Shown piece by piece: positions 1-60,660 of a stretch of DNA of 60,660 nucleotides. Positions within the stretch are counted from its first letter, which is position 1. Each line of letters opens with the position of its first letter. Made by a program: the position numbers and the translations under genes. The stretch comes from Micromonospora sp. CPCC 205371 (GTDB lineage: Bacteria; Actinomycetota; Actinomycetes; Mycobacteriales; Micromonosporaceae), in contig NZ_JAIBNX010000024.1 in assembly GCF_026130045.1 (NCBI RefSeq), positions 1-60,660 of the forward strand. Reading direction: 5' to 3'. The notes below the pieces were generated by a model. It was not told the origin of the DNA, searched no databases, and saw only the letters and a list, made by a program, of their open reading frames with translations.

Positions 1-293
1 ACAAAACAACCCCGGACCTTCCCCTGTGGCTGGGCGGGAAGGGGGCGGGCGCGCGCCCGGGGGGGAGGGGCGCGCCCGCGGGGGAGGGGCGCGTGCCCGC
101 GCGGGGAGGGGCGCGTGCCCGCGCGGGGAGAGGCGGGCGGGACCCGCGGGGGAGAGGCGCGCCCGCGGGGGAGGGGCGCGTGCCCGCGCGGGGAGAGGCG
201 GGCGGGGCCCGCGGGGGAGAGGCGTGCGTGCCCGCCCGGGCGGGCGACGGTCGGGGACGCACGGGTGGGACGCACGGGTGGGGGAGGGTGCGG
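1..293. repeat. G-rich low-complexity stretch with a 65-bp partial tandem repeat; no gene
   Basis: No convincing gene. The + strand is a succession of GGGGAGGGG and GCGCGTGCCCGCG blocks. A unit starting GCGCGTGCCC at 111 recurs at 176, a 65-bp period, with a shortened version near 89. Open frames here are Gly/Arg/Ala monotony produced by composition. The stretch lies just past the 3' end of the leftward M28 peptidase gene, so it may serve as its transcript end, and G-quadruplex formation is possible. The homopolymers also make base-calling error possible. Confidence 0.6.
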
Positions 294-2783
294 TTAGAGG
301 GGGAGGGTTGTGGCTACGGCTAGGAGGTCGGAGGTGTGGGAGCCGGCCACGCCTACGCCAGGTGGGCGGGGGACGTAGCCGGGGAGGGTCGTCAGGCCGT
401 CGCTGCCGTCCATGACGCGGAAGCGCACCGGGGCGGCGCTGGACGGGCGGAGGACCAGGTCGACGTCGACGCCCTCTGGGGGCGGGGCGTGGAAGACGAG
501 GCCGAAGGACCACCGTTCACCTTCCCGGCCTACCGGTGCGGGCTGGCCCGCTACCCGGGCCGATACGACGGTGGCCGTGGCGGCGTCGACGTGGAGGGCC
601 ACCATCCGCACCGGGCGTTGCGGCCGCAGCCGGAGCCGCAGCGTCCGCTCGGCGCCGGCTGTCGTGGCGGAGAGTACCTCCAGGGCTGGCGCCGGCAGCG
701 TCGCCGTGGGAGCGGGACCGGTGCGCAGCGGGTCGGTGCCCAGGGCCGGGAAGTCACCGTCCACAGTGGCACTCGACGAGACGTACCGCGCCGTCCAATC
801 TTGGACCGTTGATTCTTCGCTCAGCCAGCGGGCCTGACCGGTGCCGGCGTCCAATGCGTACATCAGGTGCGTGGGGATCGGGTGTGTGGCGTCGAAGCGG
901 TCGACGCGCAGGCCGGCGCCGGCGAGCACCAGTGCGGCGAGGGTCGCGGCGAGCGGCGGGTACATTGCGCGGCGGCGGGCGCGCGCCGCGGGCATGCCGA
1001 GCTGACCGCCGGCTTCCGGCCACAGCAGATCGAGTACCGGCAGCGCGGCGAGCCCGAGCAGGATGGCGAACAGGGCAGCGGCGCCGCCGGTGGCCATGCC
1101 GAGCGCCGGGAACAGCAGGGCGACCGTTGGCACGAGGATCAGTACGGCGACGGTGGAGCCGAGGGTCAGGAGGAGGACCGCGGCGCGGGGAAAGGCCAGC
1201 GCCGCCAGCCCGGCCAGCGCGCCCGCGAGGCAGGGGAGGGTGGCGAGGTACGCCCCGCCGGGCGTGACCGCCGCCAGTGCGGCGCCTATGACGGCCAGCC
1301 AGCCGAGTCCCCCGATCGCCAACGAGCCAGGGCCGAGGCGCCGGCGCAGAAACGCGTACCAAGTCATCAGGACCGCGGCGGCGAGCGTGACGACCGCGAG
1401 CCTGAACCACAGTGGACGGTATGGGTCGAGCACCGCGGCGTAGCCGGGACGTACGGCGGTGATGGCGGCCCACAGCAGTTGGGCCGCGACCGGGCCGGCG
1501 GCGATGGGGATGAGCGCGAGGCCGAAGCCGCCCGCGACGCGCGGCCAGGTGGTGAGGCCGCGGCGCCGTGCGAGCCAGGCGAGCGCGACCACCGCTGCGA
1601 CGGCGAGCGCGGCTAGCGGCCAGGTCAGCCAGCCTGGGTACCTGATGAGCGTCCCCGGCACGGGAAAGTAGGTGGCGTCGCCACCAGCGTCCAGGGTGGA
1701 CAGATCGGTGGCGCCGAACTCTCGGGCCAGCCCGAGCGCGTTGTCGCCGTGGTGCTGGAGGCTGGCGCGGTTCATGGCGGCGGGAGTGTCCAGCGGCGTG
1801 TGATAGACCGCGCCGCCGTCGATGTAGGCGGAGTTGAGGCCGGTGAAGCCCTTGTCGAGAAACGCGGTGAAGTCGGTGTCGTTGGGCAGCAGCCGGTAGA
1901 CCTCGACGGCGAACGACGTGCCAACGGGGTGTGGGGCCGCGCGGCCGTATACGCCGACGAGCGCGGCGTTCCGCTTGGACGTCTCGAACATGATCACGGG
2001 TCCGGTGCTGCCGCGTGCCTCCAGGTTGAGCACCACGCCGCCGCCGGCCGCGAGCGGATGGCCGCCCGCGAAGGCGGCCGCGCCGCACAGGCAGGCCTCT
2101 TCGGCGTCGGTGAGCACGAACACGATGTCGTTGCGGGGGCGCGGGCCAGCGGCGAGCGCCCGGGCCACCTCCAGGATCGTGCCTACCCCGGCGCCGTCGT
2201 CGTTGCCGCCCGGTCCGGTCTGGACCGAGTCGTAGTGCGCGACCAGAAAGAGCCGTCCGGTCGACGCGGTGCCCGGCAGCAGCGCCACGACGTTGCGCAC
2301 GCGGGCGAACGTGCTGCCGCCCTCACCGCCGGAGAGCTGGCCGGCCTCCGGGCTCTGCTGGTTGGCGCTCGCTCCGCTCGCGCGGGCTCCGGGGCCCGAA
2401 TGGCGGCTCCTTCCCTCGTCGCTGCGCTCCTCAGTCCAGTCGGCGCCGGCCCCGGAGCCGACGGCGTCCTGGACCGACGCGTCGAGTCCCAGGCCGCGCA
2501 GCGCACCGGTGATGTGGTCTCGGACCTGGTCGTTCGCGGTGCTGCCAGCGACGTGCGTGCGCGCGCCGATGGCACTCACATGGGTGAACGCGCGCTCGGC
2601 GCTGAAGGCGTCCGCGGGCGCCCCGGCGTCGCGCGGCGCGGGCGGCTGGATATCGAGCAGGGTGACGGCGCTGACCGTTGCCAGCGTGAGGATCGCGGCC
2701 GCGGCCGAGAGCACGCGGCGGTGCGGGCGGGCGAGCGCCCGGTCGGCGTTTGGAACCAGCACGACGGCCATGCCGAACATCAT
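294..2783 (-). CDS. M28-family zinc peptidase with multi-pass membrane domain
   Basis: A predicted membrane-anchored metallo-exopeptidase of 829 aa. A first membrane segment (about residues 24-43) is followed by an M28 domain with the expected zinc ligands: His in VAHYDS, Asp in GGNDDGAG, Glu-Glu in TDAEEACLCG, Asp in NDTDFTAF and His in YHTPLDT. The middle third (about 385-600) holds several hydrophobic helices, and a beta-rich tail follows, as in the membrane M28 proteins of actinobacteria. Between the N-terminal segment and the catalytic core, about 30 residues (near 115-147) are encoded by a dispersed palindromic repeat and look foreign. The chosen start is the first of two adjacent ATGs; a start a few codons later is possible. 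Substrate unknown. Confidence 0.85.
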   Translation of the reverse strand: MMFGMAVVLVPNADRALARPHRRVLSAAAAILTLATVSAVTLLDIQPPAPRDAGAPADAFSAERAFTHVSAIGARTHVAGSTANDQVRDHITGALRGLGLDASVQDAVGSGAGADWTEERSDEGRSRHSGPGARASGASANQQSPEAGQLSGGEGGSTFARVRNVVALLPGTASTGRLFLVAHYDSVQTGPGGNDDGAGVGTILEVARALAAGPRPRNDIVFVLTDAEEACLCGAAAFAGGHPLAAGGGVVLNLEARGSTGPVIMFETSKRNAALVGVYGRAAPHPVGTSFAVEVYRLLPNDTDFTAFLDKGFTGLNSAYIDGGAVYHTPLDTPAAMNRASLQHHGDNALGLAREFGATDLSTLDAGGDATYFPVPGTLIRYPGWLTWPLAALAVAAVVALAWLARRRGLTTWPRVAGGFGLALIPIAAGPVAAQLLWAAITAVRPGYAAVLDPYRPLWFRLAVVTLAAAVLMTWYAFLRRRLGPGSLAIGGLGWLAVIGAALAAVTPGGAYLATLPCLAGALAGLAALAFPRAAVLLLTLGSTVAVLILVPTVALLFPALGMATGGAAALFAILLGLAALPVLDLLWPEAGGQLGMPAARARRRAMYPPLAATLAALVLAGAGLRVDRFDATHPIPTHLMYALDAGTGQARWLSEESTVQDWTARYVSSSATVDGDFPALGTDPLRTGPAPTATLPAPALEVLSATTAGAERTLRLRLRPQRPVRMVALHVDAATATVVSARVAGQPAPVGREGERWSFGLVFHAPPPEGVDVDLVLRPSSAAPVRFRVMDGSDGLTTLPGYVPRPPGVGVAGSHTSDLLAVATTLPL
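2363..2434. repeat. Dispersed palindromic repeat, copy 1 (inside the M28 gene)
   Basis: Contains the box GGCGCTCGCTCCGCTCGCG (from 2364) and a second box TCGCTGCGCTCC (2418-2429), the same two boxes in the same order as at 49498-49580. It is read in frame by the M28 gene as a Ser/Gly/Arg-rich insert. Confidence 0.7.
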
Positions 2784-2821
2784 GCTCGGCGGGTGGGTCG
2801 CACGCTTCCGTCGCCGTGTCC

Positions 2822-2833
2822 TAGCGTGTGCGC
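2822..2833 (+). promoter_or_regulatory. Leaderless promoter -10 box of the REC-PP2C gene
   Basis: TAGCGT at 2822-2827 is followed by 6 nt and an ATG at 2834, the TANNNT plus 6-8 nt spacing typical of actinobacterial leaderless transcripts. No Shine-Dalgarno sequence precedes the ATG. Confidence 0.5.
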
Positions 2834-4060
2834 ATGACTCCTGGCTCTCGGGTGTCCGCGATGCCGCCGTATCCGCACGGCGGTCGCGGTCCGAGCGGTC
2901 GCGTGCCCCCAGAGGAACGCCTGCGGGTCCTGCTGGTCGAAGACGACGAAGCGGACGCCTTTCTGGTCGGCGAACTGCTCGCCGAGGCCGATGCGCGGGT
3001 CGACCTGCTGGTCGCGACGAGTCTCAACGAGGCACGCCAGCGGCTCGCTGGTGTCGACTGCGTGCTGCTCGACCTCGGGCTGCCCGACGCTCAGGGGCTC
3101 GACGGCCTGCGCCAGGTGCTGGCCATGGCGGGGCCGGCGGCTGTGTGTGTGCTGACCGGCCGGCAGGACGAGCACGTCGGCATCGGTGCGGTGGCCGAGG
3201 GCGCCCAGGACTATCTGCTCAAGGGCCAGGTCGACGGTGTGCTGCTCGCGCGGGCGCTGCGATACGCCGTCGAGCGGAAGCGCTCCGACGAAAACGCCCG
3301 GCGGCTGCGCGAGGTCGAGCTGCGCCAGGCCGAGTCGGCGCGCCTGGAGCGCGGCCTGCTGCCGCAGCCGCTGATGACCACCGACCAGGTGCGGATGTAT
3401 CCGTTCTACCGACCCGGCCGCCACGCCGCCGTGATCGGCGGTGACTTCTACGACGTGGTGCAGACCGGTGAGCGGCTGCACCTTATCGTCGGTGACGTCT
3501 GCGGGCACGGCGCTGACGAGGCGGCACTGGGCGTCGAGTTGCGGGTGGCCTGGCGGGCGCTGGTCCTAGCCGGCGTGGCCGACGAAGCGGTGCTGCCGGC
3601 GCTGGAGCAGGTGCTGGTCAGTGAGCGGCGGGCCAGGGAGATTTTCGCCACAGTCGCCACCGTGTGCCTGGAGCTCACCGAAGGCCGCGCCACGGTCAGA
3701 TTGGCCGGGCATCCGCCGCCGCTGTTGCTATCCGGCGGCAAGGTGGCCCCGGTGCCGGCGCCGCACGGCCTGCTGCTTGGCGTGCAGCCGCGCACGCCAC
3801 CGGCGTACGACCTCGCGTTCGACCGCGACGACTGGTCGCTGCTGATGTACACGGATGGGCTGATCGAGGGCCGGGTCGGGCGCGGCGACGAGCGGCTCGA
3901 CGTGCCCGGGCTCTGCGAGCTGCTTGGCGAGCCGGAAGCGCGCGAGGTGCCGCTGCCGTCCCTGCCGCAGTGGCTGGTCGGGCGGGCCGAGACCGCCAAC
4001 GGCGGTCCACTGGCCGATGATGTCGCCATGCTCCTGGTCACGAAGGGTGATGGCCGGTGA
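2834..4060 (+). CDS. Response-regulator-fused PP2C (RsbU/SpoIIE-type) phosphatase
   Basis: A cytosolic two-domain signalling phosphatase of 408 aa. Residues about 28-145 form a receiver domain (VLLVEDDEADAF acidic pocket, phospho-Asp in VLLDLGLPD, Lys in YLLKG). A short helical linker leads to a PPM/RsbU-type phosphatase domain with the metal-binding motifs GGDFYDV, VGDVCGHG and MYTDGLIEGR. By family, such proteins dephosphorylate anti-sigma-factor antagonists in partner-switching pathways; no antagonist or anti-sigma gene is nearby. The ATG at 2834 is preferred because a leaderless -10 box precedes it; an in-frame GTG at 2828 is the alternative. The 3' end is duplicated immediately downstream and the next kinase gene follows closely, so all three signalling genes are probably one operon. 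Confidence 0.88.
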   Translation: MTPGSRVSAMPPYPHGGRGPSGRVPPEERLRVLLVEDDEADAFLVGELLAEADARVDLLVATSLNEARQRLAGVDCVLLDLGLPDAQGLDGLRQVLAMAGPAAVCVLTGRQDEHVGIGAVAEGAQDYLLKGQVDGVLLARALRYAVERKRSDENARRLREVELRQAESARLERGLLPQPLMTTDQVRMYPFYRPGRHAAVIGGDFYDVVQTGERLHLIVGDVCGHGADEAALGVELRVAWRALVLAGVADEAVLPALEQVLVSERRAREIFATVATVCLELTEGRATVRLAGHPPPLLLSGGKVAPVPAPHGLLLGVQPRTPPAYDLAFDRDDWSLLMYTDGLIEGRVGRGDERLDVPGLCELLGEPEAREVPLPSLPQWLVGRAETANGGPLADDVAMLLVTKGDGR

Positions 4061-4114
4061 AGGAAGGCGGCGATGTCACCATGTTGCTAGTCACGAAGGG
4101 TGATGGCCGGTGAA
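4019..4114 (+). repeat. Tandem duplication (43-bp unit, 53-bp period) at the phosphatase/kinase junction
   Basis: The last 43 bp of the phosphatase gene plus the stop/start junction (4019-4061) recur at 4072-4114 with only a few substitutions. The first copy carries the real stop (4058-4060) overlapped by a GTG at 4057. That GTG opens an 18-codon frame ending at 4113 that re-encodes the phosphatase tail ([13 protein letters not shown]). The second copy supplies the GTG start of the histidine kinase at 4110, also overlapping a stop. Confidence 0.85.
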
Positions 4115-5702
4115 AGAACGGTGGACGCTGCGGCGCCGCGTCACCGTGCTCTGCATAGTGGTCGGCGGACTGCTGGGCGTCGTCGCGGTGCTGGCCGCCG
4201 GCACAGCGGCGGCGACCCGTGCGCAGGTCGACACGCTCGCTGACCGGGCTGGCCCGCTGCGTTCCGATTCGGAGGAACTCCTCACGAGGCTGGTCGACCA
4301 GGAGACGTCGGTGCGTGGCTACGCGGTGTCCGGCGACGCGGCCGACCTGGTGCCATACAACGACGGGCGGGTGCGCGAGGCCGAGCTGCTCGCCCACATG
4401 GCCGAGCTGGCGGACGGGCACGACGTCCTGCTGGCCCGGCTCCGCGACGTCGGCGCCCGGTCCGCCGAATGGCGCCAGACGGTGGCCGAGCCGGCGATCG
4501 CCGCGGTCCAGAGCCAGGGTCCGGCGGCTGGCCAGGCCCTGTTGGGCGCAACGGCACGAGAACGGTTCGGCACGGTCCGCGACGCTGTCGACCTTCTGGA
4601 AGTGGAGATCCAGGAGTTTCGGGAGGACGCCACCACACGGGCCAAGGGCAGCAGCACCATCCTCGTGCTGCTGCTGATCGCGGCGGTCGTGATCGTCGTG
4701 GTCGCCGGGATCGCGCTGATGGTGTCGCTGCGCCGGTTGGTGATCGTGCCGGTCACCGACCTGGCGGAGTCGGTACGGCGCATTGCCGGAGGTGATTACG
4801 AACACACCATCAACATGGACGCCGCGCCTGAGCTGGCCCGGTTGGCGCGCGACATCGATGGCATGCGTCGCAAGATCGTGGCTGACCTTGGCGAGGTGCG
4901 CGAGGCCCGGGAGCGCGTCGAGTGGGTCAACAACCAGCTTCAGTCTCAGGCCGAGGAGCTGCTGCGCTCCAACCGTGACCTGGAGCAGTTCGCGTACGTG
5001 GCGTCGCACGACCTGCAGGAGCCGCTGCGCAAGGTGGCCAGCTTCTGCCAGCTTCTGCAACGGCGGTACGCGGGCCAGCTCGACGAACGCGCCGACCAGT
5101 ACATCGCGTTCGCGGTCGACGGTGCGCAGCGTATGCAGCGGCTGATCAACGATCTGCTGGCGTTCTCGCGGATCGGGCGGATGACGACCGGCTTCACCGA
5201 GATCGACCTGGACTCGGTCATGTCCGATGTTTCCGGTCAGCTCGAGTCGGCGCGCAAGTACGCCTCCGGCGAGATCACCTGGGCCGACCTGCCGACCGTG
5301 GACGGCGAAGAGGCGCTGCTCACCACGCTACTGGCCAACCTCGTGTCGAACTCGCTCAAGTTCCGCCACCCCGAGCGTCCGCCACGGGTGCACATCTCCG
5401 CCCGGCGCGACGGCGACGAATGGGAGATCACGTGTCAGGACAACGGCATCGGGATCGAAGCCGAGTTCGCTGACAAGATCTTCGTCATCTTCCAGCGACT
5501 GCACGCGAAGGACGCCTACCCGGGTACCGGGATAGGGTTGGCCATCGCAAAGAAGATCGTCGAGTATCACGGAGGGCGGATCTGGGTAGACCCGGAGGTG
5601 ACGGAGGGCACCGCCATCCGATTTACTCTCCCGGTGACCGTGCAGCCGCCCGCCCAGCCGGTGCCAGAGCCGGCCGACAAGACCGAGGTGACGACAGCAT
5701 GA
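4110..5702 (+). CDS. CHASE3-HAMP sensor histidine kinase
   Basis: A membrane histidine kinase of 530 aa. Membrane segments lie at about residues 8-28 and 182-205 and enclose a CHASE3-like helical sensor region ([14 protein letters not shown]). A HAMP linker (about 205-260) and a short coiled coil lead to a HisKA domain with the phospho-acceptor His at about residue 300 ([12 protein letters not shown]) and an HATPase_c domain with N box LVSNSLKF, G1 DNGIGI and G2 [11 protein letters not shown]. The kinase core resembles phytochrome-type and Rcp-partnered kinases, which fits the single-domain receiver gene that follows with a 4-nt overlap. The GTG start overlaps the stop of an 18-codon frame created by a local duplication. 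The ligand is unknown. Confidence 0.92.
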
Positions 5703-6151
5703 CCGCGCCGACCGGCGACACATCCCCGATAGAGGTGCTGCTGGTCGAAGACGACCCGGGCGATGTGCTCATGACGCAGGAGGCGTTCGAGGAGCACAAG
5801 CTGCGCAACCGGCTCACGGTCGTGTCAGACGGCGTCGAGGCGCTCGCCTACCTGCGCCGCGAGGGCCAGTACGCCGACGCGGTCACGCCCGACCTGATCC
5901 TGCTCGACCTCAACCTGCCCCGCAGAGACGGTCGGCAGGTGCTCGCCGAGATCAAGGAAGACGAGCAGCTCGGCAAGATCCCGGTGGTGGTGCTGACCAC
6001 ATCGCAGGCGGACGAGGACATCCTGCGCAGCTACCAGTTGCACGCCAACGCGTACGTCACGAAACCGGTCGACTTCGACCGGTTCATCTCGGTGGTCCGG
6101 CAGATAGACGAGTTCTTCGTCAGCGTGGTGAAGCTGCCTCCGCGTGGCTGA
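5699..6151 (+). CDS. Single-domain response regulator (Rcp1-like)
   Basis: A 150-aa receiver domain with no output domain. It shows the acidic pair in [10 protein letters not shown], phospho-Asp at about residue 70 ([13 protein letters not shown]), the switch Thr in VVLTTS and the conserved Lys in YVTKPVDF. The extended beta4-alpha4 region is typical of Rcp-type regulators paired with phytochrome-like kinases. Its start ATG overlaps the kinase stop by 4 nt, and its own end overlaps the next gene by 8 nt, so translation is probably coupled. By inference it accepts phosphate from the upstream kinase and passes it on, or acts as a phosphate sink for the REC-PP2C protein. Confidence 0.92.
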
Positions 6152-6947
6152 CCTGATCGAGTCCGTCGGTGGGCTGCTGCGCGAGGTGGCCGCCACGGTC
6201 GTGCTGCCCATGTACCAGCACCTCGCCGAGGACGACGTGCAGGAGAAGGCGCCTGGCGAGCTGGTGACCGTCGCCGACCGGCGCGCCGAGGAGAAGATCT
6301 CGGCCAGCCTGCTCGACCTGCTGCCCGACTCGGTCGTGGTCGGCGAGGAGGGCGTCGCGGACGACCCCACCTTGCTGGACAAGCTTCGCGAGCCAGGGCC
6401 GGTGTGGTTGGTCGACCCGATCGACGGCACCGGTAACTTCGCGGGCGGGCGAGGACCCTTCGCGATGATGGTGGCGCTGCTGCGCGGCGGGGCGCCGGTC
6501 GCGAGCTGGATCTACCAGCCGCTGGAGGAGACGCTCGCCGTCGCCGAGCTCGGCTCCGGGGCGTACGTCGACGGGGTGCGCGCCAACCTGAACGGCGACG
6601 CGCTGGCGACGAGCGGGCTGCGCGGTGCGGCGATGACCCGCTTCCTACCGCAAGACCTGCGGGCCTCGGTGCGGGCGGGCAGCTCCCGGATCGAGGAGCT
6701 GCTGCCCAGCCAGCACTGCGCCGGCAAGGAGTACGTCGACATCGTCACCGGGCGGCAGCACTTCGTGATGTTCTGGCGCACGCTGCCGTGGGACCACGCG
6801 CCGGGTGCGCTGATGGTCGAGGAGCTCGGTGGAGTGGTGCGCCGGATCGACGGTGCCCCGTACGACCTCGCCGACGACCGGTACGGCCTGCTCGTCTGCG
6901 CCACCGAGTCGGTGTGGGAGCAGGTACAGGCGGTACTGCTCAGTTGA
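6144..6947 (+). CDS. Inositol monophosphatase family phosphatase
   Basis: A 267-aa metal-dependent phosphomonoesterase of the IMPase/FBPase/HisN superfamily. The metal sites are visible: VGEEG, the signature [12 protein letters not shown] and the C-terminal [15 protein letters not shown]. The family includes myo-inositol-1-phosphatase, histidinol-phosphatase and 3'-phosphoadenosine phosphatases, and the sequence alone does not settle the substrate. The GTG start lies 8 nt inside the response-regulator gene, which makes this the last gene of the signalling operon or a read-through partner. A leaderless promoter for the next gene follows directly. Confidence 0.85.
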
Positions 6948-6952
6948 CGGCC

Positions 6953-6964
6953 TAGGGTGGGTCC
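6953..6964 (+). promoter_or_regulatory. Leaderless promoter -10 box of the SDR gene
   Basis: TAGGGT at 6953-6958, then 6 nt, then the GTG start at 6965. It sits directly after the stop of the phosphatase gene and marks a new transcription unit. Confidence 0.5.
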
Positions 6965-7738
6965 GTGTCGGCCTACCTTGACGAGCTCTTCTCACTTGAT
7001 GGTCGGGTCGCGCTCGTGACCGGCGGCAGCTCGGGCATCGGGCGCACCATCGCGGAGGCGTTGGGCCGAGCCGGTGCGCGGGTCGTGCTGGTCGCGCGGC
7101 GGCCCGAGCCGCTGGAGGCGGCGGTGGCCGAACTGACCGGGCACGGCGTCGAGGCCACGGCCGTGTCCGCGGACCTCGCCGACCGCGCGGCGCTGAAGGC
7201 CGCGGCGGAGCGGGCCGCCGAGGTGTACGGCGAGCCGGACATCCTGGTCAACTCGGCTGGGATCAACCTGCGGCCGCCGATGTCCGACCTGACGGAGAGC
7301 GACTGGGACGCGACGATCTCCGCCAACCTGGACGCGCCGTTCCTGCTCGGCCAGCGGTTCGGTCCCGCGATGGCCGGTCGAGGCTTCGGCCGGATCATCA
7401 ACATCGTCTCGCAGCAGGCCGTGCGGGCGTACGGCAACAGCGGGGCGTACGGAGCCGCCAAGGCGGGGCTCGCCGGGCTTACCCGATCGCAGGCGGAGGC
7501 GTGGTCGCGGCACGGGGTGACCAGCAACGCGATCGCCCCCGGCGTCGTGCCTACGCCGCTGACCAGGGAATTCTTCTCCGATGCGCAGCGCGTGGCCACC
7601 GCGGCGGCCCGTAGCATGGTCGGGCGCAACGGCGAGGTCGGCGACTTCGCGGGCGTGGCCGTGTTTCTGGCGAGCCCGTCCAGCGCCTACGTCACCGGAC
7701 AGACAATCTTCGTCGACGGCGGGTTCTCCGTGACCTGA
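6965..7738 (+). CDS. Short-chain dehydrogenase/reductase
   Basis: A 257-aa classical SDR. It has the Rossmann glycine motif TGGSSGIG near residue 19, the NSAG motif (LVNSAGINL), catalytic Ser in IINIVSQQ, Tyr-x3-Lys in YGAAKAG, and the C-terminal FVDGG typical of gluconate-5-dehydrogenase and 3-oxoacyl-ACP-reductase-like members. RPEP after the second strand suggests NADP(H) preference (ARR), an inference. The substrate cannot be assigned. It has its own leaderless promoter and stands alone between the signalling operon and a secreted peptidase. Confidence 0.88.
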   Translation: MSAYLDELFSLDGRVALVTGGSSGIGRTIAEALGRAGARVVLVARRPEPLEAAVAELTGHGVEATAVSADLADRAALKAAAERAAEVYGEPDILVNSAGINLRPPMSDLTESDWDATISANLDAPFLLGQRFGPAMAGRGFGRIINIVSQQAVRAYGNSGAYGAAKAGLAGLTRSQAEAWSRHGVTSNAIAPGVVPTPLTREFFSDAQRVATAAARSMVGRNGEVGDFAGVAVFLASPSSAYVTGQTIFVDGGFSVT

Positions 7739-7810
7739 CCGTTCGGATCTGGTAGTGCAAGACGGTCTTAAATCTGAGGCTCGTGGGGCCTCTGGGGCCG
7801 GTGTGTCCGG

Positions 7811-7824
7811 TACGCTGACGCACC
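7811..7824 (+). promoter_or_regulatory. Leaderless promoter -10 box of the LAS-type peptidase gene
   Basis: TACGCT at 7811-7816, 8 nt before the GTG at 7825; no Shine-Dalgarno sequence is visible. Confidence 0.45.
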
Positions 7825-8814
7825 GTGCTTCGTCCCCTAGCTGTGGCGCTGGTCGTCGTCGCGTCGGTCGCCTTTGGCGGCCAGGCGCTCGCGGCGCCCA
7901 ACACCGACGATGAGGGTGGCACCAAGACGCTGCGCGCCACCCTCGAAGCCGCCGCCAAGGGCCACGTCGAGGCCCAGGCCAAGCTCGAAAACTCCAAGAA
8001 GCGCCAGCTCGAGCTGAGTGTGGAGCTGACACGCGTGGAGACCCGGCTCGCCGAGGTCAGCCTCGAGGTGAGCGCGATCGCGGCCCAGTCCTATCGGATC
8101 GGCCGGCTCACCCCCATCTCCATGCTGCTCAACAGCGCCTCGCCCGAAGACTTCCTGGAGCGCGCGGCGGCGCTGGAGCTGCTCGCCCAGCGTGACGGCG
8201 TGCAGATGCGCGAGCTCACCGAGGCCCGGGAGTCGGTGACCCGCACCAAGGCGGCCATCGACAACGAGGTGCGCGAGCAGGAGAAGCAGGTCGCCATCAT
8301 GGCGAAGAAGAAGAAAGACGCCGAACGGGCACTCGGAGCGTCCGGCGGCAACGCCACCGGCGGCTTCATCAACGCCAACTCGCCGCTCGCCAAGCCGGCG
8401 CCGAAGAACTCGGACGGCTCGTGGCCGAAGGAGTCGTGCACCGTCGACGACCCGACCACCAGCGGCTGCATCACCCCGCGCACGCTGCACGCGATGAACC
8501 AGGCCCGGGCCAACGGCTTCACCCGGTACCGGTCCTGCTACCGCGGTAGCGGCGGCGGCGAGCATCCCAAGGGCAGGGCGTGCGACTTCGCCGCCGCGCC
8601 GAACGGGTTCGAAAACGTCAACGCCACCGGCGGCGACAAGACGTATGGCGACCGGCTGGCCGCGTTCTACGTCAAGAACGCGAGCCGCCTCGGCGTCATG
8701 TACGTGATCTGGTATCGGCAGATCTGGATGCCCGGCACCGGCTGGCGCGCATACAGCGGCAGCGGCGGCCCGGCGGCCACCCATACCAACCACGTGCACC
8801 TGTCCATGCTCTGA
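7825..8814 (+). CDS. Secreted coiled-coil protein with C-terminal LAS-type metallopeptidase-like domain
   Basis: A 329-aa exported protein. The signal peptide (about 1-23) ends in ALAAP. Residues 35-170 form a long coiled coil with the RLTPISMLLNSASPEDFL segment seen in PcsB/RipA-type cell-wall proteins. The C-terminal domain holds HPKGRACDF and HTNHVHLS, the H-x6-D and HxH zinc pattern of the lysostaphin/D-Ala-D-Ala-peptidase/hedgehog fold. By family it should cleave or bind peptidoglycan peptides. It has four or more cysteines in the extracellular part (CTVDD, GCITP, SCYRG, ACDF), probably disulphide-bonded. The NlpC/P60 protein at 18227-19168 has the same N-terminal architecture. Confidence 0.8.
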   Translation: MLRPLAVALVVVASVAFGGQALAAPNTDDEGGTKTLRATLEAAAKGHVEAQAKLENSKKRQLELSVELTRVETRLAEVSLEVSAIAAQSYRIGRLTPISMLLNSASPEDFLERAAALELLAQRDGVQMRELTEARESVTRTKAAIDNEVREQEKQVAIMAKKKKDAERALGASGGNATGGFINANSPLAKPAPKNSDGSWPKESCTVDDPTTSGCITPRTLHAMNQARANGFTRYRSCYRGSGGGEHPKGRACDFAAAPNGFENVNATGGDKTYGDRLAAFYVKNASRLGVMYVIWYRQIWMPGTGWRAYSGSGGPAATHTNHVHLSML

Positions 8815-8815
8815 C

Positions 8816-8828
8816 TAGGCTCCCGTGG
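8816..8828 (+). promoter_or_regulatory. Leaderless promoter -10 box of the spermidine-synthase-like gene
   Basis: TAGGCT at 8816-8821 begins 2 nt after the preceding stop codon and is followed by 7 nt and the GTG at 8829. It decides this start over the upstream out-of-frame GTG at 8825. Confidence 0.5.
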
Positions 8829-10304
8829 GTGGAGCCGCTGCCTTCCAAGCTCGCCGCAACGCTTGTCTTCCTCGCAAGTGGCGCCGTGCTTGTCCTCGAA
8901 ACCGTCGCGCTGCGCCTCGTCGGGCCCTACATCGGGGTGACCCTGCAGGTCACCAGCTCGGTGATCGGCATGGCGCTGGGCGCGATCGCGTACGGCGCCT
9001 GGCTCGGCGGGTTCCTCGCCGACCGGTACGACCCGCGCAAGCTGCTCGCCCCGGCGCTGGTGCTCGCCGCGATCGCCACCGCCGTGACGCTGCCGATCGT
9101 CCGGTACGCCGGTGAGGTGCTGCGCGGCGAGGCGGCCGGTGGCATCCTGCTGCTCACCGCGCTGGCCGTGTTCGTGCCAGCGGGGCTGCTCTCGGCGGTC
9201 ACCCCGCTCGTGGTGAAGCTGCAGCTCGGCGACCTCGCCCGCACCGGCCGCGTGGTGGGCCGGCTGTCCAGCATCGGCACGCTGGGCGGCATCACGGCGA
9301 CCCTGGCGACGGGGTTCGTGCTGGTCGCCGCCCTCTCCACCAGCGCGATCATCGTCAGCCTGGCGGCGGCGCTGGGCCTGACCGGGGCCGGTCTCTGGCT
9401 GTACCTGCGGCGCCGCGCGCCGATCCCGGTGACCCGCACCGGTGCCGCGCTCGCCGCGCTCGGGCTGGTGGGCGCCGGACTGTCCACAGTGGCGCCCAAT
9501 CCGTGTGACATCGAGACCGCGTACCACTGCGCGACGGTCACCACCGACCCTGCCCGGGAGACCGGTCGCACGTTGATCCTCAACTCGGCCAACCACTCGT
9601 ACGTCGACCTGGCCGACCCGCGGCACCTGGAGTTCGAGTACACCCAGTGGTTCGGTGCGGTTGCCGACGTGATGGCGCCGCCGGGGCAGCGGTTGGACGC
9701 GCTGCACCTCGGCGGTGGCGGGTTCACGATGCCCCGGTACCTGACCGCCACCCGGCCCGGCACCGACAACGACGTGTACGAGATCGACGGCGGCCTGGTC
9801 GATCTCGCCCGCCGCGAGCTCGGCCTGCGCACCGGTCCCGACCTGACGGCCGTGGTCGGCGACGCCCGGGTACTGGTCACCAACCGCCCGAAGGAGAGTG
9901 CCGACCTGGTCGTTGGTGACGCCTTCGGGCACCTGGTGGTGCCCTGGCACCTGGCCACCCGCGAGATGGTCGCCGAGATCCAGCGCGTCCTGCGCCCGCA
10001 GGGCATCTATACCCAGAATGTGATCGACTATCCACCGCTCCGCTTCATCCGCGCCGAGGTGGCCACCGTGGCGGACGTGTTTCCCCATGTACTGCTCGTC
10101 GGTGAGCCCGCCGCGCTGGCCGGCGAAACGGGGGCGAACTTCGTGATCGTCGCGTCCGACGCGCCGCTGCCGCTGGACGCGCTGCGGAGTCGGGTCGGCC
10201 CCGGCATAACGGTGCTCGACGGCGACGAACTGGCCGACCTCGTCGGCAACCCGCACGTGCTCACCGACCAATTCGCGCCGGTCGATCAGCTGCTGGCGCG
10301 ATAG
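8829..10304 (+). CDS. Membrane-embedded spermidine synthase-like protein (fused-MFS/spermidine synthase family)
   Basis: A 491-aa protein whose first 225 residues form about seven transmembrane helices. A Rossmann methyltransferase/aminopropyltransferase-like domain follows, with the nucleotide-binding LHLGGGGFTMPRYL, acidic ribose-binding EIDGGLVDLAR and GDAR, and the catalytic-type VVGDAFGHLVVPWHL. Family knowledge: such fusions are annotated as spermidine synthases, but most lack biochemical proof. The domain keeps the Asp of the GDAF motif. No polyamine genes are nearby. The start at 8829 follows from the leaderless promoter. Confidence 0.8.
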   Translation: MEPLPSKLAATLVFLASGAVLVLETVALRLVGPYIGVTLQVTSSVIGMALGAIAYGAWLGGFLADRYDPRKLLAPALVLAAIATAVTLPIVRYAGEVLRGEAAGGILLLTALAVFVPAGLLSAVTPLVVKLQLGDLARTGRVVGRLSSIGTLGGITATLATGFVLVAALSTSAIIVSLAAALGLTGAGLWLYLRRRAPIPVTRTGAALAALGLVGAGLSTVAPNPCDIETAYHCATVTTDPARETGRTLILNSANHSYVDLADPRHLEFEYTQWFGAVADVMAPPGQRLDALHLGGGGFTMPRYLTATRPGTDNDVYEIDGGLVDLARRELGLRTGPDLTAVVGDARVLVTNRPKESADLVVGDAFGHLVVPWHLATREMVAEIQRVLRPQGIYTQNVIDYPPLRFIRAEVATVADVFPHVLLVGEPAALAGETGANFVIVASDAPLPLDALRSRVGPGITVLDGDELADLVGNPHVLTDQFAPVDQLLAR

Positions 10305-10360
10305 CCCCGGCCCTGGAAAAGGCTGGTGTAAGGCCCGCCGCCGGTGGGCATCGGAAGGTC

Positions 10361-11830
10361 ATGACACTCCTTGGCGGGCGGTACCGCCTTGTGGAGCGAC
10401 TGGGCGCCGGTGGCATGTCGGTCGTGTGGCGCGGGTTCGACGAGGTGCTCGGGCGCCAGGTGGCGGTCAAGGTGCTCGACGGGGAGCTAGCGTCGGACCC
10501 GGCGTTCCGGCGCCGAATCCGGATCGAGGCGAGAGCGGCCGCACGGCTCTGCCACCCGCACATCACCAACGTGTACGACTACGGCCAGTCGGACGGCACA
10601 CCGTACGTCGTCATGGAACTCGTCGATGGTGAGCCGCTGGCCGACGTGCTCGCCCGCGACGGCGTACTGCCCTGGCAGACCGCGGTGACGATCTGCGGCG
10701 AGGTGGCGTCCGCGCTGGCGGCGGCGCACCGGCGCGGCATCGTGCACCGCGATGTGAAACCGGCCAACGTCATGCTCACCGATGCCGGTGCGAAAGTGGT
10801 CGACTTCGGGCTGTCCGCACTCATCGGCGAGAGCGACGTCGGGCCGGACGGCAACCTGCTCGGCACGCCCGCCTACCTCGCGCCGGAACGGCTCGACGGC
10901 GGCGCGGTCTCGCCGGCCGCCGACGAGTACGGCCCTGGCCTGCTCCTCTACCGGGCGCTGACCGGGAAACGCCCCTGGCACGAGGCCTCGATGACCGACA
11001 TGCTGCGCGCGCACCGGTACGCCGAGCCGATCCCGCTGCCGCCGGTGGAAGGGCTGCCGGCGGAGGTGGCGGAGTTGTGTGAGCGGTGCCTCGCCAAGGA
11101 CCCCGAGGAGCGGCCCACGAGCGCCGAGGTGGCCGCGGCGCTGGGCGGAGACATGCCCCGCCCCCGCCTCGAAGACACGGCGATCCTGCCCTTGCCGCCG
11201 GTCCCCGTGCCGGCCGAAGCGGGCGGGTTCCGCCGGCGCGCGCAGGCCGCACTCGTCGGCGCGGTGCTGATGGCCGCGACCGGCCTGCTGTGGGCGAACG
11301 CCGCCCGCTCCCCGGGCACCGGCTCGGGCGGTGGCGGGGCGGCCGCCGCGGCTACTCCTACGACTCCCAGCGCACCTGCCGTCGCTTCGGCCAGCCCAGC
11401 GCCCGCTGGTGCGGCCGCGTGCCGGGTTCGCTATGCCGTGCGGCAGGACTCCGGCAGCACGTTCCGGGCGGACGTGACCGTCACGAACGCGGGACGCGAG
11501 CCGATGGCCGGCTGGCGGTTGACGTTCGCGTTCCCGGGTGACCAGAAGGTCGCCGAGTCAGCGCAGGTGGTCCAGGCCGGACAGCGGGTGTCGGCGCGCG
11601 GCGACACCATCCCGGCGGGCGGGTCGGCGACGCTGGGGCTCGCCGGCCGGTACGGCGAGGCCAACCCGGCGCCGGTCGGGTTCGCGCTCGACGGTAAGGC
11701 GTGCGAGATGTCGGTGGCCGACCTGAGCGCACCATCGACGCCGGCCTCCGTGGCCGACGAGTCGGATAATTCCGGCAAGGGCGGTGGCAACGGCAGCGGC
11801 AAGGGCAAGGGCAAGAAGGGCAAAGGCTGA
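10361..11830 (+). CDS. Transmembrane Ser/Thr protein kinase with extracellular family-2 CBM-like domain
   Basis: A 489-aa PknB-type kinase. Residues about 5-265 form the catalytic domain: G loop RLGAGGMSVVWRG, VAIK-type Lys in VAVKVLDGE, HRDVKPAN near 128-135, DFGLSA near 147 and the activation-segment GTPAYLAPE. A single membrane helix lies at about 298-318. A Thr/Pro/Ala linker then leads to residues 351-452, which match a family-2 carbohydrate-binding module: paired Cys at its ends, NAGREPMAGWRLTF and the PAPVGFALDGKAC ending. The exposed tryptophans used by cellulose-binding members are missing, so it may sense another wall ligand. A Lys/Gly-rich tail ends the protein. GGAAGG precedes the ATG. 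Confidence 0.88.
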   Translation: MTLLGGRYRLVERLGAGGMSVVWRGFDEVLGRQVAVKVLDGELASDPAFRRRIRIEARAAARLCHPHITNVYDYGQSDGTPYVVMELVDGEPLADVLARDGVLPWQTAVTICGEVASALAAAHRRGIVHRDVKPANVMLTDAGAKVVDFGLSALIGESDVGPDGNLLGTPAYLAPERLDGGAVSPAADEYGPGLLLYRALTGKRPWHEASMTDMLRAHRYAEPIPLPPVEGLPAEVAELCERCLAKDPEERPTSAEVAAALGGDMPRPRLEDTAILPLPPVPVPAEAGGFRRRAQAALVGAVLMAATGLLWANAARSPGTGSGGGGAAAAATPTTPSAPAVASASPAPAGAAACRVRYAVRQDSGSTFRADVTVTNAGREPMAGWRLTFAFPGDQKVAESAQVVQAGQRVSARGDTIPAGGSATLGLAGRYGEANPAPVGFALDGKACEMSVADLSAPSTPASVADESDNSGKGGGNGSGKGKGKKGKG

Positions 11831-11833
11831 CCG

Positions 11834-12511
11834 CTAGGTGGCGGCCGCGAACCGCTGCACCTGCTCGGTGGTACCGGCCACGATCAGCAGGCTGCCTTGC
11901 GGTACGACGGTCTCCGGACGGGCGTACGTGAAGTCGGTGCCGCGCTCCTTGACCCCGACCACCGTCACGCCGAACTTGCTGCGCAGCGCCGCCTCGGCGA
12001 GCGTCCGACCGACCGCGTCCGCCGGCGGCCGGGTCTTCGCGATCGCGAAACCGTCGTCGAACTCGATGAAGTCCAGCATCCGGCTGGTGATGAGATGGGC
12101 GACGCGGTCGCCCATCGCCGCCTCCGGATAGATGACGTGCTGCGCGCCTACCGACTTCAGGATGCGGCCATGCTTCTCCGAGATCGCCTTCGCCCAGATC
12201 TCCCGCACACCGATCTCGGTGAGCGCGAGCACGGTGAGCAGGCTCGCCTCGATGTCGGTGCCGATGCCGACCACGACGCGCGGAAACTCGGCCAGCCCCA
12301 CCTGCCGCAGCGCCGCCTCGTCGGTGCTGTCGGCCTGCACCACGTGGGTGAGCGCGTCTGCCCAGTGCTGCACGATCTTGGCGTCTTCGTCGACGCCGAG
12401 CACCTCGTGCCCCATCCGCGCGAGCGATAGAGCCACCTGCCCGCCGAACCTGCCCAGACCGATCACGGCGACGTTCTCGTCCGCCGTTGGCGCCTTCGCG
12501 TTGCTACCCAA
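11834..12511 (-). CDS. TrkA/KtrA-type potassium channel regulatory subunit (RCK)
   Basis: A 225-aa cytosolic gating subunit. The N-terminal RCK_N domain has the dinucleotide motif VIGLGRFGGQVA near residue 15 and the acidic GVDED at the end of beta2. The C-terminal RCK_C domain spans about residues 140-225 (FAIAKTRPPADAVGRTL to LLIVAGTTEQV). By family it binds NAD(H)/ATP or c-di-AMP and gates the membrane subunit encoded directly upstream. The TTG start overlaps the stop of that gene by 8 nt, so the two are translationally coupled; a start slightly downstream is possible. Confidence 0.9.
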   Translation of the reverse strand: MGSNAKAPTADENVAVIGLGRFGGQVALSLARMGHEVLGVDEDAKIVQHWADALTHVVQADSTDEAALRQVGLAEFPRVVVGIGTDIEASLLTVLALTEIGVREIWAKAISEKHGRILKSVGAQHVIYPEAAMGDRVAHLITSRMLDFIEFDDGFAIAKTRPPADAVGRTLAEAALRSKFGVTVVGVKERGTDFTYARPETVVPQGSLLIVAGTTEQVQRFAAAT

Positions 12512-13838
12512 CGATTGGCCTCTCCTCCGGGTATCGGTATAGCCGGCGCCGGGTGCCCAAGGCTAGCGCCGATGCGACCGTGATGGTGCCCACCCGGCCA
12601 ACAAACATCAGGATGACCAGGGTGAGCTGAGCGTTTGACGGCAGGGTGGCCGTGATGTTCATGGATAAGCCGACCGTCGCGAAGGCGGAGGCGCTCTCGA
12701 AGAGGGCCTGGTCGAATCGCAGCCCGTTCGAGGAGGCGATCAACGCCAGCGTGCCGGCCGCCACGACCGCCACGCCGAGTAGCGCCACGGTGAGTGCCTG
12801 CCGCTGTGCGCTCTCCGTGATGCGGCGGCGCCCGACGATCACATCGTCTTCGCCCTTGACCTCTGACCAGATCACGTACGCCAGCAGGAAAAATGTGGTC
12901 ACCTTGATGCCGCCCGCCGTGCCGGCACTGCCACCACCGATGAACATCAGCGAGGTGGTGACCGCGATGGTCTCCAGTTCCGCGGTGGCATAGTCGATGG
13001 TCTGGAAGCCGGCGGTGCGCGGCATCACTGACTGCACGAACGCGTTGAGCAGCTTTTCCGGGATGCCCATGGGTCCGAGCGTCGCGGGATTCGCCCACTC
13101 GTACCCGAGTACGGCCGCGAAGCCCAAGACCAGCAGGATGCCGGTGCCGATCACGGTGATCCGGGTGTGTGTGCTCCAAGCCGCCGGCCTTCGGTACTCC
13201 CGGAACAGTTCGAACAGCACCGGGAACCCGATTCCACCCGTGATGACGGCCAGGCAGATCGGCACGAGCATCCAGGCGTCCGACCGGAATCCGATCAGGT
13301 TGTCGGAGTACAGCGCGAAACCGGCATTGTTGAACGCGGACACCGCGTGAAAGCTCCCGTGCCATGCGGCTCGGCCGATCGGATAGTCGTACCCGATGGC
13401 GAACCGTGCGGTGAGGATGGTCGCGACGAGGGCCTCGACGGCCAGCATGGTGATGGCCACCCGGCCGAGCACCGCGCGGACGTCGCCCAGCGCGAGCGTC
13501 CTCGTCTCGGCCTGCGCGATCAACCGGTTGCGCAGACCGAGTCGCCGGGAGACCAGCACGCCGAGCAGCGTCGCCAGCGTCATGATTCCGAAGCCGCCGA
13601 TTTGGATCATCGCCATGATCGTGGCCTGACCGAAGGGCGACCAGTATGTCGGCGTATCCACCGTGATCAGGCCCGTGACGCAGGTGGCTGAGGTAGCGGT
13701 GAACAGCGCGGTGACGAACGGCGCGTGCCCCTCGCCGGCGCGGGAGACCGGCAACATCAGCACGACAGTGCCGACCGCGATCGCACAGACGAACGCGAAC
13801 GGCACTATCCGGGCGGGGTGTTGCAGGGTCCTGCGCAT
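12504..13838 (-). CDS. TrkH/KtrB-type potassium uptake membrane subunit
   Basis: A 444-aa integral membrane protein with the four membrane-pore-membrane repeats of the Trk/Ktr/HKT superfamily. Selectivity-loop motifs are visible in order: SATCVTGL, SAFNNAGF, MPRTAGFQTIDY and SAFATVGLS, each with the filter Gly. It moves K+ (with Na+ or alone) across the cytoplasmic membrane together with the RCK subunit that follows. The ATG at 13838 is preferred over upstream in-frame codons because the preceding residues do not look like a TrkH N-terminus and TAAGAC lies 7 nt upstream, a possible leaderless -10. Confidence 0.9.
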   Translation of the reverse strand: MRRTLQHPARIVPFAFVCAIAVGTVVLMLPVSRAGEGHAPFVTALFTATSATCVTGLITVDTPTYWSPFGQATIMAMIQIGGFGIMTLATLLGVLVSRRLGLRNRLIAQAETRTLALGDVRAVLGRVAITMLAVEALVATILTARFAIGYDYPIGRAAWHGSFHAVSAFNNAGFALYSDNLIGFRSDAWMLVPICLAVITGGIGFPVLFELFREYRRPAAWSTHTRITVIGTGILLVLGFAAVLGYEWANPATLGPMGIPEKLLNAFVQSVMPRTAGFQTIDYATAELETIAVTTSLMFIGGGSAGTAGGIKVTTFFLLAYVIWSEVKGEDDVIVGRRRITESAQRQALTVALLGVAVVAAGTLALIASSNGLRFDQALFESASAFATVGLSMNITATLPSNAQLTLVILMFVGRVGTITVASALALGTRRRLYRYPEERPIVG

Positions 13839-13948
13839 CCCGCCTGTCTTACCACGGGTGATCAAACCGCAGTTCACCCGGTGGACAGGTGGCGGTCGCC
13901 CGGGACGGTTTGACTCCGTCCGAGCGTCCATATCGCGAGGAGAGCATC

Positions 13949-15016
13949 GTGAAATCCACCATCCCGCTACTCGGTCTTACCGGCGCGCTGCTGGCGGCCC
14001 TGGTCGCCGTCCCGTCCAGCGCCACCGCGCACCGGGAGGACGAGCCCATTGTCATCGGCCACCGGGGCGCTAGCGGATACCGGCCCGAGCACACCCTGGA
14101 GGCGTACCGGCTGGCGATCGCCCAGGGCGCCGACTACATCGAGCCGGACCTGGTCTCCACCAAGGACGGTGTGCTGGTCGCGCGGCACGAAAACGAGATC
14201 TCCGGCACCACCGACGTGTCGGTGCGCCCCGAGTTCGCGGCGCGCAAGACCACCAAGACCATCGACGGTGCGGCCATCACCGGCTGGTTCACAGAGGACT
14301 TCACGCTGGCCGAGCTGAAGACGCTGCGCGCCAAGGAGCGGCTGCCGCAGGTACGGCCGACGAACACGGTGTTCGACGGGCGGTACGAGGTGCCCACGCT
14401 GCAAGAGGTGATCGACCTCGCGAAGTCGGAGAGCCGCCGGCTCGGCCGCACGATCGGCATCTACCCGGAGACCAAGCACCCCACGTACTTCCAGAACATC
14501 GGGCTGGCGCTGGAGGAGCCGCTCGTGCGGGTGCTGCGCCGCAACGGGCTGACCAAGAAGAAGGACGCGGTGATCATCCAGTCCTTCGAGACCGCTAACC
14601 TGCGCAAGCTGAACAAGCTCATCGACGTCAAGCTGGCGCAGCTGATGGACGCCAGCGGCCGGCCGTACGACTTCGCGGTGACCGGTGACGCGCGCACGTA
14701 CGCCGATCTCGCGCGGCCCGAAGGACTCAAGTGGATCGCCACGTACGCGGACGGCGTGGGCGTCAACAAGAACCTGATCGCGCCCGGCGGGGTGCCGACG
14801 ACGCTGGTGCGGGACGCGCACCGGGCCGACCTGATCGTGCACGCCTGGACGTTCCGCGCGGAGAACCAGTTCATGGCGGCGCCGTTCCGGATCGGCACGG
14901 ACCCGAACGCGCGCGGTGACATCACGGCGGAGTACGCGCTGTTCTTCGGCCTGGGCCTGGACGGCGTCTTCGCCGACCACCCCGACACCGCGGTGGCCGC
15001 CCGCGCCGGCCGCTAG
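13949..15016 (+). CDS. Secreted glycerophosphodiester phosphodiesterase (GlpQ-like)
   Basis: A 355-aa exported enzyme that hydrolyses glycerophosphodiesters to glycerol-3-phosphate and an alcohol. A signal peptide (residues 1-28, ending SSATA) precedes the GDPD TIM barrel with the catalytic and metal motifs VIGHRGASGYRPEHT, IEPDLVSTKDG and RHE. Further family features are IYPETKHP, IIQSFE, the C-terminal VHAWTF and GVFADHPD. Its length and motifs match periplasmic GlpQ rather than cytosolic UgpQ. The GTG at 13949 follows GCGAGGAGAG 8 nt upstream. It is divergent from the potassium system; no glycerol-phosphate transporter is adjacent. Confidence 0.92.
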   Translation: MKSTIPLLGLTGALLAALVAVPSSATAHREDEPIVIGHRGASGYRPEHTLEAYRLAIAQGADYIEPDLVSTKDGVLVARHENEISGTTDVSVRPEFAARKTTKTIDGAAITGWFTEDFTLAELKTLRAKERLPQVRPTNTVFDGRYEVPTLQEVIDLAKSESRRLGRTIGIYPETKHPTYFQNIGLALEEPLVRVLRRNGLTKKKDAVIIQSFETANLRKLNKLIDVKLAQLMDASGRPYDFAVTGDARTYADLARPEGLKWIATYADGVGVNKNLIAPGGVPTTLVRDAHRADLIVHAWTFRAENQFMAAPFRIGTDPNARGDITAEYALFFGLGLDGVFADHPDTAVAARAGR

Positions 15017-15020
15017 GCGA

Positions 15021-15965
15021 TCACGCGGAGGGGACGCTCTGCACGGCCACCGTCGGTCCGTCCAGGTCCACGGGGTCGCCGGGCGTCCGGCGGCGGTACC
15101 ACCAGCCGAGTGTCCCCACCGCGAGCACCGCGACCGCCGCGAGAGCCAGCCCCGCGCCGATCATCGGCGCGGACGGGCCGTCGTCGAGCCGGCCGCTCTG
15201 GCTCAGCGCCGGTGGCTCGGCCGCCCCTGCCCCCTCCCCCCCCCCCGGGCCTTGGGATTCCTCGGAGCCGGGCGCCTCGGGCGTCACGACGGGTTCCGGC
15301 GATTCGGGAGTGGACGGTGTGTCTGTGGGCTCAGAAGGAGTCCGCTCGGCCTCCTCTTCGGCGGCGGCCGGCGGCAGCGGCGCTGGCGCTTCCTCCACGG
15401 GCGGCTCCTCGTCGTCCGGGGGTAGCGCCACGGCGCCCGCCACCACGACCGTCTCCGTGGCGCTGCCGAGCAGCTTGCCCGCGGGCGTACGAACGACGAT
15501 GTCGAGCCGGGCCTCACCGGTTGGTGCCTCGTCGGCGAACGTGATCCGGTACCGGGCGGCGGCTGTCGCGTCGCCGCAGATGAGGGCCGCGTCGGCGAGC
15601 GGGTCGAGCGCGGTGACGGTGCCGTTGGCGGCGGTCTCGACGAGCGCCAGCGGCACACCGGCGGTCACCCGTTCGACGCGTACGTGCCGGGGCCGGAGCC
15701 CATCCATCGCCACGGAGACGGTGCGGCGGGTCGGGTCGCATCCCTTGCCGCTTCGGGTCACCTCGGTGTCCAGGGTCACCGGCGTCCCGCCACTGGAAAC
15801 GCCGGACGCGTTGGCTGCCACCTCGCAGCACTTCTCCGCGCTGGCCTTCGCCTCCTGCTTGTCGGCGTTGCCGTTGCTCGCGGCCAGCGTCGGCACTGTC
15901 AGTGCCAACCCGGTCAAGCCAGCGGCCACGGCGCCGACGCGCGCGAAACTCCGCAGTCCCGACAT
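15021..15965 (-). CDS. Cell-surface protein with signal peptide, Pro/Glu-rich stalk and C-terminal membrane anchor
   Basis: A 314-aa protein of unassigned family. A signal peptide (1-30) is followed by a beta-rich ectodomain of about 140 residues with four cysteines (KCCEV, GKGCD, LICGD). An acidic Pro/Glu/Ser/Thr stalk (about 175-255) and one membrane helix (about 265-288) follow, ending in the basic stop-transfer segment WWYRRR and a short cytoplasmic tail. The layout resembles Gram-positive wall-spanning proteins without a sortase motif. GGGGTGAC lies directly before the ATG at 15965. The stalk contains an 11-base C run (15236-15246), which could be a slippage site or a base-calling error. 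Confidence 0.7.
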   Translation of the reverse strand: MSGLRSFARVGAVAAGLTGLALTVPTLAASNGNADKQEAKASAEKCCEVAANASGVSSGGTPVTLDTEVTRSGKGCDPTRRTVSVAMDGLRPRHVRVERVTAGVPLALVETAANGTVTALDPLADAALICGDATAAARYRITFADEAPTGEARLDIVVRTPAGKLLGSATETVVVAGAVALPPDDEEPPVEEAPAPLPPAAAEEEAERTPSEPTDTPSTPESPEPVVTPEAPGSEESQGPGGGEGAGAAEPPALSQSGRLDDGPSAPMIGAGLALAAVAVLAVGTLGWWYRRRTPGDPVDLDGPTVAVQSVPSA

Positions 15966-16124
15966 GTCACCCCCCACATGTGTGGACCCAAACCTATGCG
16001 GACGAGCGCTGTCCGTTAAGGCCGCTTTCTCGCACCTTCTGCTGATCAACGAGCCGGTTAACGCGGACGGTGGTGAACCAGGCACGGACGGTGATCTTCG
16101 CCGGTCACCTGGTAGGAAGGTTCG

Positions 16125-18218
16125 ATGCGGGAAGAGGCGGAAGCGGTACTGCGACGGCTGGCCGGCGAGCACGCGCGGCTCCGAGACGACCAGTGGCGGG
16201 CCATCGAGGCATTGGTGGCCGGCCGCCGCCGGGTGCTGTGCGTGCAGCGCACTGGCTGGGGAAAGTCCGCGGTGTACTTCGTCGCGACCGCGCTGCTGCG
16301 AGCCCGGGAGACCACCGGGCCCACCGTGATCGTGTCGCCGCTGCTCGCTCTCATGCGTAACCAGGTCGAGGCGGCCGCCCGTGCGGGCATCCACGCTCGC
16401 ACGATCAACTCCGCCAACCTGGATGAGTGGGACGAGATCACCGAGCGAATCCACTCCGGAGCGGTCGATGTGCTGCTCATCAGCCCGGAACGCCTCAACA
16501 ATCCGGACTTCCGCGACACCGTCCTGCCCCGGCTCGCCGCCACGACCGGCCTGCTCGTGGTCGACGAGGCGCACTGCGTCTCCGACTGGGGCCACGACTT
16601 CCGGCCCGACTACCGGCGGCTTCGCACGTTTCTCGCCGGGCTGCCCGAGCGCACGCCGGTGCTGGCCACCACGGCGACGGCCAACGCTCGGGTCACCGCC
16701 GACGTCGCCGACCAGCTCGGCGACGCGCTCGTGCTGCGCGGGCCGCTCGACCGCGACTCGCTGCGGCTGGCCGTCCTCGACCTGCCGACGCCCGCCCACC
16801 GGCTGGCGTGGCTGGCGGACCACCTGGACAAGCTGTCCGGGTCAGGCATCGTCTACACGCTGACCGTGGCGGCCGCTGGCGAGACCGCCGAGTTCCTGCG
16901 ATCCCGTGGTTACGCGGTCGCCTCATACAGCGGGCAGTCCGACGACACCGACCGCCGGGCCGCCGAGCAGGACCTCCTCGACAACAAGATCAAGGCACTG
17001 ATCGCGACGTCCGCGCTCGGGATGGGGTTCGACAAGCCCGACCTCGGCTTCGTCGTGCACCTCGGCGCGCCGCCCTCGCCGATCGCCTACTACCAGCAGG
17101 TGGGCCGCGCCGGTCGCGGCGTCGACCAGGCGGAGGTCCTGCTGCTGCCAGGCCCGGAAGACGCGGCCATCTGGCGATACTTCGCGTCGCTCGCGTTCCC
17201 GCCCGAGGAGCAGGTGCGCTCGGTCCTCGGCGCACTGTCCACCGAGCGTCCAATGTCGACTCAGGCGCTGGAGCCGATCGTCGACCTGCGGCGCACGCGG
17301 CTTGAGCTGATGCTCAAGGTGCTCGACGTCGACGGTGCCGTGCGCCGGGTGCGCGGTGGATGGCTCGCGACCGGCCAGGCGTGGGAGTACGACGCCGCGC
17401 GGCTGCGGCGGGTCGCCGAGGCGCGCACGGCCGAGCAGCAGGCGATGCGGGAGTACGCCGCGACGGCCGGCTGCCGGATGGAGTACCTGCGCCGGTGCCT
17501 CGACGACCCGGGGGCGGCACCGTGCGGCCGCTGTGACCGCTGCGCCGGCCCGCGCTTCGACTCGGAGGTGTCGCAGGCCGCGTTGTCGGCCGCGCAAGCG
17601 TTTCTGGGGCGGCCGGGCGTCGAGATCACGCCGAAGAAAATGTGGCCGACAGGGCTGGAGGCGGTCGGCGTGCCGCTCCGGGGAAAGATCGCACCGGGGG
17701 AGCAGGCGGCTTCCGGTCGCGCGGTGGGGCGCCTGTCCGACCTTGGCTGGGGCTCGCGCCTGCGCGGGCTGGTCGGCACCGAGTCGCCCGACGCGCCGCT
17801 GCCGGACGACGTGGCCGGCGCGGTCATCGAGGTGCTCAAGGCTTGGGCGCGCGGCGACGACCCGTGGCCGGCCCGGCCGGTGGGGATCGTCGCCGTGGAC
17901 TCCCGGCGACACGGCCAGCTCGTGCGCGGCCTCGCCGAGCGGGTCGCGGCGGTGGGTCGGCTGCCGCTGCTCGGGGCGGTGCGGCGGGTCGGGGGCGGCG
18001 CCGGTCCGCGGGGCAATAGCGCCCAGCGGGTACTGGCACTGCACGCCGCGTTCGAGGTGCCGCCGGAGCTCGCCGAGCGACTCGCCACACTGGACGGTCC
18101 GGTGCTGCTGGTCGACGACCTGGTCGACTCCGGCTGGACCATGACGATGGTGGCGCGCCTGCTGCGCCAGGCCGGCGCACCGGCGGTGCTGCCGCTCGCG
18201 CTCGCGATAGCTGGCTGA
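16125..18218 (+). CDS. RecQ-family DNA helicase with C-terminal phosphoribosyltransferase-like domain
   Basis: A 697-aa protein. Residues 1-345 form a superfamily-2 helicase core: Walker A QRTGWGKSAVY near 42-52, DEAH in VVDEAHCVSDWGHDF near 145, motif III TATA and motif VI QQVGRAGRG near 325. A RecQ zinc region with CRMEYLRRC...CGRCDRC lies near 450-475. After a linker, residues about 590-697 resemble a type-I phosphoribosyltransferase, with the PRPP-loop-like VLLVDDLVDSGWTM near 661-674. No HRDC domain is seen. Role by family: 3'-5' DNA unwinding in repair. The function of the fused domain is unknown. The start has both AGGAAGG and a TAGGAA box 6 nt upstream. Confidence 0.88.
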   Translation: MREEAEAVLRRLAGEHARLRDDQWRAIEALVAGRRRVLCVQRTGWGKSAVYFVATALLRARETTGPTVIVSPLLALMRNQVEAAARAGIHARTINSANLDEWDEITERIHSGAVDVLLISPERLNNPDFRDTVLPRLAATTGLLVVDEAHCVSDWGHDFRPDYRRLRTFLAGLPERTPVLATTATANARVTADVADQLGDALVLRGPLDRDSLRLAVLDLPTPAHRLAWLADHLDKLSGSGIVYTLTVAAAGETAEFLRSRGYAVASYSGQSDDTDRRAAEQDLLDNKIKALIATSALGMGFDKPDLGFVVHLGAPPSPIAYYQQVGRAGRGVDQAEVLLLPGPEDAAIWRYFASLAFPPEEQVRSVLGALSTERPMSTQALEPIVDLRRTRLELMLKVLDVDGAVRRVRGGWLATGQAWEYDAARLRRVAEARTAEQQAMREYAATAGCRMEYLRRCLDDPGAAPCGRCDRCAGPRFDSEVSQAALSAAQAFLGRPGVEITPKKMWPTGLEAVGVPLRGKIAPGEQAASGRAVGRLSDLGWGSRLRGLVGTESPDAPLPDDVAGAVIEVLKAWARGDDPWPARPVGIVAVDSRRHGQLVRGLAERVAAVGRLPLLGAVRRVGGGAGPRGNSAQRVLALHAAFEVPPELAERLATLDGPVLLVDDLVDSGWTMTMVARLLRQAGAPAVLPLALAIAG

Positions 18219-18226
18219 GACGGGTC

Positions 18227-19168
18227 CTAACCCGGCCTGCCGTAACCGTGGATCGGCTGGTAGTCGACGTCGTCGACGCGCACCGGCTCGCCGTGCTGCG
18301 GGGCGTGGATCATCTTGCCGCCGCCCACGTACATCCCCACGTGATGGATGCTGCGGTAGTAGAAGACCAGGTCGCCGGGCTTCAACTCGTCGCGGCTGAC
18401 CCTGTTGACCGCGCGCCACTGGCGGCGGGCGTTGTGCGGCAGGGGTACGCCGGCCCTCGCCCAGGCCGCTGAGGTGAGGCCCGAGCAGTCGTACGAGTTG
18501 GGGCCGTCGCTGCCAAACCGGTACTGCTTGCCGAGCTGGGCGTACGCGAACCGCACCGCCGCGCCCGCCCGGCCCGGGGAGAACGTCGGCTTGAAACCCT
18601 TGATCGTGGGGCGCGGCTTGAAACCGGTCTGCTCGCGCAACCGCTCCAGCCGAGCGATGTTCTGCTCGATCTGCTGCTTCTTCGTGGCGAGCGTGAGCTC
18701 CTGAGAGGCCTGCTGACTGGCGGCCGCGTCGAGGGAGCGGCGAGCCGCCTCGACCCGCTCACGAGCCGCACTGAGGCTGTCGATCATCCGCTTCTGCTCG
18801 CTCGCCAGCCGGTCGAGCACGAGTAGCCGGTCGGCGAAGTCCGACGCGGACTCGGCCGAGATCACCGCGAGGGCCGTGCCGACGCCGCTCGACCGGTACG
18901 CCGCTGTGGCGATCACGCCCACGCGGGCCCGCCGTGCGGCCAACTGCCGCTCCAGCGGCCGGATCTCCTCGTTGAGGTCGGCGATCTGGCGGCGGGTGGT
19001 GCGCAGGTTGTCGCGGACCTCGTTGTAGTCCTCGATCACCTTCTCCAGGTGTTCGCCGGCCGCGGTGATCTCGTCACCGACGGGCGTGGCGTGTACCGGG
19101 GCCGGGAGCAGCACGATCACCAAGGCGGCGAGGAGGGCGGTCGTCGGCGTGGAGATAGATTGCGGCAC
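18227..19168 (-). CDS. Secreted NlpC/P60 (C40) peptidoglycan endopeptidase, RipA-like
   Basis: A 313-aa exported cell-wall hydrolase. The signal peptide (1-28, ending PVHA) precedes a coiled-coil domain (about 30-175) that in RipA/PcsB-type enzymes regulates or localises activity. The C-terminal NlpC/P60 domain (about 195-313) has catalytic Cys in NSYDCSGLTSAAW, His in HHVGMYVGGG and the third polar residue His in MIHAPQHG. It is expected to cleave the D-Glu to meso-Dap peptide bond. The GTG start is divergent from the HLHP gene. The 3' ends of this gene and the RecQ gene lie 8 bp apart, convergent. Confidence 0.92.
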   Translation of the reverse strand: MPQSISTPTTALLAALVIVLLPAPVHATPVGDEITAAGEHLEKVIEDYNEVRDNLRTTRRQIADLNEEIRPLERQLAARRARVGVIATAAYRSSGVGTALAVISAESASDFADRLLVLDRLASEQKRMIDSLSAARERVEAARRSLDAAASQQASQELTLATKKQQIEQNIARLERLREQTGFKPRPTIKGFKPTFSPGRAGAAVRFAYAQLGKQYRFGSDGPNSYDCSGLTSAAWARAGVPLPHNARRQWRAVNRVSRDELKPGDLVFYYRSIHHVGMYVGGGKMIHAPQHGEPVRVDDVDYQPIHGYGRPG

Positions 19169-19256
19169 GCAGACCTAACGAGGCATCTCGGGCAAAAGCC
19201 ACGCAATCGTGATCCCGCATTCATACGCAGGGCACTGCCGAGGAAGAATCCACACC

Positions 19257-20129
19257 ATGCCCGCACCCACCGCCCGGATCGCCATCATCGCCGCCGGCCT
19301 GGTGGTCGCGCTGCTGGGTGGCTTCGGCCTAGGGCGTCTGACCAGTGGCGACAGGCAGGGGGCCACGGCCAGCCCGCCGGCCGCCACCGACACCGAGGCG
19401 AGCCCTCACCAGCACGGCACCACGGCCGGCCAGGCCACCGCCGACGTGGGCGGGCTCGCGGTGAGCTCGGGTGGATACACGCTGGTGCCGGAGGAGACCT
19501 CGTTCACCGCCGGGCAGCCCCGCGACTTCGCCTTCCGGATCGTGGGCCGGGACAAGAAGCCGGTCACCACGTTCGCGATCGTGCACGACAAGCCGCTGCA
19601 CCTCATCGTGGTGCGCCGGGACCTGTCGGGGTACCAGCACCTGCATCCGGCGATGGCGGTGGACGGCAGGTGGCGGGTGCCACTCAACCTGCCCGCGGCG
19701 GGCGCCTGGAGGGCGTACACGGACTTCACCGTCGATGTCGGTGGGCGGCAGACGGCGCTGACGCTCGGCGTCGATCTGTCCGTGGCCGGCGATTACGCGG
19801 CGCGTCCGCTGCCCGCGCCGGCCCGCGAGGCGGCCGTCGGGGGCTTCTCGGTGACCTATGACGGCGCGCCGGTGCCGGGCGCGACCCAGCCGCTCTTCTT
19901 CCGGGTACCGGGCGCCACGCTGGAGCGATACCTGGCCGCGTACGGGCACCTCGTGGTGGTGCGCGAGGGCGACCTCGGTTACGTCCACGTGCACCCCGAA
20001 GACCGGCTGGTCGACGGGGCGGTCAAGTTCTGGCTGGCGGTGCCGAGCACCGGCCGCTACCGGATGTACTTCGACTTCCAGGTGGCCGGAAAGGTGCACA
20101 CGGCGGAGTTCACGCTGGTGGTGAGCTGA
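19257..20129 (+). CDS. Membrane-anchored extracytoplasmic protein with two HLHP modules
   Basis: A 290-aa protein of no assigned family. One N-terminal hydrophobic segment (about 7-27) acts as signal or anchor. The outside part contains a His-rich SPHQHG patch and two similar beta-rich modules. The first has LHLIVVRRDLSGYQHLHP and the second GHLVVVREGDLGYVHVHP, each followed by a W-V-P or L-A-VP strand and a YTDF or YFDF strand. Such paired His motifs and the FRIVG/FFRVPG strands suggest metal (perhaps copper) binding, which is inference only. GAGGAAGAA precedes the ATG. The 3' end overlaps the convergent methyltransferase gene by 20 bp. Confidence 0.7.
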   Translation: MPAPTARIAIIAAGLVVALLGGFGLGRLTSGDRQGATASPPAATDTEASPHQHGTTAGQATADVGGLAVSSGGYTLVPEETSFTAGQPRDFAFRIVGRDKKPVTTFAIVHDKPLHLIVVRRDLSGYQHLHPAMAVDGRWRVPLNLPAAGAWRAYTDFTVDVGGRQTALTLGVDLSVAGDYAARPLPAPAREAAVGGFSVTYDGAPVPGATQPLFFRVPGATLERYLAAYGHLVVVREGDLGYVHVHPEDRLVDGAVKFWLAVPSTGRYRMYFDFQVAGKVHTAEFTLVVS

Positions 20130-21252
20130 GCAGCGACTCAAGAGCCGGGCGCACGCCCCACTGCGTGGTGAGCGAGGCGTACTCGGCACGCTGCTCCACT
20201 GTGGGCGGTGCGTCGGCGCGGCGGGCACGCAGCATCAGATTGCGCGGAGTGTGTTTGGAGTCAACGAACTCCACAACGTCCACTTTGTATCCATAGAGGC
20301 GCAGGATCGCGGCCCGCAGCGCGTCGGTGAGGACGTCCGCGAGGCGCTCGCGCAGGATGCCCTGCCGGGTGATGAGCGGGTACGGCTCGGGCGCCGGCTG
20401 GGCGCGCAACTGGGCGGCGATGTCGTGGTGGCAGCACGGCGCCGCCAGCACCCACCGCGCGTCCCATCGCACCGCACGGGCCAGCGCCTCGTCGGTGGCG
20501 GTGTCGCACGCGTGCAGCGCCAACACAAGATCGGGCACCAGGTCGACCTCGGCACCGGCGATCGTGCCCGCGACGAACCGCACCCGGTCGGCACAGCCCA
20601 GCCGCTCGGCCACCTCGGTGTTGCGGCGCCGCTGGTCTTCCCGCACGTCGACGCCGACGATCCGCACATCGACGCCCAGCCCGGTCAGGTACCGGTGGGC
20701 GGCGAACGTCAGGTACGCGTTGCCGCACCCCAGGTCCACAACGTCCAGCCTGGCGGGTGGCTCCGGCAGGGTGGCCGCCAACGCCCGCAGGAACGCGTCG
20801 ACCTGCCTGCGCTTCGCCGCGTTGCCGCCGATCACGTCGAACAGCGGGTCACCCGGATCGAGCAGGTACTCCTTGGCGCGGTCGTGCTCGGTGTCAGGCG
20901 CCTCGCGGGTCGCGGCCGCCCGGTGCACCTGGGCGTCGCCCTTCTTCGTGACCCGCAGCTGGACGGTCGCGTCGCCCGTCTCCACATGCCAGTTTCCGAA
21001 CGGCTCCGCCAGGAGCGAGTCCACCACCGCTCCAGCGTCTGCCCCAGCCACGTTGCGGGTGTGCGGCCGGGCGCCGTCAGAGGTCACGATCTGCAGGTGC
21101 GGCCCGCTCTTCAGGGTGACCGGGCGCAGCTCCGCCCGCACCAGGGACGGGGTCTGGCCCCGGCGTCGACCCGCGGCGACCGCGCGGACGAGTCCAGGGT
21201 CGAGCAGCAGCTCACGCACCTCTGCCAGCGCGTCGTCCAGTTTGACCGGCAT
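20110..21252 (-). CDS. Class I SAM-dependent methyltransferase (PF13679-like, METTL25/RRNAD1-type domain)
   Basis: A 380-aa protein. The N-terminal 150 residues have no clear assignment. A Rossmann methyltransferase domain follows with motif I VVDLGCGNAYLTFAAHRYL near 190, the acidic loop VGVDVREDQ and the signature WVLAAPCCHHDI, which in this family replaces the usual motif IV and places a Cys pair near the active site. The C-terminal KHTPRNLMLRARR is also typical. Family members are thought to modify RNA or protein, but bacterial substrates are unknown. The start is supported by TAGGCT (complement of 21259-21264), 6 nt upstream of the ATG. Confidence 0.8.
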   Translation of the reverse strand: MPVKLDDALAEVRELLLDPGLVRAVAAGRRRGQTPSLVRAELRPVTLKSGPHLQIVTSDGARPHTRNVAGADAGAVVDSLLAEPFGNWHVETGDATVQLRVTKKGDAQVHRAAATREAPDTEHDRAKEYLLDPGDPLFDVIGGNAAKRRQVDAFLRALAATLPEPPARLDVVDLGCGNAYLTFAAHRYLTGLGVDVRIVGVDVREDQRRRNTEVAERLGCADRVRFVAGTIAGAEVDLVPDLVLALHACDTATDEALARAVRWDARWVLAAPCCHHDIAAQLRAQPAPEPYPLITRQGILRERLADVLTDALRAAILRLYGYKVDVVEFVDSKHTPRNLMLRARRADAPPTVEQRAEYASLTTQWGVRPALESLLSSPPA

Positions 21253-21258
21253 TCTCCG

Positions 21259-21264
21259 AGCCTA
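21259..21264 (-). promoter_or_regulatory. Leaderless promoter -10 box of the methyltransferase gene
   Basis: TAGGCT on the minus strand, 6 nt before the ATG at 21252. Confidence 0.45.
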
Positions 21265-21370
21265 GATCTTTCTCAAAAGTCGCGTTGAACCATGGGAGCG
21301 CGTCCACCGTAAGAAAGTGCGAGGCGGACGGCGAAACCAGCCGTCGGACGGCGCTTCTCATCCACAGCAG

Positions 21371-21427
21371 CATCCGGCTGCTGCCCTCGATCGAGGGCTG
21401 TCGCCGGATGTGGGGCGATCGGCCCCA
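21371..21427 (+). other. Two adjacent hairpins in the leader of the triple-repeat protein gene
   Basis: CATCCGG (21371) pairs with CCGGATG (21404), enclosing the self-complementary CCCTCGATCGAGGG (21384-21397). Immediately after lies a second hairpin, TGGGGC-GATCG-GCCCCA (21411-21427). Both are about 70-125 nt upstream of the ATG at 21498, in a 245-bp intergenic region without an ORF. No known riboswitch class is recognised. Confidence 0.5.
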
Positions 21428-21497
21428 CCGGTGAGCCCGCGAACGAGCGGCGCGGCTGCCGGCCACCTTAGGCCCGAAGGGTTGGGTTGTCACGCGC

Positions 21498-22688
21498 ATG
21501 TCCACGAGCACGCACGAGTACAAGGAACGGCGCACGTTCGGTCGCCGCTGGAAAATAGCCGCCACCGCTGGTGTCGCCGTCGCCCTTGTCGGGGGCGGGA
21601 TCGGCGTCGGCGCGGGCCGGGGGGGGGGCGCCCCTTCCCCCCTCCGCCGTCCCCCCCGCGCCGCCCAGGCGCCCGCGGGGGCCGCTTCCGCCCGTGCGGA
21701 GGTGGAGCGGAACCTGGCACAGCTCAACACGCAGATCGCCGAAGCGAACCAGCGGCTCGCCACGAGCCAGGGCCAGGGCGGGCCCAACTTCGTCCAGAAC
21801 GCCATCCTCGGCCCGCTGGCGAGCAAGCGCGGGGCCGCCATCGACCGGATCGCCATCGCGATCGGCCGGCAGGGCACCAGGCCGCAGGGCCTGGAATCGC
21901 TGGCGACCTGCACGCTGGCGACCGGTGGTGGCTCCAGCGCCACCGAGCCCGCTGAGGTGCCCGCTGGCGGCGGTGAAGAGGGCGGCGGCACCGGCGCGGG
22001 CCCCGGCACCATCGTGTGCCCGGACGTGGAGAGCCAGCTCCCGGCTGTACCGGCCGGTGCGCAGGCGGAGGTCGACCGCAACCTCGCCCAGCTCCAGACG
22101 CAGATCGACGAGGCCAACGCACGGCTCGTCGCGACCGTCGGCCAGGGCGGACCGAACTTCGTCCAGAACGCCATCCTTGGCCCGCTGGAGGACAAGCGGG
22201 TCGCGGCGATCAACCGCATCGCGACCGCGATCGGCCGGATCAACGCCCGCCCGCAGGGCTTGGACGCGCTCGCGCCGTGCCAGCTCCAGGCGGATGGTGC
22301 CGCTGGTGGTGACGACGCGGCCGGTGGTGACGACGCAGCGGGTGGTGACGACGCCGCCGGTGGCGACGCGGGTGCCGGTGACGGTGGCGCCGCCGAGGTT
22401 GGCACGATCAGCTGCCCCGACGTCGGCAGCCAGCTCCCGGCCGTCCCGGCCGGCGCCCTCGCCGAGGTGGAGCGCAACCTGGCGCAGCTCGACACGCAGA
22501 TCGCGGAAGCCAACGCGCGCTTGCAGTCGAGCGTCGGCCAGGGCGGACCGAACTTCGTGCAGAACGCGATCCTTGGTCCCCTGGAGGACAAGCGGGTCGC
22601 GGCGATCAACCGCATCGCGACGGCGATCGGTCGGATCGACGCACGCCCCGTGGGTCTCGACGCACTGGCCCCCTGCACGGTCAGTTGA
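21498..22688 (+). CDS. Membrane-anchored protein with three copies of an about 75-residue helical repeat
   Basis: A 396-aa protein of unknown family. A single hydrophobic segment lies near residues 20-42. Three near-identical modules follow (about 65-140, 170-262, 305-396). Each contains LAQLxTQIxEANxRL, then GQGGPNFVQNAILGPL, then KRxAAIxRIAxAIGR and a C-terminal LAxC; modules two and three also start with a paired Cys (CPDV). The linker between modules two and three is a GGDDAA microsatellite. Composition suggests an extracytoplasmic helical repeat protein with disulphides. The segment at 21618-21660 has G and C homopolymers and reads PSPLRRPPR, so the sequence there is doubtful. It is convergent with the helicase gene, whose open frame overlaps by 8 bp. 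Confidence 0.7.
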   Translation: MSTSTHEYKERRTFGRRWKIAATAGVAVALVGGGIGVGAGRGGGAPSPLRRPPRAAQAPAGAASARAEVERNLAQLNTQIAEANQRLATSQGQGGPNFVQNAILGPLASKRGAAIDRIAIAIGRQGTRPQGLESLATCTLATGGGSSATEPAEVPAGGGEEGGGTGAGPGTIVCPDVESQLPAVPAGAQAEVDRNLAQLQTQIDEANARLVATVGQGGPNFVQNAILGPLEDKRVAAINRIATAIGRINARPQGLDALAPCQLQADGAAGGDDAAGGDDAAGGDDAAGGDAGAGDGGAAEVGTISCPDVGSQLPAVPAGALAEVERNLAQLDTQIAEANARLQSSVGQGGPNFVQNAILGPLEDKRVAAINRIATAIGRIDARPVGLDALAPCTVS

Positions 22689-24498
22689 CCCACGGCACCT
22701 CGGTGCGACCCGCAGCGCACTGAGGACGCAGGCCCCTCCGCCGAGCCCTTGTCGAACCCCCGGCGGAGGGTGCCTCGCCCCTGGTCCTTAACGCGGAGGG
22801 GGGCGGAGGCCCGCCGGCGGCGACCCCGGCCCGGCTTCGCCGCCGCGGCTTCGTCGGTGGCCTCCGCGAGGGGTGCGGCGTCGATCGGCTCGGCGGCGGG
22901 TGCGACCGCTGTCGCGTCGCTGGCCACCACCTCGCCGGCGCGCCGGCGACGGCGAACGCGCGTCGCGGTGGGAGCCTCATCGGTCGTCGCGGGCGCCTCG
23001 GCGTCGGGCGGGGGGGGGGCCCCCCCCCCCCCGCCCCCCCGCCGGGCGCCGTGGGGGGGGCGCGGGGCGTGGGACCCTCACCGGCCCGGGCGGGCGCCCC
23101 GGCGTGGGCGGCGGTGCCCCCCCCGCCGCCATCACCGCTAGCGCGGCGCCTAGGGGACCGGCTGCGGCCGGCGCCTTCGGCACGCCGGCGGCCTCGCGTC
23201 TTGGGGTTGAGGTCTTCCTCGACCTCCGCCGCCAGCCCGGCGCGGGTGCGCTCGGCGGTCGGCAGGGTGCCACCGACGTCGGACGGGATGTCGAGGTCGG
23301 TGTACAGGCACGGGGACGTGTGGTACGTCTCCGGCGGCTCGGGCATCTCCAGGCCAAGCGACTTGTCGATGAGCCGCCACCTGGGCATGTCTTCCCAGTC
23401 GACGAACGTGACGGCCACCCCGCTGGCCCCGGCCCGGCCGGTGCGACCGATGCGGTGGGTGTACGTGTCGGGGTCTTCCGGGCAGTCGTAGTTGATGACG
23501 TGGGTGACGCCGGAGACATCGAGCCCCCGGGCGGCGACGTCGGTGGCGACCAGTACGTCGATCTTGCCGGCCCGGAACGCCCGGAGCGCCCGCTCACGCG
23601 CGCCCTGGCCCAGGTCGCCGTGCACCGCGGCGGTGGCGAAGCCCCGGAAGTCGAGGTCTTCGGCCACCCGGTCGGCGGCACGCTTGGTGCGCGTGAAGAT
23701 CATCGTCAGGCCGCGCGCGTGCGATTGCAGAATCCGGGCGACCACCTCGACCTTGTTCATCGGGTGGGTGCGGTAGGCGAGCTGCTTGGTAAGCGGCGAC
23801 GGCCCTGTCTCGGCGGTGTGGCCGGCGTGGATCGTCACGGGGTGGCGCAGGAACCGCCGTGCCAGCGTGACGATCGGGTCGGGCATGGTCGCGGAGAAGA
23901 GCATGGTCTGCCGGTCTTCGGGCAGCATGGCGAGGATCTTCTCGACGTCGTCGAGGAAGCCCAGGTCGAGCATGCGGTCTGCCTCGTCGAGCACGAGCGC
24001 GTGCACGCGGTCGAGCCGCAGCTTCTTCTGCTTGGCGAGGTCCATCAGGCGGCCGGGCGTGCTGACCAGAATCTCCACGCCGGCGCGCAGCGCCTCGACC
24101 TGCGGCTCGTACGCCACGCCGCCGTAGATCGGCAGGACGCGGACGCCGCGGGTCTTGCCCGCGGTGGCGATGTCTTTGGCGACCTGGAGGCCTAGCTCGC
24201 GGGTCGGGACGATGACCAGAGCCTGCGGCACGCCGTCGCTGCCCTCGCCGGGTGCGAAGACCCGCTGGAGCAGGGGGACGCCGAAGCCGAGGGTCTTGCC
24301 GGTGCCGGTGGGTGCCTGGCCGATGAGGTCGGTGCCGCGCAGCGCGATCGGCAGCGCGTACTCCTGGATCGCGAACGCCCGGGTGATGCCGGCAGCCGCG
24401 AGCGCCTCCACCGTCTCGGCGCGTACACCGAGGTCGGCGAAGGTCGGGCTGTCGGGTCGTACAGGGGCTCGTGTGATGGTTTCTTCGGTTTCGCTCAT
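22681..24498 (-). CDS. DEAD-box RNA helicase, C-terminal frame disturbed by homopolymers
   Basis: An ATP-dependent RNA helicase. The core (residues 1-370) is intact: Q motif FADLGVR...FAIQEYALP, Walker A APTGTGKT, PTRELG, VLDEADRMLD, LFSATMP, VATDVAARGLD and HRIGRTGRAG. The basic C-terminal tail is expected to be Arg/Ala/Glu-rich. From about 23140 downstream the open frame passes through G10 and C13 runs (23010-23032) and becomes Pro/Arg noise. The neighbouring frame at 22790-22930 reads naturally (EPIDAAPLAEATDEAAAAKP then GRGRRRR), and one extra base in a C6 run there would bring TAA at 22788-22790 into frame. The true end is therefore probably 22788. An in-frame ATG at 24537 is an alternative start. 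Confidence 0.85.
   Translation of the reverse strand: MSETEETITRAPVRPDSPTFADLGVRAETVEALAAAGITRAFAIQEYALPIALRGTDLIGQAPTGTGKTLGFGVPLLQRVFAPGEGSDGVPQALVIVPTRELGLQVAKDIATAGKTRGVRVLPIYGGVAYEPQVEALRAGVEILVSTPGRLMDLAKQKKLRLDRVHALVLDEADRMLDLGFLDDVEKILAMLPEDRQTMLFSATMPDPIVTLARRFLRHPVTIHAGHTAETGPSPLTKQLAYRTHPMNKVEVVARILQSHARGLTMIFTRTKRAADRVAEDLDFRGFATAAVHGDLGQGARERALRAFRAGKIDVLVATDVAARGLDVSGVTHVINYDCPEDPDTYTHRIGRTGRAGASGVAVTFVDWEDMPRWRLIDKSLGLEMPEPPETYHTSPCLYTDLDIPSDVGGTLPTAERTRAGLAAEVEEDLNPKTRGRRRAEGAGRSRSPRRRASGDGGGGGTAAHAGAPARAGEGPTPRAPPTAPGGGAGGGGPPPRPTPRRPRRPMRLPPRRAFAVAGAPARWWPATRQRSHPPPSRSTPHPSRRPPTKPRRRSRAGVAAGGPPPPSALRTRGEAPSAGGSTRARRRGLRPQCAAGRTEVPWVN
23009..23125. other. Homopolymer patch (G10-C13 and similar) in the helicase tail
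   Basis: A run of 10 G (23010-23019) is followed by 13 C, then C7, G8 and further short runs to about 23125. Protein on either side is helicase-like in different frames. This looks like degraded consensus sequence. Confidence 0.6.
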
Positions 24499-24803
24499 GG
24501 AGTTTTGGGGGTGCCCTCTCGTGGTGCGCCCCGTCACATCCGAGGGCGCGGAATTCGGTATGGCGCGGGCCGCACGCGATCGCAGTGGTCGATGCGATCG
24601 CGGGCCACACGCGCGCCGCGGGCTGGGGTAATTATTGATCTAGTGCCGCGGCAACAGCGCAATGTTACCTGACATGCGTGAACGGCGCCTCAGGCGTCAG
24701 GTTGGCGGGGCCGTGACACTCATCGAAATGTGGCGTGGATCACGCCACGCTGTCGCGATCGGGCGGGCAAGCGGCGTACAGCGCCCGGCGGTAGCCTGCG
24801 GGC
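24499..24803. promoter_or_regulatory. Divergent intergenic region with operator-like palindromes and a leaderless promoter
   Basis: There is no gene in this 305-bp stretch. It contains a pair of GCGATCGC sites (24576 and 24594, 10 bp apart), a perfect 8-bp inverted repeat GTGGCGTG-GAT-CACGCCAC (24730-24748), and TAGCCT at 24792-24797, which lies 6 nt before the GTG of the MiaE-like gene. The 8-bp palindrome is about 45 bp upstream of that -10, a suitable place for a regulator. Confidence 0.5.
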
Positions 24804-25472
24804 GTGTCCCAAGCAACAGAGCCGGCAGGCCCGGAGAGCGCAGCGGTCGTAGACCTGCTCGGCCTGGTGGCGTACGCCGAGCTGCTCGCGTTCGAACGGA
24901 TGGCGGTCGACGCACGCCTCGCCCCCGATCTGCGACGGCGTGCCGTGCTCAGCGAGATGGCCGCCGCCGAGATCGACAACTACCGCCGTCTCGCCGGCCG
25001 CATGGCCGAGCTGGGCGCCGACGCGGAGAAGGCGATGGCGCCGTACGTCACGCCGCTCCAGGAGTACCACGAGCTGACCGAGCCGAGAGACTGGCTGGAG
25101 GCGCTCACGAAGGCGTACGTGTGGGACAGCATCGCCGACGACTTCGTGCGCGAGGTGGCTCTGTTTCTCGGCTCTCCCGATCGCGACCTGGTGCTCGACG
25201 TGCTGCACGACTCGCGATACAGCGACTTCGCGGCCGCCGAGATCCGGGCGGCGATCGAGGTCGACCCCAAGGTGGCGAACCGGCTCTCGATGTGGGCCCG
25301 CAGGCTGGTCGGCGAGGGGCTCTCGCAGGCTCAGCGGGTGGCGGGCGAGCGGATCGCGCTGGCGATGCTGATCATGCAGGGCTCCGGCGACCAGGCGGGC
25401 GTGCAGGGGCTGTTCAAGCGGCTGACCGCCGCACATACCACTCGGATGGCGGCGGTCGGCCTGAACAACTGA
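24804..25472 (+). CDS. Ferritin-like MiaE-type protein
   Basis: A 222-aa all-helical protein resembling the ferritin-like domain annotated as tRNA 2-methylthio-N6-isopentenyladenosine hydroxylase-like (MiaE-like) in actinobacteria. Visible features are the helix AYAELLAFERMAVDARLAPDLRRRAVLSEMAAAEIDNY, with Glu and Asp positions suited to a di-iron site, and WDSIADDFVREVALFLG. Classic MiaE has ExxH pairs that are not fully evident here, so metal binding and a hydroxylase role are uncertain. It has its own leaderless promoter and is followed after 13 bp by the convergent DUF3107 gene. Confidence 0.75.
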   Translation: MSQATEPAGPESAAVVDLLGLVAYAELLAFERMAVDARLAPDLRRRAVLSEMAAAEIDNYRRLAGRMAELGADAEKAMAPYVTPLQEYHELTEPRDWLEALTKAYVWDSIADDFVREVALFLGSPDRDLVLDVLHDSRYSDFAAAEIRAAIEVDPKVANRLSMWARRLVGEGLSQAQRVAGERIALAMLIMQGSGDQAGVQGLFKRLTAAHTTRMAAVGLNN

Positions 25473-25485
25473 CCCCGAAAGGGTT

Positions 25486-25710
25486 TCAGCGGGCGGTGAA
25501 GCCCACCGCACCCACCGTGCGCTCGGCGATCTCCACGTATGCGAGCTTGTCGACCGGCACGATCACTCGGCGGCCCTTCTCGTCCAGCAGCGTGAGGATG
25601 CCCTGGGTCTCAATCGCCTCTGCCACGATCTTCTCGACCTCGGCCTGCGACTGAGCGCTCTCCAGCACCAGCTCGCGCGGGGCGAACTGCACGCCGATCT
25701 TGACCTCCAC
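25486..25710 (-). CDS. DUF3107 family small protein
   Basis: A 74-aa actinobacterial protein (VEVKIGVQFAPRELVLES to ERTVGAVGFTAR). Length and ends fit DUF3107 well. The GTG at 25710 is chosen because GAGGAGG stands 7 nt upstream; the longer in-frame extension has no ribosome site. Its function is unknown. In many actinobacteria this gene lies beside a TetR regulator and a DEAD-box helicase, as here, which suggests a conserved neighbourhood. Confidence 0.85.
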   Translation of the reverse strand: MEVKIGVQFAPRELVLESAQSQAEVEKIVAEAIETQGILTLLDEKGRRVIVPVDKLAYVEIAERTVGAVGFTAR

Positions 25711-25767
25711 GGAATCCTCCTCAAGGCTTTGCCGCTGCAAACGTTAGCCGACCGCGGGGAGTGGCTG

Positions 25768-26406
25768 TCAGGCTGACTCGCCTTGCAGCGGGAAGCTGGC
25801 GATGCCGCGCCATGTCAGGGTCGCGAGCAGTGCCTCGGCATCGGCCTTGGGCACCTTGCGGCCGGCGGCTAGCCAGAACTGCGCCGCGGTCTCAGCGGCA
25901 CCCACCAGACCGGAGGCGAGCAGCTCGGCGTGCGCGCGACTGACCCCGGTGTCCGAGATGATCGTATCTGTGATGGCTGCGATACAGCCCTTTTCCACCC
26001 GCTCCACGCGTTCCCGCACGGCGGGCTCGTTGCGCAGGTCCGACTCGAAGACCAGCCGGAAGGCCTCACTCTCGTGGTCGACGAAGTCGAAGTACGCCTG
26101 GACGGCGCCCTTGACCCGCTCCTTGTTGTCGGAGGTGCCGACCATCGCCGACCGCACCTGCGCCACGATGGCGTCGCAGTGTGTGTCCAGCAGTGCTAGA
26201 TACAGCTCCAGCTTTCCGGGGAAGTGCTGGTAGAGAACTGGTTTGGAGACACCCGCGCGCTCGGCGATGTCGTCCATCGCGGCGGAGTGGTACCCCTGCG
26301 CGACGAACACCTCCTGCGCCGCGGCGAGCAGCTGCTTGCGGCGCGCCGAACGCGGCAGGCGGGTCGGCCGCCCCGTCGGCGGCGCGCTCCCCGACCCTAC
26401 GGCCAT
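25768..26406 (-). CDS. TetR/AcrR family transcriptional regulator
   Basis: A 212-aa regulator. The N-terminal helix-turn-helix is typical (RRKQLLAAAQEVFVAQGYHSAAMDDIAERAGVSKPVLYQHF, residues about 22-62). The C-terminal all-helical domain (AYFDFVDHESEAFRLVFESDLRNE) resembles the actinobacterial fatty-acid/membrane-stress subgroup, but the ligand is not known. The ATG at 26406 is preferred because GAGGTG precedes it; the open frame extends upstream without a better signal. It lies upstream of DUF3107 on the same strand with a 57-bp gap and may be co-transcribed with it. It is divergent from the Pro-rich gene. Confidence 0.9.
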   Translation of the reverse strand: MAVGSGSAPPTGRPTRLPRSARRKQLLAAAQEVFVAQGYHSAAMDDIAERAGVSKPVLYQHFPGKLELYLALLDTHCDAIVAQVRSAMVGTSDNKERVKGAVQAYFDFVDHESEAFRLVFESDLRNEPAVRERVERVEKGCIAAITDTIISDTGVSRAHAELLASGLVGAAETAAQFWLAAGRKVPKADAEALLATLTWRGIASFPLQGESA

Positions 26407-26560
26407 GCCGTTCACCTCGACTTTCGGTCTCTCTACTATGACTTGCGACCAATGCTGCGGATCGGTAAACACACCTCGACCGCCGAACTAGCCGGACGTT
26501 GCGGCTTATCGCCACTGCAAGCACACGGTAGCCTCAGCGGGGGCGACCGAGGAGCGCACG

Positions 26561-28591
26561 GTGGACGAAACAGGGCAACACGGTGGCGCCACACCGGGAG
26601 AGAACGGCAACGGCGCAGGTCCGCACGGTGAGGGTGGCGGTCCGGCCCGGCTAAACGGCTGGGCGGCGGCCGATTCCGCGTGGTCGAACGCGGGCGCCGC
26701 GCTGGAGCCGAGTGGTGAGCCGGTGCGGCCGAGCTGGCGAACGGCCAGCCAGCACCCGGGCGGCGACAATGCCGCCGGACGGGGCTGGGCCGACGCGTCG
26801 CCGCGCTATGCCGACCTGCTGTCGCCGCTGAGCCCCGCCGCGCCGCACCGCCCCACGGCCAACGGCGCCACCTACGACGACCGGCCCACCGGAGAGTCCG
26901 CACCAATCGCGCTGCGGGTGCCGGCGAGCGCCCCGCCATACCCGTACGAGGGCGATCTCGAAGACCGCACGCCTCCGCCCGTCCCAGCCGAGCGGCCGGC
27001 CCCGCCCGTCGAGCGCGACTCGGCAACGGCCCTGCCGCCCGTCGCCGAGGCGGCCCGCCACGCGATCGAAGGCGCCACGCCCTCCGGTGGTCTGCCGCAG
27101 GCGTCCCGGCGGGAGCGTCCGCAGGCCGAGCCGCCCGCGCCGCGCTGGCCGGAACGGCCGGAGCTGCCTCCGTCACCGGGCGGGCCCGCCGCTCCTGCGT
27201 TGCCCGGCTACACGTCGATGGAGAGCCCGCCGGCATACGAGCCGCCGCCGGGGTTCCAGCCTCAGCCCGAGCGCCCCACCCGCCCGTACGACACCTCGAT
27301 GTACGAGCGCCCGCCGTCGCCCGGTCCCAGCCGCTCGAACACGCCTTGGGACTGGCGCCCCGAACGGTCGCAGGAGGGCTCCGAGGCCCGCCGCGCGGCA
27401 TCCCCCGAGCCGACCCTGGAGCCACCCCCACCTCCAGCGGTTTCGCAAGCACCGGCACCCCCGGCAGCTCCGGCGGCGACCCAGGCGCCGCCCCGACGCA
27501 CACCTGAACCGGTGCCCGACGCGTTGCCGCAGCGGGTGCCGGCCGAGCCGGACGTGCCCACCGTGCCCGAGCCACCCACCGTCGAGCCTTCCGCCGACGC
27601 ACCTGACCTCACTCGCATCTGGAGCCATCTGCGCCGCGACGACGTACAGCCTCGCGAGCGTCCCGAGGGCTTCGACGTGCAGGCGATCGTGGCCGCCGTC
27701 CGCGGCGTCGAAGGTGTCCGCGACGCTTCCGTCCGCCAAACCCCGTCCGGGGCGCACAACCTGCGGCTCGACCTCGCCGCCGGCGCCGACCCGGCCGAGG
27801 TGAGCCGGATGGTCGCGCGCCTGGTGCAGGGGCGGATGGGGCTGGCGGCCGCGCCGCGCGAGCTCCCCGCCGCGCAGCAGCAGCCTCAAGTGCCTCAGCA
27901 GCCCCAGCCCTCGGGCTCGTCGTACGGGCCGGCCCAGCCCCATCCGACCGGTCGCGCGTCGGTGCCGAGCCCCGATGAGCCACCGCGACGGCGGGCCGCG
28001 CGCCGGGCATACCAGGACGACGACGAGGAGCTGGCGCCGCCGCCACGCGTGGTCGCGGCCCCGCCGGCCCCTGTCCCGCCGGCCGCCCCGGAGCCTCCCG
28101 AGCCCGAAGAGCAGGCGCACCCGCTGGGCCAGAGCGCGCCGGAGGAGGCCGCTCCGCCCCGGCCGCTGAAGCCGCTCCCCAACCCGGGCCCTCGCGTCAC
28201 GATCGACGAGGTGCAGGTCAGCACGTTCGGCCTGGACGCCACGGTCGAGGTGCGGCTTGCCGCAGACGAGCGGCGCGCCGCCGGCCGGGCCAATGGGCCG
28301 GCGGTCGACGCGTACGTGCTGCGGCTGTGCGCCACGGCTGCGGCCGCCGCGATCGACGACCTGCTCAGCACCGCCGAGCAGCCCAGCGACCGCGGGCGGT
28401 GCTTCGTCGAGCACACCGCGGTGGTGCCGTTCGGCACCTGCGAGGTCGCGATCGTCGTGGTGCTGCTGGTGTGCGGTGGCTGGGTCGAGCAGCTGGCCGG
28501 CTCCGCGCTCGTGGCCGGCGATCCTCGGCAGGCGGTGGTGCGCGCCACACTCGGAGCCGTCAACCGCCGGCTGGAGTCTCTGCTTTCGTAA
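26561..28591 (+). CDS. Large Pro-rich protein with two short conserved C-terminal segments
   Basis: A 676-aa protein without a recognised family. The first 350 residues are Pro/Ala/Glu/Arg-rich and probably disordered. A folded segment near 365-430 (FDVQAIVAAVRGVEGVRDASVRQTPSG to VSRMVARLVQGRMG) looks like a small alpha/beta domain. After a second Pro-rich linker, residues about 545-676 form a conserved domain (VTIDEVQVSTFGLDATVEVRL to VNRRLESLL) with a hydrophobic helix (VAIVVVLLVCGGWVEQL) that could be a core helix or a membrane segment. The GTG start has GGAG 8-9 nt upstream. There is no signal peptide. The next gene, a hydrolase, follows by 19 bp. Confidence 0.7.
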   Translation: MDETGQHGGATPGENGNGAGPHGEGGGPARLNGWAAADSAWSNAGAALEPSGEPVRPSWRTASQHPGGDNAAGRGWADASPRYADLLSPLSPAAPHRPTANGATYDDRPTGESAPIALRVPASAPPYPYEGDLEDRTPPPVPAERPAPPVERDSATALPPVAEAARHAIEGATPSGGLPQASRRERPQAEPPAPRWPERPELPPSPGGPAAPALPGYTSMESPPAYEPPPGFQPQPERPTRPYDTSMYERPPSPGPSRSNTPWDWRPERSQEGSEARRAASPEPTLEPPPPPAVSQAPAPPAAPAATQAPPRRTPEPVPDALPQRVPAEPDVPTVPEPPTVEPSADAPDLTRIWSHLRRDDVQPRERPEGFDVQAIVAAVRGVEGVRDASVRQTPSGAHNLRLDLAAGADPAEVSRMVARLVQGRMGLAAAPRELPAAQQQPQVPQQPQPSGSSYGPAQPHPTGRASVPSPDEPPRRRAARRAYQDDDEELAPPPRVVAAPPAPVPPAAPEPPEPEEQAHPLGQSAPEEAAPPRPLKPLPNPGPRVTIDEVQVSTFGLDATVEVRLAADERRAAGRANGPAVDAYVLRLCATAAAAAIDDLLSTAEQPSDRGRCFVEHTAVVPFGTCEVAIVVVLLVCGGWVEQLAGSALVAGDPRQAVVRATLGAVNRRLESLLS

Positions 28592-28610
28592 CACGCGGCA
28601 CACTAGATAG

Positions 28611-29576
28611 ATGAAGCGTGCGGCACTCGTGGCGGATCAGCTGTTTCCGCCTGACGACGCGCTGCCGCCGCCGTGGCCGGGCCGTCCGGTGCTGCTCGAC
28701 GGCTCGGTGATGTACGTGCGGGACACGCCACCCACCTCGTCCGGCGCCGAGCCCGCGCTCTACGTCCACGGCCTCGGCGGCTCGTCGACCAACTGGACCG
28801 ACCTCGCCGGGCTGCTCGCGCACCGGCTCGACGGGCAGGCGATCGACCTGCCAGGTTTCGGGCGCAGCGAGCCGGCGCGCAGCTACAGCATCCCGGCGCA
28901 GGCCGCGCGCGTCGCACGCTGGATCGAATACAGCGACCGTGGCCCGGTGCACCTCCTCGGCAATTCGCTCGGCGGGGCCATCGCGGTTCGGGTCGCGGGC
29001 ACGCGGCCCGACCTGGTGCGCACGCTGACTCTGGTGTCGCCCGCCATGCCCTTCCTCGACCCGAGGCGCTCGATGCAGAGTCGCATGTTGCCGCTGCTCG
29101 CCGTGCCCCTTGCCGAGCGGCTGGCGGCCTGGCAGCTAGGAAGGATCACACCGGAGGAGATGACCCGCCAGGTGACCGCCGCGTGCTTCGCCGACCCGAC
29201 CCGAATCAGCGAGCAGCGCCGCTTGGAGGCGATCGAGGAGCTGAAGCGGCGATACGAGGTTGACCACTACGTGGCGTCCTATCTGCGCACCTTCCGCGGC
29301 CTGATCTCCAGCTTCCTCCGGGCGTACCTGCCGGGGCCGGGCTCGCAGTGGAGGGTCGCCGCCCAGATCGGCGTGCCCACGCTCGTGATCGGCGGCCGGC
29401 AGGACCGGCTGGTCGACATCCGGGTGGCGCCGCAGGTCGCCAAGGTGATTCCTGACAGCCGGCTGCTTATCTTGGACGGCGTGGGGCATGTGGCGCAGAT
29501 GGAGGTGCCACGGATGGTTGCCCGAGCTGTGGTCGCGCTGCTCGACGAGGTCGGTCACCGGGCCGACGCCCGTTGA
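28611..29576 (+). CDS. Alpha/beta hydrolase
   Basis: A 321-aa serine hydrolase. The oxyanion region is LYVHGLGGSSTNW, the nucleophile Ser sits in LLGNSLGGAIAVRV (about residue 118), the acid lies in the VIGGRQDRLVD region and the His in GVGHVAQMEVP. An alpha-helical cap lies between strands 6 and 7. The family includes esterases, haloperoxidase-like and lipase-like enzymes, and the substrate is unknown. The downstream DUF3152 gene starts with a TTG overlapping this stop, so translation is coupled. CACACT 6 nt before the ATG may be a weak leaderless -10. Confidence 0.88.
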   Translation: MKRAALVADQLFPPDDALPPPWPGRPVLLDGSVMYVRDTPPTSSGAEPALYVHGLGGSSTNWTDLAGLLAHRLDGQAIDLPGFGRSEPARSYSIPAQAARVARWIEYSDRGPVHLLGNSLGGAIAVRVAGTRPDLVRTLTLVSPAMPFLDPRRSMQSRMLPLLAVPLAERLAAWQLGRITPEEMTRQVTAACFADPTRISEQRRLEAIEELKRRYEVDHYVASYLRTFRGLISSFLRAYLPGPGSQWRVAAQIGVPTLVIGGRQDRLVDIRVAPQVAKVIPDSRLLILDGVGHVAQMEVPRMVARAVVALLDEVGHRADAR

Positions 29577-30382
29577 ACGCCACGCGCGCGGTCTTCCTGG
29601 CGGCGGCCGGGGTGATCCTGACCGGCCTGGCGCTGCCGAAGCTGGCGGGTGACACCGACAGGGCGCCGGTGTCCGTGACGCCGACCTCGGCGGCCACGCC
29701 GGCATCCGCCACGACAGCCCCGCCGGCACCGACGCTGACACCCACGCCGCCGGCACAGGCGCCGCCGCCGGCCGATCCGATCACCCTTCCCGGGCCGGTG
29801 CCGTCTCGCGGGGAAGGCGCCTTCCAGTACGGGACGACGGGTGGGCCGGTCTTCGGGCGCAGCGGCACGGTGCACCGATATCGCGTGGCCGTCGAGCGGG
29901 GGTCGAACGAAGACGTGGCGCAGTTCGCGGTCGCCGTCGACGCCGCGTTAGGCGACCAGCGGAGCTGGATCGCGGGCGGGCACCGGATGCAGCGGGTCCC
30001 GGATGGGCAGGCACACGAGTTCACCGTGTACCTGGCGACGGGCGAGACCGCGCAGCGGATGTGCGCGGCCGGAGGGGTGAACATCCAGGTGGCCGGCCGG
30101 CCGTACACGTCCTGCCGCACCAGCGGTCGGGTGATCGTCAACCTGGACCGGTGGCGGCTCTCGATCCCGGACTACACGTCGGCGAAGGTCCCGCTGTCGG
30201 TGTACCGCAGCTATGTGGTGAACCACGAGGTCGGGCACCAGTTGGGGCACCGGCACGAGCTGTGTCCGCGAGCGGGCCGGCCGGCGCCGGTGATGGCGCA
30301 GCAGACGCTCGGCCTGGGCGGGTGCGTGGCCAACCCGTGGCCGTACCTGAACGGTCGCCGGTACGCCGGCCCGCTGAAATAG
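29573..30382 (+). CDS. DUF3152 secreted putative metzincin protease, copy 1
   Basis: A 269-aa exported protein. A hydrophobic N-terminal segment (about 6-22) is followed by a Thr/Pro linker to residue 75 and a DUF3152 domain. Near the C-terminus it contains NHEVGHQLGHRHELCP, an exact HExxHxxGxxH metzincin zinc site, followed 12 residues later by PVMAQQT, which is suited to be the Met-turn. Cysteines at MCAAGG, SCRTS, LCPRA and GGCVA probably form disulphides. Protease activity is inferred from the motif. The TTG start overlaps the hydrolase stop (TTGA). Confidence 0.8.
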   Translation: MNATRAVFLAAAGVILTGLALPKLAGDTDRAPVSVTPTSAATPASATTAPPAPTLTPTPPAQAPPPADPITLPGPVPSRGEGAFQYGTTGGPVFGRSGTVHRYRVAVERGSNEDVAQFAVAVDAALGDQRSWIAGGHRMQRVPDGQAHEFTVYLATGETAQRMCAAGGVNIQVAGRPYTSCRTSGRVIVNLDRWRLSIPDYTSAKVPLSVYRSYVVNHEVGHQLGHRHELCPRAGRPAPVMAQQTLGLGGCVANPWPYLNGRRYAGPLK

Positions 30383-30431
30383 CGTGTTAAAACCGGACAA
30401 TTGTGGATAGGCATGGCACCCTGAACGGACC

Positions 30432-31349
30432 ATGGCGACCCCGGCGACCCGTCCAGCCCACGCCACCGCAGACCGCGTGGCGGCGCCCGAACGCGCGTCC
30501 GAGCCGCACCGCGCAAACGTGCCCCGGCTCGAAGGGCGCCGCATCGGGCAGGAACGCATGCGGCACCGGCAACGGCGCACGGCGGTACTCCTGCTGCTGG
30601 CGTCGGCGGCGGGCCTGGTGCTGATCGATCTCGCGCGCGGCCGGCCGGCGGAGCCGCCGGTCGCGGCGCCGGAGCCGACGCCGACCCCCGCGGCGTCCGT
30701 GGTTCCGGCGGCGGTCGCACTGCGCCCGGCGGCGCCCTCGCCGGAGCCCGCTTCGCCCCCGCCGGGCGCCGCCACGACCTTCCCCGTCACCGGTCCGGGC
30801 ACCTTCCGGTACGCGGACACCGCCGGACCGCTCCTCGGCACCGCCGGCACGCTGCGCCGCTTCCGCGTGGCCACCGAGGACGGCCTCGCACAGGACGCCA
30901 AATCGTTCGCGGCGAGCGTCGACGAGATCCTGGGCGACCCGCGCAGCTGGATCGCCGGCGGGCAGTTCCGGCTACAGCGGGTACCTCGATCCGCGCCGGC
31001 GGAGTTCACGATCTTCCTCGCCACCCCGGCCACGTCGGAGCGGATGTGCGCGGCCGGCGGCCTGGCCACCGAGCAGTACACGTCGTGCCGCCTGCCCGGT
31101 CAGGTGATCATCAACGTGGCGCGCTGGCTCACCGCCGTGCCCGACTACGGCGCGCCGCTCGCCGAGTACCAGGCGTACGCGGTCAACCATGAGGTGGGTC
31201 ACCAGTTGGGGCACGGTCACGAGCGCTGCCCGACGGCGGGTGGACCGGCTCCGGTGATGCAGCAGCAGACGCTCGGGCTGAAGGGCTGCGCCGCCTACGG
31301 CTGGCCGTACCTGGACGGTCAGCGGTACGCCGGACCTCCTATTCCCTGA
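30432..31349 (+). CDS. DUF3152 secreted putative metzincin protease, copy 2
   Basis: A 305-aa paralogue of the preceding gene. The N-terminal cytoplasmic part is longer (about 48 residues, basic), followed by a membrane helix (about 50-66), a Pro/Ala stalk and the DUF3152 domain. The same metzincin zinc site (HEVGHQLGHGH) and Met-turn-like PVMQQQT are present, and the four Cys positions are conserved. Domain identity between the copies is high, so this is a tandem duplication that has diverged in its anchor. It starts 49 bp after copy 1 at an ATG without a strong ribosome site. Confidence 0.8.
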   Translation: MATPATRPAHATADRVAAPERASEPHRANVPRLEGRRIGQERMRHRQRRTAVLLLLASAAGLVLIDLARGRPAEPPVAAPEPTPTPAASVVPAAVALRPAAPSPEPASPPPGAATTFPVTGPGTFRYADTAGPLLGTAGTLRRFRVATEDGLAQDAKSFAASVDEILGDPRSWIAGGQFRLQRVPRSAPAEFTIFLATPATSERMCAAGGLATEQYTSCRLPGQVIINVARWLTAVPDYGAPLAEYQAYAVNHEVGHQLGHGHERCPTAGGPAPVMQQQTLGLKGCAAYGWPYLDGQRYAGPPIP

Positions 31350-31437
31350 CCGCCCGTGTGCCACGTCATTGCGGAGTGGCGTCACGGGCGCGCAACAATA
31401 GTCCGGTATCGCTGCCGCTAGCTACCGGGAGTTGACC

Positions 31438-32619
31438 GTGTCGCTGCCCCCGCTCGTCGCACCAGCCGCCGAGCTCACCGTCGACGAGATCCGCCGTTAT
31501 TCGCGCCACCTGATCATCCCGGACGTCGGGGTGGACGGGCAGAAGCGGCTCAAGAACGCCAAGGTGCTGTGTGTGGGCGCGGGGGGCCTCGGCTCACCGG
31601 CGCTGATGTACCTGGCCGCCGCCGGCGTGGGCACGCTGGGCATCGTCGACTTCGACACCGTCGACGAGTCCAACCTCCAGCGGCAGATCATCCACGGCCA
31701 GTCCGACATCGGCCGCCCCAAGGCGGAGTCGGCCGCCGCGTCGGTCCGGGAGATCAACCCGTACGTCAACGTTGTGATCCACAACACCGCCCTCGACCGC
31801 GACAACGTCCGCGAGATCTTCTCCCAGTACGACCTGATCGTCGATGGCACCGACAACTTCGCCACGCGGTACATGGTCAACGACGCGGCGGTGCTGCTCG
31901 GCAAGCCGTACGTCTGGGGCTCGATCTACCGCTTCGACGGGCAGGCGAGCGTGTTCTGGGCCGAGCACGGTCCCTGCTACCGCTGCCTGTACCCCGAGCC
32001 CCCGCCGCCCGGCATGGTGCCGTCCTGCGCCGAGGGTGGCGTGCTCGGCGTGCTCTGCGCGTCGATCGGCTCCATCCAGGTCACCGAGGCGATCAAGCTG
32101 ATCACCGGCATCGGCGAGCCGCTCGTGGGTGGGCTGACGGTCTACGACGCGCTGGATATGACCTACCGGAAGATCAAGGTCCGCAAGGACCCGGCCTGCG
32201 CGCTCTGCGGCGAGAATCCGACGGTCACCGACCTGCTCGAAGACTACGAAGACTTCTGCGGTGCGGTGTCGCCGGAAGCCGAGGAGGCCACCGTCGACTC
32301 CACCATCACCGCCCGGGAGCTCAAGGACTGGCAGGACTCCGGCAAGTCGATCTTCCTGGTCGACGTGCGCGAGCCGGCCGAGTACGAGATCGTGCGCATC
32401 CCCGGCGCGACCCTGATCCCCAAGGGCGACATCCTGTCCGGCGAGGCGCTGGCTCGGCTCCCGCAGGACAAGCAGATCGTGCTGCACTGCAAGTCGGGTG
32501 TTCGGTCCGCTGAGGCGCTCGCGGCTGTGAAGGCGGCCGGCTTCAAGGACGCGGTGCACGTGCAGGGCGGCGTGCTCTCCTGGATCAAGCAGATCGACCC
32601 GTCGCTGCCCGCGTACTAG
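31438..32619 (+). CDS. moeZ: Adenylyltransferase/sulfurtransferase MoeZ
   Basis: A 393-aa two-domain enzyme. The N-terminal ThiF/MoeB domain has the ATP motif GAGGLGSPALMYLAAAGVG, DESNLQRQ and zinc CxxC pairs in CYRCLYP and CALCGENP. It adenylates the C-terminus of small sulfur carriers (MoaD/CysO/ThiS type). The C-terminal rhodanese domain carries the active Cys in LHCKSGVRSAEAL and delivers sulfur. Length and sequence match mycobacterial MoeZ closely. The GTG at 31438 has GGGAG about 8 nt upstream; a TTG two codons earlier is possible. The gene is monocistronic, and its end overlaps the convergent next gene by 4 bp. Confidence 0.95.
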   Translation: MSLPPLVAPAAELTVDEIRRYSRHLIIPDVGVDGQKRLKNAKVLCVGAGGLGSPALMYLAAAGVGTLGIVDFDTVDESNLQRQIIHGQSDIGRPKAESAAASVREINPYVNVVIHNTALDRDNVREIFSQYDLIVDGTDNFATRYMVNDAAVLLGKPYVWGSIYRFDGQASVFWAEHGPCYRCLYPEPPPPGMVPSCAEGGVLGVLCASIGSIQVTEAIKLITGIGEPLVGGLTVYDALDMTYRKIKVRKDPACALCGENPTVTDLLEDYEDFCGAVSPEAEEATVDSTITARELKDWQDSGKSIFLVDVREPAEYEIVRIPGATLIPKGDILSGEALARLPQDKQIVLHCKSGVRSAEALAAVKAAGFKDAVHVQGGVLSWIKQIDPSLPAY

Positions 32620-33389
32620 CGGGTGGCGCGGATCGCCGTCAGGGTGGTGTGCACGTCGAACTGGCGGCCATCGTCGCTGGGCCAGCCGCCGTCGCTGCGC
32701 TGCGTCTCCGAGAGGCGCCGGCGCGCGGCGGCGAGCAGCCAGTCGTCGGGGGCCACCCCGGCGCGCTTGAGCCGCGCCGCCATCAGGGCGACGTCGGCCG
32801 GTGTCATCTGAGACAGGCGATCGCCCAGCATGATCTGTAGCCGCGCCGACTCGTAGAACATGCCCTGCTGGTACAGGACGCCCGCGCCCAGCCAGGCGCT
32901 GACCAGGAACGACGGCCAGCTTCCGTCGGCACCGACGTGTGCCGCGATCACCTGGCTGGCGGCGCGGGCCGCGTCGGCGTATCCGGTCAGGCCGAGCCAG
33001 AAGGCGGCGTTGGTGGTCAGGTAGAGGCGCGCCTCGGGGTCGCCGGGCTGTGCCCAGGGCGGCGCCTCGCCGGCCAGCGCCTCGTCTTCTTCCCACATGC
33101 CGTCCGGCCGCTGCGCGCTGGCGAGCCAGTCGAGCGCGGTGCGGGCGGCGGGCCGGTCGAGCGCGCCGAGGTCGTCGAGTTCCGCCAGGCGAAAACACGT
33201 CGCGTCTACCGAGGCGACCTCGCCGCCCCACATGGCGGGCCAGCCGCCACCGGGAGCCTGCCCGATCTCGGCGTCAGCGAGCAGCGCCTCGCTGGGCATA
33301 CCGCCTGTTCGCAGGTGCGATAGGCGGGCCCGGTCCACGGCGTCGCCGTGGGCTACGACGAAGCCGATCGCGGCGTCCATGTCGACCAC
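32616..33389 (-). CDS. Prenyltransferase/squalene-cyclase-type alpha-alpha barrel protein
   Basis: A 257-aa protein with repeated helical-pair motifs of the terpene cyclase/prenyltransferase fold, seen as AQRPDGMWEED, HVGADGSWPSFL and TQRSDGGWPSDDGRQFDVHTT (QW-like). It is too short for a full squalene-hopene cyclase and lacks a DxDD motif, so catalytic activity is doubtful. It may be a scaffold or lectin-like member. The GTG start is preceded by TAGCGT (complement of 33396-33401) at 6 nt; an ATG three codons later is possible. Confidence 0.7.
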   Translation of the reverse strand: MVDMDAAIGFVVAHGDAVDRARLSHLRTGGMPSEALLADAEIGQAPGGGWPAMWGGEVASVDATCFRLAELDDLGALDRPAARTALDWLASAQRPDGMWEEDEALAGEAPPWAQPGDPEARLYLTTNAAFWLGLTGYADAARAASQVIAAHVGADGSWPSFLVSAWLGAGVLYQQGMFYESARLQIMLGDRLSQMTPADVALMAARLKRAGVAPDDWLLAAARRRLSETQRSDGGWPSDDGRQFDVHTTLTAIRATR

Positions 33390-33428
33390 GGCGACACGCT
33401 ACATCCCCGCCCGTCACCCGGCGACCGC

Positions 33429-34673
33429 TCAGGTGCGGATGTGACCATCACCCGTCACGATGTACTTCGTAGAGGTCAACTCGGGTAGTCCCATCGGCCC
33501 ACGCGCGTGCAACTTCTGCGTAGAAATGCCGATCTCAGCCCCAAATCCGAACTCGCCGCCGTCGGTGAAGCGAGTGGACGCGTTTACCATCACGGCTGCC
33601 GCGTCGACCCGGGCCACGAACTCGCGGGCGGCCGCCACCGACTCGGTCACGATCGCCTCGGTGTGCTGCGACCCGTACCGCGTGATGTGCGCGACCGCCT
33701 CGGAGAGCGAGTCGACCACAGCGGCCGAGATGTCCGCGGATAGGTACTCGGTGCCGAAGTCCTCTTCGGTGGCCGGTACGACCGTGCCGGAGTACGCCGC
33801 GACCCGCGGGTCGCCGTGGACCGTGACACCGGCCTCCTGGAACGCCGCCAGGGCACGCGGGAGGAAGGCGTCGGCCACGGAGGCGTGCACCAGCACCGAC
33901 TCGGCGGTGTTGCAGGTGGACAGTCGCTGCGTCTTGCTGTTGAGCAGCACGGTGAGCGCCTTGTCGAGGTCGGCCGCCGCGTCGATGTAGACGTGGCAGT
34001 TGCCCACGCCGGTCTCGATGACGGGCACGGTCGACTCCTCGACCACCGTCTTGATCAGAGAGGCCCCGCCGCGCGGGATGAGCACGTCGACCAGGCCGCG
34101 GGCGCGCATCAGCTCCTTGACCGAGTCGCGGGACGAGGCGTCGAGCAGCTGGATGGCGTCGGCGGGCAGGCCAGTGGCGGCCACGGCGTCGCGGAGTACG
34201 GCCGTGAGGGCCGCGTTCGACCTTGCGGCCGACGACGAGCCGCGCAGCAGCGCCGCGTTGCCCGACTTGAGGCAGATGCCGGCGGCGTCCACGGTCACGT
34301 TGGGGCGGCCCTCGTAGATGATGCCGACGACACCGAACGGCACCCGGACCTGCCGCAGCTCCAGCCCGTTGGGCAGTGTGGAACCGCGTACGACCTCGCC
34401 GACCGGGTCAGGCAGCGCGGCCATCTCGCGCAGCGCACCGGCCATCGCGCCGACCCGGCCCTCGGTCAGCGAGAGGCGGTCGATGATCGCAGCCGAGAGC
34501 CCGGCCTCCCGGCCCGCCTCGACGTCAGCGGCGTTCGCGGCCAGGATCTCGCCTGCCCGGGCGACCAGCGCGTCGGCCATCGCCAGCAGCGCCGTGTCTT
34601 TGGTGGCCCGGGTGGCGGTGGCCAGCGCGGCGGCGGCCTCGCGAGCCCGCTTGGCCTGCTCGTTCACAGTCAT
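33429..34673 (-). CDS. proA: Gamma-glutamyl phosphate reductase (proline synthesis)
   Basis: A 414-aa NADPH-dependent reductase that converts glutamyl-5-phosphate to glutamate-5-semialdehyde. Family marks are [29 protein letters not shown], the catalytic Cys in [33 protein letters not shown] and [28 protein letters not shown]. The full usual length is present. It lies 14 bp downstream of proB on the same strand and is surely one operon with it. ProC, which completes proline synthesis, is not in the window. Confidence 0.97.
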
Positions 34674-34687
34674 GACCGTCTCACTCT

Positions 34688-35812
34688 CTACAGCAGTACC
34701 AGGTCGTCGCGGTGCACCACTTCACGTTCGTACCCCGGACCGAGCGCGGCGGCCAGCTCGACCGTGGACCGGCCGAGCAGCGACGGCAGCTCCACCGCGT
34801 CGTAGTTGACCAGTCCACGGGCGACCGGGGCACCCGAGGCGTCGACAAGGTCGACGGGGTCACCAGCGGTGAACGTGCCATCCACCGCCGTGATGCCGGC
34901 CGGCAGCAGTGACTTTCGCCGGCCCACCACCGCCTGCACCGCGCCCGGGTCCAGGTGCAGCCGGCCGCGCGGCGACGTGGCGTGCGCCAGCCAGAACAGG
35001 CGCGCGGTGGGCCGCTGGCGTACCGGATGGAAGAGCGTGCCCACCTCCTCGCCCACCAGCGCTGACGCGGCGAGCGGCGCGGCTGTGAGCACCACGGGGA
35101 TGCCGAAGCCGGTGGCGATGCGGGCTGCCTCGACCTTCGTGATCATGCCGCCGGTGCCGACGCCTGCCTTGCCCGCCTTGCCGATGGACACCCCGTCCAG
35201 GTCGTGCTCGCCGCGTACCTCGTCGATCCGCCGGGTGCCGGGGCGGCTCGGGTTGCCGGTGTACAGCGCGTCGACGTCTGACAGCAGCACCAGCAGGTCG
35301 GCGTGGATCAGAGCGGCTACCAGGGCTGCCAGCCGGTCGTTGTCACCGAAGCGGATCTCTTCGGTGGCGACCGTGTCGTTTTCGTTGACGATCGGCACGG
35401 CGCCCATGTCCAGCAGCTTGCGCAGCGTGCGGTACGCGTTGCGGTAGTGCGCGCGGCGGGTCACGTCGTCGACCGTGAGCAGTACCTGCCCGACGATGAG
35501 CGCGTGCCGGGCGAAGCTGGCCGCGTACCGGCCGATCAGCAGGCCCTGCCCGACGCTCGCGGCGGCCTGCTGGGTGGCCAGGTCGCGCGGTCGGCGCGGG
35601 ATCGCCAGCGGCGCGAGCCCGGCGGCGATGGCCCCGGAGGAGACCAGCACGATCTCCCGCCCGTCGGTGGCCAGGGCGCCGACGGCGTCTACGAGGGCGT
35701 CGACACGCTCGGTATCGAGGCCCCCGGTGGCCGTGGTCAGCGACGACGAACCGATCTTGACGACGATCCGCCGTGCCGTTGTGACTGCTTCGCGCACCCA
35801 ACCATTCTGCAT
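34688..35812 (-). CDS. proB: Glutamate 5-kinase (proline synthesis)
   Basis: A 374-aa enzyme that phosphorylates glutamate at the gamma-carboxyl. The amino-acid-kinase domain has [10 protein letters not shown] at the N-terminus, [27 protein letters not shown] and [15 protein letters not shown]. The C-terminal PUA domain (about 285-365) is present, as in proteobacterial and actinobacterial ProB. Proline feedback inhibition acts on this step in the family. The listed ATG gives [10 protein letters not shown]; a GTG five codons later (35797) is an equally good start and would free the -10 region of the divergent gene. Confidence 0.96.
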
Positions 35813-35825
35813 AGGGTGTGTGCTC
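35812..35825 (+). promoter_or_regulatory. Leaderless promoter -10 box of the ATL gene
   Basis: TAGGGT at 35812-35817, 8 nt before the GTG at 35826. It overlaps the annotated ATG of the divergent proB gene, so transcription of one may interfere with the other. Confidence 0.45.
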
Positions 35826-36134
35826 GTGACGCCGGAGGAGTACGTCGAAGAGGTGCTCGCAGTGGTCGAGCGGATTCCGCCGGGCCGTGTGATGTCGTAC
35901 GGGGCGATCGCCGACTACCTGGCCGACCGGTCCGGCCGCTCGTCGGCGCGGCTCGTCGGCACGATCATGTCCCGGTACGGCGGCCCGGTGCCCTGGCACC
36001 GCGTGGTCAACAACGCCGGCCGTGTGGTGCCGGGCCACGAACTGGAGGCGATGGCCCGGCTGATCGGCGAGGCCACCCCGATGAAGTCGGGTCGCGTCGA
36101 CATGAAGCGCGCCGCCTGGTGGCCTGAGGATTAA
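35826..36134 (+). CDS. Alkyltransferase-like protein (ATL; MGMT DNA-binding fold without active cysteine)
   Basis: A 102-aa protein corresponding to the DNA-binding domain of O6-alkylguanine-DNA alkyltransferases. The helix-turn-helix region (VMSYGAIADYLADRSGRSSARLVGTIM) with its Tyr and the DNA-finger Arg are present. The acceptor motif PCHRV is replaced by PWHRV, exactly as in bacterial and yeast ATLs. By family such proteins bind O6-alkylguanine, flip it and hand it to nucleotide excision repair, without transferring the alkyl group. The GTG start follows a leaderless -10 box. The 3' end overlaps the convergent gamma-glutamyltransferase gene by 4 bp. Confidence 0.9.
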   Translation: MTPEEYVEEVLAVVERIPPGRVMSYGAIADYLADRSGRSSARLVGTIMSRYGGPVPWHRVVNNAGRVVPGHELEAMARLIGEATPMKSGRVDMKRAAWWPED

Positions 36135-37591
36135 GGCAGGACCGCGCCGACGCCGCCGCGGCGGGGGTCGCCCGCCGCTCCGGCACGCCCCACCGCGCTC
36201 ACGCCGCCGAAGTAGTGGTTCATGTCCGGCCACTGGTTGATCGTGTACCCGGCCGCCGCCAGTGCGTCCAGCTCGTCGGCCGGGTACCCAAGCTCGGCGT
36301 GCACGGTGTCGCCGACCACGTGAAACCGGGGCCGGGCGATCGCGGTGGGCATGTCCAGATCGTCGATGAGCACGCCGAGCAGCGTGTCGATCAGGGCGGT
36401 GCGGATGCGGGAGGCGCCCGCCGAGCCGGCCGCCGCCACCAGTTGCCGGTCTTCGTCGACAACGACGAGCGGGCACATCATCGACGACATCCGCCGGCCG
36501 GGCGCCAGGTCAGGAGTGATCAGCTCGCCCTCGCCGAGCATCGAGTTCAGGTTGATGCCGCACTCGGGCAGCCAGACGCCGGAGCCGATGCCGAGCGTCG
36601 TGGTGATCACGCAGGCGTCGCCCTCCGCGTCGACCACGGAGATGTTGGTGGTGTCGCCGAGGCGCTGTGCCCCGTACTGCCGGAGCGCGTCGGCGACCGC
36701 GACAGCCCGAGCAGGCCGGGGCATGTCTGGCAGGTCCGCCGGCAGCGCGGCGATCGTGTCGATCGTCTCGTTCATGTCGTGCCGCGCGTAGATGTGGTTG
36801 CGGCCGAGCGTCGCGTGCCCGACCTCCAACTCCAGCACCCGGTACGCCGCCAGGTCGGCCGGCCCCAGCGCCCCGCCGCCGGCACGCACCGTGTCGACCA
36901 GCAGTTGGCCCAGCCGGCCGGTGTAGAAGACGGACGGGCCCTCTTCGGCCATCGTGTCGAGCGCGATGTCGAGCCCCGGGTGGTGCAGCAACTCCCCGCC
37001 CTCTAGCAGCCGGCCGGTCGGCGCATAGATGCCGGCCCCCTCGCCGGGCAGCATGGCCGGGGCAACGGAGACAAGCGTGCGGGCCTGCGCGGCCGGCAGC
37101 AGTACGCCGCTGCGGGCCAGCGTCACCGCGGGCTCGACGACGCGCTGCCACGGCAGGCGGCCCCAGCGCCGGTGCACCTCGCCGCAGCCGGCGGGCACGC
37201 CCGGTACGGCCACGCTGGCGGCACCGATCGAGTAGATCTGGGGTACGGCCCCGAAGTACACCTCGATCGGGATCATGGGATCGGGCGTGACGTCACCGTC
37301 CAACCCGGGCACCGAACAGAAGAAGTCCAGGCAGGTGACCGTCTGGGTGGACGCGTCGAAGTAGGTGGCGAAGCCGCCCCCGCCGATCCCGGTCAGGATG
37401 CTCTCGCTGACCGACGTGGCGAGCACAGCCGCCACCGCCGCGTCCGCCGCCGATCCGCCCGCCGCGAGGATGCGCAGGCCCACCTCGGCCGTGGCCGGGT
37501 GACCTGCGGCGACACCGGCGGGCACCCGCATCGCCTCCTCTCGTGGCGGCGCCGAGGCCCGCGCCGTCGCCGTGGGGACAGTAACAGTCAC
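36131..37591 (-). CDS. Gamma-glutamyltransferase family protein
   Basis: A 486-aa Ntn-hydrolase related to GGT. The large-subunit start AGHPATAEVGLRILAAGGSAADAAVAA is typical, and the autocatalytic Thr lies in GDTTNISVVDAEGDACV (about residue 304), which begins the small subunit. NLNSMLGEGE and RRMSSMMCPLVVV are family motifs. There is no signal peptide, so it is probably cytosolic, unlike exported GGTs. The GTG at 37591 is chosen from a TACGCT box 7 nt upstream; the open frame continues far upstream but into the divergent MFS gene. Expected reaction: hydrolysis or transfer of gamma-glutamyl groups. Confidence 0.88.
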   Translation of the reverse strand: MTVTVPTATARASAPPREEAMRVPAGVAAGHPATAEVGLRILAAGGSAADAAVAAVLATSVSESILTGIGGGGFATYFDASTQTVTCLDFFCSVPGLDGDVTPDPMIPIEVYFGAVPQIYSIGAASVAVPGVPAGCGEVHRRWGRLPWQRVVEPAVTLARSGVLLPAAQARTLVSVAPAMLPGEGAGIYAPTGRLLEGGELLHHPGLDIALDTMAEEGPSVFYTGRLGQLLVDTVRAGGGALGPADLAAYRVLELEVGHATLGRNHIYARHDMNETIDTIAALPADLPDMPRPARAVAVADALRQYGAQRLGDTTNISVVDAEGDACVITTTLGIGSGVWLPECGINLNSMLGEGELITPDLAPGRRMSSMMCPLVVVDEDRQLVAAAGSAGASRIRTALIDTLLGVLIDDLDMPTAIARPRFHVVGDTVHAELGYPADELDALAAAGYTINQWPDMNHYFGGVSAVGRAGAAGDPRRGGVGAVLP

Positions 37592-37598
37592 GGGGCGC

Positions 37599-37644
37599 AG
37601 CGTAGATGTATCTGTCCCTCGGCGTGTGCTGATGGATAACATCC
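37599..37644. promoter_or_regulatory. Divergent regulatory region between the GGT and MFS genes
   Basis: TACGCT on the minus strand (complement of 37599-37604) serves GGT. It is overlapped by the inverted repeat AGAT-GT-ATCT (37604-37613), and a second small inverted repeat GGAT-AAC-ATCC lies at 37634-37644. Both are AT-rich for this genome and could be operators for one regulator. Confidence 0.35.
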
Positions 37645-37654
37645 ACTCTGCTAA

Positions 37655-37687
37655 CTGGCGCTCGCCTCCGCTCGCGCGGGCATGACC
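37655..37687. repeat. Dispersed palindromic repeat, copy 2 (upstream of the MFS gene)
   Basis: CTGGCGCTCGCCTCCGCTCG followed by CGCGGGCATGACC, matching the first box of the copies at 2363 and 49498 with one extra C. It ends on the ATGACC that provides the first possible start of the MFS gene. Confidence 0.65.
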
Positions 37688-37699
37688 GGTGAGGAGTGT

Positions 37700-39037
37700 A
37701 TGTTCACCGAACTGCCGCGGCGGGTGCATGTGGGGTACGCGCTGGGGTCGCTGGCGACCGGGGCGTTCGGCACCGTGCCGGGCCTGCTGCTGCTGCCGTA
37801 CCTGACGGACACGCTCGGCATCGCGGCCGGAGTGGCGGGGCTGCTGGTGCTCGTACCGAAGGCGTGGGATGTGCTGGTCAACCCCGTCGCGGGACGGATC
37901 TCCGACCGCTGGGGCGGCCGCCGGCAGTACCTGCTGATCGGTGGTCTCGCGATGGCCGCGCTCTTCGCGGCGATCTTCGCCGGCCCGCTGGGCACCGGCG
38001 CGGATGCCGGCGCCTACGCGGCGCTCGCCTTCCTGGCCACCGCGACCGCGTACGCGTTCTTCCAGGTGCCCTACGTGGCGATGCCGGCCGAGATGACCGA
38101 CGGCTACGCCGAGCGGACCCGGCTCATGACCTGGCGGATCGCGGTGCTGGCGCTGGCGATCCTGATCTCCGGCGCCGTGGCGCCGCTCGTGGTGACCGCC
38201 GGCGGCGACGGTATACCGGGCCACCGCTGGATGGGCTTGTTCGTCGCCGCGCTGATCGTGGTGGGCGTGCTGGGTGTGTACGCCGGCACCCGGGGAGTCG
38301 GCGGCGGCACCGTCCGGGAGATCGAGCCGAGCCTGGGCGCCCAGCTCCGGGTCGCCGCTCGAAATCGCCCCTTCCGGCTGCTCCTGACCTGTTTCGTCAT
38401 CCAGGCAGCCGGCATCGGCACGATGCTCGCGGGCGTCAAGTACTTCGCCGACCACGTGCTCGAACGCCCCGACGACGGTCCGACCGTGCTTTTCGCGTGC
38501 TTCGTCGGCCCGGCGCTGCTCGTGATGCCCGCCTGGCGGCGGGCGGGGGAGCGGCTGGGCAAGCTCCGCGCGTTCGTCGCCGCCTCAGCGATCTTCGCGG
38601 CCGGCGCGCTCGCGCTCGTCGCGGCGCCCGCGCTGCCCGGGGTCGCCGTCTACCTCGTGGTCGCCGCGATCGGCTGCGGCTACGCCGGGCAGCAGGTCTT
38701 CGGCTTCGCCATGCTGCCGGACTGCATCGCCTACGACACGGCACGCACCGGGCGCCGGCAGGCCGGCGTCTTCACCGGCTTGTGGACAGCGGGGGAGACG
38801 CTCGGGCTCGCGCTCGGACCTGGGATCTACGCCGTGGTCCTACAGATTTTCGGGTACGCCTCGTCAGCCACCGGGCAGGCGACGGTACAGGACGGCACCG
38901 CCCGCCTCGGCGTGCTGCTGGGCTTCACCGTCCTGCCGGCGGTGGTGGTCGCCGTGGCGCTGGCATTCCTGCGCGGGTACGACGACACTTTCGCCCGTGA
39001 TCCCGATGTCGTTGCCGGAGGACGGCCTGCCGGCTGA
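37700..39037 (+). CDS. MFS transporter of the GPH/MelB (glycoside-pentoside-hexuronide:cation) type
   Basis: A 445-aa, 12-helix carrier. It shows the MelB-family features LPYLTDTLGI in helix 1, VPKAWDVLVNPVAGRISDRWGGRRQYLLIGG in loop 2-3 and an FFQVPYVAMPAEMTDGYAERTRL segment. In this family loop 2-3 carries the cation-coupling Asp residues (AWD, SDR). Substrate unknown, probably a sugar or glycoside. ATG 37700 is chosen because GGTGAGGAG precedes it; ATG 37682, six codons upstream, lies inside the dispersed repeat. The 3' end overlaps the start of the next gene. Confidence 0.85.
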   Translation: MFTELPRRVHVGYALGSLATGAFGTVPGLLLLPYLTDTLGIAAGVAGLLVLVPKAWDVLVNPVAGRISDRWGGRRQYLLIGGLAMAALFAAIFAGPLGTGADAGAYAALAFLATATAYAFFQVPYVAMPAEMTDGYAERTRLMTWRIAVLALAILISGAVAPLVVTAGGDGIPGHRWMGLFVAALIVVGVLGVYAGTRGVGGGTVREIEPSLGAQLRVAARNRPFRLLLTCFVIQAAGIGTMLAGVKYFADHVLERPDDGPTVLFACFVGPALLVMPAWRRAGERLGKLRAFVAASAIFAAGALALVAAPALPGVAVYLVVAAIGCGYAGQQVFGFAMLPDCIAYDTARTGRRQAGVFTGLWTAGETLGLALGPGIYAVVLQIFGYASSATGQATVQDGTARLGVLLGFTVLPAVVVAVALAFLRGYDDTFARDPDVVAGGRPAG

Positions 39038-40374
39038 GCGGGTGCTCGACGAGATCCGCGCACTGCGAACGGCCGACCGCCCCACCCACGGCGGGCGCCT
39101 GTTCGCGTACGTGTACGACTCCGCCTTGCCAGGGCTCGACGACCTCGCCATGTCCGCGTACTCGCTGGCAGCCCACGTCAACGGCCTGGACCCGACCGCG
39201 TTCCCGTCCCTACTGGCCATGGAGAACGCCCTGGTCGGCGCGGCGGCGAAGGTGCTCAGTGGACCGCCCGGCGTGGTGGGCAGCGTGACCAGCGGCGGCA
39301 CCGAGTCGCTGTTGCTGGCGGTGAAGACGGCCCGGGATGCGCGCCCCGAGGTCGACCGGCCGCGCATGGTGGCTCCGGTGACCGGGCACGCCGCGTTCGC
39401 GAAGGCCGCGCACTACCTCGGCGTGGCGCTCGACCTGGTGCCGGTGTCCCCGTCGACGTTGCGGCCCTCCACAAAAGACATGGCGGCCGCCGTAGGGCCG
39501 GACACCGTGCTGGTGGCGTGCTCGGCGCCCTCGTACGCCCACGGGGTGGTCGACCCGGTCGCCGAGATCGCGCTGCCGCGCCGACGCCTGCTCCGGGGGC
39601 TGGCCGCTGCCCATTCTCCCCCCCCTCGGCGTCGACGTGCCGCCGTTCGACTTCGCGGTCCCGGGGGTCACGTCGATCTCGGTGGACCTGCACAAGTACG
39701 CGTACTGCCCCAAGGGCGTGTCGATCCTGCTGCACCGCGACGAAGACCTGCGCCGGCCGCAGTACTTCGGGTACGCCGGCTGGCCCGGGTACACGATGGT
39801 CAACCCGGTGATCTCCTCGACCCGGTCCGGTGGGCCGATCGCGGCGGCGTACGCCGTGCTCCGGCACATCGGCGACAGCGGCTACCTCGCGCTCGCCGGC
39901 CGTACCCGGGAAGCCGTCCGCGGCCTGGCGGCCGCGGTCTCCGATGTGGACGGACTGCGGCCGCTCGCGCCGGCCGAAACGACGGTGGTCTGCTTCACCT
40001 CGGACGGTGACCCGGACCTGTTCGTGCTCGCCGACGAGCTGGCCGCGCGGGGCTGGCACACCCAGCCACAGTTCGCGTTCGTTGACCTGCCGGCGAGCAT
40101 CCATCTCACGGTGACCGCCGCCGTGGCGCCGCAGGTGGCGGCGTTCGCCACCGACCCGGCCGCGGCCGTGGGGGCGGGAAGGGCGGGCGGCCCGGGGGGG
40201 CTGCCGCCGGGGGATCCCACCGCCCCGCTTCCGGAATTGCTGGCCGCGCTTGGCCTTTCCGGGGGCCTCCCCGAGCGCATGGCGACGGTGAACACGCTGC
40301 TCAACGCCGTGCCGCCCGTACTCCGGGAGCGCCTACTGATCGACTTCCTGAGCCACCTCCAGCAGCCCTTGTGA
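39006..40374 (+). pseudogene. PLP-dependent decarboxylase (group II, sphingosine-phosphate-lyase-like), frame broken
   Basis: Two overlapping frames make up one protein. Frame 1 (39006 to about 39590) has SGGTESLLLAVKTARDARPEVDRP, GHAAFAKAAHYLGVAL and SAPSYAHGVVDPVAEIA. Frame 2 (from about 39637) continues VDVPPFDFAVPGVTSISVDLHKYAYCPKGVS, with the PLP Lys in DLHKY, to the natural C-terminus. The join at 39571-39640 should encode the LLLHVDACIGGWLLPF region with the PLP-binding Asp. Instead it is shortened by about 25-30 nt and contains a C9 run (39616-39624). Either the gene is dead or the consensus is wrong here. Family: decarboxylates amino acids or cleaves sphinganine phosphate; substrate unknown. 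Confidence 0.75.
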
Positions 40375-40386
40375 TTGACTTGTGTC

Positions 40387-41151
40387 GTGCAGTTGCCAGG
40401 AGTGCTCGGTGAACCGATCCGGTTCGTCCTGAACTGGGGCCGGCGGTACTCGCTGTGGGTCTTCAACTTCGGCCTGGCGTGCTGTGCGATCGAGTTCATC
40501 GCGACGAGCATGGGCCGGCACGACTTCATCCGGTTGGGCGTGATCCCGTTCGCGCACGGCCCGCGGCAGGCCGACCTGATGGTCGTGTCGGGCACCGTCA
40601 CCGACAAGATGGCACCCGCGATCAAGCGGCTCTATGACCAGATGCCCGAGCCGAAGTACGTCATCTCGTTCGGCGCCTGCTCGAACTGCGGCGGCCCCTA
40701 CTGGGATTCGTACTCGGTCACCAAGGGCGTCGACCAGATCATCCCGGTCGACGTCTACGTGCCCGGCTGCCCACCCCGGCCCGAGGCGCTGCTTCACGGC
40801 ATCCTGCGCCTCCAGGAGAAGATCGCCGGCGAGCAGGCCGGGATAGGTGGGGTCTCCCGCCCAGATCCGCTCGCGGTGCCCAACGGCCACGACGCCGAGG
40901 CCCTGACCGCGCCGTTGGTGACCGGGCCCGAGCAGCCCCACAAGCGCGTCGTCTTTCCCGACAACATCGACTGGCACCGCGGGGTGCCGCCTCCGCTGCC
41001 GCCACCGGTCGGCCCCGACGGCCGCCTGCCCGTCACCGAGATCACCGGCGACCGGCAGGGTGCCGGCGCACCGTTCGGCGACGACCGCGATCTGCCGCTG
41101 CCGTCGACCGATCTGGACTATCAGCACCCACATCCAGAGGATCGCGACTGA
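40387..41151 (+). CDS. nuoB: NADH-quinone oxidoreductase subunit B (orphan copy)
   Basis: A 254-aa subunit that carries the terminal iron-sulfur cluster N2. All four ligands are present: the Cys pair in [10 protein letters not shown], Cys in [14 protein letters not shown] and Cys in [11 protein letters not shown]. The core ends near residue 155. A Pro/Asp-rich extension of about 100 residues follows, as seen in actinobacterial homologues. The GTG starts 12 nt after the decarboxylase stop, so it may be read from that transcript. No other complex I gene is adjacent; the matching operon nuoCHIJKLMN starts 8.5 kb downstream. Confidence 0.93.
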
Positions 41152-41205
41152 CCGTCGAGACGACGGCGACCCGTTCGGACGGGCCCGGTCCTGGTCACGG
41201 CCGGC

Positions 41206-41217
41206 TACCGTCCGAAT
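41206..41217 (+). promoter_or_regulatory. Leaderless promoter -10 box of the DUF2252 gene
   Basis: TACCGT at 41206-41211, 6 nt before the ATG at 41218. Confidence 0.45.
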
Positions 41218-42528
41218 ATGGGAAACGACCAGCGGCCCGAGATGATCACCGAGGTGCTGCTGCGCGAGTTCGGCGCGCTGATGGCGATCGACCCGGCCGC
41301 GTTCCGGCGCAAGTTTCGCAAGATGGCGGCCTCCCCCTTCGCGTTCTACCGGGGCAGCGCGGCGCTCTTCTACGCCGACGTGACCGGTGACTTCGCCGAC
41401 GACCGGTTCCTCGACGAGTGGACCAGCCGGGTGTGGATCCACGGCGACCTGCACGCGGAGAACTTCGGCACGTACATGAACGCGACCGGCCATCTCGTCT
41501 TCAACGTCAACGACTTCGACGAGGCGTACGTCGGGCCGTTCGTGTGGGATCTCAAGCGGTTCTGTGCGAGCGTGGCGCTCATCGGGTACGCCAAGGCACT
41601 CTCCGACGCGGTGATCACCGACCTGGTGACGCGCTTCGCCGGGGCGTACCTGACCGAACTGCGCGCGATCGCGGCCGGCGGCGACGACGCGATCGGCTCG
41701 ATCACGCTCGACAACGCCGACGGTGTGCTGCGCACGGTGCTACAGCAGGCTCGGCTGAACACTCGGGTCGAGCTGCTGGCCGCACAGACCACGATCGACA
41801 ACTACGAGCGCCGGTTCTCGCTGGGCGAAGGCGTGTACGAGATCGACGCGTCCACCCGGGAGGTCGTGGTGGCCGCGTTCGAGCAGTACCTGACGACCCT
41901 GCCGGCGGGCACCGAGGCGCACCGGCCGATCGCCGCGCACATCAAGGACGTCGTGCTCCGTAGGGGTGTCGGCATCGGCTCGGCCGGCCTACCGTCGTAC
42001 AACCTGCTGCTGGAGGGGCACACCCAGGCGCTCGAGAACGACGTGATCATCTACGTGAAGCAGGCGCAGGTGCCGGCTGTGGCCCGGCACATCGTCGATG
42101 AGAAGGTGCGCGCATACTTCCGGCACCAGGGGCACCGCACGGCCGAATCGCAGCGGGCGCTCCAAGCCAGCGCCGACCCGTGGCTTGGCTTCACCGAGCT
42201 GGGCGGGGTTGGCCAGCTCGTCGCCGAGGTGTCGCCGTACGCCGCCGACCTGGACTGGTCCGACGTCAACGAGGCCGACGAGCTGGCGGGCGTGGTGACC
42301 GACCTCGGGCGGGCGGTCGCCCGGATGCACTCGGTCGCCGACGACGAGTCCAGCCACGACCTGGTCGACTTCTCCACCGAGGAGGCGATCGTGGCAGCCG
42401 TCGACCGCGACCCCGACGGGTTCGTGCCACACCTGGTCGAGTTCGCGCACGCGTACGGCGCCCAGGCGCGCCGCGACCATCAGATCTTCGTGGATCTCTT
42501 CCGCAACGACCTTCTGCCCGGCCTCTAG
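41218..42528 (+). CDS. DUF2252 family protein (kinase-like fold)
   Basis: A 436-aa cytosolic protein of the DUF2252 family. It starts with the typical FRRKFRKMAASPFAFYRGSAALFYADV. It then shows IHGDLHAENFG and NVNDFDEAYVGPFVWDLKRF, which parallel the catalytic HGDxxxxN and metal-binding D of aminoglycoside-phosphotransferase-type kinases. No substrate is established for the family. It has its own leaderless promoter and lies between the orphan nuoB and a TetR gene, whose 3' end it overlaps by 4 bp in convergent orientation. Confidence 0.88.
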   Translation: MGNDQRPEMITEVLLREFGALMAIDPAAFRRKFRKMAASPFAFYRGSAALFYADVTGDFADDRFLDEWTSRVWIHGDLHAENFGTYMNATGHLVFNVNDFDEAYVGPFVWDLKRFCASVALIGYAKALSDAVITDLVTRFAGAYLTELRAIAAGGDDAIGSITLDNADGVLRTVLQQARLNTRVELLAAQTTIDNYERRFSLGEGVYEIDASTREVVVAAFEQYLTTLPAGTEAHRPIAAHIKDVVLRRGVGIGSAGLPSYNLLLEGHTQALENDVIIYVKQAQVPAVARHIVDEKVRAYFRHQGHRTAESQRALQASADPWLGFTELGGVGQLVAEVSPYAADLDWSDVNEADELAGVVTDLGRAVARMHSVADDESSHDLVDFSTEEAIVAAVDRDPDGFVPHLVEFAHAYGAQARRDHQIFVDLFRNDLLPGL

Positions 42529-43202
42529 GACGGGCGGGGTCGAGTGGAGTCGATCAGGTCGTTGATCTCCGCCTCGTAGAGGAGCGCCGGGTCGAAGCCC
42601 ATCGTCTGGAAGTGGCCTTCGACCTCCAGGCTCAGCACGCCGTGCATGCGGGTCCAGCCGGTCACGCCGAGCCGCAGCGTCGCACCATCCCAGCCGGTGT
42701 CGCCGTCGCGGTCGGCGAGGCTGGTGACCAGCTGCCGTTCCAGCTCCGGATGGCGGGCGGCGGCGGCCAGCTCGGCGAGCGGTGCCAGGAACGCGGCTAG
42801 TGTGCGCGTCGCCGCCTGGATCGTGTGTGCCGGTGCGGCGTACCCGGGTACCGGTGTGCCGAACAGCAGCAGGTACCGGTGGGGCTGGGCGAGCGCCCAC
42901 TCGCGGTACGCCCGAGCGAGCGCGCGGATGCGGTCGGCTGGTGGCTTGCCTGCCGCTGCCGCGCTGGCTGCCGAGACCGCGTCGGCCAGGTCGTGGTAGC
43001 CGTCGCTGATCAGCTCGGTGAGCAGCTCGTCCCGCCCCGCGAAGTATCGGTAGAGCGCCGGCCCGGTCATACCCAGCTCCTTGCCGATCGCGTTCAGCGA
43101 CAGCGACTGCGGCCCGGCGGCGGCGATCTGCCGTAGGGCGGCGGCCTTCGCCTCGTCACGAGTTTGAGCGCGGATTCTGTCCCGCCGTGTTGCGTTCTCC
43201 AC
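42525..43202 (-). CDS. TetR/AcrR family regulator (WHG-domain type), likely autoregulated
   Basis: A 225-aa repressor. The helix-turn-helix reads RDEAKAAALRQIAAAGPQSLSLNAIGKELGMTGPALYRYFAGRDEL (about 15-60). The C-terminal TetR_C/WHG-like domain has YREWALAQPHRYLLLFGTPVPGY, typical of actinobacterial members that control adjacent oxidoreductases or transporters. The GTG at 43202 is fixed by a leaderless TAGACT box (complement of 43210-43215) 7 nt upstream. A perfect inverted repeat covers that box and lies between this gene and the divergent quinone oxidoreductase, which is therefore its likely target. Confidence 0.9.
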   Translation of the reverse strand: MENATRRDRIRAQTRDEAKAAALRQIAAAGPQSLSLNAIGKELGMTGPALYRYFAGRDELLTELISDGYHDLADAVSAASAAAAGKPPADRIRALARAYREWALAQPHRYLLLFGTPVPGYAAPAHTIQAATRTLAAFLAPLAELAAAARHPELERQLVTSLADRDGDTGWDGATLRLGVTGWTRMHGVLSLEVEGHFQTMGFDPALLYEAEINDLIDSTRPRPS

Positions 43203-43211
43203 GAGTGACAG

Positions 43212-43236
43212 TCTAACCTGAGTTAGAGCTTCTAAC
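43212..43236. promoter_or_regulatory. Probable TetR operator
   Basis: TCTAAC-CTGA-GTTAGA (43212-43227) is a perfect inverted repeat with 6-bp arms. A third half-site, TCTAAC, follows after 3 bp (43231-43236), so the outer pair also forms an inverted repeat. It overlaps the -10 box of the leftward TetR gene and lies 21 bp upstream of the rightward oxidoreductase ATG. Confidence 0.7.
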
Positions 43237-43256
43237 AGTCGTGAGGAGATATAACG

Positions 43257-44249
43257 ATGGAGACGACGCAGGTGGTCATGCCGCACGCGGGCGGGCCGGA
43301 GGTCCTGGAGATCCAGCGGCAGGAGCTGGCCGACCCTGGGCCGGGCGAGGTGCGGCTGCGCGTCGAGGCGACCGGGGTGGCGTTCGCCGAGGTGCAGATG
43401 CTCCGCGGGCGGTATTACGCGCAGCCGAAGTTCCCATTCGTCCCCGGGTATGACCTGGTCGGTCGGGTCGAGGCGGTCGGGTCGGGCGTCGCACTGCCGG
43501 TCGGCACGCGGGTGGCCACGATGACGCGCACCGGCGCCTGGGCCGAGCGGATCGTGCTGAAGGCGGCGCACCTCGTGCCGGTGCCGGACGATTTGGACGC
43601 CGGTGAGGTCGTCGCGCTCATCACCAACGGTGTCACGGCGTACCAGATGCTGCACCGCGTCGCGCGGCTGCGTCCCGGTCAGACCGTGCTGGTCCACGGT
43701 GCCGCGGGTGGCGTCGGCACGCTGCTGGTCCGGCTGGCGCAGCGAGCCGGTGCCAAGGTCATCGGCACCGCCTCACCGGGCAAGCACGACACCGTACGCG
43801 TGATGGGCGCGATCCCGCTCGACTACCGCGAGCCGGGCCTGGCCAGCCGGGTCCGCGAGCTCGCGCCCGACGGGGTCGCGGCGGTCTTCGACCACGCCGC
43901 CGGCCCCGGCCTGCGCGAGTCGTACCGGGCGCTCGGTCGCGGGGGCATCCTCATCGTGTATGGCAGCGCCGCGACCGTCGACGACAACGGCTGGCGGCTC
44001 GCGCCGTTCGCGTCAGCGATGGGCAAGATGCTGTGGTGGTCGCTCAAGCCGGACGGCCGGCGAACCCGCTTCTACTCGATCAACCACGAGCGGCACTTCG
44101 ACGACGACCTGGCCAAGGTCATCGACTTGCTGCGTACCGGTGAGTTGCGGCCCGACGTGGCCGCCCGACTTCCGCTCGGCGAGGCGTCGAAGGCGCTGCG
44201 CATGCTCGCCGACCGCGCCGTGGTCGGCAAGATCGTGCTAGAGCCCTAG
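43257..44249 (+). CDS. Zinc-less medium-chain dehydrogenase (quinone oxidoreductase type)
   Basis: A 330-aa NADPH-dependent MDR enzyme. The GroES-like N-terminal half (VRLRVEATGVAFAEVQMLRGRYY) lacks zinc ligands. The Rossmann half has VLVHGAAGGVGTLLVRLAQRAGAKVIGTAS, and FDHAAGPGLRESYRALGRGGILIVYG follows, as in quinone reductase Qor and enone reductases. AGGAG stands 9 nt before the ATG. The gene is divergent from the TetR gene, and the operator between them suggests induction by the TetR ligand, possibly the substrate of this enzyme. The 3' end overlaps the convergent dehydrogenase gene by 12 bp. Confidence 0.88.
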   Translation: METTQVVMPHAGGPEVLEIQRQELADPGPGEVRLRVEATGVAFAEVQMLRGRYYAQPKFPFVPGYDLVGRVEAVGSGVALPVGTRVATMTRTGAWAERIVLKAAHLVPVPDDLDAGEVVALITNGVTAYQMLHRVARLRPGQTVLVHGAAGGVGTLLVRLAQRAGAKVIGTASPGKHDTVRVMGAIPLDYREPGLASRVRELAPDGVAAVFDHAAGPGLRESYRALGRGGILIVYGSAATVDDNGWRLAPFASAMGKMLWWSLKPDGRRTRFYSINHERHFDDDLAKVIDLLRTGELRPDVAARLPLGEASKALRMLADRAVVGKIVLEP

Positions 44250-45278
44250 GACCACCTTGATGTCGGTGTCGTGCGGGGTATAGGCGTCGGCGTACTGGTC
44301 GAAGGGCACGCGGCGGGTGATGAGCCTTTCGAGCCACCGCGGGTTCGCCTTGCCCAGCGCGACCGCCGCCGCCGTCCAGTGTCGACGGTTGGCGTTGACG
44401 GAGCCGAAGACGACGTTGTTCTCCAGCACCACGGCCCGGTTCAGGGCGCCGGCGTCGACGCCGACCTGCTTGCCGGCCGAGGACACGCCGGTCAGGCACA
44501 CGATCCCGGTGGGGCCGACCTTGTCGATGACCTGCACGACCACGTGGGGAGCACCCGTGCACTCCACGACGATGTCGGGCTCGATGTCGAGGTCGGCGAC
44601 CTGCCCGGTGTGGTAGGTCGCGCCCAGATCGGCCACGAGCGCCGGTTTCGGCCCGTCGGCGGCTCGGTCCAACACGTGTACCTCCAACCCGCGCTGCGCA
44701 CCCAGCAGCGCGGCGAGCAGGCCGATCGGGCCCGCGCCGGTGACGAGTACCGTTTCCGGCTCCCAGCGGGCCCGGACGCCGACCCGCTCGATGTGCTCCC
44801 ACGCCTTGGCCACGACGCTGGCCGGCTCCAGCAGCGTGCCGACGGACTCCAGCGCGGGATCGAGCCGCACCGCGAGGTCGGGCTCGACCCGCCAGCGCTC
44901 CCTGGCGAAGCCGTGCCGGGCCTTGATGCCGTGCTCGGTGTACAGGCCGTTGCGGCACATGTCCCACTCGCCGACGGCGCAGTTGAGGCAGGGCACCGGG
45001 TCGGGAAGGCGCACGATGCCGGCCACGAGGTCGCCTGGCTGGAGGGTGCCGGTCGGGTCCTCGATGACGCGGCCGAGCGACTCGTGCCCGATGATCAGCT
45101 GGGCGGTGCCCGGTGGCGCCTCGCCGTACTCGCCAGCGATGATCTCGCGGTCGGTGCCGCAGACGCCGACGGCGATCGCGTGCACGAGCACCGCGCCTTC
45201 CGCCTCGGGCGGTTCTGGAGCGTCGTCGACGAGTCGCAGCGAGTTCGGCTGGCCCGGGGTGATCGTGACTGCTCGCAC
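44238..45278 (-). CDS. Zinc-dependent MDR alcohol/polyol dehydrogenase, glucose-1-dehydrogenase-like
   Basis: A 346-aa medium-chain dehydrogenase. The catalytic zinc site is seen as VGVCGTDREI and GHESLGRVIED. The C-rich structural-zinc loop is reduced (CLNCAVGEWDMCRNG). Cofactor binding is LVTGAGPIGLLAALLGAQRG. The loop ENNVVFGSVNANRRHW and the C-terminal end match archaeal and bacterial glucose-1-dehydrogenases of the MDR class (GlcDH_C-like). Its likely role is oxidation of glucose or a related sugar with NAD(P)+. The GTG start (45278) is tentative; no strong ribosome site is visible. Confidence 0.85.
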   Translation of the reverse strand: MRAVTITPGQPNSLRLVDDAPEPPEAEGAVLVHAIAVGVCGTDREIIAGEYGEAPPGTAQLIIGHESLGRVIEDPTGTLQPGDLVAGIVRLPDPVPCLNCAVGEWDMCRNGLYTEHGIKARHGFARERWRVEPDLAVRLDPALESVGTLLEPASVVAKAWEHIERVGVRARWEPETVLVTGAGPIGLLAALLGAQRGLEVHVLDRAADGPKPALVADLGATYHTGQVADLDIEPDIVVECTGAPHVVVQVIDKVGPTGIVCLTGVSSAGKQVGVDAGALNRAVVLENNVVFGSVNANRRHWTAAAVALGKANPRWLERLITRRVPFDQYADAYTPHDTDIKVVLGL

Positions 45279-45298
45279 CCCGCCATCATGTCCGACGA

Positions 45299-46021
45299 TC
45301 AGGTTGGTGAGGGAGAAACCGGCGTCTCTACGCAGCCGTCGGCCTTGTTGGAGTCGATGACGTTGGGGTAGCTGCCGCCATCGGGCGGGATGACGTCGCG
45401 GATCTCGGCGGAGCCGGCGCCGACGTACCACGACCGGCAGTCGCCGGACGGGAGCTGCACTTCCAGGCGTGCGGTGGGCTGGTCGGCGTCGAGCCGCCCG
45501 CTCCCGGAGCCGAAGAGCCGCTGCGTGCCGTCTGGGTCGATCTCGTAGGACGCCCAGAAGATCCGGATCTCCTCGCCGGGGCACAGTTTGCGTTCGTCGC
45601 CGGCGTCGACCCGTGCGGCGAGCGTGATCGCGCCGTCGGTCATCGGCTCGGCGATGTCGACCTCGCCGTACTCCCGGCAGGACGTGCCGCCCTGGTTGCT
45701 GCCGTCCTTGCGCGGCGTCTGGTCGCCCGCGTCCGGCCGTACCTTGGACGCGCTGGCCGACGGGCTCGGAGTGGCGCTCGCCGACGGTGTGGCCGATGGG
45801 CTGGCCGAGTCTGTGACGTCTGGCTGGGCGGTGGGCGGCCCGGCGAGCGCGACCCCGGTCAGGGCCAGCACCGCGACCGCGGCGAGCGCGGCACCGCTCT
45901 GCACCGCGCGACGGCGCATCCACCGCCGGCGTACATCGGCCACGCCGGGTGCCTGGAGATCTGGCAGCGCGTCGGCGCGGAAATCGTCGAAAGCGGAGCG
46001 CAGAGGGTCGTCGTCAGACAT
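45299..46021 (-). CDS. Membrane protein encoded with the ECF sigma factor (possible anti-sigma)
   Basis: A 240-aa protein: short acidic cytoplasmic N-terminus (DPLRSAFDDFRADALPDLQAPGVADVRRR), one membrane helix (about 40-60), a Ser/Pro/Ala/Thr-rich linker and an extracellular domain with four cysteines (SCREYG, KLCPGE, DCRSWY, DGCVE). The start codon overlaps the sigma-factor stop by 8 nt (ATGTCTGA). Position and topology fit a transmembrane anti-sigma factor, although no zinc-binding HxxxCxxC motif is present. Function by inference only. Confidence 0.75.
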   Translation of the reverse strand: MSDDDPLRSAFDDFRADALPDLQAPGVADVRRRWMRRRAVQSGAALAAVAVLALTGVALAGPPTAQPDVTDSASPSATPSASATPSPSASASKVRPDAGDQTPRKDGSNQGGTSCREYGEVDIAEPMTDGAITLAARVDAGDERKLCPGEEIRIFWASYEIDPDGTQRLFGSGSGRLDADQPTARLEVQLPSGDCRSWYVGAGSAEIRDVIPPDGGSYPNVIDSNKADGCVETPVSPSPT

Positions 46022-46517
46022 CCTCTGTCTCCCTTCCAGCCGGTTCCCAATCAGCCATTCTGGTCGCAAGGGCTGCTCGTGCGCGATGCAGCCATGATTT
46101 GACGGTGCCTTCGGCCACCCCGGTGATGTCGGCGATCTCGTTTACCGGCAGGTCGGACAGGTAGTGCAGCACCACCGCCTGGCGATGGCGCGGTGGCAGC
46201 GTCGACAGGGCCTCCATGAGCGCTATGCGATCGGGGCTGGGCCCCGCGACCGGCTCGGGGCGCTGGTGCCTGGTGAGCTCCAGCAACCGCCGGGCGCGCC
46301 GCCCCCCGCTGGTGGGGGGGTTCCACGCCACCCGGCGCACCCACGCGGCTGGGGCGGCGTAGCCGGCCAGTTTGCCACGTCGGGGGGGGCGCCTGCTGAA
46401 CGCCTCCTGCACGACATCTTGCGCTTCGCTGAGGTCGCCGGTGTACGCGTACAGCTGGATGGTCAAGACACGGAAGGTCGCGGCGTAGAAGTCCGCGAAG
46501 TCCCCGTTCTCGGCCAC
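46014..46517 (-). CDS. ECF RNA polymerase sigma factor (SigE family)
   Basis: A 167-aa sigma-70 ECF protein. Region 2 is DFADFYAATFRVLTIQLYAYTGDLSEAQDVVQEAF, and region 4 is ALSTLPPRHRQAVVLHYLSDLPVNEIADITGVAEGTVKSWLHRARAAL. The 2-4 linker reads NPPTSGGRRARR where the family has NLATSRWRRARR. The DNA there contains G7 and G8 runs, so local consensus error is likely, although the frame recovers. The GTG at 46517 is preceded by TACCCT at 6 nt. It is followed by a coupled membrane protein that may control it, and it is divergent from a MarR-GNAT gene. Confidence 0.88.
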   Translation of the reverse strand: MAENGDFADFYAATFRVLTIQLYAYTGDLSEAQDVVQEAFSRRPPRRGKLAGYAAPAAWVRRVAWNPPTSGGRRARRLLELTRHQRPEPVAGPSPDRIALMEALSTLPPRHRQAVVLHYLSDLPVNEIADITGVAEGTVKSWLHRARAALATRMADWEPAGRETEDV

Positions 46518-46562
46518 GGCCAAGGGTAACCGCTTGCGTCACGCCCCCGTGGGGAGTAATAG

Positions 46563-46575
46563 TTGACGCAGTCAA
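46563..46575. promoter_or_regulatory. Probable MarR operator
   Basis: TTGAC-GCA-GTCAA is a perfect inverted repeat 20 bp upstream of the MarR-GNAT ATG and directly after TAATAG (46557-46562), a likely -10. The sequence resembles TTGAC-N-GTCAA sites bound by MarR-family proteins, which suggests autoregulation. Confidence 0.6.
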
Positions 46576-46595
46576 AGGAAAGGTTGAATCGGGCA

Positions 46596-47507
46596 ATGAG
46601 CGACCGTGTAGCGGAGATCCGCGCCTTCAACCGCTTCTACACCCGCGTGATCGGCGTTCTCGGCGAGGGCATGCTGAGCACCCCATACACGCTCACCGAG
46701 GCCCGGGTGCTCTTCGAGCTGGCGCACCGGGACAGCGTCGAGGTCGTCGACCTGCGCCGCGCGCTCGACCTCGACGCGGGCTACCTCAGCCGCATCCTGG
46801 CCCGTTTCGAGTCGGACGGCATGGTCACCCGGTCCCGGTCCGCCGTCGATGCCCGGCGCCAGGTGATCGAGCTGACCGACGCCGGGCGTGCCACCCAGGC
46901 CGAGCTCGACCAGCGCACCAACGTGCAGATCGGTGAGCTGATCGGTGGTCTGGGCGAGGCCGACCAGCGCCGGCTGCTCGGCGCCATGGCCACCATCCAG
47001 GAGCTGCTCGGCGAGCCGACCCGCCGCGACCTCGTCGTCCTGCGCCCGCCCGCCCCCGGCGACCTGGGCTGGATCGTGCAGCGGCACGGCGCGATCTACG
47101 CGCAGGAGTTCGGGTGGGATGCCAGCTTCGAGGCGCTCGTCGCCCGGATCGTCGCCGACTACGCGACCGACCACGACCCGCGCCGCGAGGCCGTCTGGAT
47201 CGCCGAGGTCGATGGCGCTCCGGTCGGCACCATCATGTGCGTACGCCGCGACGACAAGACCGCCCAGCTCAGGCTGCTGCTCGTCGAGCCGAGCGCGCGC
47301 GGCATGGGCGTCGGCGGCCGGCTCGTCGAGGAGTGCCTGCGCTTCGCCAAGCGCACCGGGTACGAGCGGATCATGCTGTGGACGTACGACGCGACCAAGG
47401 ACGCGCATCGCATCTACGAGCGCGCCGGGTTCACCCTCGACGAGCAGCGCAAGGCCACCGCGTTCGGCCACGAGATGGTCGACGAGATCTGGTCGCGCGA
47501 TCTCTAG
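46596..47507 (+). CDS. MarR-type regulator fused to a GNAT acetyltransferase domain
   Basis: A 303-aa bifunctional protein. Residues 1-140 form a MarR winged helix-turn-helix ([63 protein letters not shown]). Residues 150-303 form a GNAT domain with the acetyl-CoA loop [18 protein letters not shown] and a C-terminal [14 protein letters not shown]. Such MarR-GNAT proteins are known in actinobacteria and proteobacteria; the acetyl acceptor is unknown. GGAAAGG lies upstream of the ATG at 46596. The inverted repeat at 46563-46575 is a likely autoregulatory site. Confidence 0.92.
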
Positions 47508-48475
47508 AGCACGTCGCCGGAGAGCTGCGGGAACACCTTCGCGACCTTTCCGAGCAGGTAGTCGCCGTACCTCCCGGTGAAGGCGCGCGGGTCCGCACCG
47601 TCCCAGCGCGGCTCACCGGCCGCCGTGGTGCGGGCCCGGTCCGGCAGCGCCGGCACCTCGGCGGTGAAGTCCGGATCGAAGAAGAACGGGTACGACAGCC
47701 GGCTGCGCCCGCTCACGTTGCGCACCCGGTGCAGCGTCGACCGGTACCAGCCGCCGGTCAGCTTCTCCAGCATGTCGCCGATGTTGCACACGAAGGTGCC
47801 GGTGATCGGCGGGGCGTCGATCCAGCCGTTCGGCGTGCGCACCTGGAGCCCGCCGTTGTCGTCCTGGGCGAGCAGGGTGAGCAGCCCGTAGTCGGTGTGC
47901 TGCCCGACGCCCCAGTCGTCGCTGCCGGGCGGCGACGGCGGGTAGTGAAAGATCCGGAAGAGCACGGTCGGCTCGGCCGTGTAGCTCGCCTCGAAGTACT
48001 CCGCCGGCAGGTCCAGGCTCCGGGCCACCGCGCGCAGCACCGCATGCCCGACCGAGGTCAGCGCGTCCAGGTACGCCAGCACGGCGGTGCGCAGCTCCGG
48101 TACCTGCCGAGGGAAGAGATTGCGGCCGTGCAGCGGGAGCCCGGCGCGTACCCGGGGGTGGTCGTCGGGCAGCTCGGTGCCGAAGTAGAGGCCCTCCTTG
48201 AGGTCCGGCCGGCCCGACGTCAGCTCGCCGCCCACCGGGAAGTACCCGCGCCAGGCCCGACCGCCGCGGTCCATCGCGATCTCCATCTTGTCCGTTTCGG
48301 GCAGCGCGAAGAACGCCCGGCTGGCGGCGTCGAGGCTCGCCAGCAACTCCGGCGGCACGCCGTGCCCGGTCAGGTAGAAGAAGCCGGTGTCGCGGCAGGC
48401 TGCCTCGATCTGGCGAGCCGGGCGGTCACCGGGCGCCGAGAGGTCGACCACGGGCAGGGTAGGCGTGCTGGTCAT
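47504..48475 (-). CDS. 2-oxoglutarate/Fe(II)-dependent oxygenase, isopenicillin-N-synthase-like
   Basis: A 323-aa non-haem iron oxygenase. The N-terminal DIOX_N domain ([32 protein letters not shown]) precedes the catalytic barrel, with iron ligands in [14 protein letters not shown] (HxD) and STLHRV (His), and the 2-oxoglutarate contact R-x-S in [11 protein letters not shown]. Substrate unknown; family members oxidise small metabolites, flavonoids or gibberellins. The ATG at 48475 is 18 bp from the divergent PfkB start, and the promoters overlap. It is convergent with the MarR-GNAT gene with a 4-bp overlap. Confidence 0.9.
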
Positions 48476-48480
48476 GGCCC

Positions 48481-48488
48481 TATCCTTA
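48481..48488. promoter_or_regulatory. Overlapping divergent -10 boxes
   Basis: TATCCTTA reads as TATCCT on the plus strand, 7 nt before the PfkB GTG (48494). On the minus strand it reads as TAAGGA, 7 nt before the oxygenase ATG (48475). The same 8 bp seem to serve both genes. Confidence 0.45.
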
Positions 48489-48493
48489 CGCTC

Positions 48494-49393
48494 GTGGCGT
48501 TCCTGGTGGTGGGCGAGAGCCTGGTCGATCTGATCAGTCGTGGTGGCAGTTGGAGCTTCGACGCGAAGCCGGGCGGCAGCCCGCTCAACGTGGCTGTCGG
48601 CCTCGTCGCCGACGGCCACGAGGTGCGGTTCGCGACCGAGATCGGCGGTGACCTGTTCGGCGGGCTCCTGCGGGAGCACCTCGACATGTACGGCGTCGCG
48701 CCAACGGACATCGCGGTCACCGAGGCGCCCACCAGCGTGGCGTTCGCCCGGATCGACGAGGTGGGCGGCGCGACCTACGACTTCCGGTTCGGCTGGGCGT
48801 ACCAGGGCAAGCCGGCCCTCGATGGCGTCAGCTGCCTGCACACCGGGTCGCTGGCCACCGCGGTGCCGCCCGGCGCCGACGCGGTGCTGGAACTGATCCG
48901 GAATGCTCGGGGCGCCGGCACGCTGGTCTCGTACGACCCCAACATCCGGCCAGCACTCGTCGGCGACCGGTCCGACGCGCTCGCCCGGGTCGAGGAGATC
49001 GTGCGTACCGCCGACATCGTCAAGGTCAGCGACGAGGACCTGCGCTGGCTGCTGCCCGGCGTGCCGGACGTCGAGGTGGCACGGCGGTGGGCGGGGTACG
49101 GGCCGAAGCTGGTCGTGGTCACTCGGGGCGGCGCGGGCGCGGTCGGTGTACACGATGGCCAGGTCCTGGAGTGCGCCGCACCGAAGATCACCGTGGCCGA
49201 CACGGTCGGCGCCGGTGACGCGTTCACCGCCGGCCTGCTCTCGGCGCTGAGCCGCGCGGACGCCTTCAGCCCCGCTGCGGTCGGCCACGCCATGCGGTAC
49301 GCCGTGGCGACCGCCGCCGCGGTCTGCGCCCGCCCAGGCGCGCTTCCCCCGCCGCGCGCCGACATCGCCGCCCTCTTGGCAACCCTCCCGTGA
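48494..49393 (+). CDS. PfkB-family carbohydrate kinase (fructokinase/ribokinase type)
   Basis: A 299-aa sugar kinase. The N-terminal [10 protein letters not shown] and [30 protein letters not shown] are PfkB signature 1. [12 protein letters not shown] and the C-terminal signature [19 protein letters not shown] carry the anion hole and catalytic Asp. The substrate is probably fructose or a related hexose (fructokinase subgroup), not proven. The GTG start follows a TATCCT leaderless box. The TGA stop overlaps the first bases of a perfect 19-bp hairpin that probably ends transcription. Confidence 0.9.
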
Positions 49394-49441
49394 TCAAGGC
49401 GTCCCTCAAGATGTTAGAGCGACTTGAGGGACGCCTTGATC
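49392..49441. terminator. Perfect 19-bp inverted repeat with GATCAAGG ends
   Basis: GATCAAGGCGTCCCTCAAG (49392-49410) pairs perfectly with 49423-49441 across a 12-nt loop. It lies at the PfkB stop and upstream of the nuoC promoter, so it could insulate the operon as a bidirectional terminator. No U-tract follows. The GATCAAGG ends recur in the elements at 58282 and 60608. Confidence 0.7.
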
Positions 49442-49470
49442 TCGACGCGTTTTCGCCGGGTCGGAGGGCC

Positions 49471-49483
49471 TAGACTCCCCTGC
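49471..49483 (+). promoter_or_regulatory. Leaderless promoter -10 box of the nuo operon
   Basis: TAGACT at 49471-49476, then 7 nt, then ATG at 49484. That ATG opens a 42-codon leader frame rather than nuoC itself. Confidence 0.5.
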
Positions 49484-49612
49484 ATGACCGAGCTAGCTGG
49501 CGCTCGCTCCGCTCGCGCGGGTCATGCGCCTTTCGGGCCGCCCTGTAGCCGACCCTGCGCTCGGTCGCTGCGCTCCCTCGACTCCGGGCCGGCTGCGGGC
49601 GGCGGCGGATGA
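49484..49612 (+). CDS. 42-codon leader frame created by a repeat, overlapping the nuoC start
   Basis: An ATG placed correctly behind the leaderless promoter opens MTELAGARSARAGHAPF and so on, a Ser/Arg/Ala/Gly peptide encoded by the dispersed repeat. Its TGA overlaps the nuoC ATG (ATGA). The peptide itself probably has no function, but its translation may be needed to load ribosomes on nuoC, which lacks a Shine-Dalgarno sequence. Confidence 0.45.
   Translation: MTELAGARSARAGHAPFGPPCSRPCARSLRSLDSGPAAGGGG
49489..49608. repeat. Dispersed palindromic repeat, copy 3 (between the nuo promoter and nuoC)
   Basis: About 120 bp carrying the box GGCGCTCGCTCCGCTCGCG (49499-49517) and the second box TCGGTCGCTGCGCTCCCTCG (49561-49580), as in copy 1. 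The first box is enclosed by GCATGACC (49482) and GGGTCATGC (49519), which form inverted ends. ATGAC occurs at both borders (49484 and 49609), as if duplicated on insertion. Confidence 0.6.
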
Positions 49613-50181
49613 CGCCGGAGGAGGTCGGGGCGCGGCTCGCCGGGCTGGTAACGGACGGCGTGGCGACCGTATCGGGCGGTGGGCCGTACGCCCGCGGCAC
49701 CGTCGACGTCCCGCCGGACGCCTGGGCCGACGCGCTGACCACCGCACGCGACGACGCCGACCTCGCGTTCGACTTCTTCGACTGGCTGTCCGCCGTCGAC
49801 GAGTTGGAGTCCGGGTTCGCGATCGTCGCGCACCTGTGGTCGACGAGCTGGCGGCACGGCGTGCTGGTCCGCACGGTCGTGCCGCGCTCCGAGCCCGCCG
49901 TACGGTCGGTCGTGTCGATCTATCCGGGTGCCGCGTGGCACGAGCGGGAGACCCACGAGATGTTCGGCGTCGACTTCGTCGGGCACCCCGGTCTCGCGCC
50001 GCTGCTGCTGCCGCCCGAGTTCGAAGGGCACCCGTTACGCAAGGAGTTCGTGCTCGCGTCCCGGGTGGCCAAGGCGTGGCCGGGCGCCAAGGAGCCGGGC
50101 GAGTCGGGTCACGGCGGCGGCAAGCGCGCACCCATGCGCCCGCCCGGCGTACCCGCGCCGGGTGAATGGGGGCCGGCCTGA
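49609..50181 (+). CDS. nuoC: NADH-quinone oxidoreductase subunit C
   Basis: A 190-aa peripheral-arm subunit (30-kDa/49-kDa interface). Family motifs are LAFDFFDWLSAVDE and the signature PSIYPGAAWHERETHEMFGVDFVGHP, found here as VSIYPGAAWHERETHEMFG, followed by LLLPPEFEGHPLRKEF. It is not fused to NuoD. A Gly/Pro/Lys-rich tail of about 35 residues follows. It begins with ATGACGCCG, overlapping the stop of a repeat-derived leader frame. Its TGA overlaps the nuoH ATG, so the genes are coupled. Confidence 0.94.
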   Translation: MTPEEVGARLAGLVTDGVATVSGGGPYARGTVDVPPDAWADALTTARDDADLAFDFFDWLSAVDELESGFAIVAHLWSTSWRHGVLVRTVVPRSEPAVRSVVSIYPGAAWHERETHEMFGVDFVGHPGLAPLLLPPEFEGHPLRKEFVLASRVAKAWPGAKEPGESGHGGGKRAPMRPPGVPAPGEWGPA

Positions 50182-51143
50182 TGCCTCTCTGGCTAGAGCT
50201 CACCATCCGGGTCGGCGGCGTGGTGGTCGCCTTCCTTACCCTGCCCCTGATCGTCGGCCAGGCCGAGCACAAGGTGATGGCTCACATGCAGGGCCGCCTC
50301 GGCCCCATGTACGCGGGCGCGTTCCACGGCTGGGCACAGCTCATCGCCGACGGCGTCAAGTTCGTGCAGAAGGAAGACGTCACCCCGCGCGCCGCCGACC
50401 GGCCGGTGTTCCAGCTGGCGCCGCTCGTCGCGCTCGTGCCGTACCTGCTGGTGTTGCTGGTCATCCCGCTCGGCCCCGATGACCTGGTCGGGCAGGCGCT
50501 CGACATCGGACTGTTCTTCGCGCTGGCCGTCGTCGGCGTCGGCGTCGTGGCGGTACTGATGTCGGGCTGGGCCTCGGCCAACAAGTACAGCCTGCTCGGT
50601 GGGCTGCGGGCGGCCGCTCAGCTGCTCGGATACGAGCTGCCGCTGGTGCTCGCCGCGGCCAGCGTCGCGATGGCGGCGGGCACGCTCTCGTTGTCAGGCA
50701 TCGTCGAGACGTGGGAGCCGTGGTGGCTGCTGTGGCAGGCGCCCGCGCTGGGGGTCTTCTTCATCGCCGGGGTCGCCGAGATCCGGCGGCCGCCGTTCGA
50801 CCTGCCGCTCGCCCGCTCCGAGCTGGGGTTCGGGGACAGGACCCAATACACGGGACTGCGGGACGCGGTCTTCCCGCTCGCCGCGTACGTCGGCATCGTG
50901 GTGATCGCCGCGCTGACGACCGTGCTGTTCCTGGGCGGCTGGCAGGGGCCGTTCGGCGACGACTACCTCGGGTGGCTGTGGACGCTGGTCAAAGTGTTCG
51001 CGGTGTCCTTCGTGATCATCTGGCTGCGCGTGTCGTACCCGCGGCTGCGCGAAGACCAGCTCCAGCGGCTGTGTTGGCTGGTACTCGTGCCGGTCGCCCT
51101 GGCGCAGCTCGTGCTGACCGCCGCCGTCAAGATCGCCATGTGA
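50181..51143 (+). CDS. nuoH: NADH-quinone oxidoreductase subunit H
   Basis: A 320-aa, eight-helix membrane subunit that helps form the quinone chamber. The N-terminal QAEHKVMAHMQGRLGP and GWAQLIADGVKFVQKED are typical. The conserved loop reads EIRRPPFDLPLARSELGFGDRTQYTGLRDAVF. In most NuoH the segment after PFDLP is rich in glutamate (EAESEL or EGEAEL), but here the first Glu residues are replaced by LAR, which suggests altered quinone or proton coupling. The ATG overlaps the nuoC stop by one base (TGATG). Confidence 0.94.
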   Translation: MPLWLELTIRVGGVVVAFLTLPLIVGQAEHKVMAHMQGRLGPMYAGAFHGWAQLIADGVKFVQKEDVTPRAADRPVFQLAPLVALVPYLLVLLVIPLGPDDLVGQALDIGLFFALAVVGVGVVAVLMSGWASANKYSLLGGLRAAAQLLGYELPLVLAAASVAMAAGTLSLSGIVETWEPWWLLWQAPALGVFFIAGVAEIRRPPFDLPLARSELGFGDRTQYTGLRDAVFPLAAYVGIVVIAALTTVLFLGGWQGPFGDDYLGWLWTLVKVFAVSFVIIWLRVSYPRLREDQLQRLCWLVLVPVALAQLVLTAAVKIAM

Positions 51144-51199
51144 CCCCGGTTCCCGCGGGGTGCTCGCGCCCTGGAGGCTGACGGGGCAGGATATGCGGC

Positions 51200-51709
51200 A
51201 TGGGCGTGCCTGGCGAGGGATTGGCGAAAGGGCTGGCGGTCACCCTTAAAACGATGACCCGCCGGTCGCACACGCGGCAGTACCCGGACGTCGAGCCCGA
51301 CCTGCCGCCGCGCTCCCGGGGCGTGATCGCGCTGCTCGAAGAGAACTGCACGGTGTGCATGCTGTGCGCCCGCGAGTGCCCCGACTGGTGCATCTACATC
51401 GACTCGCACAAAGAAGAGGTGGTCGTGCCCGGCGCGGCCCGGGCCCGGCAGCGCAATGTGCTCGACCGCTTCGACATCGACTTCTCGCTGTGCATGTACT
51501 GCGGCATCTGCATCGAGGCGTGCCCGTTCGACGCCCTGTACTGGTCACCCGAGTTCGAGTACGCCGAGTACGACATCCGGGATCTGCTGCACGACAAGAG
51601 CCGCCTCGGCGAGTGGATGGGCACCGTGCCGCCGCCGCCACCGCACGACCCCAACGGCGAGCCCTCCAAGGAGGAGACGGCCGCCGTCAAAAAGGCGGCA
51701 CCGCGGTGA
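51200..51709 (+). CDS. nuoI: NADH-quinone oxidoreductase subunit I
   Basis: A 169-aa subunit with two 4Fe-4S clusters (N6a/N6b). Both ferredoxin motifs are complete: [12 protein letters not shown] and [12 protein letters not shown]. The N-terminal amphipathic segment and a Pro/Lys-rich C-terminal tail are as in actinobacterial homologues. This is the only gap in the operon: 56 bp separate it from nuoH and contain a small GC hairpin (CCCCGGTTCCCGCGGGG at 51144). The next gene starts with a GTG overlapping the stop (GTGA). Confidence 0.95.
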
Positions 51710-52224
51710 CCGCCGCTGACGTGTTGCTGCTCGGGCTCGGGGCCGTAGCGGTGGGCTCCGGGCTGCTCGTGGTCACGACGAAGCATCTGGTGCGTGCCGG
51801 CCTGTACCTGGTGGTGTGCCTGGGGGCGGTGGCTGGCCTGTACCTGGTGTTGACCGCCGAGCTCGTCGCCTGGGTCCAGGTGCTGATCTACGTTGGCGCC
51901 GTCGTGGTGCTGCTGCTCTTCGCGGTGATGCTGACGCGGGCGCCGATCGGGGCGTCCGACGACCTCGACCGGCCCGGCTGGCCGGCGCTCCTGGTCGGCG
52001 GCGGCGCGGGGCTGGGCCTGGCGGCGCTGCTGATCGACGCGTTCCGGTGGACCAAGGTCGACCTGCCCGAGGCCGGCACCGCCGAGCGGCTGGGCACCGA
52101 GATCTTCCGATCGTGGGTGCTGCCCTTCGAGGTGCTGTCGGTGCTGTTGCTGGCCGCGCTGGTGGGCGCGATCATCGTGTCCCGCCCCGACATCGGAACG
52201 GCCGGCAAGGGGGCGGACCGTTGA
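51706..52224 (+). CDS. nuoJ: NADH-quinone oxidoreductase subunit J
   Basis: A 172-aa membrane subunit with five predicted helices. The third helix contains the conserved pi-bulge-type [21 protein letters not shown], a central hinge of proton coupling. The C-terminal [22 protein letters not shown] is also typical. The GTG start overlaps the nuoI stop by 4 nt, and its own TGA overlaps the TTG of nuoK. Confidence 0.94.
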
Positions 52225-52535
52225 GGCCCGTCATTCCCTATGTCACCGCCGCGCTGCTGTTCGGCCTCGGCGTGTACGGCGTACTCCGCCGCCGGAACGC
52301 GGTGCTCGTGCTGATGTCGGTCGAGCTGATGCTCAACGCCGTCAACCTCATCCTGATCACCGCCGACACCACCGTCCGGGCCGCCCTGCCACAGACCGGG
52401 CAGGTGTTCGCGCTCTTCGTGATCGTGATCGCGGCCGCCGAGGTGGGAGTGGGGCTGGCGATCGTTCTCCAGCTCTACCGCCTGCGGGCCACCGTCGCGG
52501 TCGACGAGGTGCCCCTCGAAAAGGTCGACGCGTGA
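52221..52535 (+). CDS. nuoK: NADH-quinone oxidoreductase subunit K
   Basis: A 104-aa three-helix subunit. The two membrane glutamates essential for proton transfer in the family are present: [14 protein letters not shown] in helix 2 and [17 protein letters not shown] in helix 3. It begins with TTG overlapping the nuoJ stop (TTGA) and ends overlapping the nuoL GTG. Confidence 0.95.
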
Positions 52536-54342
52536 CAGCCGCCGGGTTCGCGCTGCCGGCCGTGCCCTTCGCCGTGGCGCTGATCGGCCTCCTCCTGCCG
52601 CTGCGGGCCCGTGCGGTGGCGGCAGCCCTCGCGGTGGCCGGTGCGGCGGCGGCCCTCGGGCTGGCGATCTGGGTGCTGGCCGCCGTTGGCGACGGGCACG
52701 AGAGCAGCCGCGAGTGGGTCGACTTCGGCGGGCTCGCGGTGACGCTCGGCGTCCGCCTCGACCAGGCGTCCGCCCTGGTGGCGGTCGCGGTGGGCGTGGT
52801 GGCGCTGGCCGTACAGGTCTACTCGATCACGTACCTGCGTGACGACGATCGCTATGTCCCGTACGCCGCCCAGGTCAGCCTCTTCACCGCGGCGATGCTG
52901 CTCGTCGTCGTCGCCGGCGACCTGATGATGCTGATGGTGGGCTGGGAGGTCATGGGCATCTGCTCGTACCTGCTCATCGGCCACGACCGGCGATTGCCCG
53001 AGGCACCCGGGGCGGCGGTCAAGGCGTTCCTGGTCACCAGGGTCGGCGACGTCGGGTTCCTGCTCGGCATCGCGCTGCTCGGCGTCTCGGCCGGCAGCTT
53101 CCGCGTCGCCGACGTGCTGGCCGCCGACCTGAGCGGCACCACGGTGACGGTCTCCTGCCTGCTGCTGCTCGCCGGCGTCGCGGGCAAGAGCGCCCAGTTC
53201 CCCCTGCACACCTGGCTGCCCGACGCGATGGCCGGCCCGACGCCGATCTCCGCGCTCATCCACGCTGCCACGATGGTGGCGGCCGGCATCTACGTGGTCG
53301 TCCGGCTGTACCCGCTCTTCCTGTCCTCGGGCGCGGCGCTCGCCGTGCTCGGCGTGATGGCGGCCATCACCCTGCTGATCGGCGCGCTGACGGCCACCGC
53401 GCAAGACGACATCAAGCGGGTGCTGGCCTGGTCGACGGTCTCGCAGATCGGATACATGGCCGGCGCGCTCGCGGTCGGCTCCACGTCGGCGGCGCTGTTC
53501 CACCTGCTGACGCACGCCGCCTTCAAGGCGCTGCTCTTCCTCGCGGCCGGCTGCGTGATCCACGCCGTCGGCAGCAACCTGATGTCCGCGATGGGCGGGC
53601 TACGGCGCGACATGCCGGTGACGTTCTGGTCGTTCGCGATCGGGCTCGGCGCGCTCGCCGGGCTGCCGCCGCTCGCCGGCTTCTGGAGCAAGGAAGGGAT
53701 CATCGCGGTCGCGCGGCACCCAGAGGGTCCGGCGCCCGGCTGGGTGGGCTGGCTGGTGCTGATCGCCGCCTTGGTGGGCGTGGCGGTCACCGCCTGGTAC
53801 GCGACCCGCCTGCTCCGCCGCACCTTCCTCGGCGCCCCTGCGGTCGCGTCCGCGGCGCCGGTTCCGCTCGAACGCGCCCACGCCGCCGGCACGCCACATG
53901 ATCCTCCGCCGCTCATGCGCTGGCCGGTGGTCCTGCTGGCGATCCCGAGCGCCCTGCTCGGCCTCGCGGCCTTCCTGCCGGCGTTCCGCGACGCGCTCGG
54001 CCTCGACGGCGTGCACATCGACGCGTGGCTGCTGCTCCCGGTGGCGCTGCTCGCGCTCGGAGCGGCGCTCGGCTGGCGCGACCTGCCCACCGTCCCGGCC
54101 TTCGCTCGCGCGTTCTGGCTCGACGAGGTCCAGCACACCCTGGTGGTACGCCCAGCGCGCGCCCTCGCCGCCGTGGTCCGGCGCGCCGACGAGTCCGGAG
54201 TGGACGGAGCGGTCGAGGGCACCGCGACCGGCACCGTGAGCCTGGCCCGGCGCGTGGCCGGTGCCCACCGGTCGACCCTTCCGAGGGCCGCCACAGCGGT
54301 CCTAGCGGCCGCTGTCCTCCTCGCGGCGGTAGGAGCCTTCCT

Positions 54343-54346
<4 letters not shown>
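52532..54346 (+). CDS. nuoL: NADH-quinone oxidoreductase subunit L
   Basis: A 604-aa antiporter-like proton channel subunit, the distal end of the membrane arm. Key charged residues are retained: Glu in [16 protein letters not shown], Lys in [33 protein letters not shown], and Lys in [16 protein letters not shown]. The C-terminal lateral helix region is present though short. It starts with a GTG overlapping nuoK by 4 nt and ends overlapping nuoM by 4 nt. Confidence 0.95.
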
Positions 54347-55814
<1,468 letters not shown>

Positions 55815-55818
<4 letters not shown>

Positions 55819-57248
55819 CCCAGTCTGTAGACCATGTCGCGTTGCTACCGGCGTACCTGGCCGCCGGCACCGCGGTACTGGCGCTGCTGACGGACTTGTT
55901 CGTGGGGCGACGTTGGGTGGTCTTCGCGGCGGCGGCTTTGGGTGCGGCGGCGACCGCCGCGAGCGCCGTCATCGTGGGCCGGGGCGACGACCGTGCGACG
56001 TTCTGCGCGGGCGACGCGTGCTCGTTCCTGTCGACCGACCGGTCGGCGCTGGTAGCGGTCCTGTTCGCGCTGCTCACGCTCGGGGTGCTGGGCATCTCGG
56101 CCGCGACCCGTGACGTCCCACCGGGGGAGTACGCCTTCCTCCTGGCCTGCTCGATGACGGGCGGCGTGGTCCTCGGCTCCGCCGGCGACCTGATTACGCT
56201 GATCGTGGCGCTGGAGACGCTGACCCTGCCGCTCTACGTGCTGGTGGGCTTGCGGCGGCGCACCGTGGCGAGCGCGGAGGGCGCGGTCACCTTCTTCGTG
56301 GTGAGCGTCGTGGCGACCGCCGTGACGCTGCTCGGCGCCGCCCTTCTCTACGCGGCCGCCGGACGGGTGCACTTCAGCGCCCTCGCAACCGGCGATCTGC
56401 CCGACCTACCGCTCACCAGCGTGTCGGTGGTGCTCATCCTGGCCGGGCTCGCCTTCAAGGTCGCGGCGGTGCCGTTCCACGCGTGGGCCCCCGCCGCGTA
56501 CGACGGCGCCCCGGTCCCCGTCGCCGCATACCTGTCGACCGCCTCGAAGCTGGGTGGCGTGATCGCGATCCTGTACGCCGTGGTCGACGGGCTGCGTCCC
56601 GCGCTCGACAAGTCCGGCCCGGCGCTGGCGGTGCTCGCCGTGCTGACCATGACCGTTGGCAACCTGGTGGCCCTGCGGCAGACCCGCATGGTGCGGCTGC
56701 TCGCGTGGTCGTCGGTGGCGCAGGCCGGGTACATCCTGGCGCCGCTGGGCGCGTTCGTGCTGGCCGACGGCCGCGCCGAGCTGAGCACGGCGGTCGCCGC
56801 GACGCTCGCGTACACCGTCTTCTACGTGGTCCTGGAGCTTGCCGCCTTCGGCGCGGTGGTCGCCCTGCGGCCGGGCGAAGACGGCGGCACGCTGGAGGCG
56901 TATCGCGGCGCCGCCCGGCAGCGTCCCTGGATCGGTGCGGCGCTGGTGCTCGCGCTCATCGGCCTCGCCGGCCTGCCGCCCGGCTTGGCTGGCCTTTTCG
57001 CGAAGGTCGCGGTCGTGCGGTCACTCCTCGAAGGCGGCGCCGGCTGGCTCGCCGTCGTCGTCGCACTCAACGCTGTGGTCGGTCTGGCCTATTATGTACG
57101 CGTTTCCGCACTCCTGTACGCCCCCATGGCCCGTGCCGTTCCGGCTCGCGTGCCGTGGCCGGTCGTCACCACGCTGGGCGCCGTCACGGTGATCGCCATC
57201 GTGATCGGCTTCGCCCCTCAGCTTGTGCTCGACGCGGTTAACAGCTAA
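55815..57248 (+). CDS. nuoN: NADH-quinone oxidoreductase subunit N
   Basis: A 477-aa antiporter-like subunit, last gene of the operon. It shows the helix-5 Glu in [20 protein letters not shown], the Lys in [35 protein letters not shown], and [22 protein letters not shown]. The ATG overlaps nuoM by 4 nt. No nuoA, D, E, F or G gene follows; the next gene is an HtpX-like protease 89 bp away. Confidence 0.94.
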
Positions 57249-57337
57249 CTCTCAGCTACGCGCGGAAGATCAAAGGGGTATCCGGTTGTTTGAACGGGTA
57301 CCGGAGTCCACAGGCTCCGCGTGCTGAAGGAGTGATC

Positions 57338-58213
57338 GTGCACAGCTTCCGGAACGGTCTCAAGACGGCCGCTCTGCTCGGCCTGCTATCCGCATTCGTG
57401 CTGGCCATCGGCTACTGGTTCGGCGGCAGCTCCGGCCTGGTTCTCGCGGCATTCGTCGCGCTGGCCATGAACGGCATCAGCTACTTCTTCTCCGACAAGA
57501 TCGCGCTTCGCTCGATGCGGGCGCAGCCGGTCAGCGAGGCGCAGTTCCCCGCGCTGTATCAGATGGTCCGTGAGCTGGCCACCGAGGCCGGGCAGCCGAT
57601 GCCCCGCCTCTACGTCAGCCCGACGATGCAGCCCAACGCCTTCGCAACCGGCCGCAACCCGCGCAACGCGGCGGTCGCCGTGACCCAGGGCATCACCGAG
57701 ATGCTCGACTACCGCGAGCTGCGCGGCGTGATCGGCCACGAGCTGTCCCACGTGTACAACCGCGACATCCTGATCTCGAGCGTGGCTGGCGCGCTGGCGA
57801 CCATCATCACGGTGATCGCGCACATGGCGATCTTCCTGCCCTTCGGCGGCAGCGACGACGATGGCGTCAACCCGGCGGCCCTGCTGCTCATGCTGATCCT
57901 CGGCCCGCTGGCCGCCTCGGTGATCCAGATGGCGATCAGCCGGAGCCGCGAGTACCAGGCTGACGCGTCCGGCGCGGGTCTCACCCGCGACCCGCTGGCG
58001 CTGGCCTCGGCCCTCCGCAAGATTCACTACGGCACACAGAAGCTGCCGCTGCCGGCCGAGGGCCAGATCGCCAGCACCGCCCACCTGATGATCGCCAACC
58101 CCTTGAAGGGCGGCGGCCTGGCGAGCCTCTTCTCCACCCACCCCCCGATGGCCGAGCGCGTCCGCCGCTTGGAGCAGATGGCCGCCCAGTCCGGCCCCAT
58201 CGAATACCGCTAG
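57338..58213 (+). CDS. htpX: HtpX-like membrane zinc metalloprotease (M48)
   Basis: A 291-aa inner-membrane protease for quality control of membrane proteins. Two N-terminal helices (about 8-45) are followed by the zinc site [19 protein letters not shown] (HExxH), two further hydrophobic helices ([19 protein letters not shown] and [20 protein letters not shown]) and the third ligand Glu in [11 protein letters not shown]. The ending [17 protein letters not shown] is diagnostic. GAAGGAGTG lies 3 nt before the GTG at 57338. Position after the nuo operon may be coincidental. Confidence 0.94.
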
Positions 58214-58227
58214 GGCGCTCGGCCCCG

Positions 58228-58266
58228 CCCGCGGCCGGCCCGCGGGCCTCGCGGCCCCGCGGGGCC
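58228..58266. terminator. GC-rich hairpins after the HtpX gene
   Basis: CCCGCGG-CCGGC-CCGCGGG (58228-58246) and the 14-bp palindrome GGCCCCGCGGGGCC (58253-58266) follow the htpX stop within 55 bp. They probably end its transcript. Confidence 0.45.
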
Positions 58267-58281
58267 AGGCCCCACCTCGCC

Positions 58282-58338
58282 GATCAAGGGCGAACGCACG
58301 TGGTTCGATCTCCGATCCGCGTGCGTTCGCCCTTGATC
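58282..58338. repeat. GATCAAGG hairpin element, copy A
   Basis: GATCAAGGGCGAACGCACG (58282-58300) pairs perfectly with 58320-58338 around a 19-nt loop. Homology with the element at the window end continues to about 58362, where another CCCTTGATCGG occurs. Confidence 0.75.
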
Positions 58339-58456
58339 CATGCAGATGCCCTTGATCGGCGGATGGTGTGACGTCCGGCACCACGGCCTTCGTGCCTACC
58401 CGGCTCTCTGGTTAGGGTCGAACCGGCAGTTCGGTCATTACATGGGGAGGTTGGCG

Positions 58457-59719
58457 GTGGCGGCGCTGCGCCGATACCTGGCGGTATGGCAGATCCCAGG
58501 CGCGCCGGTACTGCTCGTCGTGGGGATCATCGCCCGGCTCGGCATCGGCATGACACCCCTCGCTCTCCTGCTTCTCGTCGAGGATCTCACCGGCCGGTAC
58601 ACCCCCGCGGCCATCGCGGGCGGCATCTACGCCATCGCCGGCGCCACGGTCAGCCCGGTCGCCGGACGCGTCGCCGACCGGATCGGCCCGTCCCGGGTAC
58701 TCCTCGCCACCGGTATCGCGCACCCGCTCGCCCTGATCGTGCTCCTGGCCGCCACCACGGCCGAGGCGATGCCCCTGGTGTTCGCCGGCTCGGCGCTAGC
58801 CGGTGCGACGTACCCGCCGCTGACCGCCGCGATCCGCGGCGCCTGGAGCAGCCTGACCGACCCCAGCGGTAGCCGTCATCACCTGCGCGGCGCCGCCATG
58901 GCCGTGGAGACGTCGCTGTTCGAGCTCGTGTTCGTGTTCGGCGCGCTGCTGGTCGCCGGGTTCGTACTGGTAGCCAGCCCAGCCGCCGCGATCCTCGGCG
59001 TCGCCACCGTCACGCTCGGCGGCACCGTGGCCGTCGCTCGCGGCCGGGCGATGCGCGCCTGGTACCGCCACCCAGACGAGGCGCAGACGCGCGGCCTCGG
59101 CCCGCTCCGGGTCGCCGGCTTCCCCGCCCTGCTCATCTGCGCCGCTGGCCTGGGCACCGCGTTCGGTGCGGCGGCCGTGACCGTACCCGCCTACGCCGCC
59201 GCCCACAGCACCGGCGACAGCCTTGGCGGCGTCCTGCTCGCCGTATGGGCTTTGGGCAGCGCGGTGGGCGGCATCTGGTTTGGTGCGCTGCGCCCAGCCC
59301 GCAACCAGGCCCGGCAGTTCGCGCTGTTGCTCGGCGCGCTGGCGGCAACGTTCGGGGTGTTTCCGCTCATGCCCAGCCCGATCGCGCTCGGCCTCGCGCT
59401 CGCGGTGGGCGGCGCCACGATCGCGCCCGCCCTCACCGTCGAGAACAACATGGTCGGCCGGATCGCCCCGCCCAGCATGCTGAACGAGGCGTACACCTGG
59501 GTGGTGACCGTGGCGGTGGCGTTCAGCGCGGTCGGCGGCTCCGTCGCGGGCGTGATCGTGGACCAGCCCGGCGGCGTGCCGTGGGCGTTCCTCTTCGCGG
59601 GCGCCGCTGTGGGGGCCGCGGCCATCGTGACCGCCATGCCGTCCGGCGCGATCGCCCGCGCGGACGCCCTCGCCACCGCGCGCCTCGACCAGGCGCTGGC
59701 CGCTACCGGTAGTTCGTGA
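58457..59719 (+). CDS. MFS transporter
   Basis: A 420-aa, 12-helix major-facilitator protein. The motif between helices 2 and 3 is [17 protein letters not shown], and the halves are joined by a basic loop ([20 protein letters not shown]). Family placement within drug-efflux-like MFS is probable, with unknown substrate. The GTG at 58457 has GGGGAGG 6 nt upstream; an in-frame ATG at 58442 is the alternative. A TAGGGT box at 58414-58419 may be its -10. The 3' end overlaps the convergent yajQ gene by 17 bp. Confidence 0.82.
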
Positions 59720-60197
59720 ACTGGAGCGCGACCCCGAAGTCTTCCTGCTTCAGCAGCGTGATGACCGCCTGCAGGTCGTCTTTCTTCTTGCCGGTCACGC
59801 GCAGCTGATCACCCTGGATCTGTGCCTGAACGCCCTTCGGGCCCTCGTCGCGGATCTTCTTGGTGATGGCCTTGGCCTTCTCCTGGTTGATGCCCTGGAT
59901 GACCTTGCAGTCGATCTTGTAGTGCTTGCCGGAGCTACGCGGCTCGCCGGACTCCAGGGACTTCAGCGAGATGTTTCGCTTGACCAGCTTCTCCTTGAAG
60001 ACCTCAAGAGCCGCCTTGACCCTGTCTTCGGTCTCCGCCTGCAGGCTCACCCCCTCCTCGCCTGACCAGGAGATCTCGGCACCCGTGCCGCGGAAGTCGA
60101 AGCGAGTGGAGAGCTCCTTCTCCGTCTGGTGGAGCGCGTTGTCGATCTCCTGCCGGTCGACCTTGCTAACGATGTCGAACGACGGGTTCGCTGCCAT
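59703..60197 (-). CDS. yajQ: YajQ family nucleotide-binding protein
   Basis: A 164-aa cytosolic protein matching YajQ over its whole length: [24 protein letters not shown] at the start, [42 protein letters not shown], and the end [12 protein letters not shown]. In other bacteria YajQ homologues bind c-di-GMP or nucleic acid; its role in actinobacteria is not settled. AGGAG stands 9 nt before the ATG. It is divergent from tRNA-Tyr. Confidence 0.95.
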
Positions 60198-60322
60198 GAT
60201 TCATGCTCCTGCTACGTGGCGTCCGTGGGCCTGTGCTGTCCGACCGTACCCGTTTGCGGGGCACCCCGGTGCACCCGCTATCCTTGCTTCCGCTGCCGCG
60301 AACGATGCGGCGGCACGCCCTA

Positions 60323-60403
60323 GGCGGGTTGCCCGAGCGGCCAATGGGAGCGGACTGTAAATCCGTCGCGAAAGCTACAGAGGTTCGAATCCTCTACCCG
60401 CCA
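60323..60403 (+). tRNA. tRNA-Tyr (anticodon GTA)
   Basis: Acceptor GGCGGGT (60323-60329) pairs with ACCCGCC (60396-60402), and the discriminator base is A. The anticodon loop CTGTAAA places GTA at 60357-60359. The T arm is AGAGGTTCGAATCCTCT, and a long class-II variable arm with GCGAAAGC precedes it. The CCA end is not encoded. Confidence 0.93.
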
Positions 60404-60413
60404 CAGGCTCTCC

Positions 60414-60454
60414 GATCGGCCCCTGACCAGCGTGTTAGCTGGCGGGGGCCGATC
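60414..60454 (+). terminator. Hairpin downstream of tRNA-Tyr
   Basis: GATCGGCCCC...CCAGC pairs with GCTGG...GGGGCCGATC around a GTGTTA loop, with a small internal bulge. It lies 11 nt after the tRNA and probably terminates its transcript. Sequence from 60455 to about 60585 shows no gene. Confidence 0.6.
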
Positions 60455-60587
60455 TCGTTGTGTCCGCTGTGCGGCTGCGAGCTCCCGACCCAGACGTCTG
60501 TCCACAGGTGACACGCCCATGGCTACCCGGCCGGCTTGCCGCTTCGGCGGCCCCGCGGGCCGCACTCAGGCCAGAACGCTGCGGCGC

Positions 60588-60660
60588 CGATCAAGGTAGA
60601 TCGCATCGATCAAGGGCAAACGCACGCGGATCTGAGATCGAACCACGTGCGTTTGCCCTT
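60588..60660. repeat. GATCAAGG hairpin element, copy B, inverted and cut by the window end
   Basis: GATCAAGGGCAAACGCACG (60608-60626), a 19-nt loop, and the pairing arm from 60646 to the window end. The loop is the reverse complement of the copy A loop with one change. The flank GATCAAGG at 60589 matches the outer arm of copy A, so the two copies are inverted relative to each other across about 2.3 kb. Confidence 0.7.

Follow-up and report, generated by a model that had tools for sequence, protein, structure and literature searches.

The protein described here shares features with several known systems and departs from each of them. Its ectodomain is closest to the family 2 carbohydrate-binding module (CBM2) of Cex from Cellulomonas fimi (1EXG/6QFS), with which it shares predicted fold, full-length homology, about 39% identity, a Cys pair and a GW core, but it lacks W17, W54 and W72, has two shorter loops, is highly charged and is carried by a receptor kinase, not an enzyme. 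These three Cex residues we take to be the exposed tryptophans of the planar cellulose-binding face. PASTA kinases (PknB, PrkC, Stk1) likewise combine a cytoplasmic Hanks kinase, a single span and a C-terminal domain outside the cell, whereas the present protein has no match (Pfam, E 0.001) to the PASTA repeats that a PASTA-type PknB carries outside; its kinase domain scores 270.9 bits against NF033483, below that model's cut-off of 450. Elsewhere in the host genome lies a 656-aa frame in which four PASTA matches were found.

Two further comparisons come from signalling proteins whose outside domains are of other types. RsgI of Clostridium thermocellum, with its CBM3 and CBM42 sensors, appears in passages of PMC12203970 as a signalling protein that spans the membrane once and carries a carbohydrate-binding-type domain outside; there it signals by anti-sigma release and proteolysis, and the CBM3 of RsgI2 recognises cellulose, whereas our protein is a kinase in which a Pfam scan found no anti-sigma family. 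PknD of Mycobacterium tuberculosis, as portrayed in a portion of PMC6213207, is a Hanks kinase with a non-PASTA, beta-rich ectodomain, in its case a beta-propeller sensor in place of a CBM2 sandwich. A full-text literature search, with most subscription journals outside its reach, found no paper on a CBM2-bearing Ser/Thr kinase; the parts of PMC12757957 that treat CBM2 and PknB do so in separate sections. Pfam CBM_2 matches all 28 ectodomains of our profile A1 at E <= 0.01, so automatic annotation can pick up the architecture.

A Hanks-type kinase with a CBM2-like ectodomain

The gene (10361..11830, forward strand, as are all features below unless stated) encodes 489 aa and lies in the window, the 60,660-nucleotide stretch of Micromonospora sp. 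CPCC 205371 that was analysed. Its product was originally predicted to be a Ser/Thr kinase with a CBM2-like outside part, and Pfam Pkinase and CBM_2 matches, both far above cut-off, bear this out. The kinase domain spans residues 8-257 (10382..11131; PF00069, 4.1e-47), and the catalytic motifs VAVK, HRDVKPAN, DFG and APE, read from the translation, are all intact, as in Hanks-type Ser/Thr kinases; the Pfam scan of the whole protein returned kinase families, APH and CBM_2. In the catalytic loop of some relatives (L061-L063 and L065-L070) HRDVTP replaces HRDVKP; the window kinase keeps the Lys.

A hydrophobic stretch at about residues 296-314 (11246..11302), read from the sequence, is the presumed membrane span, and the FRRRAQ just before it reads as positive-inside. 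It is followed by a linker (residues 315-353; 11303..11419) that is rich in Gly/Ala and then in Thr/Pro/Ser/Ala. From the hydrophobic stretch after the arginines and the Thr/Pro/Ser/Ala-rich linker we infer that the CBM2 domain should lie outside the cell. Sections of PMC12757957 report mannosylation in actinobacteria both of Thr/Pro linkers adjoining CBM2 and of PASTA kinases, and by analogy the linker of the window kinase may be mannosylated too. Behind the ectodomain the protein ends in a C-terminal tail (11705..11827) whose end is rich in Gly, Lys and Ser (..SGKGGGNGSGKGKGKKGKG); SGKGKG-like tails also occur in several relatives.

The CBM2-like ectodomain comprises residues 354-448 (11420..11704). 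The interval first proposed for it, 11413-11715, needed correction, since it starts out of frame and gives stops when translated directly. Within the domain, the features first described by eye are all there: the Cys pair at the ends (C354, C448), the GW core (W385, equivalent to Cex W38), PAGGSATLGLAG and NPAPVGFALDGKAC. In the scan of the whole protein Pfam CBM_2 (PF00553) matches over its full length (profile 1-101) at 1.5e-15 and 57.8 bits, against a curated cut-off of 24, and the same ectodomain scores 61.5 bits in the genome-wide CBM_2 search. A PDB sequence search matched it to the Cex CBM2 chain 1exg (7e-16, about 39% identity), and the three distinct sequences retrieved at E <= 0.001 (1exg, 6qfs and 3ndy) are all CBM2 domains. 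An AlphaFold model built from 15 sequences is all-beta, with a mean pLDDT of 91 and a pTM of 0.83; CBM2 chains rank first when it is searched with Foldseek (6qfs_A, E 2.7e-9), and VIA-align superposes it on 6QFS, the Cex CBM2, with Z 15.4 and 1.5 A over 98 residues. The ectodomain is thus predicted to descend from CBM2 and to fold as a CBM2-type beta sandwich. Neither a missing profile match nor a different fold, the outcomes that the original prediction had named as counting against it, was found.

Loss of the aromatic face among related kinases

Why would a kinase carry a cellulose-binding fold without its binding face? In the window protein the core Trp is retained (Cex W38 = W385), and the three positions of the face were originally said to be non-aromatic. 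None of them is indeed aromatic, but two of the three have gone through shortened loops and not by substitution. Opposite Cex W17 stands Asp363 in the pairwise alignment and Ser364 in multiple alignments, within D363-S364-G365 (11447..11455), part of a family motif D-[S/T/D]-G supported by alignment and conservation. In both kinds of alignment W54 falls in a two-residue deletion with its junction at E399-S400 (11555..11560) and W72 in a four-residue deletion with its approximate junction at D415-T416 (11603..11608), the latter gap being set one residue earlier in the pairwise alignment. The planar three-aromatic face of a cellulose-binding module is accordingly absent (Ser/Asp, deletion, deletion), and the Pfam scan found no glycoside hydrolase in the protein of the kind to which such modules are attached.

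The window protein is not one decayed copy; the loss is common to most related kinases. Our set of 76 distinct proteins, each combining a kinase with a CBM2-like domain, was assembled from sequences similar either to the window protein or to profile A1, whose ectodomains are mostly Trp-less. In this selection, biased to that extent, W17 is present in 2, W54 in 5 and an aromatic residue at position 72 in 2. The corresponding figures for the other CBM2 places of the host genome, where the profile search found 71 CBM_2 places in all, are 61, 65 and 62 of 70; some of these comparison domains are truncated and have gaps where the aromatics were scored. All three aromatics are missing from 71 of the 76 kinase-fused domains. 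The five with at least one are L049 (WWW) and L096 (WWY), which keep the complete face, and L185, L210 and L071, which have W54 only. One further locus from the same genus (L037; genome G003, C1:8192408-8193717) has kinase and ectodomain in different reading frames, and so would be a broken gene or a sequence error; it was omitted from the 76 and from the trees described below.

Since a Trp-poor profile had helped to find these kinases, we also ran a census from all 87 CBM_2 places of eight genomes, whose loci gave 85 distinct domains after merging; the genomes were picked for known kinases of CBM2 type and, in seven of the eight, for few profile matches. Aromatic residues occupy positions 17, 54 and 72 in 0, 4 and 1 of the 24 kinase-fused domains, 17 of which were already among the 76, so that the census is not fully independent. 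The same positions are aromatic in 47, 52 and 47 of 61 non-kinase domains, a class defined by the lack of a kinase in the fetched stretch (1.5 to 2.6 kb upstream, or shorter where the contig ended) and possibly including a few misfiled cases. Fisher tests of kinase against non-kinase domains, which ignore relatedness, give p values of 1e-11, 4e-9 and 3e-10 for positions 17, 54 and 72. Five of the seven new census kinases have none of the three aromatics; the others are L325 (L-W-Y) and L352 (W54 only). At most one of the three is present in 11 of the 61 non-kinase domains, so the loss shows strong enrichment in kinases but occurs outside them as well. Of the six CBM_2 places in genome G076, three belong to CBM2-type kinases, and the number of such kinases therefore need not track the number of cellulase-type CBM2 domains.

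Trp at Cex position 58, present in 35 of the 76 kinases, was considered as a displaced binding aromatic and set aside: the other common residues there, L and V, are hydrophobic in kinases and enzymes alike, and Trp58 is thus probably a core residue. Several ectodomains (L065-L068 and L070) carry Trp near Cex 14 and 41 together (for example AVWSDD and KLWFLMPGDQ), perhaps another aromatic patch. Outside the kinases, three frames of the host genome (L257:1112-2500, L261:1188-2264 and L264:1063-1806), judged by eye to be membrane-anchored, hold weak CBM2-like domains from which most binding aromatics seem absent, and they suggest that co-option of CBM2 may extend beyond kinases. A secreted protein of genome G063 (L353:142-2484) ends in a Trp-less CBM2-like domain; by eye we presume it to be a haem peroxidase.

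The ectodomain is under purifying selection in most of the pairs tested. Among 15 chosen pairs of relatives, which share rows, the ectodomain has a dN/dS under 1 in 14 by the simple NG86 method, and in 12 a lower value than the linker beside it, the exceptions to the latter being L066/L067, L068/L070 and L192/L194. Constraint is weak or absent in L066/L067 (1.16) and L043/L045 (0.83), and the pair that includes the window's own kinase (L031/L032) gives 0.57, which leaves constraint on the window copy less clear than in some relatives. The surface has also changed in charge, the median K+R/D+E being 10/9 in the 71 Trp-less kinase domains versus 3/1 in 70 other domains. In those 71 domains Asp stands at Cex 16 in 92% and Gly at 18 in 82%, flanking the lost W17, Q60 is kept in 97% and Y90 in 94%, and the two end cysteines in 100% and 97%. 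D16, G18, Q48, Q60 and Y90 are more conserved in kinases than in enzymes, whereas many strongly conserved kinase columns (the Cys pair, W38, N29 and P97) are also common in enzymes. The rise in charge and the conserved D-[S/T/D]-G would fit a new interaction surface; the family-specific positions are few, and some may be conserved for structural reasons.

Distribution, kinase history and gene neighbourhood

Profile matches were found in 108 of 121 genomes of the family, a figure that includes ordinary CBM2 domains, and in 57 of 345 genomes drawn from the class. The latter search scored no more than 14 candidates per genome and gave loci for few, and it may thus overlook rarer fusions; in the 28 new loci inspected, a kinase lay in the same frame in 0 of 27 outside the family and in the one inside it. 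Kinase fusions do exist outside the family, as the full-face L096 from Actinomadura demonstrates. A search of 296 genomes with the L096 protein gave three matches at 1e-60, whose alignments all fall between residues 2 and 234 of its 442, in the kinase part. No plasmid record covered 80% of the window kinase; the ectodomain matched six, three annotated as cellulose-binding or glycoside hydrolase and three without a listed gene.

Two kinase-domain trees, both with long branches flagged, bear on how the face was lost. The first has 151 rows, after five CBM2-type kinases whose kinase alignment was short had been dropped and L096 restored; in it L096 and L049, with their full face, branch outside the Trp-less kinases, and one change between full face and not is enough, with modest support. 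The second, with 99 rows (the CBM2-type kinases of the first, seven new ones and 20 of 79 domain-less kinases chosen by hand), needs three changes for two or more aromatics and five for any aromatic. With change counts that differ between the trees and modest support, we set aside a single loss on one branch. A stepwise route from full face through W54 only to none is attractive and unproven. Kinases related in the same trees carry quite different ectodomains, or none recognised. Among paralogous kinases (L046, L051, L053-L056 and others) the outside domains are unrelated, and several close with a short Cys segment (such as VRMKIRC..PTWVNSPD).

Upstream of the kinase lies a conserved neighbour, a gene for a fused MFS/spermidine-synthase-like protein (8580..10304; NCBIfam MFS_SpdSyn, 4.8e-87), whose stop codon precedes the kinase start by 56 bases, and the two are possibly co-transcribed. 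Another conserved neighbour (7825..8814) encodes a secreted coiled-coil protein that is weakly RipC-like (NCBIfam RipC, E 0.001; 18.5 bits against a cut-off of 425) and had no match in the Pfam scan. In five sequences of this protein H247, D254, H323 and H325 are invariant, within the motifs HPKGRACD and HTNHVH, a pattern that we take to resemble LAS/M15-type peptidases. We did not retain it as a wall enzyme: its structure prediction was poor (pLDDT 51), and among PDB sequences it matched a LysM domain-containing protein best (6.5e-6). On the reverse strand, frequent neighbours are a TrkA-type K+ uptake regulator convergent with the kinase (11834..12511; Pfam TrkA_N/TrkA_C) and a TrkH-type cation transporter (12504..13931; Pfam TrkH).

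The order RipC-like gene, spermidine-synthase-like gene and, directly, kinase recurs in 12 of 28 compared loci, which represent 11 genomes because L061 and L146 are on the same contig, and TrkA and TrkH follow on the other side in opposite orientation in 10 of these 11. The spermidine-synthase-like neighbour is missing at the remaining 16 loci, one of which (L150) keeps the RipC-like gene and another (L154) has a kinase without a CBM2-like domain. Conserved synteny is limited to one subgroup. A histidine kinase, an inositol-phosphatase-like gene and a GDPD are often nearby, and in the window a neighbour at 18227-19168 is an NlpC/P60 protein by Pfam. No glycoside hydrolase family was matched among nine neighbouring proteins scanned with Pfam, two of which matched no family at all.

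What the ectodomain may sense

The original prediction read the domain as a repurposed sensor for another polysaccharide or a wall component. Repurposing, probably to sense or contact a target that is not cellulose, draws support from the CBM2 ancestry and fold, the loss of the face, mostly purifying selection, the switch to a charged surface and a set of conserved neighbours other than cellulases. The proposed class of ligand would be plausible. Our own model, put forward tentatively and with not quite an even chance of being right, is a single-span receptor kinase that has co-opted a CBM2 fold outside the cell, binds a ligand of its own envelope and changes activity on clustering. A cytoplasmic PknB-like kinase would have been joined through a membrane helix and flexible linker to a CBM2 domain whose beta sandwich and Cys pair at the ends persisted. 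Substitution and shorter loops would have removed the flat strip of aromatics, while the domain's surface became charged, with a conserved D-[S/T/D]-G in place of W17. The ligand bound by this surface would sit within the envelope of the cell itself or close to it, perhaps a wall polymer, a matrix polysaccharide or an envelope protein, and binding would cluster or dimerise the kinase and alter its activity. We propose clustering by analogy with PASTA kinases, in which, according to a portion of PMC6213207, ligand binding outside promotes dimerisation and activation. The lost face, the charge and the neighbours together lead us to infer that an envelope or matrix ligand is more likely than cellulose.

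The same domain could be a non-binding structural module, a wall spacer or constitutive dimerisation unit of which only the fold is kept, the tryptophans having gone because nothing selects for binding. The many strongly conserved columns shared with enzymes (the Cys pair, W38, N29 and P97) and the related kinases with different or no recognisable ectodomains are what such a module would lead one to expect, but the strong rise in charge and the higher conservation of D16, G18, Q48, Q60 and Y90 than in enzymes tell against it, and we judge it unlikely. That the face has gone and loops have shortened, with weak constraint in some pairs, might even suggest a decaying, functionless relic of a former cellulose-sensing kinase; with domain dN/dS below 1 in 14 of 15 pairs and the end cysteines kept in 100% and 97% of the 71 Trp-less kinases, this is scarcely credible.

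An improbable reading is that the ectodomain still senses a plant polysaccharide (cellulose, xylan or oligosaccharides), using residues other than the lost aromatics, and that it controls cellulase genes in the manner of CBM-bearing RsgI. It gains from the 71 CBM_2 places of the host genome, from the complete face of L049 and L096 and from the CBM3-type sensor of RsgI2, which in the passages of PMC12203970 recognises cellulose. Set against these are the loss of all three aromatics in 71 of 76 kinases, the persistence of the kinases where CBM_2 domains are few, as in G076 (three of six places), and the nine scanned neighbours with no glycoside hydrolase (two without a Pfam match).

If the model of an envelope-sensing receptor kinase is right, it would add to the receptor kinases a new type of sensor domain with a well-understood ancestral function. 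To our knowledge, ligands are known for few bacterial receptor kinases. With the ancestral function understood and natural intermediates at hand, the shift from substrate anchoring to signalling would be testable by mutation. The automatic label "cellulose-binding" on such kinases is probably misleading. It is possible, if somewhat doubtful, that Micromonosporaceae have in these proteins a distinct class of receptor kinases, parallel to the PASTA kinases, in which a cellulose-binding module has come to sense the envelope or extracellular matrix of the cell itself, and the coexistence of full-face, W54-only and face-less kinases may document that conversion.
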